Assembly (NCBI GenBank): GCA_003134435.1
Contig: PLBE01000112.1
Location: forward strand, 41,019-94,315
Reading direction: 5' to 3'
DNA: 53,297 nucleotides
DNA from: Acidobacteriaceae bacterium
GTDB taxonomy: Bacteria > Acidobacteriota > Terriglobia > Terriglobales > Acidobacteriaceae
This document shows positions 1 through 53,297 of the stretch, piece after piece. A model generated the notes under the pieces. It was not told the origin of the DNA. It was given only the letters and a program-made list of their open reading frames with translations, and ran no database searches. The first letter of the stretch is position 1. Each line of letters opens with the position of its first letter. The translations under genes were made by a program, and so were the position numbers.

Positions 1-965
1 GAGGCGATGCGGTATTCGAGGTAGTCCTCTTCCAGCGCTTCCTGCAACCCTACGGCGATGGCTTCGAGGTCGCGGCCGGCCAGGCCCCCGTATGTGGGAT
101 AGCCTTCGGTGAGAATCAGCAGATTCTTCTCCTGCTGGGCCAGGAGATCGTCGTTGGTGCAAAGAAATCCGCCAATGTTGGCCATGCCGTCTTTTTTTGC
201 GGACATGGTGCAACCGTCCCCGTAGCGAAACATTTCCTGCGCGATTTCTTTGGGTGACTTCCGCGCGTAGGCTGTCTCGCGGCTCTTGATGAAATAGGAA
301 TTTTCGGCAAAGCGGCAGGCGTCGAAATAGAGCGGGATGCGATGCTTGCGGCAGACGGCGCTCACCGCTTTGACATTCTCCATCGACACGGGTTGGCCGC
401 CGCCGGAGTTGTTCGTAACCGTCAGCATGACCAGAGGCACTCGCTCGCGGCCCATTTTCTCGATCAAAGCTTCCAGCGCGGCTACGTCCATGTTCCCCTT
501 GAAAGGATGCTTCAAGCTGGGTTGTCGCCCTTCCGGGATGACGATATCGACCGCTTCGGCGCCGACGAACTCGACGTTGGCGCGAGTCGTATCGAAGTGC
601 GTGTTGTTCGGCACGACATCGCCCTTCTTGCACATCACGCTGAATAGAATGCGCTCGGCAGCCCGCCCCTGGTGAGTCGGAATGACGTGTTTGTAGCCGA
701 AGATATCCTGCACCGACGAGCGGAATTGCTCGAAGCTCCGGCTGCCGGCATAGCTCTCGTCGCCTTCCATCATGGCCGCCCATTGATGGGTCGACATGGC
801 TCCGGTCCCGGAATCGGTGAGCAGATCAATGAGGACATCGTCGGCCGGCAGCAGAAAGAGGTTATAGAACGCGGCGCGGAGTGATTGCTCGCGCTGAGCC
901 CGACTCGTCCAATGAATGGGCTCGACGCTCTTGATGCGAAACGGCTCGATGATGGTGCGGGGCAT
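1..965 (-). CDS. Tyrosine phenol-lyase / tryptophanase family PLP enzyme (C-terminus cut off)
   Basis: PLP-dependent beta-eliminating lyase, which would cleave tyrosine or tryptophan to pyruvate, ammonia and phenol or indole in the cytoplasm. About 321 residues are visible from the ATG at 965; the family has about 460, so the C-terminal third lies beyond the left edge. Conserved stretches visible: LIDLLTDSGTGAMS near residue 45, THQGRAAE near 97, DACRFAENSYFIKSRE near 206, and TMSAKKDGMANIGG near 250, whose lysine pair includes the PLP Schiff-base lysine. The NIGGFLCTND and YGGLAGRDLEA segments look closer to tyrosine phenol-lyase than to TnaA. That is a judgement from memory, and the substrate-specifying C-terminal residues are missing. 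It has no visible partner gene: the next gene is also on the minus strand, 160 bp upstream, and looks unrelated. Confidence 0.9.
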   Translation of the reverse strand, partial: MPRTIIEPFRIKSVEPIHWTSRAQREQSLRAAFYNLFLLPADDVLIDLLTDSGTGAMSTHQWAAMMEGDESYAGSRSFEQFRSSVQDIFGYKHVIPTHQGRAAERILFSVMCKKGDVVPNNTHFDTTRANVEFVGAEAVDIVIPEGRQPSLKHPFKGNMDVAALEALIEKMGRERVPLVMLTVTNNSGGGQPVSMENVKAVSAVCRKHRIPLYFDACRFAENSYFIKSRETAYARKSPKEIAQEMFRYGDGCTMSAKKDGMANIGGFLCTNDDLLAQQEKNLLILTEGYPTYGGLAGRDLEAIAVGLQEALEEDYLEYRIA

Positions 966-1125
966 ATAGGCTTCTCTTTTTTACCACACGCCGTTTGCGC
1001 GTGCGTGTCAATGACTGGGATCACGAGAAGATGGTAATCGGCTTAGCGTGGATCCGCCGCCAAGCGACCCCCGTAGATTGCCTCCGCCGCACACATCTGC
1101 CCGAACGAGTGTCCGCCCCACACCA

Positions 1126-4100
1126 TCAGACTTTCACCGAGTCCCGCCGTTCCGCGGGAACGTAATTGACCGCTGCGGTGCGGTCCAGCTTATCCCACGC
1201 AAAGGGAAGGCCCTGGATGGCGCGCTTCAGGGTACGAAACAGAACGAGTGAAAACACCTGCCGATAGGCAAAGCGCTGCAGCCATACCTGGCTGAGCAGC
1301 CATGCGTCTTCGCGGGCTTCGGGCTGACGACGCTCCAGCGCGAAGGCAATCGAGGACGCGATGAAATCGATAACCAGAAACGCCCCGAAGAAAATCAGCA
1401 GGCGCTGGAAGCTGGCGGGATCGTTCGATTCAGGGTGAAAATATTTCTGCACAAAGTACCAGATCACTCCAACCGCAAACATCAGGTCGATAAAGGGTGA
1501 GACCAGCGGCAGCAGAATCTGGAAAATGAGAATGTTGGGCAGCGCAACGAATCCCAGCGCACCCTTGCGCGCGAAAACTCCCTTATGCTTAAAAATGGCC
1601 TGCAGAATTCCGAATGACCAGCGGAAGCGTTGCCTCATAAGCGCGTTGGCGCTGGTCGGCGCCTCGGTGAAAGCGAGCGCCATATCTTCGTATTCGACGC
1701 GGTAGCCGTTACGCAGCAGCGCCATGGTCAAATCGGCGTCTTCGGCTACCGTGTCCACGTGGTAGCCGCCGGCTTCGCGAACCGCCGCGACGCGCCAGGC
1801 TCCGATTGCTCCCGGCACCACGCTGACCGCGCCCATGGTGTTGAGCGCCCGCCGCTCGAAATTCTGGCTGGTGATGTATTCGAGCGCCTGCCACCGCGTC
1901 CACAAGTTGACCCGGTTGCCGACTTTCGCGTTGCCGGCGACAGCCGCAACTTTCCGGTTCAGAAAGTGCGGCACCATGTGCACGATGGCATCGGGAGCAA
2001 TAATCGTGTCGGCATCGATCCCGACAAAAATTTCCGCATCGCCAATATGTTCCAACCCGAAGTTAAGCGCCTCCGCCTTGCCGCCGTTGGGCTTGGTGAG
2101 TATCAATACTCGACCCGAAGCTTCTTCGGCGGCAAATGTGCGGCGGGCGATTTCCAAAGTGCGATCCTTGGAACCGTCGTCGATCACAATCACCCGCAGA
2201 TTGGGATAGTCGGAATCGAGCGCGCCCTGGATCGTCCGCTCAATAACCTTCTCCTCGTTATAAGCGGGTATGAGAACCGCAACCCGCGGACGATAGGCGG
2301 CAATCTGTTCGGGAGTCCCGTAGACATGGGCGCGAAGACGATCATAGATCGCCAGGACGCCAACGGAAACTAGCCGCCCGGTCATCAGGATATCGCCCAG
2401 AAAGAAGATTGCCGTGATCGCCGCCATGGTCGCGCTGAAGAGCCAGAAGCCGATCCAATTGAGGCGCGCGGACCAATATTCGTTGGTCGCCAGCGGGGGC
2501 ATGACGTCGGTTTTGGTTTTGCCGATCAACTGCGAGACGGGAACAAATTGAAATCCTCGCGCCCGGGCGCCGTCGATAATCAGCGGGAGAGCGAGCACAG
2601 TCCTCTCGCGGTTGCCGCCGCCATCGTGCATGAGAATGATGTTGCCGCACTGCTGATCGTTCCCCTGGCAGGGTGGCAGGTGGTCGAGCACTCGAGCGGC
2701 AATCTGTTGCGGCGATAGCGCGGGCTCATCGTTCCAGTCCTTGGTGTCGATCTTGTTGCCAATGGTGATGTAGCCCAAACCTTGCGTGAGTTCGAGCGGA
2801 CGCACCTCGTCCTCGGTATCGGGCTCGGCGTCGACCGAGTACGGTGGCCGGAAGAGCATCGTACGAATGCCCAGCCGGCTCGCGAACAGACGCTCGGTCA
2901 GATTCAACTCCACCCTCATGTAACCGTTGCCAATCGAACTGATGTCGGGATGAGTAAAAGTATGATTCCCGATCTCATGACCCTCGCGGAAAATACGTTG
3001 GGTCAAGCTGCCGAACTTCTCCACCTGAATCCCGATCAGGAAAAAAGTCGCGGGCACGTGCTCGCGTTTGAGGACATCCAGAATTTTCGGCGTCCACTCC
3101 GGATCAGGCCCGTCGTCAAAGGTGATGGCGAGTTGGTTCTTGCTGGCCCCATAGCGCGCCACGCGATAGGGCTCGGGCAAAGTCTTGAAGCTCTCGCCAT
3201 CGATCAGTCCGGTCTGCTTGTCGATGGTCAGGTCGCGCTCGCCGTCGGCGGGACGCGCTTCAATATGCAGAATTTCGCCCTCGCCCTCCATATCGACATC
3301 CTGGCCGGGAGGAACATCTTTCAACCGGTCGGACGCATTCGCTTCTCCCGGCATATCCCAGACCCGCCACAGTGACCGGTCTTCCGCGCCCAGTCTCCAC
3401 AGCGCGAAGGTCTCGATGCCCAGGGTCTGGGCGGCCCGCATCTCATTCAATGCCGTCACCGCATCGAGAAACCACACATCGTGCCTGAGGCTATCGTCGT
3501 CGCGGTAGCTGAAGTGCGGGTTGAGCGCGTCGCCATCGTAATCAATGTCCTCTTCCGCATCCCGCGATCCGATCCAGGCTTCCTGCACCGTGACGCTCTT
3601 GTCGGCCACTACCGCCGGAAGCTTGCCCTTTTTCGGACGCTCCACCCAGTCGTATCCGTAGTTGCCGATCGCACAGATCAGCTTGTTTTTCGGGATCTCC
3701 TCAACCGCGGACTGAAGGTTGTCCAGGAACCAATCCTGCGAAGCGACCGGGCCCGGAGTGCCACCCGGAAAATGCTCGTCGTAGTTCATGATGACGACGC
3801 CATCCACGGCTGCTGAAATCGCCTTGTAATCAAAATCTTCGTTGCGCACCTGGACGCTGACGTAGAGCTTCATCCCCCGGGCATGGAGGTCCGCCGATAG
3901 TTCGGTCAGCAGAGCCACGTAACCAGGTTGCCCTCTTTTAGGGAAAGATTCGAAATCGACCATCAATCCCCGGTAGTGATTGGAGGCAAGAAACAGTCCA
4001 ACCTCGTGGCGAAACCTGGCGCGGGCCTGAGGATTGTTCAGGAACGCGCTGATCCCCGGAACAAAGTCGGTGCCGTCAAAGTTCTGCACCACCGGAAACA

Positions 4101-4638
4101 CTTCCATTTCCGTGTCTTCCGCCTTGAGGAACGGCATTACTTTGTCATCGACGGGATGAACCGTCTGGCCCTGAACCACGTCAAACATCGCGTTGGTTTC
4201 GTTATCGACGGCTTGCAGACGGCCATCGGGAGTGAGTACCTGCAGCCATGTGGGGAACAGCAAGTCGATCTGACGCGCATACTCGCGCAACGACGAGAAA
4301 CTCGCCGAGTCCCAGGGAACGTAGAAAGCTGCGCGCACTCCCTGTTCTGAGTTGAGCGTAAGTTGCGAAGGAGCTTTGTGGGACGGGCGGCGATGTCCAG
4401 CGCGGGCCAGAGTCGCCAGTCGGCGCTTCTCACGAGCTTTCGTCTTTTCGTTTTCTTTTAGGGCGTGATAAGGCTTTTTTTCCGACAGCCATGAGAGGTC
4501 GGGCAGAGGCTCGCTGCGCAGTGCGCTGTAGATGAAGAAGATCACCAGCAGCGAAAACGTCAGGGCGGCCGCGTCAAAAACGCGGCGAATGCGCCTCCAG
4601 CGCGCTTGCAACGGATCGTAAAAAACCTGTTTGGCCAT
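1126..4638 (-). CDS. Trifunctional GH18-like / polysaccharide deacetylase / GT2 glycosyltransferase fusion
   Basis: One 1170-residue membrane protein joins three carbohydrate modules. An N-terminal TM segment lies at about residues 20-40. A GH18-like domain spans about 100-440, with the putative catalytic acid in GLMVDFESF near 229 and VVIMNYDEH near 285. A NodB/CE4 deacetylase domain spans about 500-700, with TFDDGPDPEW near 504 and the metal motif HTFTHPD. After a TM pair at about 725-765 comes a processive GT2 domain, with IPAYNEEK near 788, DDGSKD, DADT, the catalytic-base region EDADLT and QRFRW near 1004. Several C-terminal TM segments follow. The GT2 part resembles PgaC/hyaluronan-synthase-type enzymes and the deacetylase resembles PgaB, so synthesis and partial de-N-acetylation of a beta-linked amino-sugar polymer is the likely role (inference). 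The ATG at 4638 is the start. Confidence 0.92.
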   Translation of the reverse strand: MAKQVFYDPLQARWRRIRRVFDAAALTFSLLVIFFIYSALRSEPLPDLSWLSEKKPYHALKENEKTKAREKRRLATLARAGHRRPSHKAPSQLTLNSEQGVRAAFYVPWDSASFSSLREYARQIDLLFPTWLQVLTPDGRLQAVDNETNAMFDVVQGQTVHPVDDKVMPFLKAEDTEMEVFPVVQNFDGTDFVPGISAFLNNPQARARFRHEVGLFLASNHYRGLMVDFESFPKRGQPGYVALLTELSADLHARGMKLYVSVQVRNEDFDYKAISAAVDGVVIMNYDEHFPGGTPGPVASQDWFLDNLQSAVEEIPKNKLICAIGNYGYDWVERPKKGKLPAVVADKSVTVQEAWIGSRDAEEDIDYDGDALNPHFSYRDDDSLRHDVWFLDAVTALNEMRAAQTLGIETFALWRLGAEDRSLWRVWDMPGEANASDRLKDVPPGQDVDMEGEGEILHIEARPADGERDLTIDKQTGLIDGESFKTLPEPYRVARYGASKNQLAITFDDGPDPEWTPKILDVLKREHVPATFFLIGIQVEKFGSLTQRIFREGHEIGNHTFTHPDISSIGNGYMRVELNLTERLFASRLGIRTMLFRPPYSVDAEPDTEDEVRPLELTQGLGYITIGNKIDTKDWNDEPALSPQQIAARVLDHLPPCQGNDQQCGNIILMHDGGGNRERTVLALPLIIDGARARGFQFVPVSQLIGKTKTDVMPPLATNEYWSARLNWIGFWLFSATMAAITAIFFLGDILMTGRLVSVGVLAIYDRLRAHVYGTPEQIAAYRPRVAVLIPAYNEEKVIERTIQGALDSDYPNLRVIVIDDGSKDRTLEIARRTFAAEEASGRVLILTKPNGGKAEALNFGLEHIGDAEIFVGIDADTIIAPDAIVHMVPHFLNRKVAAVAGNAKVGNRVNLWTRWQALEYITSQNFERRALNTMGAVSVVPGAIGAWRVAAVREAGGYHVDTVAEDADLTMALLRNGYRVEYEDMALAFTEAPTSANALMRQRFRWSFGILQAIFKHKGVFARKGALGFVALPNILIFQILLPLVSPFIDLMFAVGVIWYFVQKYFHPESNDPASFQRLLIFFGAFLVIDFIASSIAFALERRQPEAREDAWLLSQVWLQRFAYRQVFSLVLFRTLKRAIQGLPFAWDKLDRTAAVNYVPAERRDSVKV

Positions 4639-4779
4639 CGCGTAGTGGTTACTTCATCCTAAGGTCACAGCGGCAAGGGGTCAAACCCGGTTGTCGGAGC
4701 CCCCGAGCGCCGCCATCCCGCACCTGAGGTTTGCCCCGCGGAACACTGCAAATTACGCGATTCGCGATATATTCCCAGT

Positions 4780-6261
4780 GTGCTCCGCTCCATGCGCGAA
4801 CATCGCGGGTTTTTCCTGGCCACCGCATTGGCCGCCCTGGCCTTGCGACTGCTCTTCTTCGTTTATTTTCCCGCGGTCACCGATGACTCGCGGGTTTACG
4901 CCGACCTGGCCGGCAACTGGCTGCAGCACGGCATCTACGGCCAGACGCAATCAGCGCCATCCGTGACTCAAATCGTGCCGACCGACACGCGCCTGCCGGG
5001 ATATCCCGCGTTCCTGGCGGCGGTTTTCTGGCTGTTTGGAGTCGGCAACTTTAAGGCGGTTCTGCTGACCCAGATTCTGCTCGACCTCGCAACCTGCATC
5101 ATGGTCGCCGACCTCGCCCGCCGAGTCGTTTCCGAACGTGCCGCCCGAATCACGCTTGTGCTGGCTGCTCTGTGTCCATTTCTGGCCAACTACGCCGCCG
5201 CCGTGCTCACCGAAACGCTGGAGATTTTCTTTACCGCGCTCGCTCTCGACTGCGCCGCTGCCGCTCTGCATCGCATGAACGAAATGCAATCTGGGAGGAG
5301 CCCGCTCCCCCTCTGGGCCGCGACAGGCGCGGCCATCGCCGCCTGCATTCTGCTGCGTCCGGACGGCGGCATCTTACTGGCCGCAGTCGTTTTTTATCTG
5401 GCGCTAGCCGCGCTCGGGATTTCTACCGAGTTATGTTCTTCGTTATGTTCTTCCCAACGCCCGCCATTTCTCCGTTTTGGCGGAGCGGCCATCATGATCG
5501 CGGTTCTCGCCCTGGCGCCGCTCGCGCCCTGGACCATTCGCAACTTCCGCACCCTCCATCACTTTCAACCGCTGGCTCCGCGCTACGCAAACGAATCGGA
5601 TGAAGCCGTCCCGCGAGGGTTCATTCGCTGGGTCAAAACCTGGATCGTCGACTATGCCTCGGTCGAAGAAATCTACTGGAACGTTCCCGGTGAACAACTT
5701 GATCCTCGGAGGCTGCCGTCGCGCGCGTTCGAAAACGCGGCCGAAAGAGATAAGACTCTGGCCCTCATCGCCGATTACAACCAATCCGGGGAGATGACGC
5801 TCCAACTCGATATGCGCTTCGGCGATCTAGCCTCGGATCGCATTCACGCGCATACGCTTCGCTATTACTTTGTGCTGCCCATGCTGCGGGTCGCGGATAT
5901 GTGGCTGCGTCCGCGAACTGAAATCCTGCCGCCCGACGTGCGCTGGTGGGAATTCAATGACGACCTGAAGCAGTCGCTGCTGGCGGTGGGCTTCGGGTTA
6001 CTGAACCTGGCTTACGTCGCGACCGCGCTGTCGGCGGTCATCCTCAAGCCATCGCGCCAGCAGTCGGAAATTCGGTGGGCTGGGTTCCTGCTCGCCTTCC
6101 TCCTCCTGCGCTCGATATTTCTCGCAACCCTGGAGAATCCCGAACCCCGCTACACACTGGAATGCTATCCCGCCATCATCGTGTTGGCATCGGCGCGCCT
6201 GGCGCGGGAAACCGGTCGCGTGTGGCGCTACGGGGCTCCGCTCCCCCCCAATAAGCCGTAA
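4780..6261 (+). CDS. ArnT/PMT-like membrane glycosyltransferase (GT-C fold)
   Basis: A 493-residue hydrophobic protein with about ten predicted membrane segments. The N-terminal pattern (a first TM, then DDSRVYADLAGNWLQHG in the first outer loop, then TRLPGYPAFLAAVFWLFG) is typical of dolichyl-phosphate-mannose/undecaprenyl-phosphate-sugar glycosyltransferases (GT39/GT83-like). The acidic pair DD near residue 28 sits where GT-C enzymes keep catalytic acids. It probably moves a sugar from a polyprenyl-phosphate carrier to an acceptor at the periplasmic face; donor and acceptor are unknown. The start is GTG at 4780 or ATG at 4792. No Shine-Dalgarno sequence is visible, but TATATT at 4768-4773 lies 6 nt before the GTG, which suggests a leaderless message. 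A perfect 12-bp duplication at 5430-5453 adds an in-frame Leu-Cys-Ser-Ser repeat. It is divergent from the fusion polysaccharide gene. Confidence 0.8.
   Translation: MLRSMREHRGFFLATALAALALRLLFFVYFPAVTDDSRVYADLAGNWLQHGIYGQTQSAPSVTQIVPTDTRLPGYPAFLAAVFWLFGVGNFKAVLLTQILLDLATCIMVADLARRVVSERAARITLVLAALCPFLANYAAAVLTETLEIFFTALALDCAAAALHRMNEMQSGRSPLPLWAATGAAIAACILLRPDGGILLAAVVFYLALAALGISTELCSSLCSSQRPPFLRFGGAAIMIAVLALAPLAPWTIRNFRTLHHFQPLAPRYANESDEAVPRGFIRWVKTWIVDYASVEEIYWNVPGEQLDPRRLPSRAFENAAERDKTLALIADYNQSGEMTLQLDMRFGDLASDRIHAHTLRYYFVLPMLRVADMWLRPRTEILPPDVRWWEFNDDLKQSLLAVGFGLLNLAYVATALSAVILKPSRQQSEIRWAGFLLAFLLLRSIFLATLENPEPRYTLECYPAIIVLASARLARETGRVWRYGAPLPPNKP
5430..5453 (+). repeat. Perfect 12-bp tandem duplication inside the GT-C gene
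   Basis: The unit gttatgttcttc occurs twice with no mismatch. It is in frame and encodes Leu-Cys-Ser-Ser twice. It is one of four perfect 12-bp tandem duplications in this window. Confidence 0.95.
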
Positions 6262-6307
6262 CGCCGCGTCCTCGGTAGGAATGCCACCGTGCGCACCTCT
6301 TTCCCCC

Positions 6308-8362
6308 TTAGCGAACTGGCGGCGCTTGTGCTTTCTCGGCCCTGGCTCGCTCGATTTTTTCGTCGCCCGGCCGCCCGAGCTGCGCGTAGGCGTCGGCGAG
6401 AAACAAGTGCGCTTCCCGCGAGTCCGGCTCAACCGCAGCCGCCTTCCGCAGATTGGGCAAGCCTTCCTCGGCCTTGCCGAGCAACGATAGCAATCGTCCG
6501 CGCAGCAGATTGGCGCGGTAATGGTTGGGATTGAGCGCGAGGCATTGATCCAGTTCCTGCAACGCGTCCGGCACGCGATCGATGCGTGCATAAACAGCGG
6601 CCAGCGAAAAATGGGCATCGGCCCAACGCGGACTGCGGGCAACCACTTGTTCGAACTGTGGAGCAGATTCCTTCCAACTCCCGGTTTCAAACAGCGCCAG
6701 CCCCAGCTCGTATTGCGCCAGCCCCGAGTCGGTTTTCAGTTCGACCGCCTTTTGCAGAATTGGCAAAGCCTTTTCGTAGTCTTTCAATCGCGTCCACGCC
6801 GTCCCTAACTGCAGATAGGCAATCGCCGAGTCCGGTTCGCTCTGCAGCACGCGCTCCAGCTTGCCGATGGCCACTTGGTATTCGCCTTGTTCGACCTCCA
6901 GGATGCCGTCGTGCATGAGGTTCGCGATCTCGATTCGGTCCTTCGGATCGATCCCGCCGATCCTCCCTTCGTGTCCCTGACCCGAATCGCCTCCTACATA
7001 GCCCAGCGCCCGCAGCTTCTCAGTCTGTTCCGGACCAAGCTTGGCGGCGGCGGCAAGTTCGGCCCCGGTTTGTTGGCGAAACTGTTCCACTCCAGCCATC
7101 AGCGTATCGGTCACCGCCGGAGACGAATCGGCGATGTTACTGAGCCCTTTCGGGTCATTCGCCTGGTCATACAACTCGCGCTTCGGAGCGTCGATCGCCA
7201 GATATTTTCCCGAGCGCAACGCCCGCAGCGAACTCCACTTAAACGCGCGGTGCGGATAGTCGGTCTCGGAGTAAATGGGACGATCAATGGGACGATCAAC
7301 GCCATGATCATCCACCGCTCTTTCAGAATGCCTTGTGCCCAGCTGCATTTCGCCCACCAGTGGCTGGCCTTGAATTTCCTTTGGAATCGCGATGCCGGCC
7401 ACCTCCAGGACCGTCGGCGTGACATCGACCAGGCCAACGCGGGCATTGACACTAACCCGGCGCTTGCCCGCGGCAGCAGGTCCGGGCAGCTTGATCAGCA
7501 GCGGCACATGGATGGTTTCGTCGTAAAGAAAAATGCCGTGCGTACGCTCTCCGTGTTCACCAAAGGCCTCGCCGTGATCGGCCATCATCGCGATCAGAGC
7601 GTCCTGATAAACGCCCGCCGCCTTGAGTGCCGTAAACAGCTTGCCCAGCATGGCGTCGGCATAAGCAATCTCTCCGTCATAGGGGTCCGGGAACTTCGCC
7701 TTGTAAGGCTCGGGTGGGTCGTAAGGATCGTGCGGATCGTACAAGTGCACCCACAGGAAAAATGGGGGTGCGCCGGCCGGGCGCGTCTTCAGCCACGCCA
7801 GGGCGCGAGCCACTACCTCTCCAGCGCGTCGTTCGACAGTTTCGTAACGGTTGTCCTTTGCCGTCTTGATGCGAAAACCGGCGTCGTAAAGATCGAAGCC
7901 GCGATCGAAACCGGGAGCAGTGCCCGCAACCGGATCGAGGATCAGAGAACCCACAAAAGCGGCGGTGCGGTAGCCGTGCTGGTGAAGAATGTCCGGAAGA
8001 TAGGGCAGCCCCGCAGCCAGCGGCACACCGAAATCATTGACATGGTTGTACTGCGGATAAGTTCCGGTCAGGATCGTCGCATGGGACGCGGTCGTCAGGG
8101 GCACGTGCGCATAAGCGCGAGTGAACGCGGTTCCGTCGCGCGCCACCGCGTCGAGGTTTGGCGTCAGGCCGCGATTGGAACCCAGAAAGCCCATTCGATC
8201 GGCGCGGGTGGTGTCGACCGTAATGAGAATCACGTCAGGCTTTTGCGTCCGCTTGGCTGGAGCGGGAGCGTCGTTCGTCGTGTGAGCCAGGCGGGCCTGT
8301 TGCGTCACACTCCAACCACTCGAAGCGAGCAGCAGAATTCCGAGAAGCCGAAGCACCCGCAT
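6308..8362 (-). CDS. Sulfatase-like (alkaline-phosphatase superfamily) protein with C-terminal TPR repeats
   Basis: A 684-residue exported protein with a signal peptide over residues 1-22. The sulfatase-fold domain covers about 40-430: VILITVDTTRADRMGF near 45 supplies metal-binding Asp, and MMADHGEAFGEHG near 262 supplies Asp/His. TPR repeats follow from about 470 to 670. The position that holds the formylglycine-forming Cys/Ser (C-x-P-S-R) in true sulfatases reads T-T-A-S-H near residue 88. The nucleophile is therefore probably Thr, and sulfatase activity is doubtful; phosphodiesterase or phosphotransferase chemistry is an alternative. A 12-bp duplication at 7275-7298 adds a D-R-P-I repeat. 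It lies 55 bp behind the TonB transporter gene on the same strand. No Shine-Dalgarno sequence precedes the ATG at 8362, and an intrinsic terminator lies directly in front of it. Confidence 0.85.
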   Translation of the reverse strand: MRVLRLLGILLLASSGWSVTQQARLAHTTNDAPAPAKRTQKPDVILITVDTTRADRMGFLGSNRGLTPNLDAVARDGTAFTRAYAHVPLTTASHATILTGTYPQYNHVNDFGVPLAAGLPYLPDILHQHGYRTAAFVGSLILDPVAGTAPGFDRGFDLYDAGFRIKTAKDNRYETVERRAGEVVARALAWLKTRPAGAPPFFLWVHLYDPHDPYDPPEPYKAKFPDPYDGEIAYADAMLGKLFTALKAAGVYQDALIAMMADHGEAFGEHGERTHGIFLYDETIHVPLLIKLPGPAAAGKRRVSVNARVGLVDVTPTVLEVAGIAIPKEIQGQPLVGEMQLGTRHSERAVDDHGVDRPIDRPIYSETDYPHRAFKWSSLRALRSGKYLAIDAPKRELYDQANDPKGLSNIADSSPAVTDTLMAGVEQFRQQTGAELAAAAKLGPEQTEKLRALGYVGGDSGQGHEGRIGGIDPKDRIEIANLMHDGILEVEQGEYQVAIGKLERVLQSEPDSAIAYLQLGTAWTRLKDYEKALPILQKAVELKTDSGLAQYELGLALFETGSWKESAPQFEQVVARSPRWADAHFSLAAVYARIDRVPDALQELDQCLALNPNHYRANLLRGRLLSLLGKAEEGLPNLRKAAAVEPDSREAHLFLADAYAQLGRPGDEKIERARAEKAQAPPVR
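7275..7298. repeat. Perfect 12-bp tandem duplication inside the sulfatase-like gene
   Basis: The unit atgggacgatca occurs twice without mismatch. On the coding (minus) strand it yields a repeated D-R-P-I in a loop of the sulfatase-like domain. Length and perfection match the duplications at 5430, 13554 and 18180. Confidence 0.95.
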
Positions 8363-8364
8363 AA

Positions 8365-8394
8365 GAAAAAGGAGTCTAGCATAGCCAGACTCCT
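8365..8394 (-). terminator. Intrinsic terminator after the TonB transporter gene, abutting the next start codon
   Basis: Read on the minus strand, AGGAGTCT pairs perfectly with AGACTCCT. The inner GGC/GCT can extend the stem to 11 bp (one G-U pair) around a TAT loop, and five T residues follow at once. This is a textbook rho-independent terminator. The T-run ends only a few bases before the ATG of the sulfatase-like gene at 8362. Confidence 0.85.
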
Positions 8395-8417
8395 CTGGAT
8401 TCCGCTGCCGCTTTCCG

Positions 8418-11400
8418 CTAGAAAATAAACTTGAGAGAGAAGTTCATATTTCGCGGACCACCTTGCGCAATCACCGGATTCCCCACCGCTACGTCCGACG
8501 TTTGCTTGATTTGTCCGAAGCCACCGGCGTTCAGAATGTTGTTGGGGAAATAGTAGAAGTTGCCGTGATTGAGAACGTTATAAAGTTCCCAACGCAGTTC
8601 CACATTAAGACGTTCCGAGACTTGCGTGGCCTTTATCAGACTCATATCCCACTGGCTGAGGCCGGGGCCGATCAACTGATTGCGGCGGGAATTACCCACC
8701 GTCCCCGCGCACGGAATATAAAATGGAGAAATGGGAGTCCCCACGGCATTATTTCCGCAAGGGTCCGACTCCGTTCCATCGGAGTACGTCTCCACCACAT
8801 ACGCGTCTGGATTGCGCTTGTTGTAATGGATCGGCGTGCCGTCCCATGCAGCTCGAATCGAGTTCCCGTCCAGCCCCTGCCCCGAAGGATCGGAGCCACC
8901 CCCGGCAATCACCGTGAAAGGCCGGCCACTGAGCGCAGTGTAGATGGTGCTGATCTCCCACCCTTTCCCGAGCAACTTGCTCACATTCGGGATCGTGGGA
9001 AAAGCATACACTCCGCTGACATTGAAGTTGAGACGAACATCGTGATCGCAGAGTCCCCACGAATCCCGAATGTTCAGTGGATTCTGCAATTGCGGGTAGT
9101 CTCCGGTTCCGGCCCCGCCACGATTGGTGGAGTTGTCGTCATAGCACTTGCTCCACGTCAGGTTGTATTCCGTGTCCAGTCCATGCCAGCCCCGCTGGTT
9201 GTAGGAAGCCTGCAGGCTGTCGTACTGCGAACTCGCCAGATTGGTAGCCTGGACGATATGTTCAAAACCAAGTTGGCTGTAAGGACGAGTCCCATCACAG
9301 CTTGCACCGCTGCAGGGGTTGCCATTCGCGTCAGTGCTGCCCAGCGGGTTTGCATTTAGATCGCGGAAAATCACCAGGTCGTGTCCGCGTTGTCCAGAAT
9401 AGGCTACCGTGAGCACGTTGTTGTGAAACAGTTCGTCCTGAATGCTGAGGTTGAAATTGTGATAGCGCGGAGTCTTGAAATTAGTAGCTACGGCAAACGC
9501 GCTAAACGGCGGCGTCCCACTCGGATTCGAGCCGAATACTGGACCATTGTTGAGACAGATGTAGTCACCCGTCTGGGTCGTGAAATCCCAACAGCTTCCT
9601 GCCATGGGCGTATTGCTTGTAATCCCGTTGCCCACATCGCCCGTGATCGCCACCGAGGTTACGCCAAAACCTGGTTGCGTAAAAGCGCCGACGTGTGCCC
9701 CGGCAAAGCCGTGCGGCGCGGCCATCGTGCCAAAGTCGGGAACGTCGTAGCTCAGCGAGTAACCGCCACGCAAGGCCATTCTCCCGCTGCCCAGCACGTC
9801 CCACGCAAAACCCAGTCTGGGACCGAAATCATGAAGGTCGAGGTTATAAAGCCGGTCAATGCCGTGGCCAACCTGCACTAATCCCGGAACGGAGGTCAGG
9901 AAGTTGACCGCGTTGTCGTTCTTCTCGCTCAGCGCTCCGTTGATCTCCCACCGTAAACCATAAGTCAAAGTAAACCGCGGCTTGATCTTCCAGTCGTCCT
10001 GCCCATAAAACCCCACCGAATTCTGATAGATGTAGCGCTGCGTGTCGCCAAAATTACGGCTGGCGAAATCAGCCTTCGCCAAAAGCAATTCCGCAATCGC
10101 GTCGGTCACCGGATCGTCGGCCGTTGTGGGAGAAATATAGTAGGCCACCGAGGCGTATCCGAACTCGTCAAAACCCGAGCGGGCATTGTTGCGCAAACTG
10201 TTCGTGTACGCGTGCTGAAAGTTGCCGCCCATCTTTATGGTGTGGTTCCCCTTCACCCAGGAGAAGTGTTCGGACCAATCCCACGTGGCGTCGGGCCGAG
10301 TGCTGATCGGGTAACCCTGCACTCCGCCGATATATCCGCCGTACCCGAGAGGCAGCATGTAGACATAAGGAACGCCGAAGTCCGCCGGACTGAGGGGCCC
10401 TGTATCCACGCCCAGGCTCTGCGGATCAATCTTGTTGTTGATACCGAGCAACTGGGAGAAGCGCGTATAACCCAGTCGGCTCTCCAGGATCTGGTTGTTG
10501 CGGATGTTCCAGGTCCAACTGACGCCCGCCATCTGGGCCCGCGATGGCGCCACCGAATTGAACAGAGTGGTTGGGAAACTCGCGGCGGGCGGCAGACCAA
10601 AACCCGGCGAACTCTGCAGGCTGTCGCCAAAAATGTAACGCACCGCAATCGAGTTTGTGGCGTTTATTTTGTAATCGAACTTCACTCCGAACCCATTCGC
10701 GCTGGCCGTGGCTGGAGTGTTCTGCGTAAGAATGCCGGTGGAAGACGTGGGAAAATAGGCGAGCAGGGTTTGACCGAGTGTGGTTGGTGCCAGGCCCGCA
10801 TTCGTGATCGCCGTGTTCGCGTCGCTTTCCTCTTGCGGAGTCGGGACCACCCGGGACGACGTTTCCGCCGACCGGTTACGCTGGCCCTCATAATAAAGAA
10901 AGAAAAATGCCTTGTCGCGAATGATAGGTCCACCGATCGTGCCGTTGAACTGATTATTGTGGATCGGTGTTTTCTGGCATTCACCCGCGCTGCCGCAGTT
11001 GTCGGTGTTGTGTTTGGCGAAGTAGTTTATCGAATCGCCAATGCCGCTGTGGTTGACCCAGGTTCCGGACCCGTGCCAGGTGTTGGTCCCGCTCTTCATA
11101 TCCAGCAGAATCGGCGCCCCGCCCTTCACCCCAAACTCCGCCGAAGGCGTCTCTTGCACGCTCATTTCAGCAATCGCCTCGGGAGGAAATGACACGGCTG
11201 GAATGCCCACGATTCCGGTTTCGTTGATCGCCGGTTCGCCGTAGTAGCGGTCGTTATTGTAGAGGCCGTCGATGAAGAAATTATTGGAAGTGGTGCGCGC
11301 GCCGTTCACGCTGAGGGATTGATATCCGCCACCCGGAGAACGCTGCACGCCGGGTGTAATCGCCAATAGCGAGGTGAAGTCGCGACCGTTCAGAGGCACG

Positions 11401-11834
11401 TTCTCAATCTTTTCGCTGTCGATGTAATTATTGTTGTTCGGTGAAAGATCGATCAGCGGCGCGCTCCCTTGCACCTCCACCGTTTCGGTTCGTTGTCCGA
11501 TCGGCAGTTTGAATTCAGCGCGCGTGACTGCCCCGGTCAGCACTTCGGTCGTCTGGGTCAGCGTCTTGAAGCCTTCGGCAGCGGCCGTCACCTTGTATTT
11601 GCCAATGGCCAGATCCGGGACGCGAAAGCCGCCGCTGGCCGTCGTCGTCGCGGTTCGCCTTTCCGCCGTAGCCAGGTTGAGAACTGTGATCGTCGCGGCA
11701 GGAACAACCGCGCCCGAAGTATCGGTCACCGTTCCTGAAATCGTGCCGGTGATCGTCTGCGCCGGACACGGAAGGCTCAAACCCATCAAGAGCAGCGAAC
11801 CAATCACAGAGATACGCCAAGAAGCTGACCGCAT
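8418..11834 (-). CDS. Oar-like TonB-dependent outer-membrane transporter with carboxypeptidase-regulatory domain
   Basis: A 1138-residue outer-membrane protein. The signal peptide ends near residue 26 (PCPAQ). A carboxypeptidase-regulatory-like/CNA-B beta-sandwich (TGTISGTVTDTSGAVVPAA) covers about 27-115. A plug domain follows (VPLNGRDFTSLLAITPGV near 150, then VNGARTTSNNFFIDG). The rest is a long beta-barrel ending in the aromatic signature SLKFIF. This architecture is greatly expanded in Acidobacteriota, where such proteins probably import large substrates such as saccharides or peptides; the substrate here is not readable. The start is supported by GAGGGGG seven bases before the ATG at 11834. 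The gene ends at a strong terminator (8365-8394), with the sulfatase-like gene just beyond, so the two may form a partly attenuated operon. Confidence 0.9.
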   Translation of the reverse strand: MRSASWRISVIGSLLLMGLSLPCPAQTITGTISGTVTDTSGAVVPAATITVLNLATAERRTATTTASGGFRVPDLAIGKYKVTAAAEGFKTLTQTTEVLTGAVTRAEFKLPIGQRTETVEVQGSAPLIDLSPNNNNYIDSEKIENVPLNGRDFTSLLAITPGVQRSPGGGYQSLSVNGARTTSNNFFIDGLYNNDRYYGEPAINETGIVGIPAVSFPPEAIAEMSVQETPSAEFGVKGGAPILLDMKSGTNTWHGSGTWVNHSGIGDSINYFAKHNTDNCGSAGECQKTPIHNNQFNGTIGGPIIRDKAFFFLYYEGQRNRSAETSSRVVPTPQEESDANTAITNAGLAPTTLGQTLLAYFPTSSTGILTQNTPATASANGFGVKFDYKINATNSIAVRYIFGDSLQSSPGFGLPPAASFPTTLFNSVAPSRAQMAGVSWTWNIRNNQILESRLGYTRFSQLLGINNKIDPQSLGVDTGPLSPADFGVPYVYMLPLGYGGYIGGVQGYPISTRPDATWDWSEHFSWVKGNHTIKMGGNFQHAYTNSLRNNARSGFDEFGYASVAYYISPTTADDPVTDAIAELLLAKADFASRNFGDTQRYIYQNSVGFYGQDDWKIKPRFTLTYGLRWEINGALSEKNDNAVNFLTSVPGLVQVGHGIDRLYNLDLHDFGPRLGFAWDVLGSGRMALRGGYSLSYDVPDFGTMAAPHGFAGAHVGAFTQPGFGVTSVAITGDVGNGITSNTPMAGSCWDFTTQTGDYICLNNGPVFGSNPSGTPPFSAFAVATNFKTPRYHNFNLSIQDELFHNNVLTVAYSGQRGHDLVIFRDLNANPLGSTDANGNPCSGASCDGTRPYSQLGFEHIVQATNLASSQYDSLQASYNQRGWHGLDTEYNLTWSKCYDDNSTNRGGAGTGDYPQLQNPLNIRDSWGLCDHDVRLNFNVSGVYAFPTIPNVSKLLGKGWEISTIYTALSGRPFTVIAGGGSDPSGQGLDGNSIRAAWDGTPIHYNKRNPDAYVVETYSDGTESDPCGNNAVGTPISPFYIPCAGTVGNSRRNQLIGPGLSQWDMSLIKATQVSERLNVELRWELYNVLNHGNFYYFPNNILNAGGFGQIKQTSDVAVGNPVIAQGGPRNMNFSLKFIF

Positions 11835-11921
11835 GTCACGCCCCCTCGGATGACTCGTCTATCAAACTAAATGCCAATTGGGGGATAAGTTTAGTGCCGA
11901 TCGCGAGAAAGTCAATACAGT

Positions 11922-11965
11922 CCAAGAAGGGGTAGTGCCTCAAACTGAGGCACTACCCAAGAAGG
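11922..11965. repeat. Perfect 13-bp palindrome flanked by 9-bp direct repeats
   Basis: The stem 11930-11942 pairs perfectly with 11946-11958 around the 3-nt loop aac. The sequence ccaagaagg appears at both ends (11922-11930 and 11957-11965) and overlaps the stem ends slightly. It lies between the small ORF ending at 12021 and the TonB gene start at 11834, both on the minus strand, so it could act as a terminator of the serS run. No clear T-run follows it. The direct repeats also resemble an insertion footprint of a small REP/MITE-like element (inference). Confidence 0.7.
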
Positions 11966-12020
11966 ACTCCCAATGACCAGCGGTCAAGGCTTATTTCCGG
12001 CGGGAAGCAAAAAGGCGACT

Positions 12021-12233
12021 CTAGCTCAGCGGCGAGTCGGTCATGCGGAAACGAGTGCGTACGTGTTCGGAAAGCAATTCGATGGCTCCGCGATTCGCCA
12101 CCGGATCGGCCTTGGCGAGATATTTCATCGCTTCCACCAGCATCTTCTGGCCGTCCACATAGCGCGGGTCGGCTGTGCGTTCCCGCTGCTTGCGGAAATC
12201 CGGAGGCACTGGAATAGTAAAGACTTTCGCCAT
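12021..12233 (-). CDS. Small hypothetical protein (70 aa)
   Basis: A 70-residue, charged, probably cytoplasmic helical protein with no recognised domain. The sequence is protein-like, with alternating hydrophobic and charged residues (QKMLVEAMKYLAK) and a centre rich in Glu and Arg. It is the last member of a minus-strand run below the LolA-like gene, 105 bp away. The Shine-Dalgarno sequence is weak (CGGAAAG region upstream of the ATG at 12233). A 95-codon open frame overlaps it in another frame but has less protein-like composition. Function unknown; it may be a short regulatory or structural protein, or not a gene. Confidence 0.5.
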   Translation of the reverse strand: MAKVFTIPVPPDFRKQRERTADPRYVDGQKMLVEAMKYLAKADPVANRGAIELLSEHVRTRFRMTDSPLS

Positions 12234-12338
12234 GAAGCACTCAACTTTCCGAGGTCTCGTGCAGTATATAACCCCTGCAGTTCTTTTTCAGCTTGTTTCT
12301 GTTGGTTCAGCCGGGGCTGGCGCCGGGCTCGGGAAACA

Positions 12339-13046
12339 CTATCCCTGGGGAGAGACTATCTTGGTCTTTTTCGTTGTTTTGAGCCTGAAAACGTCCTCCG
12401 GAAGCTTCTCTCTAATCTGAATCTCGGAATACTTTGCCAGGCGGTAATCGCCGCTGGGCTCAAAAAACTGCTGCTGCACAGAAATTCCACGAACCGGGTC
12501 GATCCACAATAGAATGCGCGAAATATTGTTTCGAAAATGGTCGGACTTCGGAATGAGCTCCAGTTCGTCGGTTGCAACCCCGCCCACCTTTTCCCGGGTC
12601 ACCAACCTCACTCCATAGGACTTGAACAAATCGCGCCCGCTGCCCCCGAAACCGAGCACCAGAAAGCTCTCAACGTCGGCGCGGTTCTTGCCCGGATTGT
12701 ATTCGTTAACCTGATCGATCTTGGGCTGGTACACCTGAACCTTGCCGCCGCTGTAAATCACGTACTTCCTGTCGGGCTCGGCAAAGTCAGCCGCCATCTG
12801 GATCTCGCCGCCTTCGCGCCGGAAATAAATCTTGCCTGTCTCCGTCTCTTTTTCATCGATGACTTTCTGGTATTGATCCCAGACAACATTTGCTTCCAGC
12901 GCTCGAAAATTCTTCGCGGCCACATCCATCTGGGCGATCACATGCTCCAGTTCAGGGGATTCGCCGACAATCTGCGCCGTCGCGGACGGGATCAAGACGC
13001 GCGCCACCACCAGTCCGAGGAAAAACGCTCTAACCGGAACTCTCAT
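12339..13046 (-). CDS. LolA-like periplasmic outer-membrane lipoprotein-sorting protein
   Basis: A 235-residue protein with a signal peptide cleaved near residue 24 (SATAQ). The mature part fits the LolA/LolB-like half-barrel: an N-terminal helix (ELEHVIAQMDVAAKNFRAL), then beta-strands with GKIYFRREGGEIQMAADF, KYVIYSGGKVQVYQPK and LLWIDPVRGISVQQQFFEPSGDYR. LolA family proteins carry lipoproteins across the periplasm. Acidobacterial genomes hold many LolA-like paralogs, so this one may bind another lipid. The C-terminal part is basic (KTTKKTK). It lies 66 bp below the one-TM protein in the serS run and ends 105 bp before the small ORF. Confidence 0.75.
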   Translation of the reverse strand: MRVPVRAFFLGLVVARVLIPSATAQIVGESPELEHVIAQMDVAAKNFRALEANVVWDQYQKVIDEKETETGKIYFRREGGEIQMAADFAEPDRKYVIYSGGKVQVYQPKIDQVNEYNPGKNRADVESFLVLGFGGSGRDLFKSYGVRLVTREKVGGVATDELELIPKSDHFRNNISRILLWIDPVRGISVQQQFFEPSGDYRLAKYSEIQIREKLPEDVFRLKTTKKTKIVSPQG

Positions 13047-13111
13047 TGACTTACTCGAAGACTAACTCGAACTTCAGCAACTCGAATTTAAGAAACTCAA
13101 ATGCCGTCACT

Positions 13112-13555
13112 TTATTCTTTTTCAACCCACACCTTGTAACTTTGAATGTGTCCCGAAAGATCCTTGACGGTTTCGACATTGGTGATGCTGACCGCTCCCG
13201 AAATCGGTTCAATGATCTGCTCCAGTTGCCGGCGAACATCCTGGCCCTCAGTCGTTTTCACCGCCGACGCCTGGATCTGATAAATGAATTCACCTTTTTC
13301 GCCGGGGATCACGACTACGCCCGTAAGATGCGGAATGTGCTCGACCGGTTTGTCCTTGAAATTGATGAAGTGCGGCGACACAAAAATAAAAATAAGGATC
13401 AGCGTGACCATGATGTCGTAGTGCAGGCTGCCCCGCTCGTACGACCAAAGAATGTATCCGCGAATTGTGCGCCAGATCGCGCCCATGGGAGAGACGGCGC
13501 GTTCCAGCGCCATCGAGGGTACTTCACGTCGTTGCAAGTGTATTTGGGAATTCAT
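13112..13555 (-). CDS. Hypothetical membrane protein with one TM segment (147 aa)
   Basis: The cytoplasmic N-terminus (residues 1-45) is basic and contains IWRTIRGYILWSYERGSLHYDIM. A single TM segment (VTLILIFIFVSPHFI) follows at about 48-63. The C-terminal domain of about 80 residues is probably periplasmic and has a ferredoxin-like or BON-like feel (QDVRRQLEQIIEPISGAVSITNVETV). I do not recognise a named family. The start is uncertain: ATG at 13555 has no Shine-Dalgarno sequence, and ATG at 13513 (Met-Ala-Leu-Glu-Arg) is an alternative. It lies 62 bp below serS and 66 bp above the LolA-like gene, so it is probably co-transcribed with both. Confidence 0.65.
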   Translation of the reverse strand: MNSQIHLQRREVPSMALERAVSPMGAIWRTIRGYILWSYERGSLHYDIMVTLILIFIFVSPHFINFKDKPVEHIPHLTGVVVIPGEKGEFIYQIQASAVKTTEGQDVRRQLEQIIEPISGAVSITNVETVKDLSGHIQSYKVWVEKE

Positions 13556-13577
13556 GGTATGGCAAATGGTATGGCAA
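13554..13577. repeat. Perfect 12-bp tandem duplication between serS and the TM protein
   Basis: The unit atggtatggcaa occurs twice with no mismatch in the 62-bp intergenic gap, and touches the putative start codon at 13555. Because the change falls in a translation-initiation region, it could alter spacing or create alternative starts. Confidence 0.95.
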
Positions 13578-13617
13578 ATCGAGCCCGCCGCGCATTCCTC
13601 GCCCGACCAGCGCGGGT

Positions 13618-14916
13618 TCAGGCCCTCCTTTTCGGTGCCGGGATGAGGTCCGTGCCCATGTACCGCTGCAGCGCCTCGGGAATACGAACGCTGCCATCGG
13701 CCTGCTGATAGTTCTCGACAATCGCTACCCAGGTTCGTCCCACCGCTAATGCGCTGCCGTTCAATGTGTGTAGAAATTCCGTCTTGCTCTTGCCCTCCGG
13801 CCGGTAACGAATGTTCGCCCGCCTTGCCTGAAAAGACTCAAAGTTGGAGCACGAAGAAATTTCGCGAAACAGATTCTGCCCCGGCAGCCACACTTCAATG
13901 TCGTACGTCTTGGCCGCGGAAAACCCGATATCAGCCGTGCACAGCGTGACCACTCGATAGTGCAGGCCGAGTTTCTGCAAGACCACCTCGGCATTATTGG
14001 TCAGCTTCTCAAGTTCGTCATACGAACTCTCCGGACGCGAGAACTTCACCAGTTCCACCTTTTGAAACTGGTGCTGGCGAATAATGCCGCGCACATCTTT
14101 TCCGTAAGACCCCGCTTCGCTCCGGAAACAGGGAGTGTACGCCGTGAGGCAAACCGGCAGGCGCGCCGCGTCCAGCACTTCATCGCGATACAGGTTCGTC
14201 ACCGGCACTTCCGCCGTCGGAATCAGCCAGAGATCTTTCTCGCCGTGGGGCACGCGAAACAAATCCTGCGCGAACTTCGGAAGCTGGCCCGTGCCATACA
14301 TCGATTCGGAGTTCACCAGGTACGGCGGAAGCACCTCGCTATACCCCTGCTCCCGCGTGTGCAGATCAAGCATGAAGTTGGCCAGCGCCCGTTCCAGCCT
14401 CGCGCCTAACCCCCAGTACACGGCAAAGCGAGCGCCGGAGAGCTTGGCGGCGCGTTCCAGATCGAGCACCTCCAATGCTTCGCCCAGTTCCCAATGCGCC
14501 TTGGGTTTGAAATCGAACTGCGGCGGCGCGCCCCAGCGGCGGGCTTCCACATTATCTTTTTCGCTCGTGCCCACCGGTACGCTGGCATGAGGAAGATTCG
14601 GAATGGAGGTCAGAATTTCGCGCAGGCGGGCTTCCTGTTCGGCCGCCTTTTTTTCCGTTTCCTGGATCTGCTCGCGCAGGTCCTTGGTCTCGTTGATCTG
14701 CGCCGAGGCGTCCTGCCCGCTTTTCTTGAGTTTGGCGATTTCTTCGGAAGCCCGGTTGCGCCGCGCCTGCAGTGTTTCCGCCGCGGTAATGGCCTGCCGC
14801 CGCTCGCCATCGATAAGGCGAAAGTCTTTCAAAACTTCCGCTGCATTCATTCCACGCTGCCGCAGTTTTTCTTCGACGAGCGTAAGGTTGTCGCGAACAA
14901 AATTTAGATCGAGCAT
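13618..14916 (-). CDS. serS: Seryl-tRNA synthetase
   Basis: Class II aminoacyl-tRNA synthetase of 432 residues, the normal length. It charges tRNA-Ser (and tRNA-Sec where present) with serine in the cytoplasm. The N-terminal long coiled-coil arm that grips the tRNA variable loop covers about 30-105 and is rich in Glu/Lys/Gln. Motif 2 is [15 protein letters not shown] near residue 265, followed by [10 protein letters not shown]. Motif 3 is [16 protein letters not shown] near 389. The ATG at 14916 starts the conserved [10 protein letters not shown]. No Shine-Dalgarno sequence is evident. It heads a minus-strand run with a TM protein, a LolA-like protein and a small ORF, and is divergent from the phosphatase-pyrD pair. 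Confidence 0.97.
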
Positions 14917-15031
14917 TCTGCTTTAACTTTAGCTGAAAAATGGGATTCCGTGCACGCGGCCGATCCATGTCTTTAACCGCCGACTACGCTCTCCGCGTCC
15001 CCTGCGGTTCGCTTGCGGTAAACTAACCGCG

Positions 15032-16714
15032 ATGAGACTCCCCCGCTCGCTGCTCGTGACCTTGGCCTTGCTCGGCCTGATTTCCTCGGCGTTCCCTTCC
15101 GCCTACAACGCCCGCCCCAAGCTGATTGTTGTCTTTGTGATTGACCAGTTCCGCGGCGACTACCTGGAACGCTATCGCGATCAGTTCGGCGACGGCGGTT
15201 TCCGCGTCTTTCTTGATCGCGGAGCTTATTTCACCGACTGCACTTACGACTATGCCAACACCCGCACCGCTCCCGGGCACGCCACCCTCTTCACCGGAAC
15301 CTACACCAGCGGACACGGCATCGTGGCCAACGAATGGTGGGATCCGCAGAAAAGTAAGATGGTCACGTCGGTCGAGGACGACAGCACCAAACTCGTTGGC
15401 ACGAGCAAACCCGGCCCCGGCGCATCCCCGCACAATCTCTTAAGCGATACCCTCGGGGACGAATTGAAACTGGCCACCGACGGCAAAGCGCGCGTCTTCG
15501 CCATTTCCCTGAAGGATCGCGCTGCCGTGTTGCCCGCAGGATTTGCGGGAGACGCCGCCTATTGGATCGATCCCAAAAGCGGTGACTGGATCACCTCCAC
15601 TTACTACCGGCCAGATCTTCCCGAGTGGGTGCGCAATTTCAATGGCGGCCATCGTGCCGAGAAATACTGGAACCGCGAGTGGAAAGACAGCGTTGGAAAC
15701 GTGCTCGGCTCGACCGCGCCGCGCATTTCCAATTCCAAAAACAACGATGATAAAGATAAAAATAAAGACGGCGCCCCCGCCGGCTTCTACGAGGTCGTCG
15801 GCTCGACTCCCTTCGCCAACGATTACCAGTTCGAGTTCGCGAAGGAACTTGTCCTCTACGAGAAACTGGGCGCCGGTGCGGCCACCGACTTGCTCGTGAT
15901 CAGCCTCTCCGCCAACGACATTCTTGGCCACCAGGTCGGTCCTGATTCTCCCCAGATGCGCGGAATGGCGCTCGAACTCGACCGGCAACTGGCGGACTTC
16001 TTCGATTTCCTCCGCCATCAGATTGGAATGGCCAGCGTCTGGATGGCGCTTTCCGCGGATCACGGCGTCGCTCCTCTCCCGGATTTCGCGAAAACGCTTC
16101 GTCTGCCCGCCGCCAATCTCGACGCCAGGGCCCTGCGCGAACAGCTCAATTCCCTGCTCTCCAAAAAATACGGGAAGAAGGCCGAGTACGTGGCTGATCT
16201 CGCCTACCCCCTGGCATGGCTCCGGGCAGATGCCTTCACTGGAACTCCCGGCGGAAAAGAAGAATCCGTCGCCGAAGCGGACGCCGGTGAAGCCATGAAG
16301 CAGGTAGGATTGGCCGGATACTTTACCAAGTCACAATTAGCCCGCGGAGCCACCCCCGCCACCGAAATCGGACGGCGCTATGCCCACAGCTACTCGCCCG
16401 AAGGCGGCTGGTATGTGCTCGGAATTCCCACTCCTTTTCAAGTTGGAATCCCGAAGGGTACCGACCACGCCTCACCGTTTTCCTACGATACCCACGTGCC
16501 CCTGGCTTTTTATGGCCTCGCCTTTCAGCCCGGCACCTATCGTACGCACGCCGAACCGGTCGATCTCGCCGTCACCCTCGCCTCTTTGCTCGGCATCAAC
16601 GCGCCCGCGCAAGCCACCGGTAGAGTGCTGACCGAGGCCCTGCAATTGCCACATCATTCCCCGATAACGCCTCCACCTCAGCCCGCCACGCCACCTGCCG
16701 GAGGAACACAATGA
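15032..16714 (+). CDS. PafA-like periplasmic alkaline phosphatase
   Basis: A 560-residue exported alkaline-phosphatase-superfamily enzyme with a signal peptide over residues 1-25. The active-site layout matches PafA-type phosphate monoesterases closely: Asp38 in VVFVIDQFRG, nucleophile Thr79 in TRTAPGHATLFTG, Asn100 in GIVANEWWD, and Lys161/Arg163 in SLKDRAAVLPAG. Metal ligands lie in SANDILGHQVGPDS and SADHGVAPLPDF. Such enzymes release inorganic phosphate from organic monoesters. The family match is from memory; the residue positions are read directly. The ATG at 15032 lacks a Shine-Dalgarno sequence but has TAAACT at 15019-15024, so the message may be leaderless. Its stop overlaps the pyrD start (ATGA), so the two are translationally coupled. 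Confidence 0.88.
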   Translation: MRLPRSLLVTLALLGLISSAFPSAYNARPKLIVVFVIDQFRGDYLERYRDQFGDGGFRVFLDRGAYFTDCTYDYANTRTAPGHATLFTGTYTSGHGIVANEWWDPQKSKMVTSVEDDSTKLVGTSKPGPGASPHNLLSDTLGDELKLATDGKARVFAISLKDRAAVLPAGFAGDAAYWIDPKSGDWITSTYYRPDLPEWVRNFNGGHRAEKYWNREWKDSVGNVLGSTAPRISNSKNNDDKDKNKDGAPAGFYEVVGSTPFANDYQFEFAKELVLYEKLGAGAATDLLVISLSANDILGHQVGPDSPQMRGMALELDRQLADFFDFLRHQIGMASVWMALSADHGVAPLPDFAKTLRLPAANLDARALREQLNSLLSKKYGKKAEYVADLAYPLAWLRADAFTGTPGGKEESVAEADAGEAMKQVGLAGYFTKSQLARGATPATEIGRRYAHSYSPEGGWYVLGIPTPFQVGIPKGTDHASPFSYDTHVPLAFYGLAFQPGTYRTHAEPVDLAVTLASLLGINAPAQATGRVLTEALQLPHHSPITPPPQPATPPAGGTQ

Positions 16715-17643
16715 CGCCCATCGGCCATCCCGACTTGAGCGTCAGTTTCGCGGGCATCGAACTGAAAAATCCCATCATTGCCGCCTCCGGCACCTTCGGC
16801 TACGGCGTCGAATTCGAAGATATCGTGCATCTCGACCGCCTCGGCGGATTGGTTGTCAAAGGCCTCTCGAAAGAACCCATGACCGGAAATCCGCCGCCGC
16901 GCCTCTACGAAACCGCCGCCGGAATGCTCAATGCCATCGGGCTCCAGAATATCGGGGCACCCGCGTTCCTTGCGGAAAAGCTCCCGGCGCTGTCGGGTAA
17001 GAAGAATGTAGTCGTATTCGCCAACGTCTTCGGCTACACTCGCGCCGATTACGAACAGACGATTGAGATTCTCAATGAAGGCGAAGGCATCGCGGCCTAC
17101 GAAATTAACGTCTCCTGCCCCAACACTTCGCATGGCGGAATTCAGTTCGGGAGCGATCCGCTTCTGCTCGACGAACTGGTGCGGAAAGTCAAGCGCGCGG
17201 CCCAGCGGCCCATCATCGTCAAGCTGTCCCCAAACGTCACTTCGATCGCACAGATGGCGCACGTGGCCGAGGAAGCGGGCGCCGATGCCATCTCCCTGGT
17301 GAATACGTTTCTAGCCATGGCGATCGACCCCGAAACCCGTCGCCCGCGAATTGCGAATGTCACCGCCGGACTCTCCGGACCTGCCATCAAACCGATTGCG
17401 CTGCGCATGGTCTACGATGCGGCTCACGCGGTCAAGATTCCCGTGCTCGGCATGGGCGGAATCACCACTCCCTCGGATGTCGTCGAATTCATGCTGGCTG
17501 GCGCAACCGCCGTCGAGGTAGGCACCGCCAGCTATTTTGATCCCCTGGCAACCGAAAAGTTGGTGGAGGAACTGATCGTCTACTGCCGCGAACACCGCAT
17601 CGAGCGGCTCGGCGACCTTACCGGCGGCTTGCTGACCGATTGA
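16711..17643 (+). CDS. pyrD: Dihydroorotate dehydrogenase, class 1B catalytic subunit
   Basis: A 310-residue FMN enzyme that oxidises dihydroorotate to orotate in pyrimidine synthesis. The conserved segments are all visible: IELKNPIIAASGTFGYG near 14, the catalytic-loop Cys in EINVSCPNTSHGGIQFG near 134, substrate and FMN contacts in VKLSPNV, and the phosphate-binding GMGGITTPSDVVEFMLAGA near 247. The GGIQFG signature after SCPN points to class 1B, which normally pairs with a PyrK iron-sulfur/FAD subunit and uses NAD. No pyrK lies nearby. It starts inside the stop codon of the phosphatase gene (4-bp ATGA overlap), an unusual partner for a pyrimidine gene. Confidence 0.95.
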   Translation: MTPIGHPDLSVSFAGIELKNPIIAASGTFGYGVEFEDIVHLDRLGGLVVKGLSKEPMTGNPPPRLYETAAGMLNAIGLQNIGAPAFLAEKLPALSGKKNVVVFANVFGYTRADYEQTIEILNEGEGIAAYEINVSCPNTSHGGIQFGSDPLLLDELVRKVKRAAQRPIIVKLSPNVTSIAQMAHVAEEAGADAISLVNTFLAMAIDPETRRPRIANVTAGLSGPAIKPIALRMVYDAAHAVKIPVLGMGGITTPSDVVEFMLAGATAVEVGTASYFDPLATEKLVEELIVYCREHRIERLGDLTGGLLTD

Positions 17644-17831
17644 GGATCGCCCCGGACAGGCCCGACCGATTCTGAGGTTGTGAGTGATGAGGCGATGTTT
17701 CGCATGAACCAGTTGCAGTCGGTCACCCGTTCTTCACCACCAAGGAAATTGGCAGGGGTGCAGGACAGGGATTGGCCATTGCACGTTCCGTGATCCTGGA
17801 CAAAACGTGGAACCTCAGGGATAGGTGCACA

Positions 17832-20315
17832 TCACTGCAGCTTCGCGTACTCGGTTTTCGCCTGCTTCAGGATGGGGATATTCGCGTCTGCATCCTTCCA
17901 AAGCTTGAAGAAATTCTTATAGCCGCCAAGCGCCCGGAAGCGGGCGGCATCAACATCAGGTCCCCGTTCGCTTTTCAGGTCCAGAGCATTGGCGCGAGCC
18001 ACCCCTAAATGAGCCAGTGCTCCGGTCCAGCAGCTCCAGACAATGCCGCTATGGTCGATGATCTTCTGAAACTCGGCGGAGGCAGCACGGCCCTGCCCGG
18101 AAGCTAAGTACGCCTCGCCTCGTACGTACGTCGAATACAGACAGGAGAAATTGTTGACAAACGTCTGTAGCCCAAACTCGATCTGCGAACCGATCTGCGA
18201 ACCGATCTGCGAACCAACGATCGGCGAACCCAACGGTAGAGCGCTCAGTGCTGCAACTGGATTTTTCTCGTCGAGCGCCAACTGCCCCCGGATCGCCGGC
18301 AGCCAGACCGATTGCATCTGATCATCCAGCGGGAAACGTTGCGCCAGGTCTTGCGCCAGAAATTTTGCGCGTTTCGTGTCTCCCGCCATGGCCAAGGCAA
18401 GAGCGGCTTCGCTCTCGACGCTTTGACTCGCCGGTGCCAGCCTCAAGGCTTCTTCTGCCAACCGTCGCGCTTCCACTGCGTTGCCATAAGCCGCCTCGGT
18501 CACCGCGGCATTAACCTGCCAGATTGCGCCGTTCTCCTTGCTGTCGGCCCGGATGGCCGTCGCGACCGCCTTCTTCGTCAGCTCTCGCGCCTTGCGCAGA
18601 TGACCCGCGTACGCCTCGGTGTCCGATGCCAGCGCCAATCCAAAGTTCTCGTATTCAGGTCGGCTGGCATACCAGCGCTGTTGTTCGGCCATCGCCGCCG
18701 AGTCCGCATCGAGGAAGGCCACGCCATAGAACGCATTGTGAAGAATGTAATCGTCCAGCTTTAGCGCCTGCGCTTGGTTGAGCGCCTTTCGCGCCTCGTC
18801 GAAACGCTGCAGCGCGAGCTCGTTGTTGCCGATATTCTCACGCCATGAAACGGTGTCGGGCGCAAGGCGCGCCGCTTCTTTCGTGACCTCTAGGGCTTTC
18901 TCATACCTGCCCTGCTCCGAATACACCGAGCCCAAATTGCCATAGGCTGAGTCGATCCGGGGATAGCTTTCGATCTCCTGCAGATACGTTTGGACTGCCT
19001 TTTCCAGCTCTCCGGTTCCGACCGAATAATAGGCGGCAAGAATCGCCAGTCTTTCCCACTGGCTGGTATGTTCCCGCAGCTGAAATGCCTTGGCGTAGTA
19101 ATCTCGCGCCCGGCCAGGCTCGCTCATGTTCATGTAGCTGTCGCCCACGACCAGGTAGCCCATGGCAAAGTTGGGATCGATTTCGATGGCGCGTTGTCGG
19201 TAAGGCAAGGCCGCCGCCGGGCCTTTCTCGTTCAGGACTTTTCTGCCCAAACTGAAGGCTTGCAAGGCTTCCAGCGAAAACGTCGTCGCCTCCGGAAGTG
19301 GAGTATCAAACTTCTGCACGCCGGCCAGCGATTCACCCAACTTCGAGCGCAGCTTCGACGCCGCCACGCCCAGTTCGGCCAGCACCTGATCTCTGAACGC
19401 AGCCGTCACCTGCTCTCGCGCCAAAGACTCCCCGCTCCGGCAGTTGACTGCCTCCAGCGCCAGTACATATTGCTTGCCCAAGCTGCCAATCGCGCCCGCA
19501 ATGTAGGCTTTGCTCCCGGCGCGCTGGCAAAGTTCGCGGGCCAGCTCGGGAGTGAGTTTCGTGCCCGCGGGGCGAGTCATTAATTGCAAGGTCTTCGCGA
19601 CTTTTCTGTCGGAGAGCACATTGAGGAACGGCGACTGCCGCAGCGAGAGATTGAGCGCCGTCTTCAGCGTCTCATCGAAGATCGCATCGCCCGTGCTGTT
19701 GTCAAAATCGGCGAGAACGACGGTGTCATTTTCCGTCAGACTGTTTTGCCGGTTCACGCGCTGCCTATAAAAGAGAAGAGCGCCCGCCGCCAGCAAAACA
19801 ACAACGGCGGCCAGAACGAAAACCCCGGCCTTCCTCAGATGCAGATGTGTGGTTTGTGCAGTGGGCAATGGCAATGTCAGTGACGCTGCCGCTGGTACTT
19901 CCGCCACCGTCTCACTGGCGATCGCAACCGGGTCGTTCTGTTCCGGCGCTCCGTCCAAACCGGCTGGCGACCCGGTCTCTTCCAACTCCTCTTCCACCGG
20001 AGCGATGAAGCGGTAACCTACTCCGCGTACCGTCTCGATATACGAAGGGTCGTCGGCCGAATCGCACAGCACCTGTCGCAGCTTCTTGACCGAGGTATTG
20101 AGCCCGTGCTCGAAGTCGACGAAGGTGTCGGAGGGCCAAAGCGTCTCCCGAATCTCATCCCGCGTGACCACCTTGCCCGCGCGGGCGAGCAGAATTTCCA
20201 GGATCACAAAGGGCTGGCCCTGGAGCCTTATTCGGGTCCCGTGTTTGGTGAGCTCCCGCTCTCCCGTGTCAACTTCAAACGGGCCGAACCGGAAATTTCG
20301 AGAACGTAGCTGCAA
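17832..20315 (-). CDS. CadC-like transmembrane winged-helix regulator with TolB/FlgO-like and TPR periplasmic part
   Basis: About 827 residues. The N-terminal OmpR/CadC-type winged helix (about 8-105) shows FRFGPFEVDTGERELT, VTRDEIRETLW, the recognition-helix region LNTSVKKLRQVLCD and IETVRGVGYRF. A TM segment lies at about 165-190. The periplasmic part has a TolB/FlgO-like domain (VVLADFDNSTGD near 205) and many TPR repeats to the C-terminus. It probably binds DNA while anchored in the membrane and senses an envelope signal. A stop closes the frame upstream. TTG at 20321 and TTG at 20315 are both possible starts; 20315 is preferred because AAGGG lies 8 nt before it. A 12-bp repeat at 18180-18215 adds G-S-Q-I repeats. 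The gene is divergent from a secreted propeller protein, and three 11-bp repeats lie between them. Confidence 0.88.
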   Translation of the reverse strand: MQLRSRNFRFGPFEVDTGERELTKHGTRIRLQGQPFVILEILLARAGKVVTRDEIRETLWPSDTFVDFEHGLNTSVKKLRQVLCDSADDPSYIETVRGVGYRFIAPVEEELEETGSPAGLDGAPEQNDPVAIASETVAEVPAAASLTLPLPTAQTTHLHLRKAGVFVLAAVVVLLAAGALLFYRQRVNRQNSLTENDTVVLADFDNSTGDAIFDETLKTALNLSLRQSPFLNVLSDRKVAKTLQLMTRPAGTKLTPELARELCQRAGSKAYIAGAIGSLGKQYVLALEAVNCRSGESLAREQVTAAFRDQVLAELGVAASKLRSKLGESLAGVQKFDTPLPEATTFSLEALQAFSLGRKVLNEKGPAAALPYRQRAIEIDPNFAMGYLVVGDSYMNMSEPGRARDYYAKAFQLREHTSQWERLAILAAYYSVGTGELEKAVQTYLQEIESYPRIDSAYGNLGSVYSEQGRYEKALEVTKEAARLAPDTVSWRENIGNNELALQRFDEARKALNQAQALKLDDYILHNAFYGVAFLDADSAAMAEQQRWYASRPEYENFGLALASDTEAYAGHLRKARELTKKAVATAIRADSKENGAIWQVNAAVTEAAYGNAVEARRLAEEALRLAPASQSVESEAALALAMAGDTKRAKFLAQDLAQRFPLDDQMQSVWLPAIRGQLALDEKNPVAALSALPLGSPIVGSQIGSQIGSQIEFGLQTFVNNFSCLYSTYVRGEAYLASGQGRAASAEFQKIIDHSGIVWSCWTGALAHLGVARANALDLKSERGPDVDAARFRALGGYKNFFKLWKDADANIPILKQAKTEYAKLQ
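18180..18215. repeat. Perfect 12-bp unit repeated three times in the CadC-like gene
   Basis: The unit gatctgcgaacc occurs three times without mismatch, followed by a degenerate fourth copy (gatcggcgaacc). On the coding strand it encodes repeats of Gly-Ser-Gln-Ile in the TPR region. It is likely to vary in copy number between strains (inference). Confidence 0.95.
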
Positions 20316-20401
20316 GCCCAATACCCTTGCCCAGCACGGAGTTTACCATCCCTTCTTGGAAAAGGCACCTGAAACTTCTGCATTTACATAGAGTTAACTA
20401 C

Positions 20402-20432
20402 TCACCTGAAAGTCACCTAACTTTCACCCTCC
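20402..20432. promoter_or_regulatory. Three TCACC direct repeats at exact 11-bp spacing (candidate winged-helix operator)
   Basis: TCACCTGAAAG (20402), TCACCTAACTT (20413) and TCACCCTCC (20424) follow one another at exactly 11 bp, one DNA turn. A related CACCTGAAA lies at 20366. OmpR/PhoB-type winged-helix proteins bind tandem sites with this spacing, and such a protein is encoded divergently 80 bp away. It may therefore control itself and the secreted propeller gene. The binding is inferred, not shown. Confidence 0.6.
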
Positions 20433-20529
20433 ATCCATTGAGTGATCTTCGATTGTGGGGGAAAGTGCTCGCACGTTTTCCGGGCCGGGATTGTCGGGCC
20501 CTCTCTGTGGGAATTTCAAAGGAGTGTCC

Positions 20530-23421
20530 ATGAGCCGTCAATCCGAGTTCTCGTTTTCGTCCCTACTCTGCGTGGTGGTTTTGCTGGCGGCGGCGATGGG
20601 CTCCGCCCAAACCGCTCCCAGCCAGGATGCCGACCCCAATGCGGCCCAACCAACCACCCAATCGGGCGCCGCGACCATCGCGCCGAGCCGGCCGGCAATG
20701 GCTTACTCCAAGGCGCAACGGCGAGAGAACAAGCTGGCGGCGCGGGGCCAATTTCTTGCGCAATGGAAACAACGATCGGCTAACTCTGCGCGGCCTTCCA
20801 AAAAGAAGGCTTCGCCTGCCTTCGGCGGGACCTGGCAGCTCGGGCCCGCTGTGACGAACGGCACACCGATATGCAACCCGTTGTTGTTGACCGACGCGAC
20901 AGTGATCGCCATCGACTGCAGCCCCTCGCTGTCAGGGGAGTGGTACAAGTTGACGCCCGACATCACCGGCAGCTACGTGAACGGGACATGGACTGAGATT
21001 GCGACGCTGCCGGTATTCTATAACGTCGACCGCTGGGTCGAAATACAGTATTCCCCGCTCAATTTCGCCTCCGCCGTGCTGCCCGATGGCCGGGTCATCG
21101 TCATGGGCGGTGAGTCCAACGGCCCCGACGACGGTCTTCCGGTAGGAGCGATCTACGACCCGGTGGCTAACACCTGGACACCCGTATCGGCACCACCCGG
21201 AGCCGGGTGGGTACAGTATCCATTGGCCATCGGTGACGCCCAGAGCACGGTGCTGGCTGACGGCACATTCTTGCTCGCCGCCTGTTGCGCCTACGATCCG
21301 GATCTCGATGCCCTGTTTGACGCCACGAACCTGACCTGGACCAGCACGGGAGCGCCCAATGCGGGAAGTAATTTCCAGGATGAACAAGGTTACACGCTGC
21401 TGCCCAACGGGAACGTGTTGACGGTCGATATTTGGACGGGTTGCAGCGGCCGTGGATCCTGCACCGGCCCGGATCCCACCAACGCCGAGCAATACAATCC
21501 TACGACCAGCACCTGGAGCAGTGCCGGCAATTCGGTGGTTTCGCTCGTCGATCCGTATGCTTGCGGCAACTACGAAATCGGGCCGGCTCCGCTTCGGCCG
21601 GATGGAACCGTGGTCCAATTCGGCGGCAACACGGGCTGCACTGGTGACGCGGATCCTACTGGGATCTACGACTCGACCACTGGCGTTTGGAGCGCCGGCC
21701 CCAACGTACCAGAGGTGTGCGGATCCAACGGGACCACTCAATGCGACCTTGCCGATGCTCCGGCGGCGGTCTTGCCGAATGGGAACATCCTGTTTGCGGC
21801 CGATACTGGGGCTTTCGAAAAGCCGACCCATTTTTTTGAATTCACTACCCTCAATGCCATCAATCAGGTGGCCGACGATTTCGGTGGGAGTTATGTGGGT
21901 TCCTCCTACTACAACTTTCTCGTCCTACCCAATGGCCAGATTCTCACCACCGTAGGTCTCGACCAGCCCGAGTTCTATACCCCGACCGGTTCTCCCGATC
22001 CCAGTTGGGCTCCTGTGATTTCTACCTCGCCCTCCAGCGTTTACCCTGGAACCACCTATACCATCACCGGAACGCAGCTGAACGGCTTGACGCAGGGCGC
22101 ATATTTCGGCGACGACGTACAAGCGGCGACTAACTATCCGATCGTGCAGATCACGAATTCCGCGACCGGTCACGTCTTTTACGGCCGCACGTTTAACATC
22201 AGCAACCGGTCGGTGGCGCCGGGCGTTTCGGTCTCCACGAACTTTACCGTCCCGGCGAATATCGAATTGGGCGCGAGCAGTTTAGTGGTCATCGCGAACG
22301 GCATTCCATCGGCGCCGGTTCCCGTCGGCATCGCGGTGCCGACGGTGGGGGTAAGTTCCAGCCTGAATCCTTCGGTCTACGGACAGGCAGTGAGCTTTAC
22401 GGCGACAGTGACCGGGGCGAGTCCCACCGGTAGCGTGCAGTTCAATATCGACGGCGGCGCATTCGGATCGCCGGCGACGCTGGCGTCGGGCACGGCCACT
22501 TCGGGCACGACCTCGACCCTGTCTCCGGGAGCACACACGGTTACGGCCGTCTACTCGGGCGACACGAACAACGCGCAAGGCACGGGCTCGCTGAACGGCG
22601 GCCAGGTAGTGAATCAGAGCAGCGTCAACGTCACCGTCGCCACCAGCCCGTCAGGACTGCTGGTTTCGGTGGACGGCGGCTCGGCTCAAGCCTCGCCCGT
22701 CGTCGTCTCCTGGACGATTGCCTCCTCGCATACCATCGCTACCACTTCACCGCAAGGGTCAGGCGGCACGCAATATACGTGGAGCAGTTGGTCTGACGGC
22801 GGCGCAATTTCTCATCAGGTGACCGCCTCGGCCAACGTGACCGGCTACACTGCGTCCTTCAACACCAGCTACCTGCTGACCACGGCGGCCAATCCAACCA
22901 ATGGCGGAACCGTCGCGCCTGCATCGGGCACGTACTATGCTCCGAACACAATCGTGAACCTGAGCGCGACGCCGAACCCGAATTATGCGTTCTCCAACTG
23001 GACGGGCAACGTGGCCAACGCCAACAGCGCCTCGACCACGGTGACTATGACCGGGCCGCAAAGCGTAACCGCGAATTTCGTCGCGGCGTCGTTAACCGTC
23101 TCCCCGGCCAGCGTAAATTTCGGCAACGTCAAACAGTGCCAAACGAAGAAAGCAGTTCTAACCTTGACCAACAATGCTTCGACGAAAGCGCAGATTGGCG
23201 CTTTGTCGTTCATCGACGTTACTGGAAATCCCAACGACTTCACTTACCACGAATACTGCCGCCCAACCCTTGATGCCGGGAAACACTGCACCATCGCTGT
23301 CACATTTAGTCCCTCCGAAGACGCATCGGAATCAGCGACGCTGAACATCCCGACCAGCGGCGGCACGTTCCAGGTGCCAATTACGGGCACAGGGGTTGCG
23401 AACAAAAAATGCACTGAGTAG
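20530..23421 (+). CDS. Secreted beta-propeller / Ig-like / InlB-repeat surface protein
   Basis: 963 residues from the ATG at 20530, chosen because AAAGGAG lies just before it and a signal peptide follows (LLCVVVLLAAAMGSAQ). In order: a low-complexity Ala/Gln linker, a Kelch/galactose-oxidase-like propeller (about 90-500; SAVLPDGRVIVMGGES, LLPNGNVLTV and similar blades), an IPT/TIG-like domain, a Big_3-type Ig domain (GSVQFNIDGG), a divergent InlB B-repeat (ANPTNGGTVAP), and a C-terminal ASH-like choice-of-anchor domain (VSPASVNFGNVKQCQTK) with two Cys. Probably an exported adhesin or polymer-binding protein; galactose-oxidase chemistry is not demonstrated. It may be controlled by the CadC-like regulator encoded divergently. 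A strong hairpin follows the stop. Confidence 0.85.
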   Translation: MSRQSEFSFSSLLCVVVLLAAAMGSAQTAPSQDADPNAAQPTTQSGAATIAPSRPAMAYSKAQRRENKLAARGQFLAQWKQRSANSARPSKKKASPAFGGTWQLGPAVTNGTPICNPLLLTDATVIAIDCSPSLSGEWYKLTPDITGSYVNGTWTEIATLPVFYNVDRWVEIQYSPLNFASAVLPDGRVIVMGGESNGPDDGLPVGAIYDPVANTWTPVSAPPGAGWVQYPLAIGDAQSTVLADGTFLLAACCAYDPDLDALFDATNLTWTSTGAPNAGSNFQDEQGYTLLPNGNVLTVDIWTGCSGRGSCTGPDPTNAEQYNPTTSTWSSAGNSVVSLVDPYACGNYEIGPAPLRPDGTVVQFGGNTGCTGDADPTGIYDSTTGVWSAGPNVPEVCGSNGTTQCDLADAPAAVLPNGNILFAADTGAFEKPTHFFEFTTLNAINQVADDFGGSYVGSSYYNFLVLPNGQILTTVGLDQPEFYTPTGSPDPSWAPVISTSPSSVYPGTTYTITGTQLNGLTQGAYFGDDVQAATNYPIVQITNSATGHVFYGRTFNISNRSVAPGVSVSTNFTVPANIELGASSLVVIANGIPSAPVPVGIAVPTVGVSSSLNPSVYGQAVSFTATVTGASPTGSVQFNIDGGAFGSPATLASGTATSGTTSTLSPGAHTVTAVYSGDTNNAQGTGSLNGGQVVNQSSVNVTVATSPSGLLVSVDGGSAQASPVVVSWTIASSHTIATTSPQGSGGTQYTWSSWSDGGAISHQVTASANVTGYTASFNTSYLLTTAANPTNGGTVAPASGTYYAPNTIVNLSATPNPNYAFSNWTGNVANANSASTTVTMTGPQSVTANFVAASLTVSPASVNFGNVKQCQTKKAVLTLTNNASTKAQIGALSFIDVTGNPNDFTYHEYCRPTLDAGKHCTIAVTFSPSEDASESATLNIPTSGGTFQVPITGTGVANKKCTE

Positions 23422-23441
23422 TCAAACTTGAGTAGTCAAAC
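23415..23441 (+). repeat. Direct repeat over the stop codon of the propeller gene
   Basis: tgagtagtcaaac is present at 23415-23427 and again at 23429-23441, a period of 14 bp. The first copy contains the TAG stop at 23419-23421. The pair runs directly into the hairpin at 23442. Confidence 0.85.
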
Positions 23442-23484
23442 CCTCCCGTTCTAACGTCGCGCCGTGCGACGTTAGAACGGGAGG
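23442..23484 (+). terminator. Perfect 19-bp hairpin downstream of the propeller gene
   Basis: Bases 23442-23460 are the exact reverse complement of 23466-23484, with a 5-nt loop gccgt. It begins 20 bp after the stop codon. No T-run follows, so it is not a standard intrinsic terminator. It may still stop transcription or protect the mRNA 3' end, or be a mobile palindromic unit. Confidence 0.75.
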
Positions 23485-23723
23485 TCACTCGCCAATGAAC
23501 CTGTCGTGAACAAAACAGCGAATGCCCGCTCAATTTTTGGGCCGCCTTTGTGCAGAAAGGGCAAGAGCGAATTGGCGACATTATGCCAGTGACAGGCTCA
23601 GCGTCGTTTTTGCCCCGCCACACGCCTCGCGCCGCAAACTTGCCTACCCTTCTGCCGTCAGGAAAGCTGTCCTTCGTCCCAGGTTTAAGAATAGCCGCTC
23701 ACATCCGCGTGTGACGTGTTCCA

Positions 23724-23752
23724 TTGAACCAATCTGTTAGGCCAGCTACAAT
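23724..23752 (+). promoter_or_regulatory. Sigma-70 promoter of the Kelch lipoprotein gene
   Basis: TTGAAC (23724-23729) and TACAAT (23747-23752) are separated by exactly 17 bp, with 4/6 and 5/6 matches to consensus. Transcription would start near 23759, about 11 nt before GGGAGG at 23770-23775. Confidence 0.65.
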
Positions 23753-23779
23753 CGCACGTCGTCTCATCAGGGAGGTTCT

Positions 23780-26002
23780 ACGCCCAACCCCTTCGTTCGC
23801 GCCTATCGGCCTGCGTTTTGCCTGCCAGTCCGCCTCGTGAACTCCTCGGTCCTTTGTATCCTTTTACTGGCGTGGGCTGGATGTGGCGGAGGCGGGAATA
23901 ACGAATCGGCAACCCTATTTTCCCTGGGTGGCACCGTTTCGGGATTGGCGGGCTCGGGACTCATTTTGCAAAATAATGGAGCCAACAACAGTCCCGTAAC
24001 TGCGAATGGTGCGTTTGCGCTGACCTCGCCGATTGCCAAGAACAGCTCTTACGACGTTACCGTTCTTACGCAGCCATCGAACCCGGTTCAGGTTTGCACC
24101 GTCACGAACGGCAGCGGAATCGCTACCGCGAATGTAACAAACATAACCGTCGTCTGCACCACGACCGCATACACCATCGGCGGCACTGTTTCTGGCCTGG
24201 TGGGGGCGGGGTTGGTGTTGCAGGATAATGGCGGTAATAACCTCACGATCATCGCGAACGGAAGCTTCGTGTTTACCAACCCGGTTGATCTCGGGGCCAC
24301 TTTTGCAGTCACAGTTCTGACGCAGCCATCGAATCCGACTCAAACCTGCACCGTATCCAATGGCAGCGGGACCGCTACGGCCAACGTCACGAATGTGCAA
24401 GTTGCATGTTCCAGCACCATTAGTGGAACGATCGCCGGGCTCAGCGGCAAAGGATTGGTGTTGCAGGATAATAGCGGCGACAACTTGCCGGTCAGCCAAA
24501 ATGGACCTTTTACCTTCCCGACGCAGATCGCGTATGGCGGCAGCTACGCAGTCACCGTTTTTGCTCAGCCTGCCACTCCCGCGCAGGCATGTCTGGTGAT
24601 CGACGGAAGTGGAACTGCTTTCGCCGACGTCACGAATGTTCAAGTCAACTGCAACAATAATTGGACGTGGGTGGGCGGCACGAACACTTCGAATCAGGCT
24701 GGCGTCTACGGAACCATGGGCGTGGCCTCTCCCAGCAACAATCCGGGAGCCAGGACCGCGGCCGTCTCCTGGACCGATGCGGCGGGTAACTTCTGGTTGT
24801 ATGGGGGGTCGGGTTATGACTCGACCGGTGCAAACAACGACCTCGGCGATCTGTGGGAATACAGTGCGGGAGAATGGACTTGGGTGGGCGGATCGAACGT
24901 GGTCAGTCAGCCGGCCACCTATGGGACGCAAGGCGTAGCCGCGCCAGGAAATTATCCAGGAGCGCGCGATGGCTCCGCGGCCTGGACCGACAAGTCTGGA
25001 AACTTCTGGCTCTTTGGCGGAATCGGACGTTTCACCGGCAACGGATGCGGCCCCGGTCCGGTGGCATGCAGTGGCCAATTTAACGATCTCTGGGAATACA
25101 GCGGCGGGGAGTGGACGTGGATAGGGGGGCCAAACACTCCATTCGGGACCGGAACTTATGGCACGCAGGGAGTAGCATCGGCAGCGAATGTCCCTCCTTC
25201 ACGTGAGTCTGCGACAGCGTGGGTCGATCAGGCTGGCGATTTCTGGCTCTATGGAGGCAACAGTGGGCTCGGCCCCCCGAATGGCGTATACGGAGATCTT
25301 TGGAAGTACAGCGCTGGAGAATGGACATGGGTAAGTGGCTCGGATGTCATTAGTCCGTCGGCGGTGTATGGCACATTGGGCGTACCTGCTCCAGAGAACA
25401 CTCCAGGATCTCGAATCAACCCGGTTGTCTGGCTCGATTCGAGTCAAAATATTTGGCTCTTTGGAGGCGTGGGATACAACACAGTTGGTTCGCAGAGTGA
25501 CTTGTGGAGGTATAGCGGCGGCGAATGGACCTGGATGGGCGGTCCGGAGATTAACGAACAACCTGGAATTTATGGCACGCTGGGAGTGCCAGCGGCGAGC
25601 AACATTCCAGGGGCCAGGGGCTGGGGTAGTGGCGTGAGTTGGGTTGATGCAAAGGGCAATTTCTGGATGTTCGGCGGCTTCGGTGAAGGTGCCATCGAAG
25701 ACTTCGACCAATCTCTCGGAGATGTGTGGAACTACAACGGCAGCGAATGGACGTGGATAGGCGGGTCGAACGCCACCTTCCAGCCGGCCGTTTACGAGGC
25801 GATAGGAATGCCGGGTGATCCCGGAGGGAGAGATAGCGCCGCAACCTGGATCGACAATTCTGGGAATATCTGGCTCTTCGGCGGCGAGGACCAGGGAACT
25901 ACTGGCCACCCAGGATACTTGTTGAGCGACCTGTGGAAGTACACGCCGCCGACCGCGGGCGACCAGAGGAACGCGCGGCGGACGCAAAAAGGAACCAGGT
26001 AG
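23780..26002 (+). CDS. Kelch-repeat lipoprotein with three N-terminal repeat domains
   Basis: About 740 residues. The usual start would be GTG at 23837, but that gives a signal peptide with no basic n-region and no Shine-Dalgarno sequence. The in-frame ACG at 23780 lies 4 nt after GGGAGG and close to a good promoter, and adds 19 residues with three Arg before the hydrophobic core VLCILLLAWAGC, a plausible lipobox. ACG starts are rare, so a mutated ATG is possible. The mature part has a Gly-rich linker, three homologous repeats of about 90 residues (each with GTVSGL, LVLQDN, VTVLTQPSNP, TATANVTNV and a closing Cys), then six near-identical Kelch-type blades (EWTWVGGSN ... YGTQGVA ... PGAR ... 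FWLFGG ... DLWEYS). Probably surface-anchored; ligand unknown. Confidence 0.8.
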   Translation, partial: TPNPFVRAYRPAFCLPVRLVNSSVLCILLLAWAGCGGGGNNESATLFSLGGTVSGLAGSGLILQNNGANNSPVTANGAFALTSPIAKNSSYDVTVLTQPSNPVQVCTVTNGSGIATANVTNITVVCTTTAYTIGGTVSGLVGAGLVLQDNGGNNLTIIANGSFVFTNPVDLGATFAVTVLTQPSNPTQTCTVSNGSGTATANVTNVQVACSSTISGTIAGLSGKGLVLQDNSGDNLPVSQNGPFTFPTQIAYGGSYAVTVFAQPATPAQACLVIDGSGTAFADVTNVQVNCNNNWTWVGGTNTSNQAGVYGTMGVASPSNNPGARTAAVSWTDAAGNFWLYGGSGYDSTGANNDLGDLWEYSAGEWTWVGGSNVVSQPATYGTQGVAAPGNYPGARDGSAAWTDKSGNFWLFGGIGRFTGNGCGPGPVACSGQFNDLWEYSGGEWTWIGGPNTPFGTGTYGTQGVASAANVPPSRESATAWVDQAGDFWLYGGNSGLGPPNGVYGDLWKYSAGEWTWVSGSDVISPSAVYGTLGVPAPENTPGSRINPVVWLDSSQNIWLFGGVGYNTVGSQSDLWRYSGGEWTWMGGPEINEQPGIYGTLGVPAASNIPGARGWGSGVSWVDAKGNFWMFGGFGEGAIEDFDQSLGDVWNYNGSEWTWIGGSNATFQPAVYEAIGMPGDPGGRDSAATWIDNSGNIWLFGGEDQGTTGHPGYLLSDLWKYTPPTAGDQRNARRTQKGTR

Positions 26003-26166
26003 CGTCGTGACCAGACAGAGACAGCTGCAAATTTGCGCGGCATGGCGCTGAGCGAGCGCAGGATGATTTACCGAATCAGATAAATCGTGCTCACAACACC
26101 GCCCGAGATCCTGCCTATTCGCGAAGTGCGGGACGCGGCTAGCCGCCTATCCACCAGAAAATCTTC

Positions 26167-27468
26167 CTATCGTCCCGCAGCATGCCAGATCGAACCGGGC
26201 GACTGATAGTTCAATCCCTCGCCCCACACCACATGCGTGTCCCCGTGGTTGTCGATGGCGAGTCCGAAATAATCGCCGAAGGGGAAACGGAAACCTGCCT
26301 TGCCGATATAACGATATCCCGGCACGTAGCCGGAGATCCGCATCTCTTCTCCCCAAGTCGCGCCGCCATTGCTTGAACTACGATAGTAAGTATTCCAAAA
26401 GGGAGAGTTGCGTTGATCCATCCAGGCGATGCGGACGTCGCCTGTATTGGCCGCGACGATAGCCGGAAAGGCATGTTCCACGCCCGATTCGGCATACGAA
26501 ACGCTGACCTTCGGCAGCCAGTTCTCGCCGCCGTTGGTCGATGACGAGAAGTAAATGCGTTGCGGTCCCAGCGGCGCCGTGCCCGCGTTCCAGAGCGCAT
26601 ATAGAGTTCCAACCGCATCCGACGCGAGCGCCACCTGCGCGCCCAGGAATGCCTCGCCACAATCTTCGTTCTTGCAATCCGGCGCCGCCGCGGAAACATC
26701 CAGCAGAGTGGTGCTCCAGCCTTTGCCCGCATCCGCCGACCTGGCAACATACAGGTTCACGGCGCCCCGCGCCCCTCCTGCCTTGGAGTAAGACGCCCAA
26801 GCCAGATAAACGTTGCCTCCAGTGTCGACGGTTGCCGCTCCCAGCAACGACCATCCTGGACGGCTTTCCGTATTCACCCGCGCCCACGTAAAGCTCCGGC
26901 CTCCGTCCTGGGAGGCCGCAACCCATATCTCTTCTTCATGATTGAACGCTACATAAACGCTCTGGCCGCGCACTGCCAGCGCCGGCTTATCCAGTTCTTC
27001 CTCGCTGCGCACGGCAATCGTAAAGAACCAGGTCGCGCCGCCGTCTACCGACTTGGCCAGCATGACTACGCGCTTATCGTTTTGCAGCCACGCCGCATAA
27101 AGCGTACGCCGGTCCGCCGGGTCAACCGTAATCTGCGGGTCAAATTGCCCCGATCCCGTCTCCAGCATCACGTGCGGCGGTTGCCAGGTCTTGCCGTTAT
27201 CGTTGCTCGCCAGCAACAGCATGGTCGGCACGCGGCAGTCCTTGCAATCGGGCACGTTCCCGTAATGTGGATAAAGCACGTAAATCCGCCCCGAACCATC
27301 GGCCGCAACCGCCGGTTCCCATTGGTCGCCGCTGGTCAGACCAATGCGCTTCTGCCCCGAAAATTGCGGCGCCGCCGCCCAGGCGAGACTGGCCAACGCA
27401 AGAAACAGGACCGCAAGTTTCACCACCGCGAACCTCGGAAAAGCGAATTGGGGATATGTGACAGGCAT
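26167..27468 (-). CDS. Exported BNR/sialidase-like beta-propeller protein
   Basis: About 433 residues if started at ATG 27468, which gives a compact signal peptide (FAVVKLAVLFLALASLAWAAA). An in-frame ATG at 27519 would add 17 residues. Six Asp-box-like motifs mark the propeller blades: SNDNGKTW, SVDGGATW, SQDGGRSF, SADAGKGW, STNGGENW and SSNGGATW. The fold is that of sialidases and related exo-hydrolases, but I do not see a clear catalytic Arg triad or FRIP motif, so catalysis is uncertain. Two CKDC/CKNEDC cysteine pairs suggest disulfides. It is convergent with the Kelch lipoprotein and divergent from the zinc-ribbon kinase. Confidence 0.8.
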   Translation of the reverse strand: MPVTYPQFAFPRFAVVKLAVLFLALASLAWAAAPQFSGQKRIGLTSGDQWEPAVAADGSGRIYVLYPHYGNVPDCKDCRVPTMLLLASNDNGKTWQPPHVMLETGSGQFDPQITVDPADRRTLYAAWLQNDKRVVMLAKSVDGGATWFFTIAVRSEEELDKPALAVRGQSVYVAFNHEEEIWVAASQDGGRSFTWARVNTESRPGWSLLGAATVDTGGNVYLAWASYSKAGGARGAVNLYVARSADAGKGWSTTLLDVSAAAPDCKNEDCGEAFLGAQVALASDAVGTLYALWNAGTAPLGPQRIYFSSSTNGGENWLPKVSVSYAESGVEHAFPAIVAANTGDVRIAWMDQRNSPFWNTYYRSSSNGGATWGEEMRISGYVPGYRYIGKAGFRFPFGDYFGLAIDNHGDTHVVWGEGLNYQSPGSIWHAAGR

Positions 27469-27707
27469 GAAATCCGGAACCACAACGGGGCGGGGAGGCA
27501 AGCTGACCCTTATCATCAAACTTTATCGTGAACCTGTCCGCCGGTCAACCGAATCTGCGCGCCAAATCGATACGCCAAACCCCGGTCCGCCCTTCTCTCT
27601 CTAACCGGCGCATCATAAACAACGTCATTTGATGGAGGTTCCGATTTTTCACCCGGCTGCTGGCCGTCTTCCGCCTGAGACGGGTTACACTATCGCCGGA
27701 GTAATTC

Positions 27708-30560
27708 ATGTCCCGTTGCCCAGGCTGTAACGCTGAAGTGCCGATTGCCAGCCGCTTCTGCTCCGCCTGTGGCGCGCAAATGGGTATCCCGGCAGGAGCA
27801 GGATCGGATGACGCCACTCTGACCTCGGCCCCGGCATCGTCACCCGACGCCGACGCGACCATCGCCGATTCCAAAATCCCTGCCCCCAGGGCTTCCACCC
27901 CCAAAATCGACTCCGACAATGTTGCGACTCTGGAATTCGCCGCTCCTCGATCGCCGCTTCCGCAGCGTCCGGCCTCGTCTTCATCGTCGTCCCTGCGCCC
28001 GCCCAGTTCCGCGGCATTTTCGCTCAGCGAAGGCCGTTTCCTTCCCGGACGCCTGCTGGCCGGCCGTTACCGCATCATCGCCCTGCTCGGAAAAGGCGGC
28101 ATGGGCGAGGTATATCGCGCCGATGACCTTACTCTCGGCCAGCCGGTCGCCCTTAAGTTCCTGCCCGAACAGGCATCCCGCGACGAAGGCCTGCTCGAAC
28201 GTTTCCGCAATGAAGTGCGCATCGCGCGCCGCGTCTCCCATCCCAATGTCTGTCGCGTGTACGACGTCGGCGAAGTCGATGGCCACACTTTTTTCACCAT
28301 GGAATATGTGGACGGCGAAGATCTGGCTTCCCTGCTCCGCCGGATTGGCCGCTTGCCCCAGGACAAAGCCCTCGACATTGCCCGCCAGCTCTGCGCCGGA
28401 TTAGCCGCCGCCCATGCCCGAGGCGTCCTGCATCGCGATCTGAAACCCGCCAACATCATGCTCGACGGCCGCGGCCAGGTGGTAATGACCGATTTCGGCC
28501 TCGCCGGACTCACCGACCAGATTCATGGCGCCGATATCCGCAGCGGAACTCCAGCCTACATGGCGCCCGAACAACTCGCGGGCAAGGAAGTCACCGCCCA
28601 AAGCGATCTCTACTCGCTCGGCCTTGTCCTTTACGAGGTATTCACTGGCAAACGTGCTTTTACCGCGGAGGCGCTCACCGCGCTGGTCCGCGGCGGAAAG
28701 GCGTCGTCCCCCAGCAAGCCTTCATCGGTAGTGAAAGACCTCGACCCCGCCATCGAGCGCATCATTCTGCGTTGTCTTGAACCGGAACCCCGCCTGCGTC
28801 CGGTATCCGCGCTCAGCGTCGTTGGAGCGCTTCCCGGCGGAGATCCTCTCGCCGCCGCTTTGGCAGCCGGCGAAACGCCTTCGCCCCAGATGGTGGCGGC
28901 AGCCGGCGCAACCGCGGGACTGGCTCCACGCGTCGCGATCGCATGTCTGCTGGCGATTCTGATCGGATTGGCGGGCGCGCTCTACCTTACCATCCGGCAA
29001 AACGGGCTCGATCAGATGGGATTGGAACTCTCGCCCGAGGTGCTGGCCCAGAAAGCTCGCGACACCATTCTTCACCTGGGATACGAGGGCCGGCCCGCCG
29101 ATAGCTTTTTCGATTTCGATTACGACTACGACTTTGTGAAGTACGTCGAGAAGCATCAAACGCCGCGGCCGCAGTGGGACAGGATTCTGCGCTCCCGGCC
29201 CAGCCTGCTCACGTTTCTTTACCGGCAGAGTCCCGACAACATGGTGGCATCCGACTATCACGATTTGCTGCTGACGCCAGGTGTCATGGGCTGGAGCGAT
29301 CCGCCTCCCATTCTCTCCGGCATGGTTCGAGTGCAACTCGATCCCCAGGGCAGGCTGATCCTGTTTGAGGCGATCCCGCCGGAAGTGGTCAGCCCATCCG
29401 CCGCCACGACCGACGCCTTCGATTGGAATCGGCTGTTCAGCGCAGCCGATCTGGATCCCGCGCAATTCCAACCCGCGCAGCCTACATGGAACTCGCTCGC
29501 CTCCTCGGATGCGCGCGCCGCTTGGACCGGGAAGTGGCCTGGTTCCGAGCTGCCGCTGCGCATCGAAGCCGCCGCCTTTCAGGGCAAACCTGTATTCTTC
29601 CGCTTGCTCGGGGACTGGACCCAGCCCCCGCGCATGCAGGCGCCGCCCGATTCAGCCGGAAAAAAAGCCGGCAATATCATTCTGCTGTTGATTCTCGCGT
29701 CGATGATCGTGGGCGGCGTCTTCCTGGCGCGCCGCAACTACCGTCAGGGGCGCGGCGATCTTCACGGCGCCCTCCGCCTCTCCACAATCGCGTTTGGACT
29801 CCTGATCGTGCGCTGGTTGCTGCTCAGTCACCTGGTTCCCGGTTTTGAAACCTTCGGGCTCATGATTCTCGCCCTCGCCACATCGCTGTTCCTGTCAACT
29901 CTGATTTTTGTGCTGTATCTCGCGCTCGAACCTTACGTCCGCCGCTATTGGCCCCATGCCATCATTTCCTGGAGCCGCCTGCTGGCCGGCCAGGCGCGCG
30001 ACCCTCTGGTCGGGCGCGACATCGTCCTCGGTGTGCTCCTCGGCGTAGTCTGGGTCGCCATCTTCAAGGTCAACACGCTCGTTACCATGAAATTGGGCGA
30101 TGCTCCCGCCCTGCTCAGCAGCGGCTATCTCGTCAGCGCCCGCGCTGGCCTTGGCATGTGGATTTCTCAACTGCCGTTGTCGATCATCGCCACACTGGAA
30201 TTTTTCTTCCTGTTCCTCGTTTTCAAACTACTGCTGAAGCGCGACTGGCTCGCGACCTCCGCCTTTGTTTTGATCTTTACGGCGGTGAAGACTCTGGGAC
30301 AAGATCACATGGCCGTCGCGGCTGTGACTGCGGTTTTGGTCTATCTGATTCTCGCCCTCATCGTCTATCGTTTCGGCTTGGTACCGCTGGCCTGCGCCAT
30401 CTTTACAGTCGACATGCTCGCCAATGTGCCCTTCACCGGAGACATCTCGGCGTGGTACTTCGGCACCACGATGTTTGCCCTGCTTAGCGTCGTCGCTCTG
30501 GCCCTATGGGGTTTCTATCATTCCCTCGGCGGCCAACCCCTCTGGCAAGCGAATCCGTAG
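27708..30560 (+). CDS. Membrane serine/threonine protein kinase with N-terminal zinc ribbon and polytopic C-terminus
   Basis: 950 residues. A zinc ribbon starts the protein (Cys4, Cys7, Cys18, Cys21), then a Ser/Pro/Ala-rich linker. The Hanks-type kinase domain covers about 118-380: glycine loop GKGGMGEVY near 126, VALKFLPE (ATP-binding Lys), catalytic loop HRDLKPANIM near 241, DFGLAG near 261, APEQL and SDLYSLG. A TM segment lies at about 408-428. An extracytoplasmic stretch of about 220 residues follows, then around seven TM segments from about 653 to the end (one is NIILLLILASMIVGGVFLA). The C-terminal part looks like a separate integral-membrane module, perhaps the sensor; I cannot name it. 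GGAG precedes the ATG at 27708. The TM module ends 10 bp from the convergent gene. Confidence 0.9.
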   Translation: MSRCPGCNAEVPIASRFCSACGAQMGIPAGAGSDDATLTSAPASSPDADATIADSKIPAPRASTPKIDSDNVATLEFAAPRSPLPQRPASSSSSSLRPPSSAAFSLSEGRFLPGRLLAGRYRIIALLGKGGMGEVYRADDLTLGQPVALKFLPEQASRDEGLLERFRNEVRIARRVSHPNVCRVYDVGEVDGHTFFTMEYVDGEDLASLLRRIGRLPQDKALDIARQLCAGLAAAHARGVLHRDLKPANIMLDGRGQVVMTDFGLAGLTDQIHGADIRSGTPAYMAPEQLAGKEVTAQSDLYSLGLVLYEVFTGKRAFTAEALTALVRGGKASSPSKPSSVVKDLDPAIERIILRCLEPEPRLRPVSALSVVGALPGGDPLAAALAAGETPSPQMVAAAGATAGLAPRVAIACLLAILIGLAGALYLTIRQNGLDQMGLELSPEVLAQKARDTILHLGYEGRPADSFFDFDYDYDFVKYVEKHQTPRPQWDRILRSRPSLLTFLYRQSPDNMVASDYHDLLLTPGVMGWSDPPPILSGMVRVQLDPQGRLILFEAIPPEVVSPSAATTDAFDWNRLFSAADLDPAQFQPAQPTWNSLASSDARAAWTGKWPGSELPLRIEAAAFQGKPVFFRLLGDWTQPPRMQAPPDSAGKKAGNIILLLILASMIVGGVFLARRNYRQGRGDLHGALRLSTIAFGLLIVRWLLLSHLVPGFETFGLMILALATSLFLSTLIFVLYLALEPYVRRYWPHAIISWSRLLAGQARDPLVGRDIVLGVLLGVVWVAIFKVNTLVTMKLGDAPALLSSGYLVSARAGLGMWISQLPLSIIATLEFFFLFLVFKLLLKRDWLATSAFVLIFTAVKTLGQDHMAVAAVTAVLVYLILALIVYRFGLVPLACAIFTVDMLANVPFTGDISAWYFGTTMFALLSVVALALWGFYHSLGGQPLWQANP

Positions 30561-30569
30561 CCATCCTGG

Positions 30570-31937
30570 CTAGTGGTCGTGATGGCTCAATGCGGGACGC
30601 GCCCTCAGAAAAATCTGAAACGAGACTGGGTTATTTCCGTAGGCGGAGTCCAGGCTTGACGGCTTCGAATAGAACGTAAAATCCGCGCCCAGTGCTAGCT
30701 GCCCCTGCCGCCTCTGGATGAGGTCGCGCTCGCCGCCAAACGTGTAGGCTCCGATGCGATAGCTCGGAAGCGATGGGTTGCCCGGAAATAACTCGTCCTT
30801 GTCGACCAGTTCCATCCGCGAGAAGGCATAGTTGCGCAACTTGAAATTGGCCGTCGTCTCCAGCAAGTAGCCGTTCAGGCTGTGGTCATCCAACAACTTG
30901 TGCACTCTCCCCCAGACTACCGACGTTGCCCAGGAGCCGTTGGCAAACCGCCGTACATATTCCACCGAAGCCGTCTGCCGGCGTTGGCTGCCCTGTTCCA
31001 GCGCCTCCGGTCGTTCCAGCCTCCCATAGCTGTACTGCGCCGTCCACTTCGGACTGGCGGCAACGCTCACCCGCGCCGACCACGAATCGAGTGGCGCAAA
31101 CTGAATCGTATACCGCCTTTCGTCGGGCTCGCGGCCGTTGAACACCGAGCCTTCGATCTTCAAACGATCAACCACCACTCCCGTGGTCAGCACTCCAAAG
31201 CTGATGTGAGTGGAATCCTGCAAATGATGAGACAACGGGGCCATCGGCAATTCCGATGCCGAGGCGCGATGCATGAAAGCGACTGGCCCCAGCGCCGGCT
31301 CACCCGCCGCTGCGCCGTAAAACAGCCAGGAAACCTCATCGTCGATGGGCAGCGTGTAATCGAGCGCGAGTTCGGAGAATACGTTATGCGGATGCTGGTG
31401 ATCGACCAGCGGCTGCCCGTGATAGGTTTCGCCTGTCTGGAAGAGCTCGGGAAATCCAGGATGCGGCGCCGTCAGCGACTCGGCCGAAAACATCTCTCGA
31501 AACAGAAGAGTGCCGCTTGCCAGCCTGTGCTGTTCCATCAGCATCAGCCAGTTCACCGACTCGGCCTTGCCCGCGCCGCGTGGACCGCCCGACTGGTTGT
31601 AATCGGCAAACACGACCCCATGCGCCATTACCTCCCACGCCCCGGACGACTTCATCCAGGCATGATCCAACGTCGCCGCCGGTTGCCATCCCGTACCCGA
31701 ACTGACGTGGAGCGACGGCATCCACGCGGGCGCGCGCGGCGGCATTTCCATATCCATGTTCATGCCCGGCATATCCATGTTCGGCAAATCGGTTCTCCGG
31801 TCTGCCTGATCTTCTGCCCCCGAAACACCGAGGCCGCCGAAAACATGAACTCCAGGAACATCCGGAACGGGAGCCTGTCCCGCCGCGCTCAGTACCAGCA
31901 ATTGGATGACAACAACACCGAGGAAGAGCGCCCGCAC
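30570..31937 (-). CDS. Exported, probably outer-membrane, Met/His-rich protein of unknown function
   Basis: 455 residues with a signal peptide (VVVIQLLVLSAAGQA). A Met/Asp-rich segment (NMDMPGMNMDMEMPP) near residues 52-67 resembles copper-binding methionine clusters, histidines recur (HPGFP, DHQHPHN), and the protein ends in HHDH. The rest alternates polar and hydrophobic residues like a beta-barrel, with many short strands ending in aromatic residues. A role in copper or other metal handling is a guess from composition only. No copper gene is adjacent. It is convergent with the kinase gene (10-bp gap), and 135 bp separates its start from the next gene on the same strand. Confidence 0.7.
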   Translation of the reverse strand: MRALFLGVVVIQLLVLSAAGQAPVPDVPGVHVFGGLGVSGAEDQADRRTDLPNMDMPGMNMDMEMPPRAPAWMPSLHVSSGTGWQPAATLDHAWMKSSGAWEVMAHGVVFADYNQSGGPRGAGKAESVNWLMLMEQHRLASGTLLFREMFSAESLTAPHPGFPELFQTGETYHGQPLVDHQHPHNVFSELALDYTLPIDDEVSWLFYGAAAGEPALGPVAFMHRASASELPMAPLSHHLQDSTHISFGVLTTGVVVDRLKIEGSVFNGREPDERRYTIQFAPLDSWSARVSVAASPKWTAQYSYGRLERPEALEQGSQRRQTASVEYVRRFANGSWATSVVWGRVHKLLDDHSLNGYLLETTANFKLRNYAFSRMELVDKDELFPGNPSLPSYRIGAYTFGGERDLIQRRQGQLALGADFTFYSKPSSLDSAYGNNPVSFQIFLRARPALSHHDH

Positions 31938-32072
31938 ATTTCACTCCCCACGCGCCAAAATACTCGTGAAAGATAGAGTTCCTGATTGCGCTTGATTCCC
32001 AATGATACTGGCCATCGACTACTGCGGAGGGAGTGTCTTCACACGCGAGGTTACTAACGGCGGCGGCCGCTA

Positions 32073-32513
32073 TTACGATCCGGTCAGCTTCACCCGTATC
32101 TCTTCCGGCAGCTTTTCGCGAATCTCCGCCGGCAGCCGGTCGTGAACGTGCCGCGCTCCCAGCCGGGCCACATCCACCATCACCATCGGCGCCGGAGTCG
32201 CAACCGCTACGATTAACCAGATCAATGCCGAAAGGGCGAAGCCCAGTAGCGCCCCCACCTCCAGCCAGAAAGCATGGCGCGGCCCAAAATACCGGATCAC
32301 CGCAAACGCCAGCAAAAATACTGCCGCCGATGCCGACGCCAGCACAATCAGCGAGATATCGATGATGCGGTTCAGCTTCTGGCGGCTGCGGCACCGCTCG
32401 CACGCGGCAAAATGCAGTTCGTAATCCCCGCGCATCTCCGGCGCCAGGCCGGAAATATCGTACCGCCAGCCTGCCAGGATTTTCCCCACCATCGGGTCCA
32501 CGCACTCACTCAT
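32073..32513 (-). CDS. Small membrane protein with possible zinc-finger head
   Basis: 146 residues. The cytoplasmic N-terminus holds HFAACERCRSR (residues about 34-44), a His-x3-Cys-x2-Cys pattern like that of anti-sigma-factor or HEAT-associated zinc fingers. Two TM segments follow (LIVLASASAAVFLLAFAV and VGALLGFALSALIWLIVAVA), then an amphipathic, charged C-terminal tail with a repeated proline-containing pattern (LPAEIREKLPEEIRVKL). It is not a standard anti-sigma factor because no sigma gene is adjacent. It lies 6 bp behind the WalJ-like gene and is very probably co-transcribed with it. Confidence 0.7.
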   Translation of the reverse strand: MSECVDPMVGKILAGWRYDISGLAPEMRGDYELHFAACERCRSRQKLNRIIDISLIVLASASAAVFLLAFAVIRYFGPRHAFWLEVGALLGFALSALIWLIVAVATPAPMVMVDVARLGARHVHDRLPAEIREKLPEEIRVKLTGS

Positions 32514-32519
32514 AAGGGG

Positions 32520-33335
32520 TTACAACCGGATGGATTCGAGAACTTCCGCCTGGGTTGCCAGCAGCACGCGATTGTGCCACAGCCCCGGACGGACGCCGAG
32601 TGCCTGTTCCGCCGCGGCGCGAGCGATTTCGGGATGGTTGTTCTGTTCCGATAAATGAGCCAGAATTACGTATTCAGCTCCCCCATCATAATCGCTCGAA
32701 AAGAATTCGGCGAGCGCCTCATTCGACAGATGCCCCACCCGGCTCATCACGCGCTGCTTCACCGACCACGGATATGGCCCCTGACGCAGCATTTCGACAT
32801 CGTGATTCGATTCCATCACTAATACGCTGCAGCCGCGCAGATGGTTCCGTACGCTGGCCGGCATATAACCCAGGTCGGTGGCAAACCCGATCTTCACCCC
32901 TTCCGCGCGAAACGTAAACCCCACCGGATCCGCGGCGTCGTGAGGAATCGTGAACGGCATCACCTCGATATCCCCCACGCAAAAACCGCGCCCGGCGCTA
33001 AAATGTTCCGCCTTCGGCAGTTCGGGAACACCCTTACCGTTCTCGGGATTGCTGTCGCGCACCGCCCGGCTCCACGCCTGATGCGTGGGCGCCGTGATAA
33101 ACACTGGCACCTTCAGCTTGGTCGCCAGTCGCTGCAGTCCCGCAACGTGGTCGGAGTGCTCGTGCGTAATCAGGATGGCCGAAATTTCCTCCGTGCGCTG
33201 ACCAACCGCCCGCAGCCGCTTAAAAGTCTCGCGGCCGGAGAGACCGGCATCGACCAGAATGCGCGTTGTACTCGTCGCCACCAGCGAGCAGTTCCCTCGA
33301 CTGCCGCTCGCCAGCACCGATACCGTCACTCCCAT
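32520..33335 (-). CDS. MBL-fold metallo-hydrolase, WalJ/YycJ-like
   Basis: A 271-residue cytoplasmic metallo-beta-lactamase-fold protein. The N-terminus VLASGSRGNCSLVAT, then ILVDAGLSGRET, is characteristic of the YycJ/WalJ group. The metal motif is THEHSDHVAG near residue 58, with further ligands in FTIPHDAADPVG (near 134) and VMESNHDVEML. WalJ proteins are nucleases or cell-wall-linked hydrolases in Firmicutes; the acidobacterial role is not established. The ATG at 33335 starts the conserved strand. It is followed 6 bp later by the small membrane protein gene, so the two likely form an operon. Confidence 0.88.
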   Translation of the reverse strand: MGVTVSVLASGSRGNCSLVATSTTRILVDAGLSGRETFKRLRAVGQRTEEISAILITHEHSDHVAGLQRLATKLKVPVFITAPTHQAWSRAVRDSNPENGKGVPELPKAEHFSAGRGFCVGDIEVMPFTIPHDAADPVGFTFRAEGVKIGFATDLGYMPASVRNHLRGCSVLVMESNHDVEMLRQGPYPWSVKQRVMSRVGHLSNEALAEFFSSDYDGGAEYVILAHLSEQNNHPEIARAAAEQALGVRPGLWHNRVLLATQAEVLESIRL

Positions 33336-33435
33336 AGCCGTAGCTTACCCCCTGCGGCTGTGGAAACGAGAACACTTTTTCGGCAGTCGGTACCTTCGAG
33401 GGGACGGCCGGGCGACAAAAACGATCTTTACTTCC

Positions 33436-33813
33436 TCACTTTTTCGGAAACAGGTTGTCCACCACGCCCCGTCCCATGGCCCCCCCGAAGGCGCCCGCGA
33501 TTCCTGGCACGAACGCCAGAAACGATTCGTAGACCTGCGCCCGCTCCGGCTTCTCCGAAAGAAAATAATAGGCCAGCCATTCCACCACCGGCACGAACAC
33601 GCCCACCAGCACGACCCACCGCCACGGCCGCCGCGGACTCAGAAATCCCAGCAGCATGTTCGCCGTCAGCACCACCATCGCGGTTAGCAGCAGGTCGCCA
33701 ACCTTGATGTCCAGCCATCCCGCCGCCGCTCCCGACATGGCCGCCAGCAGATAGTAGAAAGCGTCGCCGCCAGATTTTCTTTCAGGAAGAATCCCGCCCG
33801 GGCTTGTCGTCAT
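33436..33813 (-). CDS. Hypothetical small membrane protein (125 aa)
   Basis: Three or four TM segments: AFYYLLAAMSGAAAGWLDI, LLLTAMVVLTANMLLGFL, WVVLVGVFVPVVEWLAYYFL, and a glycine-rich C-terminal helix (FVPGIAGAFGGAMG). The length and Gly-rich end are reminiscent of small integral-membrane proteins of unknown function. It lies 13 bp behind the hydroxyacyl-CoA dehydrogenase gene on the same strand, so the two are probably co-transcribed. Function unknown. Confidence 0.7.
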   Translation of the reverse strand: MTTSPGGILPERKSGGDAFYYLLAAMSGAAAGWLDIKVGDLLLTAMVVLTANMLLGFLSPRRPWRWVVLVGVFVPVVEWLAYYFLSEKPERAQVYESFLAFVPGIAGAFGGAMGRGVVDNLFPKK

Positions 33814-33826
33814 GTCTCCATCTTAA

Positions 33827-34687
33827 TCACGAATACTGATAGAACCCGCGCCCGCTCTTGCGTCCCAGCCAGCCCGCATCCACCATCTTGATCAGCAGCG
33901 GACACGGCCGGTATTTCGGATCGCCCAAGCCATCCTGCAACACGCGCATAATGTCCAGGCAAACGTCGAGTCCAATAAAGTCGGCCAGCGTCAGCGGTCC
34001 CATGGGATGCGCCATCCCCAGCTTGAACACCTCATCCACCGCCTCGGCCGTGGCCACCCCCTCCATGACCGCGAACATGGCTTCATTCAGCAGCGGCATC
34101 AGCACCCGGTTTGACACAAAGCCCGGAGCGTCATTCACCTCCACCGCGGTCTTCTCCAGTTTCACCGCCAGATCGCGCACTGTCTCGAACGTCGCCTGCG
34201 ACGTCGCCAGCCCGCGAATCACTTCGACCAGCTTCATCACCGGCACGGGATTGAAGAAATGCATCCCGATAACCTTATCGGCCCGCCCCGTCAGCGCCGC
34301 AATCTTCGTGATCGAAATCGAGGACGTATTGGAGGCGAGAATTACCTCCGGCTTCGTGATGCGATCCAGTTCGCGAAAAATCTCCGCCTTGATCTCAAAC
34401 TTCTCCGTCGCCGCCTCGATCACCAATTCGCATTCCGCGAGTTTCGCCCGCTCCACTACCGCCGTAATCCGCCCCAGCGTGGCCACCTTGTCGTCCGCCG
34501 TAATCTTGTTCTTGGCTACTTCGCGATCCAGGTTCTTCCCAATCGTCGCCAGCCCCCGCTCCAGAAAGCGCGGCTCCACATCGCAGAGCACCACGCTAAA
34601 CCCGCAACCCGCGAACATGTGGGCAATGCCGTTGCCCATGGTGCCCGCCCCAATCACTCCCACCCGCCGAATCGCCGTCATTATCAT
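33827..34687 (-). CDS. 3-hydroxybutyryl-CoA (3-hydroxyacyl-CoA) dehydrogenase
   Basis: About 286 residues, the usual length of the Hbd/PaaH group. It oxidises or reduces the 3-hydroxyl of acyl-CoA with NAD(P). The Rossmann motif [18 protein letters not shown] is at the N-terminus. Other conserved parts are [29 protein letters not shown] (catalytic His), the substrate-domain Asn region [18 protein letters not shown], and [18 protein letters not shown]. The start is ATG at 34687, with GAGGTGA just upstream; the longer in-frame ATG at 34723 adds residues outside the conserved fold. It is followed by a small membrane protein gene and divergent from the PAS regulator. Confidence 0.93.
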
Positions 34688-34997
34688 TATCGTCACCTCG
34701 ATTCTGGTCCGCGCAAAAAGCAAACTGGGAAGTCTAGCAGACTAGGCTGCCGACTCCGCCGGCAGGAGCATCCAAATGTGTCGGAAAAAACGATATTCTG
34801 CTAAACTCTCGGCCAAGTTCGAGGGCCTCGATCGGGAAAAACTAGGCGCAATGAGCGTATCGTACGAGGACAAGCGGAGGGCAGGCGATAGAATCGGTTC
34901 TTCCGAACAAGCTGGACCAGGAATCTCGCCTGCGCTGCAACCCGGCCCGGCCGTCTGTCGAGTACGAGATTCCCGGCTGGTTTTAGGAGTGTGAGCC
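34688..34997. other. Divergent intergenic region before the sigma-54 activator
   Basis: About 310 bp between the dehydrogenase (minus) and the PAS/GAF activator (plus). It contains short inverted repeats (agtct-agc-agact near 34731) and TAAACT near 34800 as a possible -10, but no clear -35 and no recognisable -24/-12 element. An open frame of 72 codons at 34776-34994 is low in protein-like character and is not called. GGAG precedes the ATG at 34998. Confidence 0.5.
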
Positions 34998-37900
34998 ATG
35001 GCATCGCACGCTGAGGATCATAATCACCATTACCAAGAGGAAACAACCGTCCTGTGGGATACGATCCGGCTGGCTCTCGAAGAAAACCAGGACTGGTATC
35101 GCGACCTGGTTGAGCACAGCCACATTCTCCTCTCCATTCACGACCTCGAAGGCCGCTTGCTCTCCGTGAACCCCGTTCCGGCCCGTCTGCTGGGTTACAG
35201 CGTCGAAGAGATGCTGCAAAGACCGCTGCGCGACTGTATCGATCCCCAGTTTCGCGGCGAGTTCGATGACTACCTGCGCGAGATCGCCCGCACCGGGGAG
35301 AGCCGGGGGTTGATGACAGTCGTAACCCGCGCCGGCGAGCGGCGAACCTGGGAATATCGAAGTTCCCTGCGCCGCGAAGGCGTGGCGAGGCCGATTGTGC
35401 GAACCATCGCCCACGACGTCACCGAGCGGGTGCGGGCAGAAAAAGCGCTCCGTCTGACGAACCAGGAGTTGCTGAAAGTGGCGCAGGAACGCGAGCGCAT
35501 GCTGGGCGACCTGACTCTTTTCCGCACCCTCCTCGACCAAACCCACGATGCCATCCAGGTAGTCGAGCCGGAAACCTTGCGTTTGCTCGACATGAACGAG
35601 AGAACTTGTCAGGAACTGGGCTACAGCCGCGAAGAACTGCTGTCCATGACCGTTTATGACATCGCCCCGGAATTCGACCAGAGAGTCCGCGCCGACGTGC
35701 TCCGGCAATTGCAAGAGCGAGGCTTCGCCATCATCGAAAGAGTCCATCGGCGAAAAGACGGTTCCACCTTCCCGGTGGAAGTGACCTTGCGCGAGGTCCA
35801 ACTCGACCGCAAGTACGGCGTGACCGTGACCCGCGATATCACCGCGCGCAAACGGGCCGAGCAGCAACTGCGGGAATACGAGCAAGTCGTGGAAGGGTTG
35901 GACGAACTGATCGTCGTAGTCGACCGGAACTACCGCTACCTGCTCGCCAATCGCGCCTTCCTGCTCTATCGCGGTCTGACAAAAGAACAGGTTGTGGGGC
36001 ATTCGGTCGCGGAAAATCTCGACCCCGGCACCTTCGACCATCTGATCAGGAAAAAAATGGACCAGTGTTTCGCGGGAAAAATCGTCCAGTACGAAATGAA
36101 ATACCGCTATCCCAATCTGGGCGAGAGAGACATCTTCGTCTCCTACTTTCCCATCGCCGCACCCGGCGGCGTCGATCGCATCGCTTGTGTCTTGCAAGAC
36201 ATCACCGGGCGCAAACAAAGTGAGGCCCGGCAGCAGGAATATGAAAGGGTGGTCGAAGGTCTGGAGGAAATGTACGTGGTCGTCGACCGCGATTACCGCT
36301 ACGTGCTGGCCAACCACGCGTACCTCCAGTATCGCGGCTTGCGCAGCGAACAGGTGGTCGGACGCCCCTTGTCGGAAGTGCTCGACAAGAATCTCTTCGC
36401 GACCCTCGTCAAGGACAAGATCGATGAGAGCTTTACGGGCAAAGTCGTCCGGTACCAGAAAACAGATAATTATCCGAATCTGGGCGAGAGGCATCTTTCC
36501 GTCTCGTACTTCCCCATCCAGGGCGCCCAGGGCGTCGATCGCATTGCCGTGATCCTCAAGGACATCACCGAACAAACCGCCGCCAAGAAAGCGCTACGGG
36601 AAAGTGAAGAGCGATTTCGCGCCGTCTACGAGCGCTCTCCGCTCGGCATTTCCCTGGTCGATTCCCTTACCGGCAAGTTTCTGCAAGTCAATCCGAAGTT
36701 CTGCGAAATCACCGGGCGCAGCCAGGAGGAACTACTGCGGAGCGACGTCAGAAGCATCACGCATCCTGACGATGTCGAACGCGACATCGAAAATCTGCAA
36801 CAACTGGCCGAGGAAAAGCTGGCCCATTACGAGATGGAAAAAAGATACCTCCGTCCGGATGGATCGGTGCGCTGGGTTCGGCTTCTGGTGACCCGGATGT
36901 GGACCCAGGGAGACCATCGCCGCTGGGAAATGGGCTTGATGGAGGACATCACCGAGCGCAAGCGTTCCGAGGAAGCCATCTCCACGCTGGTGCAGGTGCC
37001 GGCCAACAGCAGCGAAAATTTCTTTACTTCGATGGCGGTGCAACTCGCCAAGTGTCTGGCCGCCGACCACACGTATATTGGAGAACTCATCGCAGGCGAA
37101 AATGGCAAAGATGAAGATAGGGTGCGGACCCTGGGAGTCTGCAGTAAAGGCGAACTCGCCAACAACATTTTTTACGATCTGCCGAATAGTCCGTGCGCCG
37201 AGGTTCTGGAGCAGGGCACGTGCTCTTATGTTTCCGGCGTTGTCGCGCGGTTCCCGCGAGACTTCGTGCTGCAGCAGTTGCAGGTCGAGGGGTACGTTGG
37301 AACTTCTTTGCGCGATTCCCAAGGGCGTCTGGTTGGCATTATGGCCGCTGCGTACCAACGGCCGCTGGCCAACCCAAGATTCGCCGAGACGATCCTGCAG
37401 CTTTTCTCGACGCGAACCGCGGCCGAGATCGAGCGGAAACGCACCGAAGAGGCCCTGCGACAAAGCGAAGTCCGCTTCCAGGTGGCCATCAAGAATTCCC
37501 CGATTACCGTGTTTAGCCAGGACGTGAATTTGCGCTACACCTGGGTTTACAATCCAACCCTTTCGCACCCGTCGAGTGACATGATGGGCAAGGACCTGCA
37601 TGAGTTCTGGGGACGGGAGCAGGGGGACGCGATCGCGAAAGTCCGGCGCAGGGTGCTGGAAACCGGCGTTGGACTCCGGCATGAAGTCCAGGTCACTCAC
37701 GGCGGCAGGAACCACTACTTCGATACCACCATCGAACCGGTTTTTGACGCGGCCGGCGTGGTCGTCGGCCTCACCGGCGCCAGTATGGACGTGACCGAAC
37801 TCCGGGAAGCCACGGAAGCCTTGCGCGAGGCCCAGAAAAGGCTGCGGGAAGAAAAAGTCTATCTCGAGCGGGAAATCGATACCGAACTCGGATTCGGGGA

Positions 37901-38831
37901 GATCATTGGCCGGAGCAAGGCCCTGCAGGAGGTGATGGAGAATGTGGCGAAAGTCGCGGCTAGCGATGCCACCGTCCTCCTGCTCGGCGAAACCGGGACC
38001 GGGAAAGAATTGGTGGCGCGGGCAATCCACCGCTTGAGCCAGCGAGCGGACACCAGTTTTATCAAGATGAATTGCGCGGCGATTCCGTCCGGCCTGCTGG
38101 AAAGCGAGTTATTCGGAAATGAGAAAGGGGCGTTCACTGGCGCCGTCAGCAGGAAGATCGGACGCCTCGAACTGGCGGATAAGGGCACGCTCTTTCTCGA
38201 CGAGATCGGCGAGATTCCTCTGGACTTGCAACCCAAGCTCTTGCGCGTTTTGCAGGATCAGGAATTTGAACGCCTCGGTGGAATGCAGACCATCAAGGTC
38301 GACTTTCGCTTGATTGCCGCCACCAACCGCAACTTGGTCGCCGGAGTGCGTGAGAATGAGTTCCGCAGCGATTTGTATTACCGCCTGAACGTGTTTCCAA
38401 TCCGCGTGCCGCCCTTGCGCGAACGGCGGGAAGACATCCGGTTGCTCGTGGAGCATTTTGTACAGAAATTCGCGCGCCGGATGAAACGGTCCATCACCAG
38501 CATTCCTACCAGAACCATCGACGCGCTCATGGGGTGGGACTGGCCGGGAAATGTGCGCGAGTTGGAGAATTTCATCGAGCGCTCGGTGATTCTGACCCAA
38601 GGCTCGGTTCTGGTCTCGCCACTCAGCGAATTGGAACTGAATATTCCGATGGAGAAAAGAGCGGATGAAACTCTGAAGGCGGCCGAACGCCAGCTCATTC
38701 TGCGCGCTTTGCGGGAAAGCCACGGACAAATCGGCGGCCCGGACGGGGCCGCCCAACGGCTCGGATTGAAGCGGACTACCCTCCAGTCCAAACTCAAGCA
38801 CTTGGGAATTAATCCCCGGGCCGAACGTTAG
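34998..38831 (+). CDS. Sigma-54-dependent activator with six PAS domains and a GAF domain
   Basis: 1277 residues, with no receiver domain and no TM segment. Order: PAS 1 (about 25-140), PAS 2 (about 175-290), PAS 3 (292-405), PAS 4 (413-525), PAS 5 with PAC (about 535-650), GAF (about 657-814), PAS 6 (about 824-935), then the AAA+ domain (about 965-1200), and a Fis-type HTH ([19 protein letters not shown], about 1253-1273). AAA+ motifs: GETGTGKE near 996, the sigma-54-contacting GAFTGA near 1044, TLFLDEIGE near 1063, and an arginine-finger region [13 protein letters not shown]. It would open promoters held by RpoN in response to several small-ligand or redox cues; targets are not apparent. 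PAS 3 and PAS 4 are close copies. The AGGAG upstream region supports ATG 34998. Confidence 0.94.
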
Positions 38832-38843
38832 CCGGCCTCCGCT

Positions 38844-38877
38844 CCGGCGGAGACCGGGCGCGCCCTGTCTCCGCCGG
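38844..38877. terminator. Long hairpin between convergent genes (bidirectional terminator candidate)
   Basis: ccggcggagac (38844-38854) pairs perfectly with 38867-38877. One mismatch follows, then ggg/ccc closes on a cgcg loop. It begins 13 bp after the activator stop and lies between the activator and the convergent GlsB gene. GC-rich, with no T-run, so termination efficiency is uncertain. Confidence 0.6.
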
Positions 38878-38936
38878 CGGAACAGCAACTGTCTCGGTCA
38901 ACAGCGCCGGGAATGCCCGTCACTTCAAGTCTCGCT

Positions 38937-39188
38937 TCAGACAGCCTTCTTGATCGCGTGGTACACCACCAGGACCACGATCGCGCCGACCACAGCGACC
39001 ACAAAGCTATAAATGTTCAGGCCGGTCACGCCGTGCGCCCCAAAAAGACTGAAGAGCCATCCCCCGACAACCGCCCCGACGATTCCAAGCACTAGGTCGA
39101 GAATGAGACCTTCTCCTGACTTGTTCACAACCTTGCTCCCAATAAAGCCCGCTACCAGTCCTAGTACGATCCACGCCAGAATTGACAT
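38937..39188 (-). CDS. GlsB/YeaQ/YmgE family stress-response membrane protein
   Basis: 83 residues with three TM segments and the glycine-zipper pattern of this family: ILAWIVLGLVAGFIGSKVV, the GEGLILDLVLGIVGAVVGGWL core, and NIYSFVVAVVGAIVVLVVYHAI. Older annotation calls the family transglycosylase-associated; biochemical role unknown, often induced by stress. ATG at 39188 was chosen over a longer frame because AAGGAG lies about 8 bases upstream and the family starts here. It is convergent with the PAS regulator and divergent from the hydrolase/ligase cluster. Confidence 0.9.
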   Translation of the reverse strand: MSILAWIVLGLVAGFIGSKVVNKSGEGLILDLVLGIVGAVVGGWLFSLFGAHGVTGLNIYSFVVAVVGAIVVLVVYHAIKKAV

Positions 39189-39395
39189 CGTTGCATCTCC
39201 TTCAAACCGGGATTGAAACTCTACGAAAAATCGAGGGCTGAATATAGCAGAAGCGAGCAAAAATGGGAATGCGGCGCATGCCATGCCGGTCGCGGCCCAG
39301 CCCATCTCGGCCTCGCCGTGGTGTTCGCTGCGGCCGCCCCTTTCCCGTCGAACATATGGCGAAGGCTGAGCCGTTCAGTTACAATCCTCGGGCAC

Positions 39396-40106
39396 ATGAA
39401 CCGCGAATATCACAAACAATACAGCCACGAATTGGGGCGCGACATGGAGTCCCTGGTGTACGGGCATGCCGGACAGCCCATCCTGGTTTTTCCGACATCC
39501 ATGGGACGTTTTTTTGAGTATGAAGATTCGGGGATGATCCGGGCGCTGGGTGGAAAACTGGAAGCCGGAGCAATCCAGGTATTCTGCGTCGACGGCGTCG
39601 ACGGCGAGAGCTGGTATAACAAGGGCGTGCATCCGGGAGCGCGCATCTGGCGCCATGTCCAGTACGAGCGCTATGTACTCAACGAGTTTCTGCCGTTCTT
39701 GAAGTGGAAGAACTGGGCGCCGCGAATGGCCGTGACCGGATGCAGCTTTGGCGGCTATCATGCCCTCAATTTTTCCATGCGTCATCCAGATCTCGTTTTG
39801 GCTTGCGTAACCATGAGCGGATCGTTCGACATCAAGAGTTTCCTCGACGGCTATTACGACGACAATTGCTACTTCAATAATCCGCCCGACTACTTGCCTC
39901 GCATGAGCGATGAATGGTTTCTGAGCCGCTACCGCCAGATGAAAATTGTGCTGGGATCGTCGGACTGGGATATGTGTCTCGACGCAAATGTAAAAATGTC
40001 GGCGATCTTGCACGGCAAGGGGATTCCGCACTGGCTCGACATCTACGGAGACAACAGCAAGCACGATTGGCCGCTGTGGCAACGCATGGCGGAAAAATAT
40101 TTCTAG
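39396..40106 (+). CDS. Alpha/beta-hydrolase (COG4947-type esterase), first gene of the ligase cluster
   Basis: 236 residues, cytoplasmic (no signal). The nucleophile elbow is VTGCSFGG with Ser117. Asp190 or Asp192 (SSDWDMC) and His223 (NSKHDW) complete a plausible catalytic triad. The N-terminus (QYSHELGRDMESLVYGH) and FPTSMGRFFEYED are typical of the COG4947 esterase group. Start: ATG at 39396, with no Shine-Dalgarno sequence but TACAAT at 39380-39385, so the message may be near-leaderless. 38 bp separates it from the ATP-grasp gene, and all five downstream genes share its direction. It may hydrolyse an ester, thioester or amide in a pathway with the ligases. A 9-bp repeat encodes a duplicated Val-Asp-Gly near residue 66. 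Confidence 0.85.
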   Translation: MNREYHKQYSHELGRDMESLVYGHAGQPILVFPTSMGRFFEYEDSGMIRALGGKLEAGAIQVFCVDGVDGESWYNKGVHPGARIWRHVQYERYVLNEFLPFLKWKNWAPRMAVTGCSFGGYHALNFSMRHPDLVLACVTMSGSFDIKSFLDGYYDDNCYFNNPPDYLPRMSDEWFLSRYRQMKIVLGSSDWDMCLDANVKMSAILHGKGIPHWLDIYGDNSKHDWPLWQRMAEKYF

Positions 40107-40144
40107 CCGCGCTGATAGCGTTTTTCACCCACAAGGAGTCGCTT

Positions 40145-41125
40145 ATGAGCACCAAGAAGATCGGAATTCTTTTCGGGATGGAGAATACCTTTCCGCCCGC
40201 TTTGGTCGAGAAAATCAACTCTCTGCAAGCCGGTGTCACTGCCGAATTTGTGAAAATCGGCGGCATCCGCATGGATGAGCCCAAAAAGTACGACGTCATC
40301 GTCGATCGGATTTCCCAGGACATCCCTTTCTACCGCGCCTATTTAAAGAACGCCGCCCTGCAGGGAACGATCGTGATCAATAATCCGTTCTGGTGGACGG
40401 CGGACGATAAGTTTTTTAACTATGCCCTGGCGCACAAAATGGGCGTCGCGATCCCGCCCACCGTGATTTTGCCGCATCACGAGCATCCGCCCGATACCTC
40501 CGATAAGTCCATGCGGAATCTGATGTATCCGCTCAACTGGGAAGAATTGTTTGCCTATGTCGGGTTCCCGGCGTTCCTCAAGCCCTATGCCGGCGGAGGC
40601 TGGAAGCATGTCTACAAAGTGCATTCTCCGGAGGAGTTTTTCCACCACTACAACCAGACCGGCGACCTCTGCATGACCCTCCAGCATGGCGTTGAGTTTG
40701 AAGATTATTACCGCTGCTACGTCGTCGGGCAAGAAAAAGTGCACATCATGAAGTACGATCCCAAGGCTCCGCATCACGAGCGCTACGTGAAAGGGAATCC
40801 CCAGCCGTCGACCGCATTAAAGGCGCGAATCGAAAAAGACGCGCTGGCCTTGCGTCGCGCTCTTGGCTACGACCTGAACACGGTGGAGTTCGCTGTCGAA
40901 GATGGCGTTCCCTATGCCATTGATTTCATGAATCCCGCCCCTGACGCCGAGGTTACCTCCGTGGGCCAGCAGAATTTCGAATGGGTGGTCGACGCCGTGG
41001 CGCGGATGGCGGTCAAAAAAGCGCTGAGCGGAGAGAATCCGGTCGAGGAATTGCGCTGGGCGGCGTTCTTGAACGGTCCGAAACTGGCGGAGACCGGGAC
41101 TGTGGGCGTGCGCAAAAAAGCATAA
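40145..41125 (+). CDS. ATP-grasp carboxylate-amine ligase-like protein
   Basis: 326 residues. The N-terminal preATP-grasp fold begins KKIGILFGMENTFPPALVEKIN. Nucleotide-binding features follow: the Lys and Gly-rich loop in FPAFLKPYAGGGWKHVYKV (near residue 145), the hinge acid region MTLQHGVEFEDYYRCYVVG, and the metal-binding segment TVEFAVEDGVPYAIDFMNPAPD near 255, with Glu, Asp and Asn in the usual order. ATP-grasp enzymes join a carboxylate to an amine or thiol through an acyl-phosphate. Substrate unknown. AAGGAG lies just before ATG 40145. It is the second gene of the cluster and lies 110 bp upstream of the YbdK-like ligase gene. Confidence 0.85.
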   Translation: MSTKKIGILFGMENTFPPALVEKINSLQAGVTAEFVKIGGIRMDEPKKYDVIVDRISQDIPFYRAYLKNAALQGTIVINNPFWWTADDKFFNYALAHKMGVAIPPTVILPHHEHPPDTSDKSMRNLMYPLNWEELFAYVGFPAFLKPYAGGGWKHVYKVHSPEEFFHHYNQTGDLCMTLQHGVEFEDYYRCYVVGQEKVHIMKYDPKAPHHERYVKGNPQPSTALKARIEKDALALRRALGYDLNTVEFAVEDGVPYAIDFMNPAPDAEVTSVGQQNFEWVVDAVARMAVKKALSGENPVEELRWAAFLNGPKLAETGTVGVRKKA

Positions 41126-41235
41126 GCTCCCGATTCCGCCAACGCGCACAAACCGCCCCCACACGGGTATCTCATTGGTATACTAATTGAACTTCTGCCG
41201 GGGTACTTCGCTCCCTGGCAGCCTGGGATGCCACG

Positions 41236-42375
41236 ATGAGGCCTACATTCACGCTCGGAATCGAAGAGGAGTATCAGACGGTCGACCCCGACACTCGGGA
41301 TCTCCGGTCACATATCCACGCCGAGATCATCGAGAAGGGCAAATTGATCCTGCAGGAACGGGTCAAGACCGAGATGCACCAATCGGTGGTCGAAGTTGGA
41401 ACTTCGGTTTGCGCCAACATCAAAGAAGCGCGCGAAGAACTGAAAAGTCTGCGCAGCCACATCATCCGCCTGGCGCGGGAGAATGGCCTCCGGTTGGCTT
41501 CCGCCGCGACCCATCCCTTTGCCGACTGGCGCGTCCAGGAAGTTACCCCCGGTGAACGCTACAAGAATATTGTCCAGGACATGCAACTGGTGGCCCGCGC
41601 CAACCTGATTTTCGGACTGCACGTCCACGTTGGCATCGAGGATCGTGAAGTTTTGATCCATATGATGAATCACGCGCGGTATTTTATTCCGCATCTGCTC
41701 GCGCTCTCGGCAAACTCACCATTCTGGCTCGGGATGGACACCGGCTTGCACTCCTACCGCTGCAAGGTTTTCGACAAATTCCCGCGCACCAACCTGCCCG
41801 ACTATTTTCCCAGCTGGGGCGAGTACGAAAACTACGTCAAGCTCCTGGTCAAAACAAATTCCATCGACAACGCCAAGAAGATCTGGTGGGATATGCGGCC
41901 CCATCCTTTCTTCAACACCCTCGAATTCCGGGTGTGCGATCTGCCGATGCGCCTCGATGAGACCATCGCCCTGGCCGCCCTGATCCAGGCGACGGTCGCC
42001 AAACTTTACAAGCTGTACAGCCAGAACCAGGGTTTTCGGATGTATCGCAAGTCGCTCCTGATGGAAAATAAGTGGCGGGCCGCGCGTTACGGCATCAACG
42101 GGAAACTCATCGACTTCGGCAAGCAGACCGAAGTTCCCGAGGGCGAACTGATCGAAGAGTATCTGGAATTCGTCGACGACGTGCTCGATGAACTGGATTG
42201 CCGGAAGGAAGTGGAGTACATCCGCGAGATTATGAAGATGGGCACCGGCGCGGACCGTCAACTGGCCGTGTACCGTAAGACGGGCGACATGAAAGCGGTA
42301 GTGGATTACATCATTAAGGAGACTGAGGTGGGCGTGGATGAGGTGGAGAGTTTGCCCACCGCCAAGGCCGGCTGA
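41236..42375 (+). CDS. Carboxylate-amine ligase, YbdK / GCS2 family
   Basis: 379 residues, normal for this family. It begins FTLGIEEEYQTVDPDT, the hallmark of glutamate-cysteine ligase family 2. Other conserved segments are QSVVEVGTSVCANIKEAREEL, AATHPFADW, FGLHVHVGIEDRE (His/His), LSANSPFWLG, TGLHSYRCKVFDKFPRTNLP and WWDMRPHPFFNTLEFRVCDLP. E. coli YbdK has weak gamma-glutamylcysteine synthetase activity; the true substrate of most homologs is unknown. The ATG at 41236 begins the conserved region. TATACT at 41179-41184 is a possible -10 of an internal promoter with a poor -35. Its stop overlaps the next ATG by one base (TGATG), so it is coupled to the M29 gene. Confidence 0.93.
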   Translation: MRPTFTLGIEEEYQTVDPDTRDLRSHIHAEIIEKGKLILQERVKTEMHQSVVEVGTSVCANIKEAREELKSLRSHIIRLARENGLRLASAATHPFADWRVQEVTPGERYKNIVQDMQLVARANLIFGLHVHVGIEDREVLIHMMNHARYFIPHLLALSANSPFWLGMDTGLHSYRCKVFDKFPRTNLPDYFPSWGEYENYVKLLVKTNSIDNAKKIWWDMRPHPFFNTLEFRVCDLPMRLDETIALAALIQATVAKLYKLYSQNQGFRMYRKSLLMENKWRAARYGINGKLIDFGKQTEVPEGELIEEYLEFVDDVLDELDCRKEVEYIREIMKMGTGADRQLAVYRKTGDMKAVVDYIIKETEVGVDEVESLPTAKAG

Positions 42376-43439
42376 TGAGTTTGATGACGACTTCTACGAA
42401 TCCAACGGCACCAACCAACCGACAATTGAACCAACTGCCTTTTGATCCGGAACTGACGCCGGGGGCGCGCAATGCGGTGCGCGTGTGCCTGCGCGTGCTG
42501 CCTTCGGAAAAGGTCACGGTCATCACCGATGCGGTGAGCCTCGAGATCGCGGCGGCCATCGTGCACGAACTGGAAGAACTGGGCTGCCGCTATCACACTT
42601 GGGTGCTCGAAGACGTGGCCCAGCGTCCGCTGACGGATTTGCCGCTCGCCATCGCCGACGATCTCGAATCGAGCCAGGTCAGCATTTTTGCGGTGCAGGC
42701 CCAGACTAATGAACTGAAATCACGCATGCAGATGACCGATGTCGTAAACCGGAAGAAAATCCGCCACGCCCACATGGTCAACATCAACAAGCGCATCATG
42801 CTCGAAGGCATGCGCGCCGATTTCCAGAAGGTCGACCGCTTGAGCCTGAAAGTGCTCGACATCGTGCGCAACGCGAAGCAGGTTCGCGCCACGACTCCTG
42901 CTGGAACCGACCTGGTGGCGAATTTGAATCCCAACTATCGCTGGGTAAAAACCAGCGGAATTATCAGCACCGAAAAGTGGGGAAACTTGCCCGGCGGTGA
43001 AGTCTTCACCAGCCCCGGAGAGGTGAACGGCACTTTTGTGATCGATGGCGTGGTGGGCGATTATTTGTGCGCGAAGTTCGGCGCTCTGAAGGCCAATCCG
43101 CTGACTATTCAGGTGAAGGGAAACCGCCTCATCGAAGCGCACTCCGCGAACCGCGAATTGAAGGACGACTTCTGGGCCTACACCCATACCGACGAGAACA
43201 GCAACCGCGTTGGCGAATTTGCCATTGGAACGAATATCGAACTCAAAGACGTGATCGGCGAAATTCTGCAGGACGAGAAATATCCCGGCGTCCACATCGC
43301 CTTCGGAAATCCCTATGGCGCCCACACCGGGGCAGAATGGTATTCGGCAACCCACATCGATGTAGTCGGACGGAACTTCGATATCTGGGTTGATGGCGTG
43401 CAGATCATGCGGAGCGGGCAGTTTTTGATTGAGGCGTAA
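42375..43439 (+). CDS. M29-type metallopeptidase / NicX-fold protein
   Basis: 354 residues, shorter than the usual M29 aminopeptidase (about 410). Metal-ligand segments are present in order: GGEVFTSP (Glu near residue 210), RVGEFAIGTN (Glu near 280), HIAFGNPYG (His near 306) and ATHIDVV (His-Asp near 326-328). The N-terminal half is a Rossmann-like domain (SEKVTVITDAVSLEIAAAIVHEL). M29 enzymes remove N-terminal residues from peptides. The ring-cleaving dioxygenase NicX shares this fold and size, so peptidase activity is not certain. It starts one base inside the stop of the YbdK-like ligase gene, so translation is coupled. Within the cluster it may trim or recycle the amide product (inference). 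Confidence 0.82.
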   Translation: MSLMTTSTNPTAPTNRQLNQLPFDPELTPGARNAVRVCLRVLPSEKVTVITDAVSLEIAAAIVHELEELGCRYHTWVLEDVAQRPLTDLPLAIADDLESSQVSIFAVQAQTNELKSRMQMTDVVNRKKIRHAHMVNINKRIMLEGMRADFQKVDRLSLKVLDIVRNAKQVRATTPAGTDLVANLNPNYRWVKTSGIISTEKWGNLPGGEVFTSPGEVNGTFVIDGVVGDYLCAKFGALKANPLTIQVKGNRLIEAHSANRELKDDFWAYTHTDENSNRVGEFAIGTNIELKDVIGEILQDEKYPGVHIAFGNPYGAHTGAEWYSATHIDVVGRNFDIWVDGVQIMRSGQFLIEA

Positions 43440-43511
43440 AGGCAGCGGTTGGCTCATGTCACGGTTGCCTGCTCTCGCCCGCAGCCGTGGTGCCGTCGCT
43501 CCAGGATTGCC

Positions 43512-44708
43512 ATGATTCCCTCTTATCGGCACGATTTCAACGCGCGCTTTACTCCCGAAAAGTACGACCGCCTGCGCCATGAGACGGCTTTGCGCTGCGG
43601 TATGGAGATTCCGTTCGCGGTCTGCGAGACGCCTTGCTTCCTGCCCAACTCGCTCGTCAACCGCATGGGCGAGGATGGCAAGGTGCTGATCCGGCAGTTG
43701 CTGGAAAATCGGGAATATCTCGCCCGATCCGAGGCTTCGATTCCGTCCCAGTTTCGGGTGCCGAATGAATCGGCGCATCCCATGTTTATCCAGGTCGATT
43801 TCGGACTCGTACGGAATTCAGTCGGCGAACTGCAGCCCAAACTGGTCGAGTTACAAGCCTTCCCTTCCCTCTACGCATTTCAGGCTGTCTTGTCTCAGGC
43901 CTACATCGATGCCTTCCAACTCGATCCCCAGCTTCGTTACTTTCTAAGCGGGATTAACTCGACCTCTTATCAGCGCCTCTTGCGAGACGCAATCGTGGCG
44001 GGCCACGATCCAGCCAACGTCGTGTTGATGGAGGTTTTTCCCGAACAGCAGAAAACCCAGCCCGATTTTACCGCGACCGGCAAACTGCTCGGCATTCCAA
44101 CCGTATGCATTACCAGGATTCGCAAGCAGGGACGGCATCTGTTCTACGAAGAAGGCGGCACTCAAATTCCGATTCGGCGCATTTACAACCGCACCATCGT
44201 CGATGAACTGGAGCGCAAGGGCGTGGCTTTGCCCTTTGATTTTCGCGATGACCTCGACGTGGAGTGGGCCGGCCATCCCAACTGGTATTTTCGGATGAGC
44301 AAGTATTCGATCCCGTATCTGCACCATCCATCGGTGCCCCGGACCTGGTTCCTGGATCAATTGCCGGAAGTGCCCGCCGACTTGGAAAACTTTGTCCTCA
44401 AGCCGCTCTATTCCTTTGCCGGCCTGGGAGTCCTCGTCGCTCCAAAACGCGCCGACATCGACGCCATTCCCCCCGCCAAACGCGGCGCCTACATCCTGCA
44501 GGAGCGTATGAATTTTGCGCCAGTCGTGGAGACGCCTCACGGACCAACGAAGGTCGAGATGCGGATCATGTACGTCTGGCTCGATCAACTGCTCCCCGTG
44601 CTGACCATCGCCCGTATGGGTCGCGGCCTGCTGATGAACGTCGATCACAATAAAAATATGGCGTGGGTCGGATCGTCAGCGGCCCTGATAAGCGATGCAA
44701 AGCCGTGA
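43512..44708 (+). CDS. Divergent ATP-grasp-like protein, last gene of the ligase cluster
   Basis: 398 residues. Not a family I can name. The C-terminal third resembles the ATP-grasp nucleotide site: the Lys and small-residue loop in FVLKPLYSFAGLGVLVAP (near residue 296), AYILQERMNFAPVVETP, a strand with two acids (TKVEMRIMYVW), and TIARMGRGLLMNVDHNKNMAW near the end. Parts recall glutathionylspermidine-synthase or permuted ATP-grasp folds. The N-terminal half has CETPCFLPNSLVNRMG and PKLVELQAFPSLYAFQ, both of unknown meaning. Start: ATG 43512, chosen because upstream codons lack conservation-like character; the Shine-Dalgarno sequence is weak. It lies 72 bp behind the M29 gene. It may be a second ligase acting on the first ligases' product, but this is inference. 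Confidence 0.7.
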   Translation: MIPSYRHDFNARFTPEKYDRLRHETALRCGMEIPFAVCETPCFLPNSLVNRMGEDGKVLIRQLLENREYLARSEASIPSQFRVPNESAHPMFIQVDFGLVRNSVGELQPKLVELQAFPSLYAFQAVLSQAYIDAFQLDPQLRYFLSGINSTSYQRLLRDAIVAGHDPANVVLMEVFPEQQKTQPDFTATGKLLGIPTVCITRIRKQGRHLFYEEGGTQIPIRRIYNRTIVDELERKGVALPFDFRDDLDVEWAGHPNWYFRMSKYSIPYLHHPSVPRTWFLDQLPEVPADLENFVLKPLYSFAGLGVLVAPKRADIDAIPPAKRGAYILQERMNFAPVVETPHGPTKVEMRIMYVWLDQLLPVLTIARMGRGLLMNVDHNKNMAWVGSSAALISDAKP

Positions 44709-44776
44709 TAATTTTCGCAATCGAGAACCGGTGCCCTCGGGCCCGCACACTCTCGGCAAACTCTTTCTAAACTCGG

Positions 44777-44805
44777 TTGACCCGGCCGCGCCGACCGCCT
44801 AACAT
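44777..44805 (+). promoter_or_regulatory. Sigma-70-type promoter for the TPR kinase gene
   Basis: TTGACC (44777-44782) and TAACAT (44800-44805) are spaced 17 bp. The -35 matches 5/6 and the -10 4/6. Transcription would begin near 44812 and leave a leader of about 82 nt before ATG 44894. No Shine-Dalgarno sequence is evident in the leader. Confidence 0.5.
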
Positions 44806-44893
44806 TACGCCTTCGCTGGTGCAAGCAAGCTTTGGACCTTGCATCTAGAATCAAAGGCGCGGCGGAGAACCTTGTCCGCTCCACACCACAACT

Positions 44894-47317
44894 ATGGAGA
44901 TCGTTGGACAGACTGTCTCCCACTACCGCGTGCTCTCGAAGTTGGGCGTCGGCGGGATGGGAGTCGTTTACGAGGCGGAGGATCTGCACCTCGGCCGCCA
45001 TGTTGCCCTGAAATTTATTCCCGATCATCTCGTGAAAGATCGGCGCTCCCTTGATCGGTTCACGCGCGAGGCCCGGGCCGCCTCCCAACTCAACCACCCC
45101 AACATCTGCACCATCCACGCAATCGAAGACAACGACGGGCACCCCTTCATCGTCATGGAGAAACTGGAGGGCGAGAGCCTCAAGCAGCGGATCCATGGCA
45201 AAGCCCTCGACCTTGAAGACCTGTTGGAAATTGCGGTCCAGGTCGCCGACGCGCTCGCCGCCTCTCATGCCAAGGGGATTGTCCACCGCGATATCAAGCC
45301 CGCCAATATCTTCCTGACTCCGAACGGCCAGGTGAAGATTCTGGACTTTGGCTTGGCCAAACTGGCCAAAGATGGGAGCCTGGGCACGTCCACCGACTCG
45401 TCGCTGGAGGAATCGCTCACTCAGGTGGGAGTGATTCCAGGTACGGCCGTGTATATGTCGCCCGAGCAGGCGCGGTCGGAGGATCTCGATGTCCGCAGCG
45501 ACATATTTTCCTTCGGCGTAGTGTTGTTTGAAATGGCGACCGGCAAAAAGCCATTCACCGGAACCAACGTGGTCACCACTTTACATGCGGTCATCAATTC
45601 GAAGCCGGCATCGCCCCGGTCGATCAATCCGGAGGTCCCGGCGCAACTCGAAGCCATCATCGCCAAGGCCATGGAGAAAGACCGCGACAAACGCTACAAG
45701 AACGCGACCGAACTCAAGGCGGACCTGGCGCGGTTGCAGAAAGGAACGGAACCCGCCTTGCGCAGTGCGCTTCGTCATGCCAGTGGATTGCACGTCGTGA
45801 CGAACACATTCCAGAAGCCGAACTCGAAGGTGAACTGGATCTTGCTTGCGCTCACCGCCGTGCTGCTGGCGCTCGTCGCCGCGCTCGGGGTTTGGTGGCT
45901 CAAGCAACGTTCCACAACCATACCGGCGGAGATCCGGACAATCGCCGTGCTGCCCCTGCAAAACGTTGAAAATGATCCGCACGTCGACTATCTCAGGGTG
46001 GCCCTGGCCGACGAGATCGCCAATACCCTGACCTCGGCTCACTCTTTGGAAGTCCGCCCTTCGGCAACAACCGAGAAATACGCCCAACCCGGAGCCGAAG
46101 CCGACCCGGTCAAAGCTGGCAGAGAGTTAGGCGTAAACACGGTGGTGACAGGACACTTCGTCCAGCAGAACAAGATGGTGATGGTGACGCTGGAAGCGGT
46201 CGACGTGAAACAGAACAAGGTCATCTGGGGACACACCTTCGAGCCGCGAACCGATAACCTGCTTGTCCTGCAAAACCAGATGACGAAGCAGGTGCGCCAG
46301 GAACTGCTGCCATTGTTGGGCGCGGCGACCGGCCCGGTCGAAAGCGGCAGAGCTACTGAGAATCGCGAGGCGTACGACGCATTTCTGCGAACCAAAGCAA
46401 TGAAGAGCGATGGTCCCGAAAATAAGGACGCTATCGTCACCCTGGAGCGGGTAGTGAGACTGGATCCAAATTACGCGCAGGCATGGGAAGCGCTCGGACA
46501 GCGTTATTACTACGATGCCGCCTATTCGACCGGAGGGACGGCCGGATATCAGCGCTCGACCGAGGCGTACCGGCGAGCCCTTGCCCTCGAACCGGGACGC
46601 GTGAGCGCCGCCGGACTGCTCGCCGCGAACGAAGTCGAGGCTGGAAAACTGGACAAGGCTTACGAGGACGCGGCCGCTCTGGTGAAGAAGCGTCCGGATA
46701 AAGCATATGCGCATTTTTCGCTCGGGTATGTACTGCGCTATGCCGGGCGCTTGAATGAAGCGCAAAGCCAATGCGATCAGGCGTTGGCGCTCGACCCCGC
46801 CAATCACACTTGGCGCTCCTGCGCTTTCGCCTTTTTTGAGCAGGGGAAGACCGCCCGCGCCGTCGATTACATAAGACTTGATCCCGGATCGGAGTGGTCG
46901 AACGCTACCCTGGTCTGGGTTCTGATGCGGCAGGGGAAGATGGCCGAAGCGCGGGAGGCGGCGCAGCGGATCACTCCCGATGCGATGTGGATGGGGGACT
47001 TGGTCAAGGCTTGCCTGAACAACATGCCGCAGACTGAGATTCACCGCTTGGCCGAACTGGCGGAAAATCGATTGTTGCCCGCTCAAGATCCCGAAACCAA
47101 GTACTCCCAGGGGACGGTGCTGGCGGCATGCGGCGAAAAAGAAATTGCCTTCACCTTTCTGCGCCGCGCCGTAGCGGAGAATTATTGTGCGCACCAGGCT
47201 TTACTGTCCGATCCGCTCCTGGCGGGCGTTCGCGAGGATGCCGAGTTCCGCCAGATTGTGCAGGCAGCCGCGGCGTGCCAACAGAAATTTGCGGCTGCAC
47301 AAGGCATGACCCCATGA
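44894..47317 (+). CDS. Membrane serine/threonine protein kinase with TolB/FlgO-like and TPR extracytoplasmic domain
   Basis: 807 residues. Hanks-type kinase domain about 10-280: KLGVGGMGVVYEAED, VALKFIPDH (Lys), HRDIKPANIF near 130, DFGLAKLA near 150, PGTAVYMSPEQARSEDLD, and DIFSFGVVLFEMATG. A TM segment lies at about 313-335 (WILLALTAVLLALVAALGVWW). Outside the membrane are a TolB/FlgO-like domain (IRTIAVLPLQNVEND, LGVNTVVTGHF) at about 346-480, then TPR-like repeats to the end. The extracytoplasmic half has the same layout as the CadC-like regulator at 17832-20315. It likely relays an envelope signal by phosphorylating cytoplasmic targets; targets are not known. ATG 44894 begins the kinase. 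It is separated from the ligase cluster by its own promoter. Confidence 0.93.
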   Translation: MEIVGQTVSHYRVLSKLGVGGMGVVYEAEDLHLGRHVALKFIPDHLVKDRRSLDRFTREARAASQLNHPNICTIHAIEDNDGHPFIVMEKLEGESLKQRIHGKALDLEDLLEIAVQVADALAASHAKGIVHRDIKPANIFLTPNGQVKILDFGLAKLAKDGSLGTSTDSSLEESLTQVGVIPGTAVYMSPEQARSEDLDVRSDIFSFGVVLFEMATGKKPFTGTNVVTTLHAVINSKPASPRSINPEVPAQLEAIIAKAMEKDRDKRYKNATELKADLARLQKGTEPALRSALRHASGLHVVTNTFQKPNSKVNWILLALTAVLLALVAALGVWWLKQRSTTIPAEIRTIAVLPLQNVENDPHVDYLRVALADEIANTLTSAHSLEVRPSATTEKYAQPGAEADPVKAGRELGVNTVVTGHFVQQNKMVMVTLEAVDVKQNKVIWGHTFEPRTDNLLVLQNQMTKQVRQELLPLLGAATGPVESGRATENREAYDAFLRTKAMKSDGPENKDAIVTLERVVRLDPNYAQAWEALGQRYYYDAAYSTGGTAGYQRSTEAYRRALALEPGRVSAAGLLAANEVEAGKLDKAYEDAAALVKKRPDKAYAHFSLGYVLRYAGRLNEAQSQCDQALALDPANHTWRSCAFAFFEQGKTARAVDYIRLDPGSEWSNATLVWVLMRQGKMAEAREAAQRITPDAMWMGDLVKACLNNMPQTEIHRLAELAENRLLPAQDPETKYSQGTVLAACGEKEIAFTFLRRAVAENYCAHQALLSDPLLAGVREDAEFRQIVQAAAACQQKFAAAQGMTP

Positions 47318-47369
47318 CCATTCAAGAATCGCAATAAATTTGCTCCTTTCTTTGAGGAAAATCCATCAC

Positions 47370-50246
47370 ATGCTCATGTTCGCGATGCTGAATCGGTTCC
47401 GGGGCGGATGGGTGCGGTTCAAAATTACCGCTGCCACGCTCCTTCTGCTGCTGGCGACTCCGCCGGCGATTGTCGCCGCGCCCCAGAAGGCAGAAAAGCC
47501 TGCGAGCCCTGCTGGCCCTGCGAGAGTCGACCGTGCCAGCGATCACGCCGGCGATCACTACTATGAGCCGCTGTCGCAGGAGACAGGAACGTCTGGGTTA
47601 AAGCTGATGCTGCGACGCCTGCAGACCACGGCGCGCCTGATGCAGACGACCGCCCACCCCGACGACGAAGATGGCGGCATGCTGACGCTGGAAGCCCGCG
47701 GAAAAGGCGTCTCGACTTTGCTTATGACTCTGACGCGCGGCGAAGGTGGACAGAATAAACTGGGCAGCAACCTGTTTGATGTGCTCGGCGTGCTGCGCAC
47801 CTTGGAGTTGCTGGCCTCGGATCGTTATTACGGCGTCGAGCAGCGCTTCTCGCGCGTGGCTGATTTTGGATACTCGAAAGTCCCCGAAGAAACTTTTCAA
47901 AAGTGGCAAGGGCACGATGTCGCCCTGTCCGACATGGTGCGGGTCATTCGGACCTTTCGTCCGGATGTGCTCGTAGCTCGCTTCTCAGGCACCGATCGCG
48001 ATGGTCATGGACATCACCAGGCCTCGGCAATATTAACCAAAGAGGCCTTCCACGCGGCCGCGGACCCCAATCGGTTTCCCGAGCAAATCGCGGAGGGCCT
48101 CGAACCATGGCAGCCCAGGAAACTATATATCGGCAACGTGTGCGGCTTCGGCGCCATGACCTGCGATGCCGCGAACTACACCCTCCGGTTGAACACCGGA
48201 GTGGTCGATCCGGTGTTGGGAGTGTCGTACATACAGTTCGCCATGCAGGGACTGCGGCATCAGCAGTCGCAGGGTGCAGCCAACTGGACCGTCGACCCCG
48301 GAGACCGCTTCACCTATTACAAGCTCGTTGATTCGGTGTTGGAATCTCCGCCGGCAAAAGACAAAGACGGGCACGAACAAAGTTTCTTCGATGGCCTCGA
48401 CGAGACGCTGCCGGGATTGGCTTCGCGATTAGGGGCTGAAGAAAAGAAGGCGCCGTGGCTGCGGCGCGAACTGGAATCGATTGCAGCCGACATAAAACGC
48501 GCCGCCGACAGCGATGCGTCCAATCCCAGTAGCGCCGCCGCCCCGCTCTCGCAGGCGGCGCAAACTCTCGAATCGGTAACCGCCCGATTCGAATCCAGCG
48601 GAATTGCCAACGGTCCGAAAGAAAGCTTGCTGGCCATTCTCCGTGAAAAACATCGGGAGGCCCAGGCCGCCGTCGGCCTCGCGTTAGATCTGTCGTTGCA
48701 GGCCACGGCCGTTGCGCTGGCTGATCCCAGAAAAACCGTGCCCCGGCTTGAAGACGCACTCACCGTGGTTTCTCCCGGCCAGAGGTTCCAGATAATCGCC
48801 AGGCTGCATAATGGATCGAAGTTCTCGCTCCTCGTAAACCATGCGGATGTGGACCAGCCCGGGGACTGGGTCAAGCAGGCCGACGCCGGTGAAATGACGA
48901 TTGCTCCCGGGCAAACTTACTATGCAAATTTTGCCCTAAAGGTCCCTGTCGACGCCCTGGCAACTCGCCCCTTTTGGCATCGCGACAGCCCTGAAACCGA
49001 GGCGCTCAACACCATCGATGAACAGAAATACCAGACTCTGCCACTGCCGCCACCGCCCTTGCGGGTCAATCTCCGGTATGAGATTGTGGAACGCACCGGA
49101 AAACATTTGCCTTTGCCAGATGCAATCACGGACCGCGGCTCCAACCATGCCGCCCTCATGCAAGAGATCTCCGCCCCCGTTGTAGTTCCGTTCGCGGACG
49201 AAAAAGACGAGACTCGCCAGACTTCTCTCTCCGTCGCTCCTGAATTCTCCCTGAAACTGGAACCCAACGAACAGGTTCTGCCCGCTGCCGACGTAAGAGA
49301 AATAAGCGTCAAAGTCGCCGTGAGTTCCAATCTCACCGGTGCCCCGGGCGGAATTCTGCGACTCAAACTTCCGGATGGGTGGAGATCCCAGCCTGCACAA
49401 TTGCCGGTCAACCTGTCCCAACGAGGAGCGAAGCAGGATTTCGACTTCAAGATTCTCCCTTCCAGCCTCAAGCAAGAACGCGCCCAGGTACGCGCCGTCC
49501 TTGACGCCGGAGGACGCGAGTATAGCGAAGGCTATACCCTGGTTACGCGCGAGGATCTGGGCGCTGCCTATTATTACCAGCCGGCCCTGCAACGCGTCAG
49601 CATCGTCGATGTGAAGATCCCGAAAAATCTGAAGGTCGGCTACATCATGGGTGCCGGCGATGACATTCCCACCGTGCTGCGGCAGATCGGCGTGGATGTA
49701 ACGCTGATTCCGGCCGAAAAGCTGAGCGCGGAAGATCTGAGCCGCTATCAGACGATTGTCCTCGGGATTCGCGCCTACGACACTCAGAAAGACTTAGTCG
49801 CCAACAACCAGCGGTTGCTCGCTTTTGTGCAGGCCGGCGGCCGTCTGGTCGTACAATATAGCGCCGCGCCGGCCGATTTCAATGCCGGCAAGTTTACTCC
49901 CTATCCGGCAACACTTGGCCGGGCTCGAGTCTCAGTCGAGGAAGCTCCCATTGCCATTCTCGATCCCGCCAACCCCGTTTTCCATCTTCCCAACGAAATT
50001 ACGCAGCAGGATTTCGCGGGCTGGGTACAGGAGCGAGGCCTCTACTTCATGTCGCAATGGGACTCGAACTATACACCGCTGCTGCAATCGCATGATCCAG
50101 GCGAAGACGAACAGAAAGGCGGACTCCTGCTGGCGCATTATGGCAAGGGGACCTATATCTATACCGGGTATGCCTTCTTCCGGCAGTTGCCGGCGGGCGT
50201 GCCCGGAGCCGTGCGGTTGTTTGTGAACTTGCTTAATCAAGAGTAA
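47370..50246 (+). CDS. Exported PIG-L (LmbE) deacetylase-family protein with C-terminal GATase-like domain
   Basis: About 958 residues from ATG 47370 (GAGGAAA lies about 11 bases upstream; an upstream TTG at 47340 would extend the frame). A signal sequence (ITAATLLLLLATPPAIVAAP) lies at about 20-40. PIG-L domain about 90-270: the metal motif AHPDDEDGGM near 94, then GTDRDGHGHHQAS near 212 supplying His ligands. A long beta-rich middle follows. The last 200 residues look like a class-I GATase/ThuA fold (LKVGYIMGAGDDIPTVLRQIGVDVTLI, LLAFVQAGGRLVVQYSA). PIG-L enzymes deacetylate GlcNAc-type substrates; this combined, exported form is seen in several environmental phyla. It follows the kinase gene by 52 bp on the same strand. 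Confidence 0.87.
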   Translation: MLMFAMLNRFRGGWVRFKITAATLLLLLATPPAIVAAPQKAEKPASPAGPARVDRASDHAGDHYYEPLSQETGTSGLKLMLRRLQTTARLMQTTAHPDDEDGGMLTLEARGKGVSTLLMTLTRGEGGQNKLGSNLFDVLGVLRTLELLASDRYYGVEQRFSRVADFGYSKVPEETFQKWQGHDVALSDMVRVIRTFRPDVLVARFSGTDRDGHGHHQASAILTKEAFHAAADPNRFPEQIAEGLEPWQPRKLYIGNVCGFGAMTCDAANYTLRLNTGVVDPVLGVSYIQFAMQGLRHQQSQGAANWTVDPGDRFTYYKLVDSVLESPPAKDKDGHEQSFFDGLDETLPGLASRLGAEEKKAPWLRRELESIAADIKRAADSDASNPSSAAAPLSQAAQTLESVTARFESSGIANGPKESLLAILREKHREAQAAVGLALDLSLQATAVALADPRKTVPRLEDALTVVSPGQRFQIIARLHNGSKFSLLVNHADVDQPGDWVKQADAGEMTIAPGQTYYANFALKVPVDALATRPFWHRDSPETEALNTIDEQKYQTLPLPPPPLRVNLRYEIVERTGKHLPLPDAITDRGSNHAALMQEISAPVVVPFADEKDETRQTSLSVAPEFSLKLEPNEQVLPAADVREISVKVAVSSNLTGAPGGILRLKLPDGWRSQPAQLPVNLSQRGAKQDFDFKILPSSLKQERAQVRAVLDAGGREYSEGYTLVTREDLGAAYYYQPALQRVSIVDVKIPKNLKVGYIMGAGDDIPTVLRQIGVDVTLIPAEKLSAEDLSRYQTIVLGIRAYDTQKDLVANNQRLLAFVQAGGRLVVQYSAAPADFNAGKFTPYPATLGRARVSVEEAPIAILDPANPVFHLPNEITQQDFAGWVQERGLYFMSQWDSNYTPLLQSHDPGEDEQKGGLLLAHYGKGTYIYTGYAFFRQLPAGVPGAVRLFVNLLNQE

Positions 50247-50361
50247 CGGCAACACGCCGTTCGCTGTTCGCTCTTCCTTTTCGTCGTTCGCTGGCCGTTT
50301 TGTTGTCGTCGGTCATTCTCGAAGTAGTTCCGAACGGCGAATAACGAACAGCGAGCGCCGC

Positions 50362-51855
50362 ATGTCACCCATGCAAACCGCCAAAAAGTCCGGGCACACC
50401 GTATCTGACAGATCTCACCTCGTCCGCGGCATCGGCCTCGCCTCCGCCACTGCGCTGAACATGATTGACATGATCGGCGTTGGACCCTTTATCACCATCC
50501 CGCTCATCGTCTCCGTCATGGGCGGTCCGCAGGCTATGTTGGGATGGGTGCTGGGCGCGCTGCTCGCCGTCTGCGATGGCCTGGTATGGGCCGAACTCGG
50601 CGCGGCAATGCCCGGCTCGGGTGGCTCCTATCGGTATTTGAAAGAAATCTACGGACCGCAAAAACTCGGCCGCGCCGTTTCTTTTCTCTTCATCTGGCAA
50701 CTCTCGTTCAGCGCTCCTCTTTCGATTGCTTCCGGAGCGGTGGGTCTCTCGCAGTACGCTTCTTTTTTCTGGCCAGGATTGGAGCGGGTTTGGGCTTCGC
50801 GCACCTTGAGTTTGCCTTTGCCCCTGCTCGGGCAACTGCAAGTCACCTGGGTAGCCATGCCCGCGACTCTGCTGGCCATCGGCGTCTGCCTGTTCGCCGC
50901 GTTTCTGCTGTACCGCCGCATCACGGCGATTTCAAGATTGTCGACTCTGCTTTGGCTCGGCGTCATGGGCACGATCGGCTGGATCATCTTCGCCGGCCTC
51001 ACTCACTTCAATGCCCGGCAGGCTTTTGATTTTCCGCCCGCCGCATTCTCGCTCTCCCCGAGCTTCTTCCATGGACTGGGCGGAGCCATGCTCATTGCGG
51101 CCTATGACTATTGGGGCTACTACAACGTCTGCTTCCTGGGAGACGAAATCAAAAACCCAGGGAAAAATATTCCGCGCGCCCTGCTGCTATCCATTCTCGC
51201 CGTGGCTTGTATCTATGTAGTAATGAACATCAGTATTCTCGGCGTGGTTCCATGGCGCGAACTGGCCCAGTCCTCGGCGGCCAACAGCAAACTCTACGTG
51301 GTTTCCATCTTCATGCAGAGAACCTACGGGCATGGTGCGGCGCAAATCGTCTCCGCTCTGGTGATGTGGACGGCGTTCGCTTCCGTCTTTTCCCTGATGC
51401 TGGGCTATTCGCGTGTGCCCTATGCCGCCGCGGCCGACGGCAACTATTTCCCCGCCTTCGCCCGCGTCCATCCCGTCCATCAGATCCCCTACGTATCGTT
51501 GCTGGCCCTGGCGGGCGTGGCGGCGCTGTTTTGCTTTCTGCGGCTGGCGGACCTGATTGCCGCCCTGGTCGTCATCCGCATCATTCTGCAATTCCTCGTC
51601 CAGGCGATTGGCGTAATTGTGCTGCGTATCAGGCGTCCGGAAATGAAGCGCCCGTTTCGAATGTGGCTCTATCCCCTGCCCGCGCTGGTGGCGGCCGGCA
51701 GTTTCGTCTTTATTCTGATTTCCCGTACCGGATTCTTGCGCGAGATACGCTACGCCGCGGTGATCCTGATGCTGGGAATTGCAGTGTATTGTGCCCGCGC
51801 GTGGCGAAGACGCGAGTGGCCGTTTGGGAATGGGCCGACGCCCGTTAGCAGTTAG
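50362..51855 (+). CDS. APC-family amino-acid permease
   Basis: 497 residues with about twelve TM segments. TM1 carries the unwound helix motif of APC transporters (GIGLASATALNMIDMIGVGPFITIP). Also visible are the TM2-3 segment MLGWVLGALLAVCDGLVWAELGAAMPGSGGSYRYL and the TM6 helix FFHGLGGAMLIAAYDYWGYYN. It imports an amino acid or polyamine by proton or exchange coupling; substrate unknown. The 115-bp leader (50247-50361) contains repeated gttcgct words. No Shine-Dalgarno sequence is clear at ATG 50362; ATG 50371 (Met-Gln-Thr) is an alternative. It is convergent with homoserine kinase. Confidence 0.92.
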   Translation: MSPMQTAKKSGHTVSDRSHLVRGIGLASATALNMIDMIGVGPFITIPLIVSVMGGPQAMLGWVLGALLAVCDGLVWAELGAAMPGSGGSYRYLKEIYGPQKLGRAVSFLFIWQLSFSAPLSIASGAVGLSQYASFFWPGLERVWASRTLSLPLPLLGQLQVTWVAMPATLLAIGVCLFAAFLLYRRITAISRLSTLLWLGVMGTIGWIIFAGLTHFNARQAFDFPPAAFSLSPSFFHGLGGAMLIAAYDYWGYYNVCFLGDEIKNPGKNIPRALLLSILAVACIYVVMNISILGVVPWRELAQSSAANSKLYVVSIFMQRTYGHGAAQIVSALVMWTAFASVFSLMLGYSRVPYAAAADGNYFPAFARVHPVHQIPYVSLLALAGVAALFCFLRLADLIAALVVIRIILQFLVQAIGVIVLRIRRPEMKRPFRMWLYPLPALVAAGSFVFILISRTGFLREIRYAAVILMLGIAVYCARAWRRREWPFGNGPTPVSS

Positions 51856-51865
51856 TGGATCCCTG

Positions 51866-52831
51866 CTACTTCTTCGTCGGCGGGTGATGCTTCTTCCAGT
51901 CCGCGCCATCGCATCCGCCGTGTTGCGCGATTTCAGTCAGAATCAGTTCAGCCGTCAGTCGGCGCTTGGTCAGATGCGCGGCGATTCTCTGCTTCGCCTT
52001 CTTCGCTGGAACTTTCGGGTCCAGAAACACTAAAACCGATGGACCTGCTCCGCTCAGCGCAGCCCCCAGAATGCCGGAATCTCCCGTGAGTTCCTTGAGC
52101 GCTGGAAGCAGCGGAGAAAGCGGTGCCCGATACGGCTGGTGAATCCGGTCTTCGAGAGCCGACGACAGCAGGTCGGGACGGTCTTGTGTAAAGGCCGCCA
52201 GCAGCAGCATCGAGTTCTGAATATTGGTCACCGCGTCGGCGCGCGAATACTGAAAAGGCAGCACCCGGCGCGCCTGCTCGGTTGAGATCGAAACCTCGGG
52301 AACCGCCAGTAACAGCGGCCACTTCCCTTTCGGCTTCACTTCCACCACCTGCGCTTGCACCTGATTGGCCATGCGCGCCACCGTGAGCGCGCCCATCCAG
52401 CACGCCGAGGCGTTGTCGGGATGGTGCTCGCGCATCGACGCTTCGCCGACAATACGGTCGTTCTTCCAGCGCAAGTGTCCAAAATGTACCGCCAGCGCGA
52501 TCCCCGCCAGGCGGGCCGCGGCCGACGAACCACAACCACGTCCGATCGGGATCTCGTTTTCGATGTGGATGCGCAACGGCGCAATCTTGCGGTTCTCCGA
52601 CTCCAGCACCTCGCAATACGTGGTGACGATGAGGTGGTTCTCCATCCGGCCGCAGATCTGCGCGTCGCGGCCTTCAGCCGTTACAAAGAAGTCCGGCGCG
52701 CGCTCGGCCCGCAAACGGAGATGGAAATCCAGGGCAAGGGCAGCCGCGTCAAACGCCGGACCCAGGTTGGCGGAGGTCGCCGGTAGCGCCAGACGCAGCG
52801 AGCGGTCTAAAGATGCGGGACGTGAAGGCAT
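51866..52831 (-). CDS. thrB: Homoserine kinase
   Basis: About 321 residues of a GHMP-family kinase that phosphorylates L-homoserine for threonine synthesis. Motif 1 is LALPATSANLGPAFDAAALALD, and the ATP-binding motif is IPIGRGCGSSAAARLAG near residue 90. Motif 3 is near [18 protein letters not shown]. Start: ATG 52831 is preferred over an in-frame TTG at 52861. GAGGAG lies about 14 bases upstream, a long spacing. The C-terminus (CDGADWKKHHPPTKK) is basic. It follows thrC on the same strand after 178 bp, the usual thrC-thrB neighbourhood. Confidence 0.93.
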   Translation of the reverse strand: MPSRPASLDRSLRLALPATSANLGPAFDAAALALDFHLRLRAERAPDFFVTAEGRDAQICGRMENHLIVTTYCEVLESENRKIAPLRIHIENEIPIGRGCGSSAAARLAGIALAVHFGHLRWKNDRIVGEASMREHHPDNASACWMGALTVARMANQVQAQVVEVKPKGKWPLLLAVPEVSISTEQARRVLPFQYSRADAVTNIQNSMLLLAAFTQDRPDLLSSALEDRIHQPYRAPLSPLLPALKELTGDSGILGAALSGAGPSVLVFLDPKVPAKKAKQRIAAHLTKRRLTAELILTEIAQHGGCDGADWKKHHPPTKK

Positions 52832-52949
52832 AGTTTCGAGAGCAGGCTCCTCGGCCGCCAAACCCGGCGGAACCGAAAGAAATAAAAGACTTTAGCCCGA
52901 TGCGGCCTAAGCAGAACCCCTTGTCTTCGGCACTGGCATTGAACTGATT

Positions 52950-52955
52950 TTTATA
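52950..52955 (-). promoter_or_regulatory. Possible -10 element before thrB
   Basis: On the minus strand this reads TATAAA within GTGTATAAAAATC, in the 178-bp gap between thrC and thrB. No good -35 lies at 16-18 bp. The flanking sequence has the word AAATTCGT twice. thrB may have its own start site, but the evidence is weak. Confidence 0.3.
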
Positions 52956-53009
52956 CACGAATTTGCCGCGAACTGCTACGAATTTCGGCGGTGGCCCAGT
53001 TGCTCTCGA

Positions 53010-53297
53010 CTAGTCGCCGTTTTCCTCCGTCAGACCCCGTGGACCTCGTGGTTTGTCCCTTTCCGCCTCCGCCCCGTCCAGCGCCCCAATGACGGCCCCC
53101 AAATCGGCATCGAGCACCACCGGGGCGCGCTGCAGATATTTTGCCTGGCTGGCCTCGCTCTCGTCCGGAGTCCCTCGAAACAAGTCTCCCCGATGAAACT
53201 TGATCGTGAAATCGGGATCCTTAAGCAGATGCCCGGTCAGAATCAGCACCACCAACTCACCCGCCTTCACGAATCCGCTGCGGCGCAGCTTCTTAAG
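53010..53297 (-). CDS. thrC: Threonine synthase, C-terminal end (gene runs off the right edge)
   Basis: The last 95 or so codons are visible. They include LKKLRRSGFVKAGELVVLILTGH, with LLKDPD directly after it. The VVLxLTGHxLKDPD element is the C-terminal signature of PLP-dependent threonine synthase, which turns O-phosphohomoserine into threonine. The N-terminal three quarters, including the PLP lysine, lie beyond the window. The tail after the signature is longer than in many homologs and ends in a charged segment. It lies upstream of thrB on the same strand. Confidence 0.85.
   Translation of the reverse strand, partial: LKKLRRSGFVKAGELVVLILTGHLLKDPDFTIKFHRGDLFRGTPDESEASQAKYLQRAPVVLDADLGAVIGALDGAEAERDKPRGPRGLTEENGD

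Follow-up and report, generated by a model that had tools for sequence, protein, structure and literature searches.

The 53,297-nucleotide stretch of Acidobacteriaceae DNA analysed here (the window) carries five open frames at positions 39396..44708, all on the + strand (Table 1), with intergenic gaps of 38, 110, −1, and 72 bp in order from g1 to g5 and a TGATG overlap between the g3 stop and the g4 start. This arrangement is as described in an earlier note on this DNA, and the family labels proposed there also held, those of the esterase, the GCS2 enzyme, and the M29 peptidase by Pfam and those of the two ATP-grasp enzymes by predicted fold. Overlap or abutment of g3 and g4 (−8 to +3 bp) was possible in 22 of 39 loci, an upper count since the script favoured start codons close to overlap, with pairs omitted if their genes stood in reverse order, the second upstream of the first, or if either frame was cut by the end of the stretch; short gaps were also present in other loci at the junctions of g3 and g5 with a class-I glutamine amidotransferase (GATase)-like gene (gat). 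Promoter-like sites at the locus numbered 6 against 2.6 expected (sd 1.7), and terminator-like sites 10 against 6.9 expected (sd 3.0). A PADLOC anti-phage search with the five proteins, one GATase-like protein (GAT), and one circularly permuted (CP) ATP-grasp protein gave no match at E ≤ 0.001, and a role in anti-phage defence was dropped on that result.

Table 1 Open frames of the five-gene locus, with window coordinates and predicted products
Gene	Position	Strand	Length (aa)	Predicted product
g1	39396..40106	+	236	Predicted alpha/beta-hydrolase ("esterase"), cytoplasmic-looking
g2	40145..41125	+	326	Predicted ATP-grasp ligase of a family for which Pfam has no model
g3	41236..42375	+	379	Predicted GCS2/YbdK-type carboxylate-amine ligase
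g4	42375..43439	+	354	Predicted M29-type metallopeptidase
g5	43512..44708	+	398	Predicted ATP-grasp ligase of glutathione-synthetase/glutathionylspermidine-synthetase/YgiC fold, no curated family

Predicted families of the five proteins

The g3 protein matched PF04107 (E 7.3e-68; 229.5 bits, cut-off 21), the NCBIfam carboxylate-amine ligase family NF010039 (560.6 bits, cut-off 371), and structures of the YbdK group (1tt4, E 2.3e-52; 1r8g, E 1.4e-51). Its G8-x-E10-x-E12 was present in 79 of 79 alignment rows that have letters at these positions, out of 81 rows altogether, and corresponds to the GxExE metal/ATP motif described for the GCS2 family (PMC2588565). By family cut-off and motif, g3 is a predicted GCS2/YbdK carboxylate-amine ligase. 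The g4 protein matched PF02073 at 55.6 bits (cut-off 27) over the C-terminal half of the model only (203-369 of 406), and AmpS (1zjc) by profile at E 5.1e-7. Residues E209, E281, H307, H327, and D329, which we take to be metal ligands, were kept in 42 of 42 homologs, with the Glu and first His aligning with AmpS and the H-x-D aligning with 7cn3, an Fe enzyme. The family score and this set of two Glu, two His, and one Asp mark g4 as a predicted M29 enzyme. Matches of g1 to PF00756 (E 1.7e-6) and PF00561 (E 3.7e-6) were both above cut-off, and Ser117, Asp192, and His223, a putative catalytic triad going by the family motif, were kept in 55, 58, and 56 of 59 homologs, the Ser being missing in four. 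A second enzyme of PF00756, enterochelin-esterase-like est2, lies divergently beside many loci.

The g5 protein matched nothing in Pfam or NCBIfam at E ≤ 0.01, and its best matches to PDB sequences (E 0.95 with the single sequence and 0.74 with a profile) both fell outside the glutathione synthetase (GSS)/glutathionylspermidine synthetase (GspS) group, placing it outside the curated GSS/GspS sequence family. Its structure model (pLDDT 92.2, pTM 0.91) matched 24 PDB chains by Foldseek at E ≤ 0.001, every one of them GSS, homoGSS, GspS, TryS, YgiC/YjfC, a GSS-like effector, or Cp1B, with TM-scores by query length of 0.44–0.60 and identities of 10–17%. E113 and Q115 were present in 94 of 94 rows, and K297, E349, and R351 in the 92 of 92 with letters. 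We predict from the model that g5 is an ATP-grasp enzyme of the GSS/GspS/YgiC fold, a resemblance of structure only.

The g2 protein gave no Pfam match at E ≤ 0.01 and scored 27.5 bits against the RimK family TIGR00768, below the cut-off of 143.4, and is thus not classed as RimK. Its model (pLDDT 81) matched 560 chains by Foldseek at E ≤ 0.001, among them Ddl (E 7.4e-14) and ArgX (E 2.4e-13), and the best 50 of the 560 were ATP-grasp enzymes. It shares with ArgX/LysX, RimK, and D-Ala-D-Ala ligase both the fold and conserved residues of ATP-grasp type (K146, E248, D260, and N263, kept in 97 of 97 homologs), and the model predicts an ATP-grasp enzyme with a fold closest to those proteins. Unlike the ArgX/LysX and RimK systems, the five genes include no LysW-like or ribosomal-protein gene. 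The locus would then encode three ATP-dependent ligases, g2, g3, and the glutathione-synthetase-type g5. The retention of catalytic-type residues in g2 to g5 and the GAT, and in 55–58 of 59 homologs for g1, is consistent with a working pathway.

RimK and ArgX/LysX act on proteins, and the nearness of g2 to their fold favours a protein tailing or tagging system, in which g2, with its RimK-like fold, and its partners would attach residues to some protein of the cell, perhaps one bound to nucleic acid, for the M29 enzyme or GAT to take off again. The same reading draws on the long KKRGRKPK-type basic tails of the Bacteroidota g2 proteins at L075-L077 and on the origin of PafA, the protein-tagging ligase of pupylation, from the GCS2 fold (PMC2588565). 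We consider tagging unlikely, as the window's g2 has no long basic tail. Moreover, a search of 3604 small ORFs of 20-130 aa lying next to the cluster at 82 loci gave no graspetide/RiPP precursor or tag gene among the 12 largest families that recurred (4–11 loci each), all of them confined to Acidobacteriota relatives, and a RiPP or peptide-tag precursor was set aside within these limits. Cp1B and homoglutathione synthetase, which share the g5 fold, are small-molecule ligases (PMC12568646).

Conservation and co-occurrence of the ligase genes

Among 142 mapped loci, which include near copies, g3 and g5 lay on the same strand in all 64 loci with both, bearing out the suggestion of the earlier note that the combination is more specific than chance. 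That note had named homologs scattered without conserved order as evidence against its proposed metabolite cluster; instead, order and strand were kept in Acidobacteriota and broad-sense Bacteroidota, where the set recurs, and in KSB1 the genes were split. The proposal is supported in part. The window aside, the complete five-gene set was present in 26 non-Bacteroidota loci, with est2 in 3 of the 26. Locus content was counted by profile mapping, and ORF clustering, which yielded shadow ORFs (for example opposite g1), was kept for flank counts only; L079 was left out as a copy of L045, and L029 and L030, identical in g2 and g3, were both counted.

The three ligase genes also co-occurred where they were unlinked. 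Strong g2 matches were present in 22 of 23 Acidobacteriota genomes with strong g5 compared with 53 of 199 overall, a quarter (Fisher 9e-14), and in 70 of 73 Bacteroidota genomes with g5 compared with 86 of 247 overall, about a third (Fisher 9e-42), both values being overstated since related genomes are not independent. A further 18 genomes with g5 contained g2 in 16 cases, including 11 of the 13 without g2 on the g5-bearing stretch examined. The strong cut-offs, chosen after inspecting the match lists, were E<1e-80 for g5, E<1e-70 for g2, E<1e-120 for g3, and E<1e-75 for g4 in Acidobacteriota, and E<1e-60 for g2 and E<=1e-10 for g5 in Bacteroidota; the 23 genomes exclude G132, with its weak g5 match. 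Of 57 genomes with strong g3, 14 were without g2.

Forty further Bacteroidota stretches, taken down the score list from the 86 strong g2 matches and so biased to close relatives, contained g2 with g3 in 25 cases, g2 with g5 in 24, and g2 without any other mapped family in 9. Some g2–g3 loci lacked g1 and g5, and g5 lay apart from g2 and g3 in several genomes (e.g. G094, G103, G139, G155, and G163). In other lineages, a CP-ATP-grasp enzyme joins g2 and g3 or accompanies g2 and a GATase; the latter version was found on 4 of the 40 stretches, without g3 or g5 there and in four genomes without g5 anywhere. The g5 and CP-ATP-grasp genes are not strictly exclusive, both being present in G005 and in the genome of L063 (G203, locus L172).

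Synteny among Terriglobales relatives extends to the kinase, PIG-L, and permease genes on the flanks (the kinase cluster in the flank counts includes paralogs), as would be expected if unrelated genes had become adjacent by chance or through synteny within the family. This explanation is very improbable given that the core is kept without PIG-L/permease flanks at L062, L066, L075-L077, L083, L085, L086, and L092, and given the 40 Bacteroidota stretches; chance neighbours were rejected on conservation across phyla and on the co-occurrence of unlinked copies. The g2, g3, and g5 families travel with the esterase and one amide hydrolase, either M29 or class-I GATase-like.

Exchange of the M29 peptidase for a class-I GATase

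The M29 peptidase is not a fixed member of the set, as a class-I GATase-like hydrolase takes its slot in other lineages. The 64 loci with g3 and g5 contained M29 in 34 (many of them close relatives), the GATase-like gene in 21, neither in 9, and both in none, and two genomes of the nine with neither on the stretch (G119 and G191) have a GATase elsewhere. Genome-wide, the 23 Acidobacteriota genomes with g5 carried M29 in 13 cases, the GATase in 8, and neither in 2, and the absence of any overlap has a chance probability of 9e-5 if these related genomes are taken as independent. On a tree of the 58 of 64 loci that have g2, the hydrolase labels require 7 changes, and two species of one genus differ, G107 carrying the GAT and G167 the M29 gene. 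The two hydrolases are thus exchangeable and were never seen together.

The Cys-His-Glu triad of the GAT was kept in 27 of 27 proteins, and matches to PF00117 were above cut-off at L077 (E 2.5e-7) and L212 (E 1.6e-7), the triad and family match together marking the replacement for g4 as a predicted class-I glutamine amidotransferase. The Acidobacteriota GAT of L083 had no Pfam match and was matched by tblastn from the L077 protein (E 4e-10) and by a Bacteroidota-only profile (E 1.9e-13); instead of standing between g3 and g5, it lies ~2.5 kb away from g1. The GAT was on a different contig from g5 in five of the eight genomes with both (G005, G098, G119, G176, and G191). All 11 genomes with GAT also had g2, three of them (G107, G067, and G042) being sources of the query profile A6 and matching by construction.

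A class-I GATase with a full triad beside ATP-grasp enzymes fits an amidated peptide osmolyte or siderophore-like product, for which a ligase would draw its ammonia from the GATase, with the hydrolases serving in salvage. N-acetylglutaminylglutamine amide (NAGGN) is the model for such a supply of ammonia, and est2, with its likeness to enterochelin esterase, also fits. The replacement of a missing GAT by an M29 enzyme, whose family chemistry supplies no ammonia, speaks against this product, as does the lack of an acetyltransferase among the annotated subset of recurring neighbours, and we judge it improbable. Were the hydrolases primary, the set could be a catabolic or scavenging module in which the ligases just re-activate breakdown products, consistent with the amino-acid permease gene found downstream in 20 Acidobacteriota loci (the window and one duplicate locus included). 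Such a module is a decidedly poor candidate, as three ligases stand against one hydrolase and the ligases stay where neither hydrolase is on the stretch, in the nine loci described above.

A candidate pathway and its relation to known systems

Given this conservation, we lean toward reading the five genes as one case of a modular and widespread pathway for the synthesis and turnover of a small intracellular amide-linked, peptide-like metabolite. It probably joins small carboxylates and amines, with a gamma-glutamyl type of linkage the likeliest, and then uses amide hydrolysis to trim the product or recycle it. In the proposed sequence, g3 would start by forming a bond that, by analogy with the GCS2/YbdK family, is most likely a gamma-glutamyl amide. 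Next, g2 and g5 would each phosphorylate a carboxylate and so add a second and a third amine or amino acid, with g5 working on a gamma-glutamyl substrate in the manner of glutathione synthetase or glutathionylspermidine synthetase. The M29 enzyme or GAT would then take off a residue, plausibly the gamma-glutamyl group, so that the product is matured or recycled, and g1 may split a substrate or product at an ester or an activated acyl group. Removal of such a residue could fall to either an N-terminal metallo-aminopeptidase or a gamma-glutamyl-hydrolase-like GATase, which would account for their exchange. The version with g2, CP-ATP-grasp, and GAT and without g3 on the stretch suggests that the order with the gamma-glutamyl bond first may fail for some variants.

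Like glutathione and homoglutathione synthesis, the set pairs a GCS2-type ligase (g3) with a eukaryote-type GSS-fold ATP-grasp (g5), but it adds a different ATP-grasp enzyme (g2), an esterase, and a hydrolase, and the low identity of g5 to its structural matches sets it apart. Canonical glutathione synthesis was rejected for the window genome, which has BshC and gave no match to PF02955 (GSH-S_ATP; 0 of 1, with the control matched in 9 of 14 genomes, 8 above cut-off), making bacillithiol its likely thiol (PMC6282198). The predicted fold of g5 is also that of GspS, the trypanothione synthetases, and E. coli YgiC/YjfC (3n6x, 7uk8, 7uk6, 2vpm, and 2io7; E 1.6e-13 to 1.0e-11), whereas g5 has no fused amidase domain and adjoins a GCS2 and a second ATP-grasp enzyme. 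YgiC and YjfC are reportedly peptide-spermidine ligases, going by the title of one reference. The fungal E-64 ligase Cp1B (9cjn) resembles g5 as a GSS-like ATP-grasp that belongs to a small cluster and works on its own as an amide ligase, but its pathway is fungal and has Cp1D as another amide-forming enzyme alongside an oxygenase, and the available portion of the report mentions no GCS2, M29, or GATase (PMC12568646).

These likenesses suggest a possible, still tentative, identity for the product as an undescribed glutathione- or glutathionylspermidine-like metabolite, either a gamma-glutamyl peptide or a conjugate of peptide and amine. Three ligases would make it, with GSS-type and CP-ATP-grasp ligases partly interchangeable and maturation by an interchangeable M29 enzyme or GATase, and it would occur widely in Acidobacteriota and Bacteroidota, for both of which a reliance on bacillithiol is predicted. 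We know of no product for the pathway. If the proposal is correct, biochemistry lacks an intracellular metabolite that is common in major soil phyla, and the exchange of M29 for GATase hints directly at which bond needs cleavage. The g2 family is common in the sampled Bacteroidota and Acidobacteriota, yet none of the tested g2 and g5 proteins had an above-cut-off match in Pfam or NCBIfam, and the proposal offers a testable function for this branch of GSS-fold ligases and for YbdK-like GCS2 enzymes. The work of Iyer, Abhiman, Burroughs, and Aravind (2009) on predicted amidoligase neighbourhoods is akin to the set by its title, which mentions ATP-grasp and glutamine-synthetase-like amidoligases as well as novel metabolites.

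Families and folds of the cluster genes

Re-reading the sequence reproduced the five cluster frames, coordinates and gaps that the earlier note had described. The first gene, g1, matches PF00756 and is an alpha/beta-hydrolase, g3 is a GCS2/YbdK-type carboxylate-amine ligase exceeding curated Pfam and NCBIfam cut-offs, and g4 is an M29 metallopeptidase over its Pfam family cut-off. Neither g2 nor g5 matched a Pfam family at E ≤ 0.01; the closest named records to g5 in a scan of GTDB contigs were Acidobacteriaceae MAGs, from 83% identity downward.

The alignments behind the AlphaFold models of g2 and g5 contained 21 and 33 sequences, respectively. Fold comparison places the g2 model (pLDDT 81) with D-Ala-D-Ala ligases, ArgX/LysX and RimK, at a best E of 7.4e-14. 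The g5 model (pLDDT 92.2, pTM 0.91) matches 24 chains at E ≤ 0.001, all from one group that includes human, yeast and plant glutathione or homoglutathione synthetase, glutathionylspermidine and trypanothione synthetase, E. coli YgiC/YjfC, nematode glutathione synthetase-like proteins and the fungal ligase Cp1B, at 10–17% identity and TM-scores (by query) of 0.44–0.60. PDB sequence searches with g5, as a single protein or a 35-row profile, returned nothing from this glutathione/glutathionylspermidine synthetase group. With ATP-grasp folds predicted for g2 and g5, and counting g3, the cluster is predicted to hold three ATP-dependent carboxylate-amine ligases.

Residues of active-site type are conserved in the alignments of these proteins: K146, Q180, E248, D260 and N263 of g2 in 97/97 rows, the GxExE motif of g3 in all 79 rows with letters there, five metal-type residues of g4 in 42/42, and, in g5, E113, Q115, W252 and P256 in 94/94 rows and K297, G304, G306, E349 and R351 in the 92 rows with letters.

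Canonical glutathione synthesis was rejected for the genome of the window (261 contigs, 5.75 Mb), since a bacterial glutathione synthetase ATP domain was not found there and BshC is present (E 4.6e-81), both of which agree with a passage of PMC6282198 saying that bacillithiol synthesis is predicted for Acidobacteria and Bacteroidetes.

Co-inheritance and gene order across phyla

In an evenly sampled set of 199 Acidobacteriota genomes (detection at E ≤ 0.001; strong hits under an author-set cut-off for each gene), g5 was present in 24 (23 strong), g2 in 67 (53), g3 in 64 (57) and g4 in 49 (15). Among the 23 genomes with strong g5, strong g2 was found in 22, strong g3 in 20 and strong g4 in 13; strong g3 occurred without strong g2 in 14 of 57 genomes. 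In 247 Bacteroidota genomes, counting the Chlorobi-labelled G202, 73 carry g5 and 86 carry strong g2, with 70 in common. Fisher values for this co-occurrence were 9e-14 in Acidobacteriota and 9e-42 in Bacteroidota, but the counts are the better guide because the genomes are related. The GTDB contig scan for g5 returned 52 loci, whose records are Acidobacteriota, KSB1, Ignavibacteria/Chlorobi-labelled, Kapabacteria and Bacteroidota. Of the source genomes, 18 were searched whole: g2 is carried by 16 of them, split in two in one case. The g5 stretch lacks g2 in 13 of the 18, and 11 of these 13 carry it elsewhere.

Profiles of g1–g5, the class-I glutamine amidotransferase-like hydrolase (GATase), a circularly permuted (CP) ATP-grasp and a second esterase were mapped over 142 loci (L numbers), among them the window itself and 40 g2 loci of Bacteroidota. 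g3 and g5 share a strand in all 64 loci with both, as do g2 and g3 in 75/75 and g1 and g2 in 55/59 measurable pairs. Overlap or abutment is possible at 22/39 g3–g4 and 12/20 GATase–g5 junctions, as counted by a script that favoured such starts. The most constant member is g2, around which the 40 Bacteroidota stretches have g3 in 25, g5 in 24, g1 in 26, GATase in 21 and M29 in none; in nine, g2 stands without any other mapped family.

In Terriglobales relatives the downstream kinase, PIG-L and permease flanks are also syntenic, and their ORF-cluster members mostly adjoin the cluster; comparison with distant phyla therefore carries weight. There, in L062, L066 and L075–L077, the core alone persists, without these flanks. 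In L066, from an Ignavibacteriae MAG, g3 (7177–8313) lies in two open frames, by frameshift or assembly error. The sigma-54 activator just upstream in the window could regulate the neighbourhood.

Cluster and neighbouring features in the window
Feature	Position	Strand	Remarks
Cluster g1–g5	39396-44708	+	
PAS-repeat sigma-54 activator, 1277 aa	34998-38831	+	ORF cluster of 7 loci including the window
Ser/Thr kinase with TPR	44894-47317	+	Downstream of cluster; ORF cluster of 32 loci, paralogs mixed in
PIG-L deacetylase-like protein	47340-50246	+	ORF cluster of 24 loci
Amino-acid permease	50362-51855	+	ORF cluster of 20 loci

Small ORFs neighbouring the cluster gave no support for a ribosomal precursor or tag: among 3604 of them from 82 loci, the 12 largest recurring families occur only in Acidobacteriota relatives. 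PADLOC gave no match for the seven proteins submitted.

Exchangeable hydrolase and ligase

In the Bacteroidota loci L075–L077, a GATase-like protein occupies the M29 slot between g3 and g5 (PF00117, E 2.5e-7 for L077; L075 and L076 assigned by similarity). Its Cys, His and Glu are kept in 27/27 aligned copies. A profile from 24 Bacteroidota copies alone found three Acidobacteriota relatives (L083, L093 and L095; E 1.5e-14 to 2.8e-11), all within g3+g5 loci. The 64 g3+g5 loci divide into 34 with M29, 21 with GATase, nine with neither and none with both; two of the nine, L088 (genome G191) and L098 (G119), come from genomes with GATase on another contig. Genome-wide, GATase at E ≤ 1e-20 was found in 11/199 Acidobacteriota genomes, all g2-positive, three of which had contributed rows to the query profile. 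The 23 strong g5 genomes have M29 in 13, GATase in eight, neither in two (G055 and G074) and both in none, a zero overlap with a chance of 9e-5 assuming independent genomes; in five of the eight, GATase and g5 lie on different contigs, where the pairing means presence and not linkage. A g3+g2 tree built from 58 loci requires seven changes among the three hydrolase states, and G107 (GATase) and G167 (M29), of the same genus, are sisters on it.

The simplest reading of this exchange is that M29 and GATase would share an amide-cutting function. An ammonia-donor role for GATase is less simple, since M29 enzymes are not expected to supply ammonia. Four of the nine loci with neither hydrolase (L207, L209, L211 and L215) also lack Ser117 of g1, and three of the four lack His223, a hint that the hydrolases may have been lost together. 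This hint is weakened by their position in one small clade of the g3+g2 tree, and L098 and L218, with g1 and neither M29 nor GATase, retain the g1 residues. In L207, L209, L211 and L215 a thioredoxin-like gene and a dihydroorotate-dehydrogenase-like gene lie upstream (Pfam tested on L207).

A ligase also appears exchangeable. In L131–L136, from genomes without a g5 match, a CP-ATP-grasp family protein lies between g2 and g3 (in L131, the member tested, PF04174 is over and PF14403 just under cut-off). In L226 and L243–L245 the order is g2, CP-ATP-grasp, GATase; g3 and g5 are absent from the sequenced stretch examined, and a genome search did not find g5 in these four genomes. The exclusion is not strict, as g5 and CP-ATP-grasp occur together in the genome of L063 and in G005.

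Beyond the observed families, folds, conserved residues and co-inheritance of the set, we infer a pathway, its substrates, step order and product included, in which three ligations, the first probably gamma-glutamyl, would be joined by one exchangeable hydrolytic step of trimming or recycling. The first step may differ among lineages, because some versions have no g3 nearby.

Prior literature and other neighbourhoods

In open-licence PMC papers searched using the names of the ligases and their families, no paper on this gene set was found, and nothing pairing COG2170 with ATP-grasp; Iyer et al. 2009, which may contain part of this neighbourhood, is the most relevant prior paper. The literature consulted includes PMC4431377, PMC2588565, PMC12568646, PMC3597751 and PMC10945688.

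Two CP-ATP-grasp genes lie beside a TPR-thioredoxin/AhpC-TSA protein at L141:2507-4618 and L148:7378-9492, adjoining g2 in L141 and g3 in L148 (thioredoxin Pfam tested on L141). Within the window's family, genes for a PilZ-domain protein and for a LuxR-type response regulator, one example of each having been tested against Pfam, recur beside g5 in L081, L082, L084, L085, L089 and L097 and beside g2 in L113. In L177, L231, L233, L234, L236 and L239, where g2 lies outside the cluster, it has a different shared neighbourhood, flanked by a calcineurin-like phosphoesterase and an aromatic amino acid lyase (PF00221); of these loci, L177 was the one tested against Pfam. The Bacteroidota g2 proteins at L075:6532-7950, L076:6428-7954 and L077:4346-5713 carry a long C-terminal basic tail (KKRGRKPK/RGRPAKPK), which by eye looks AT-hook-like, followed by a conserved segment, FG(D/E)LIGL(E/D)AVLAAEKMMG.
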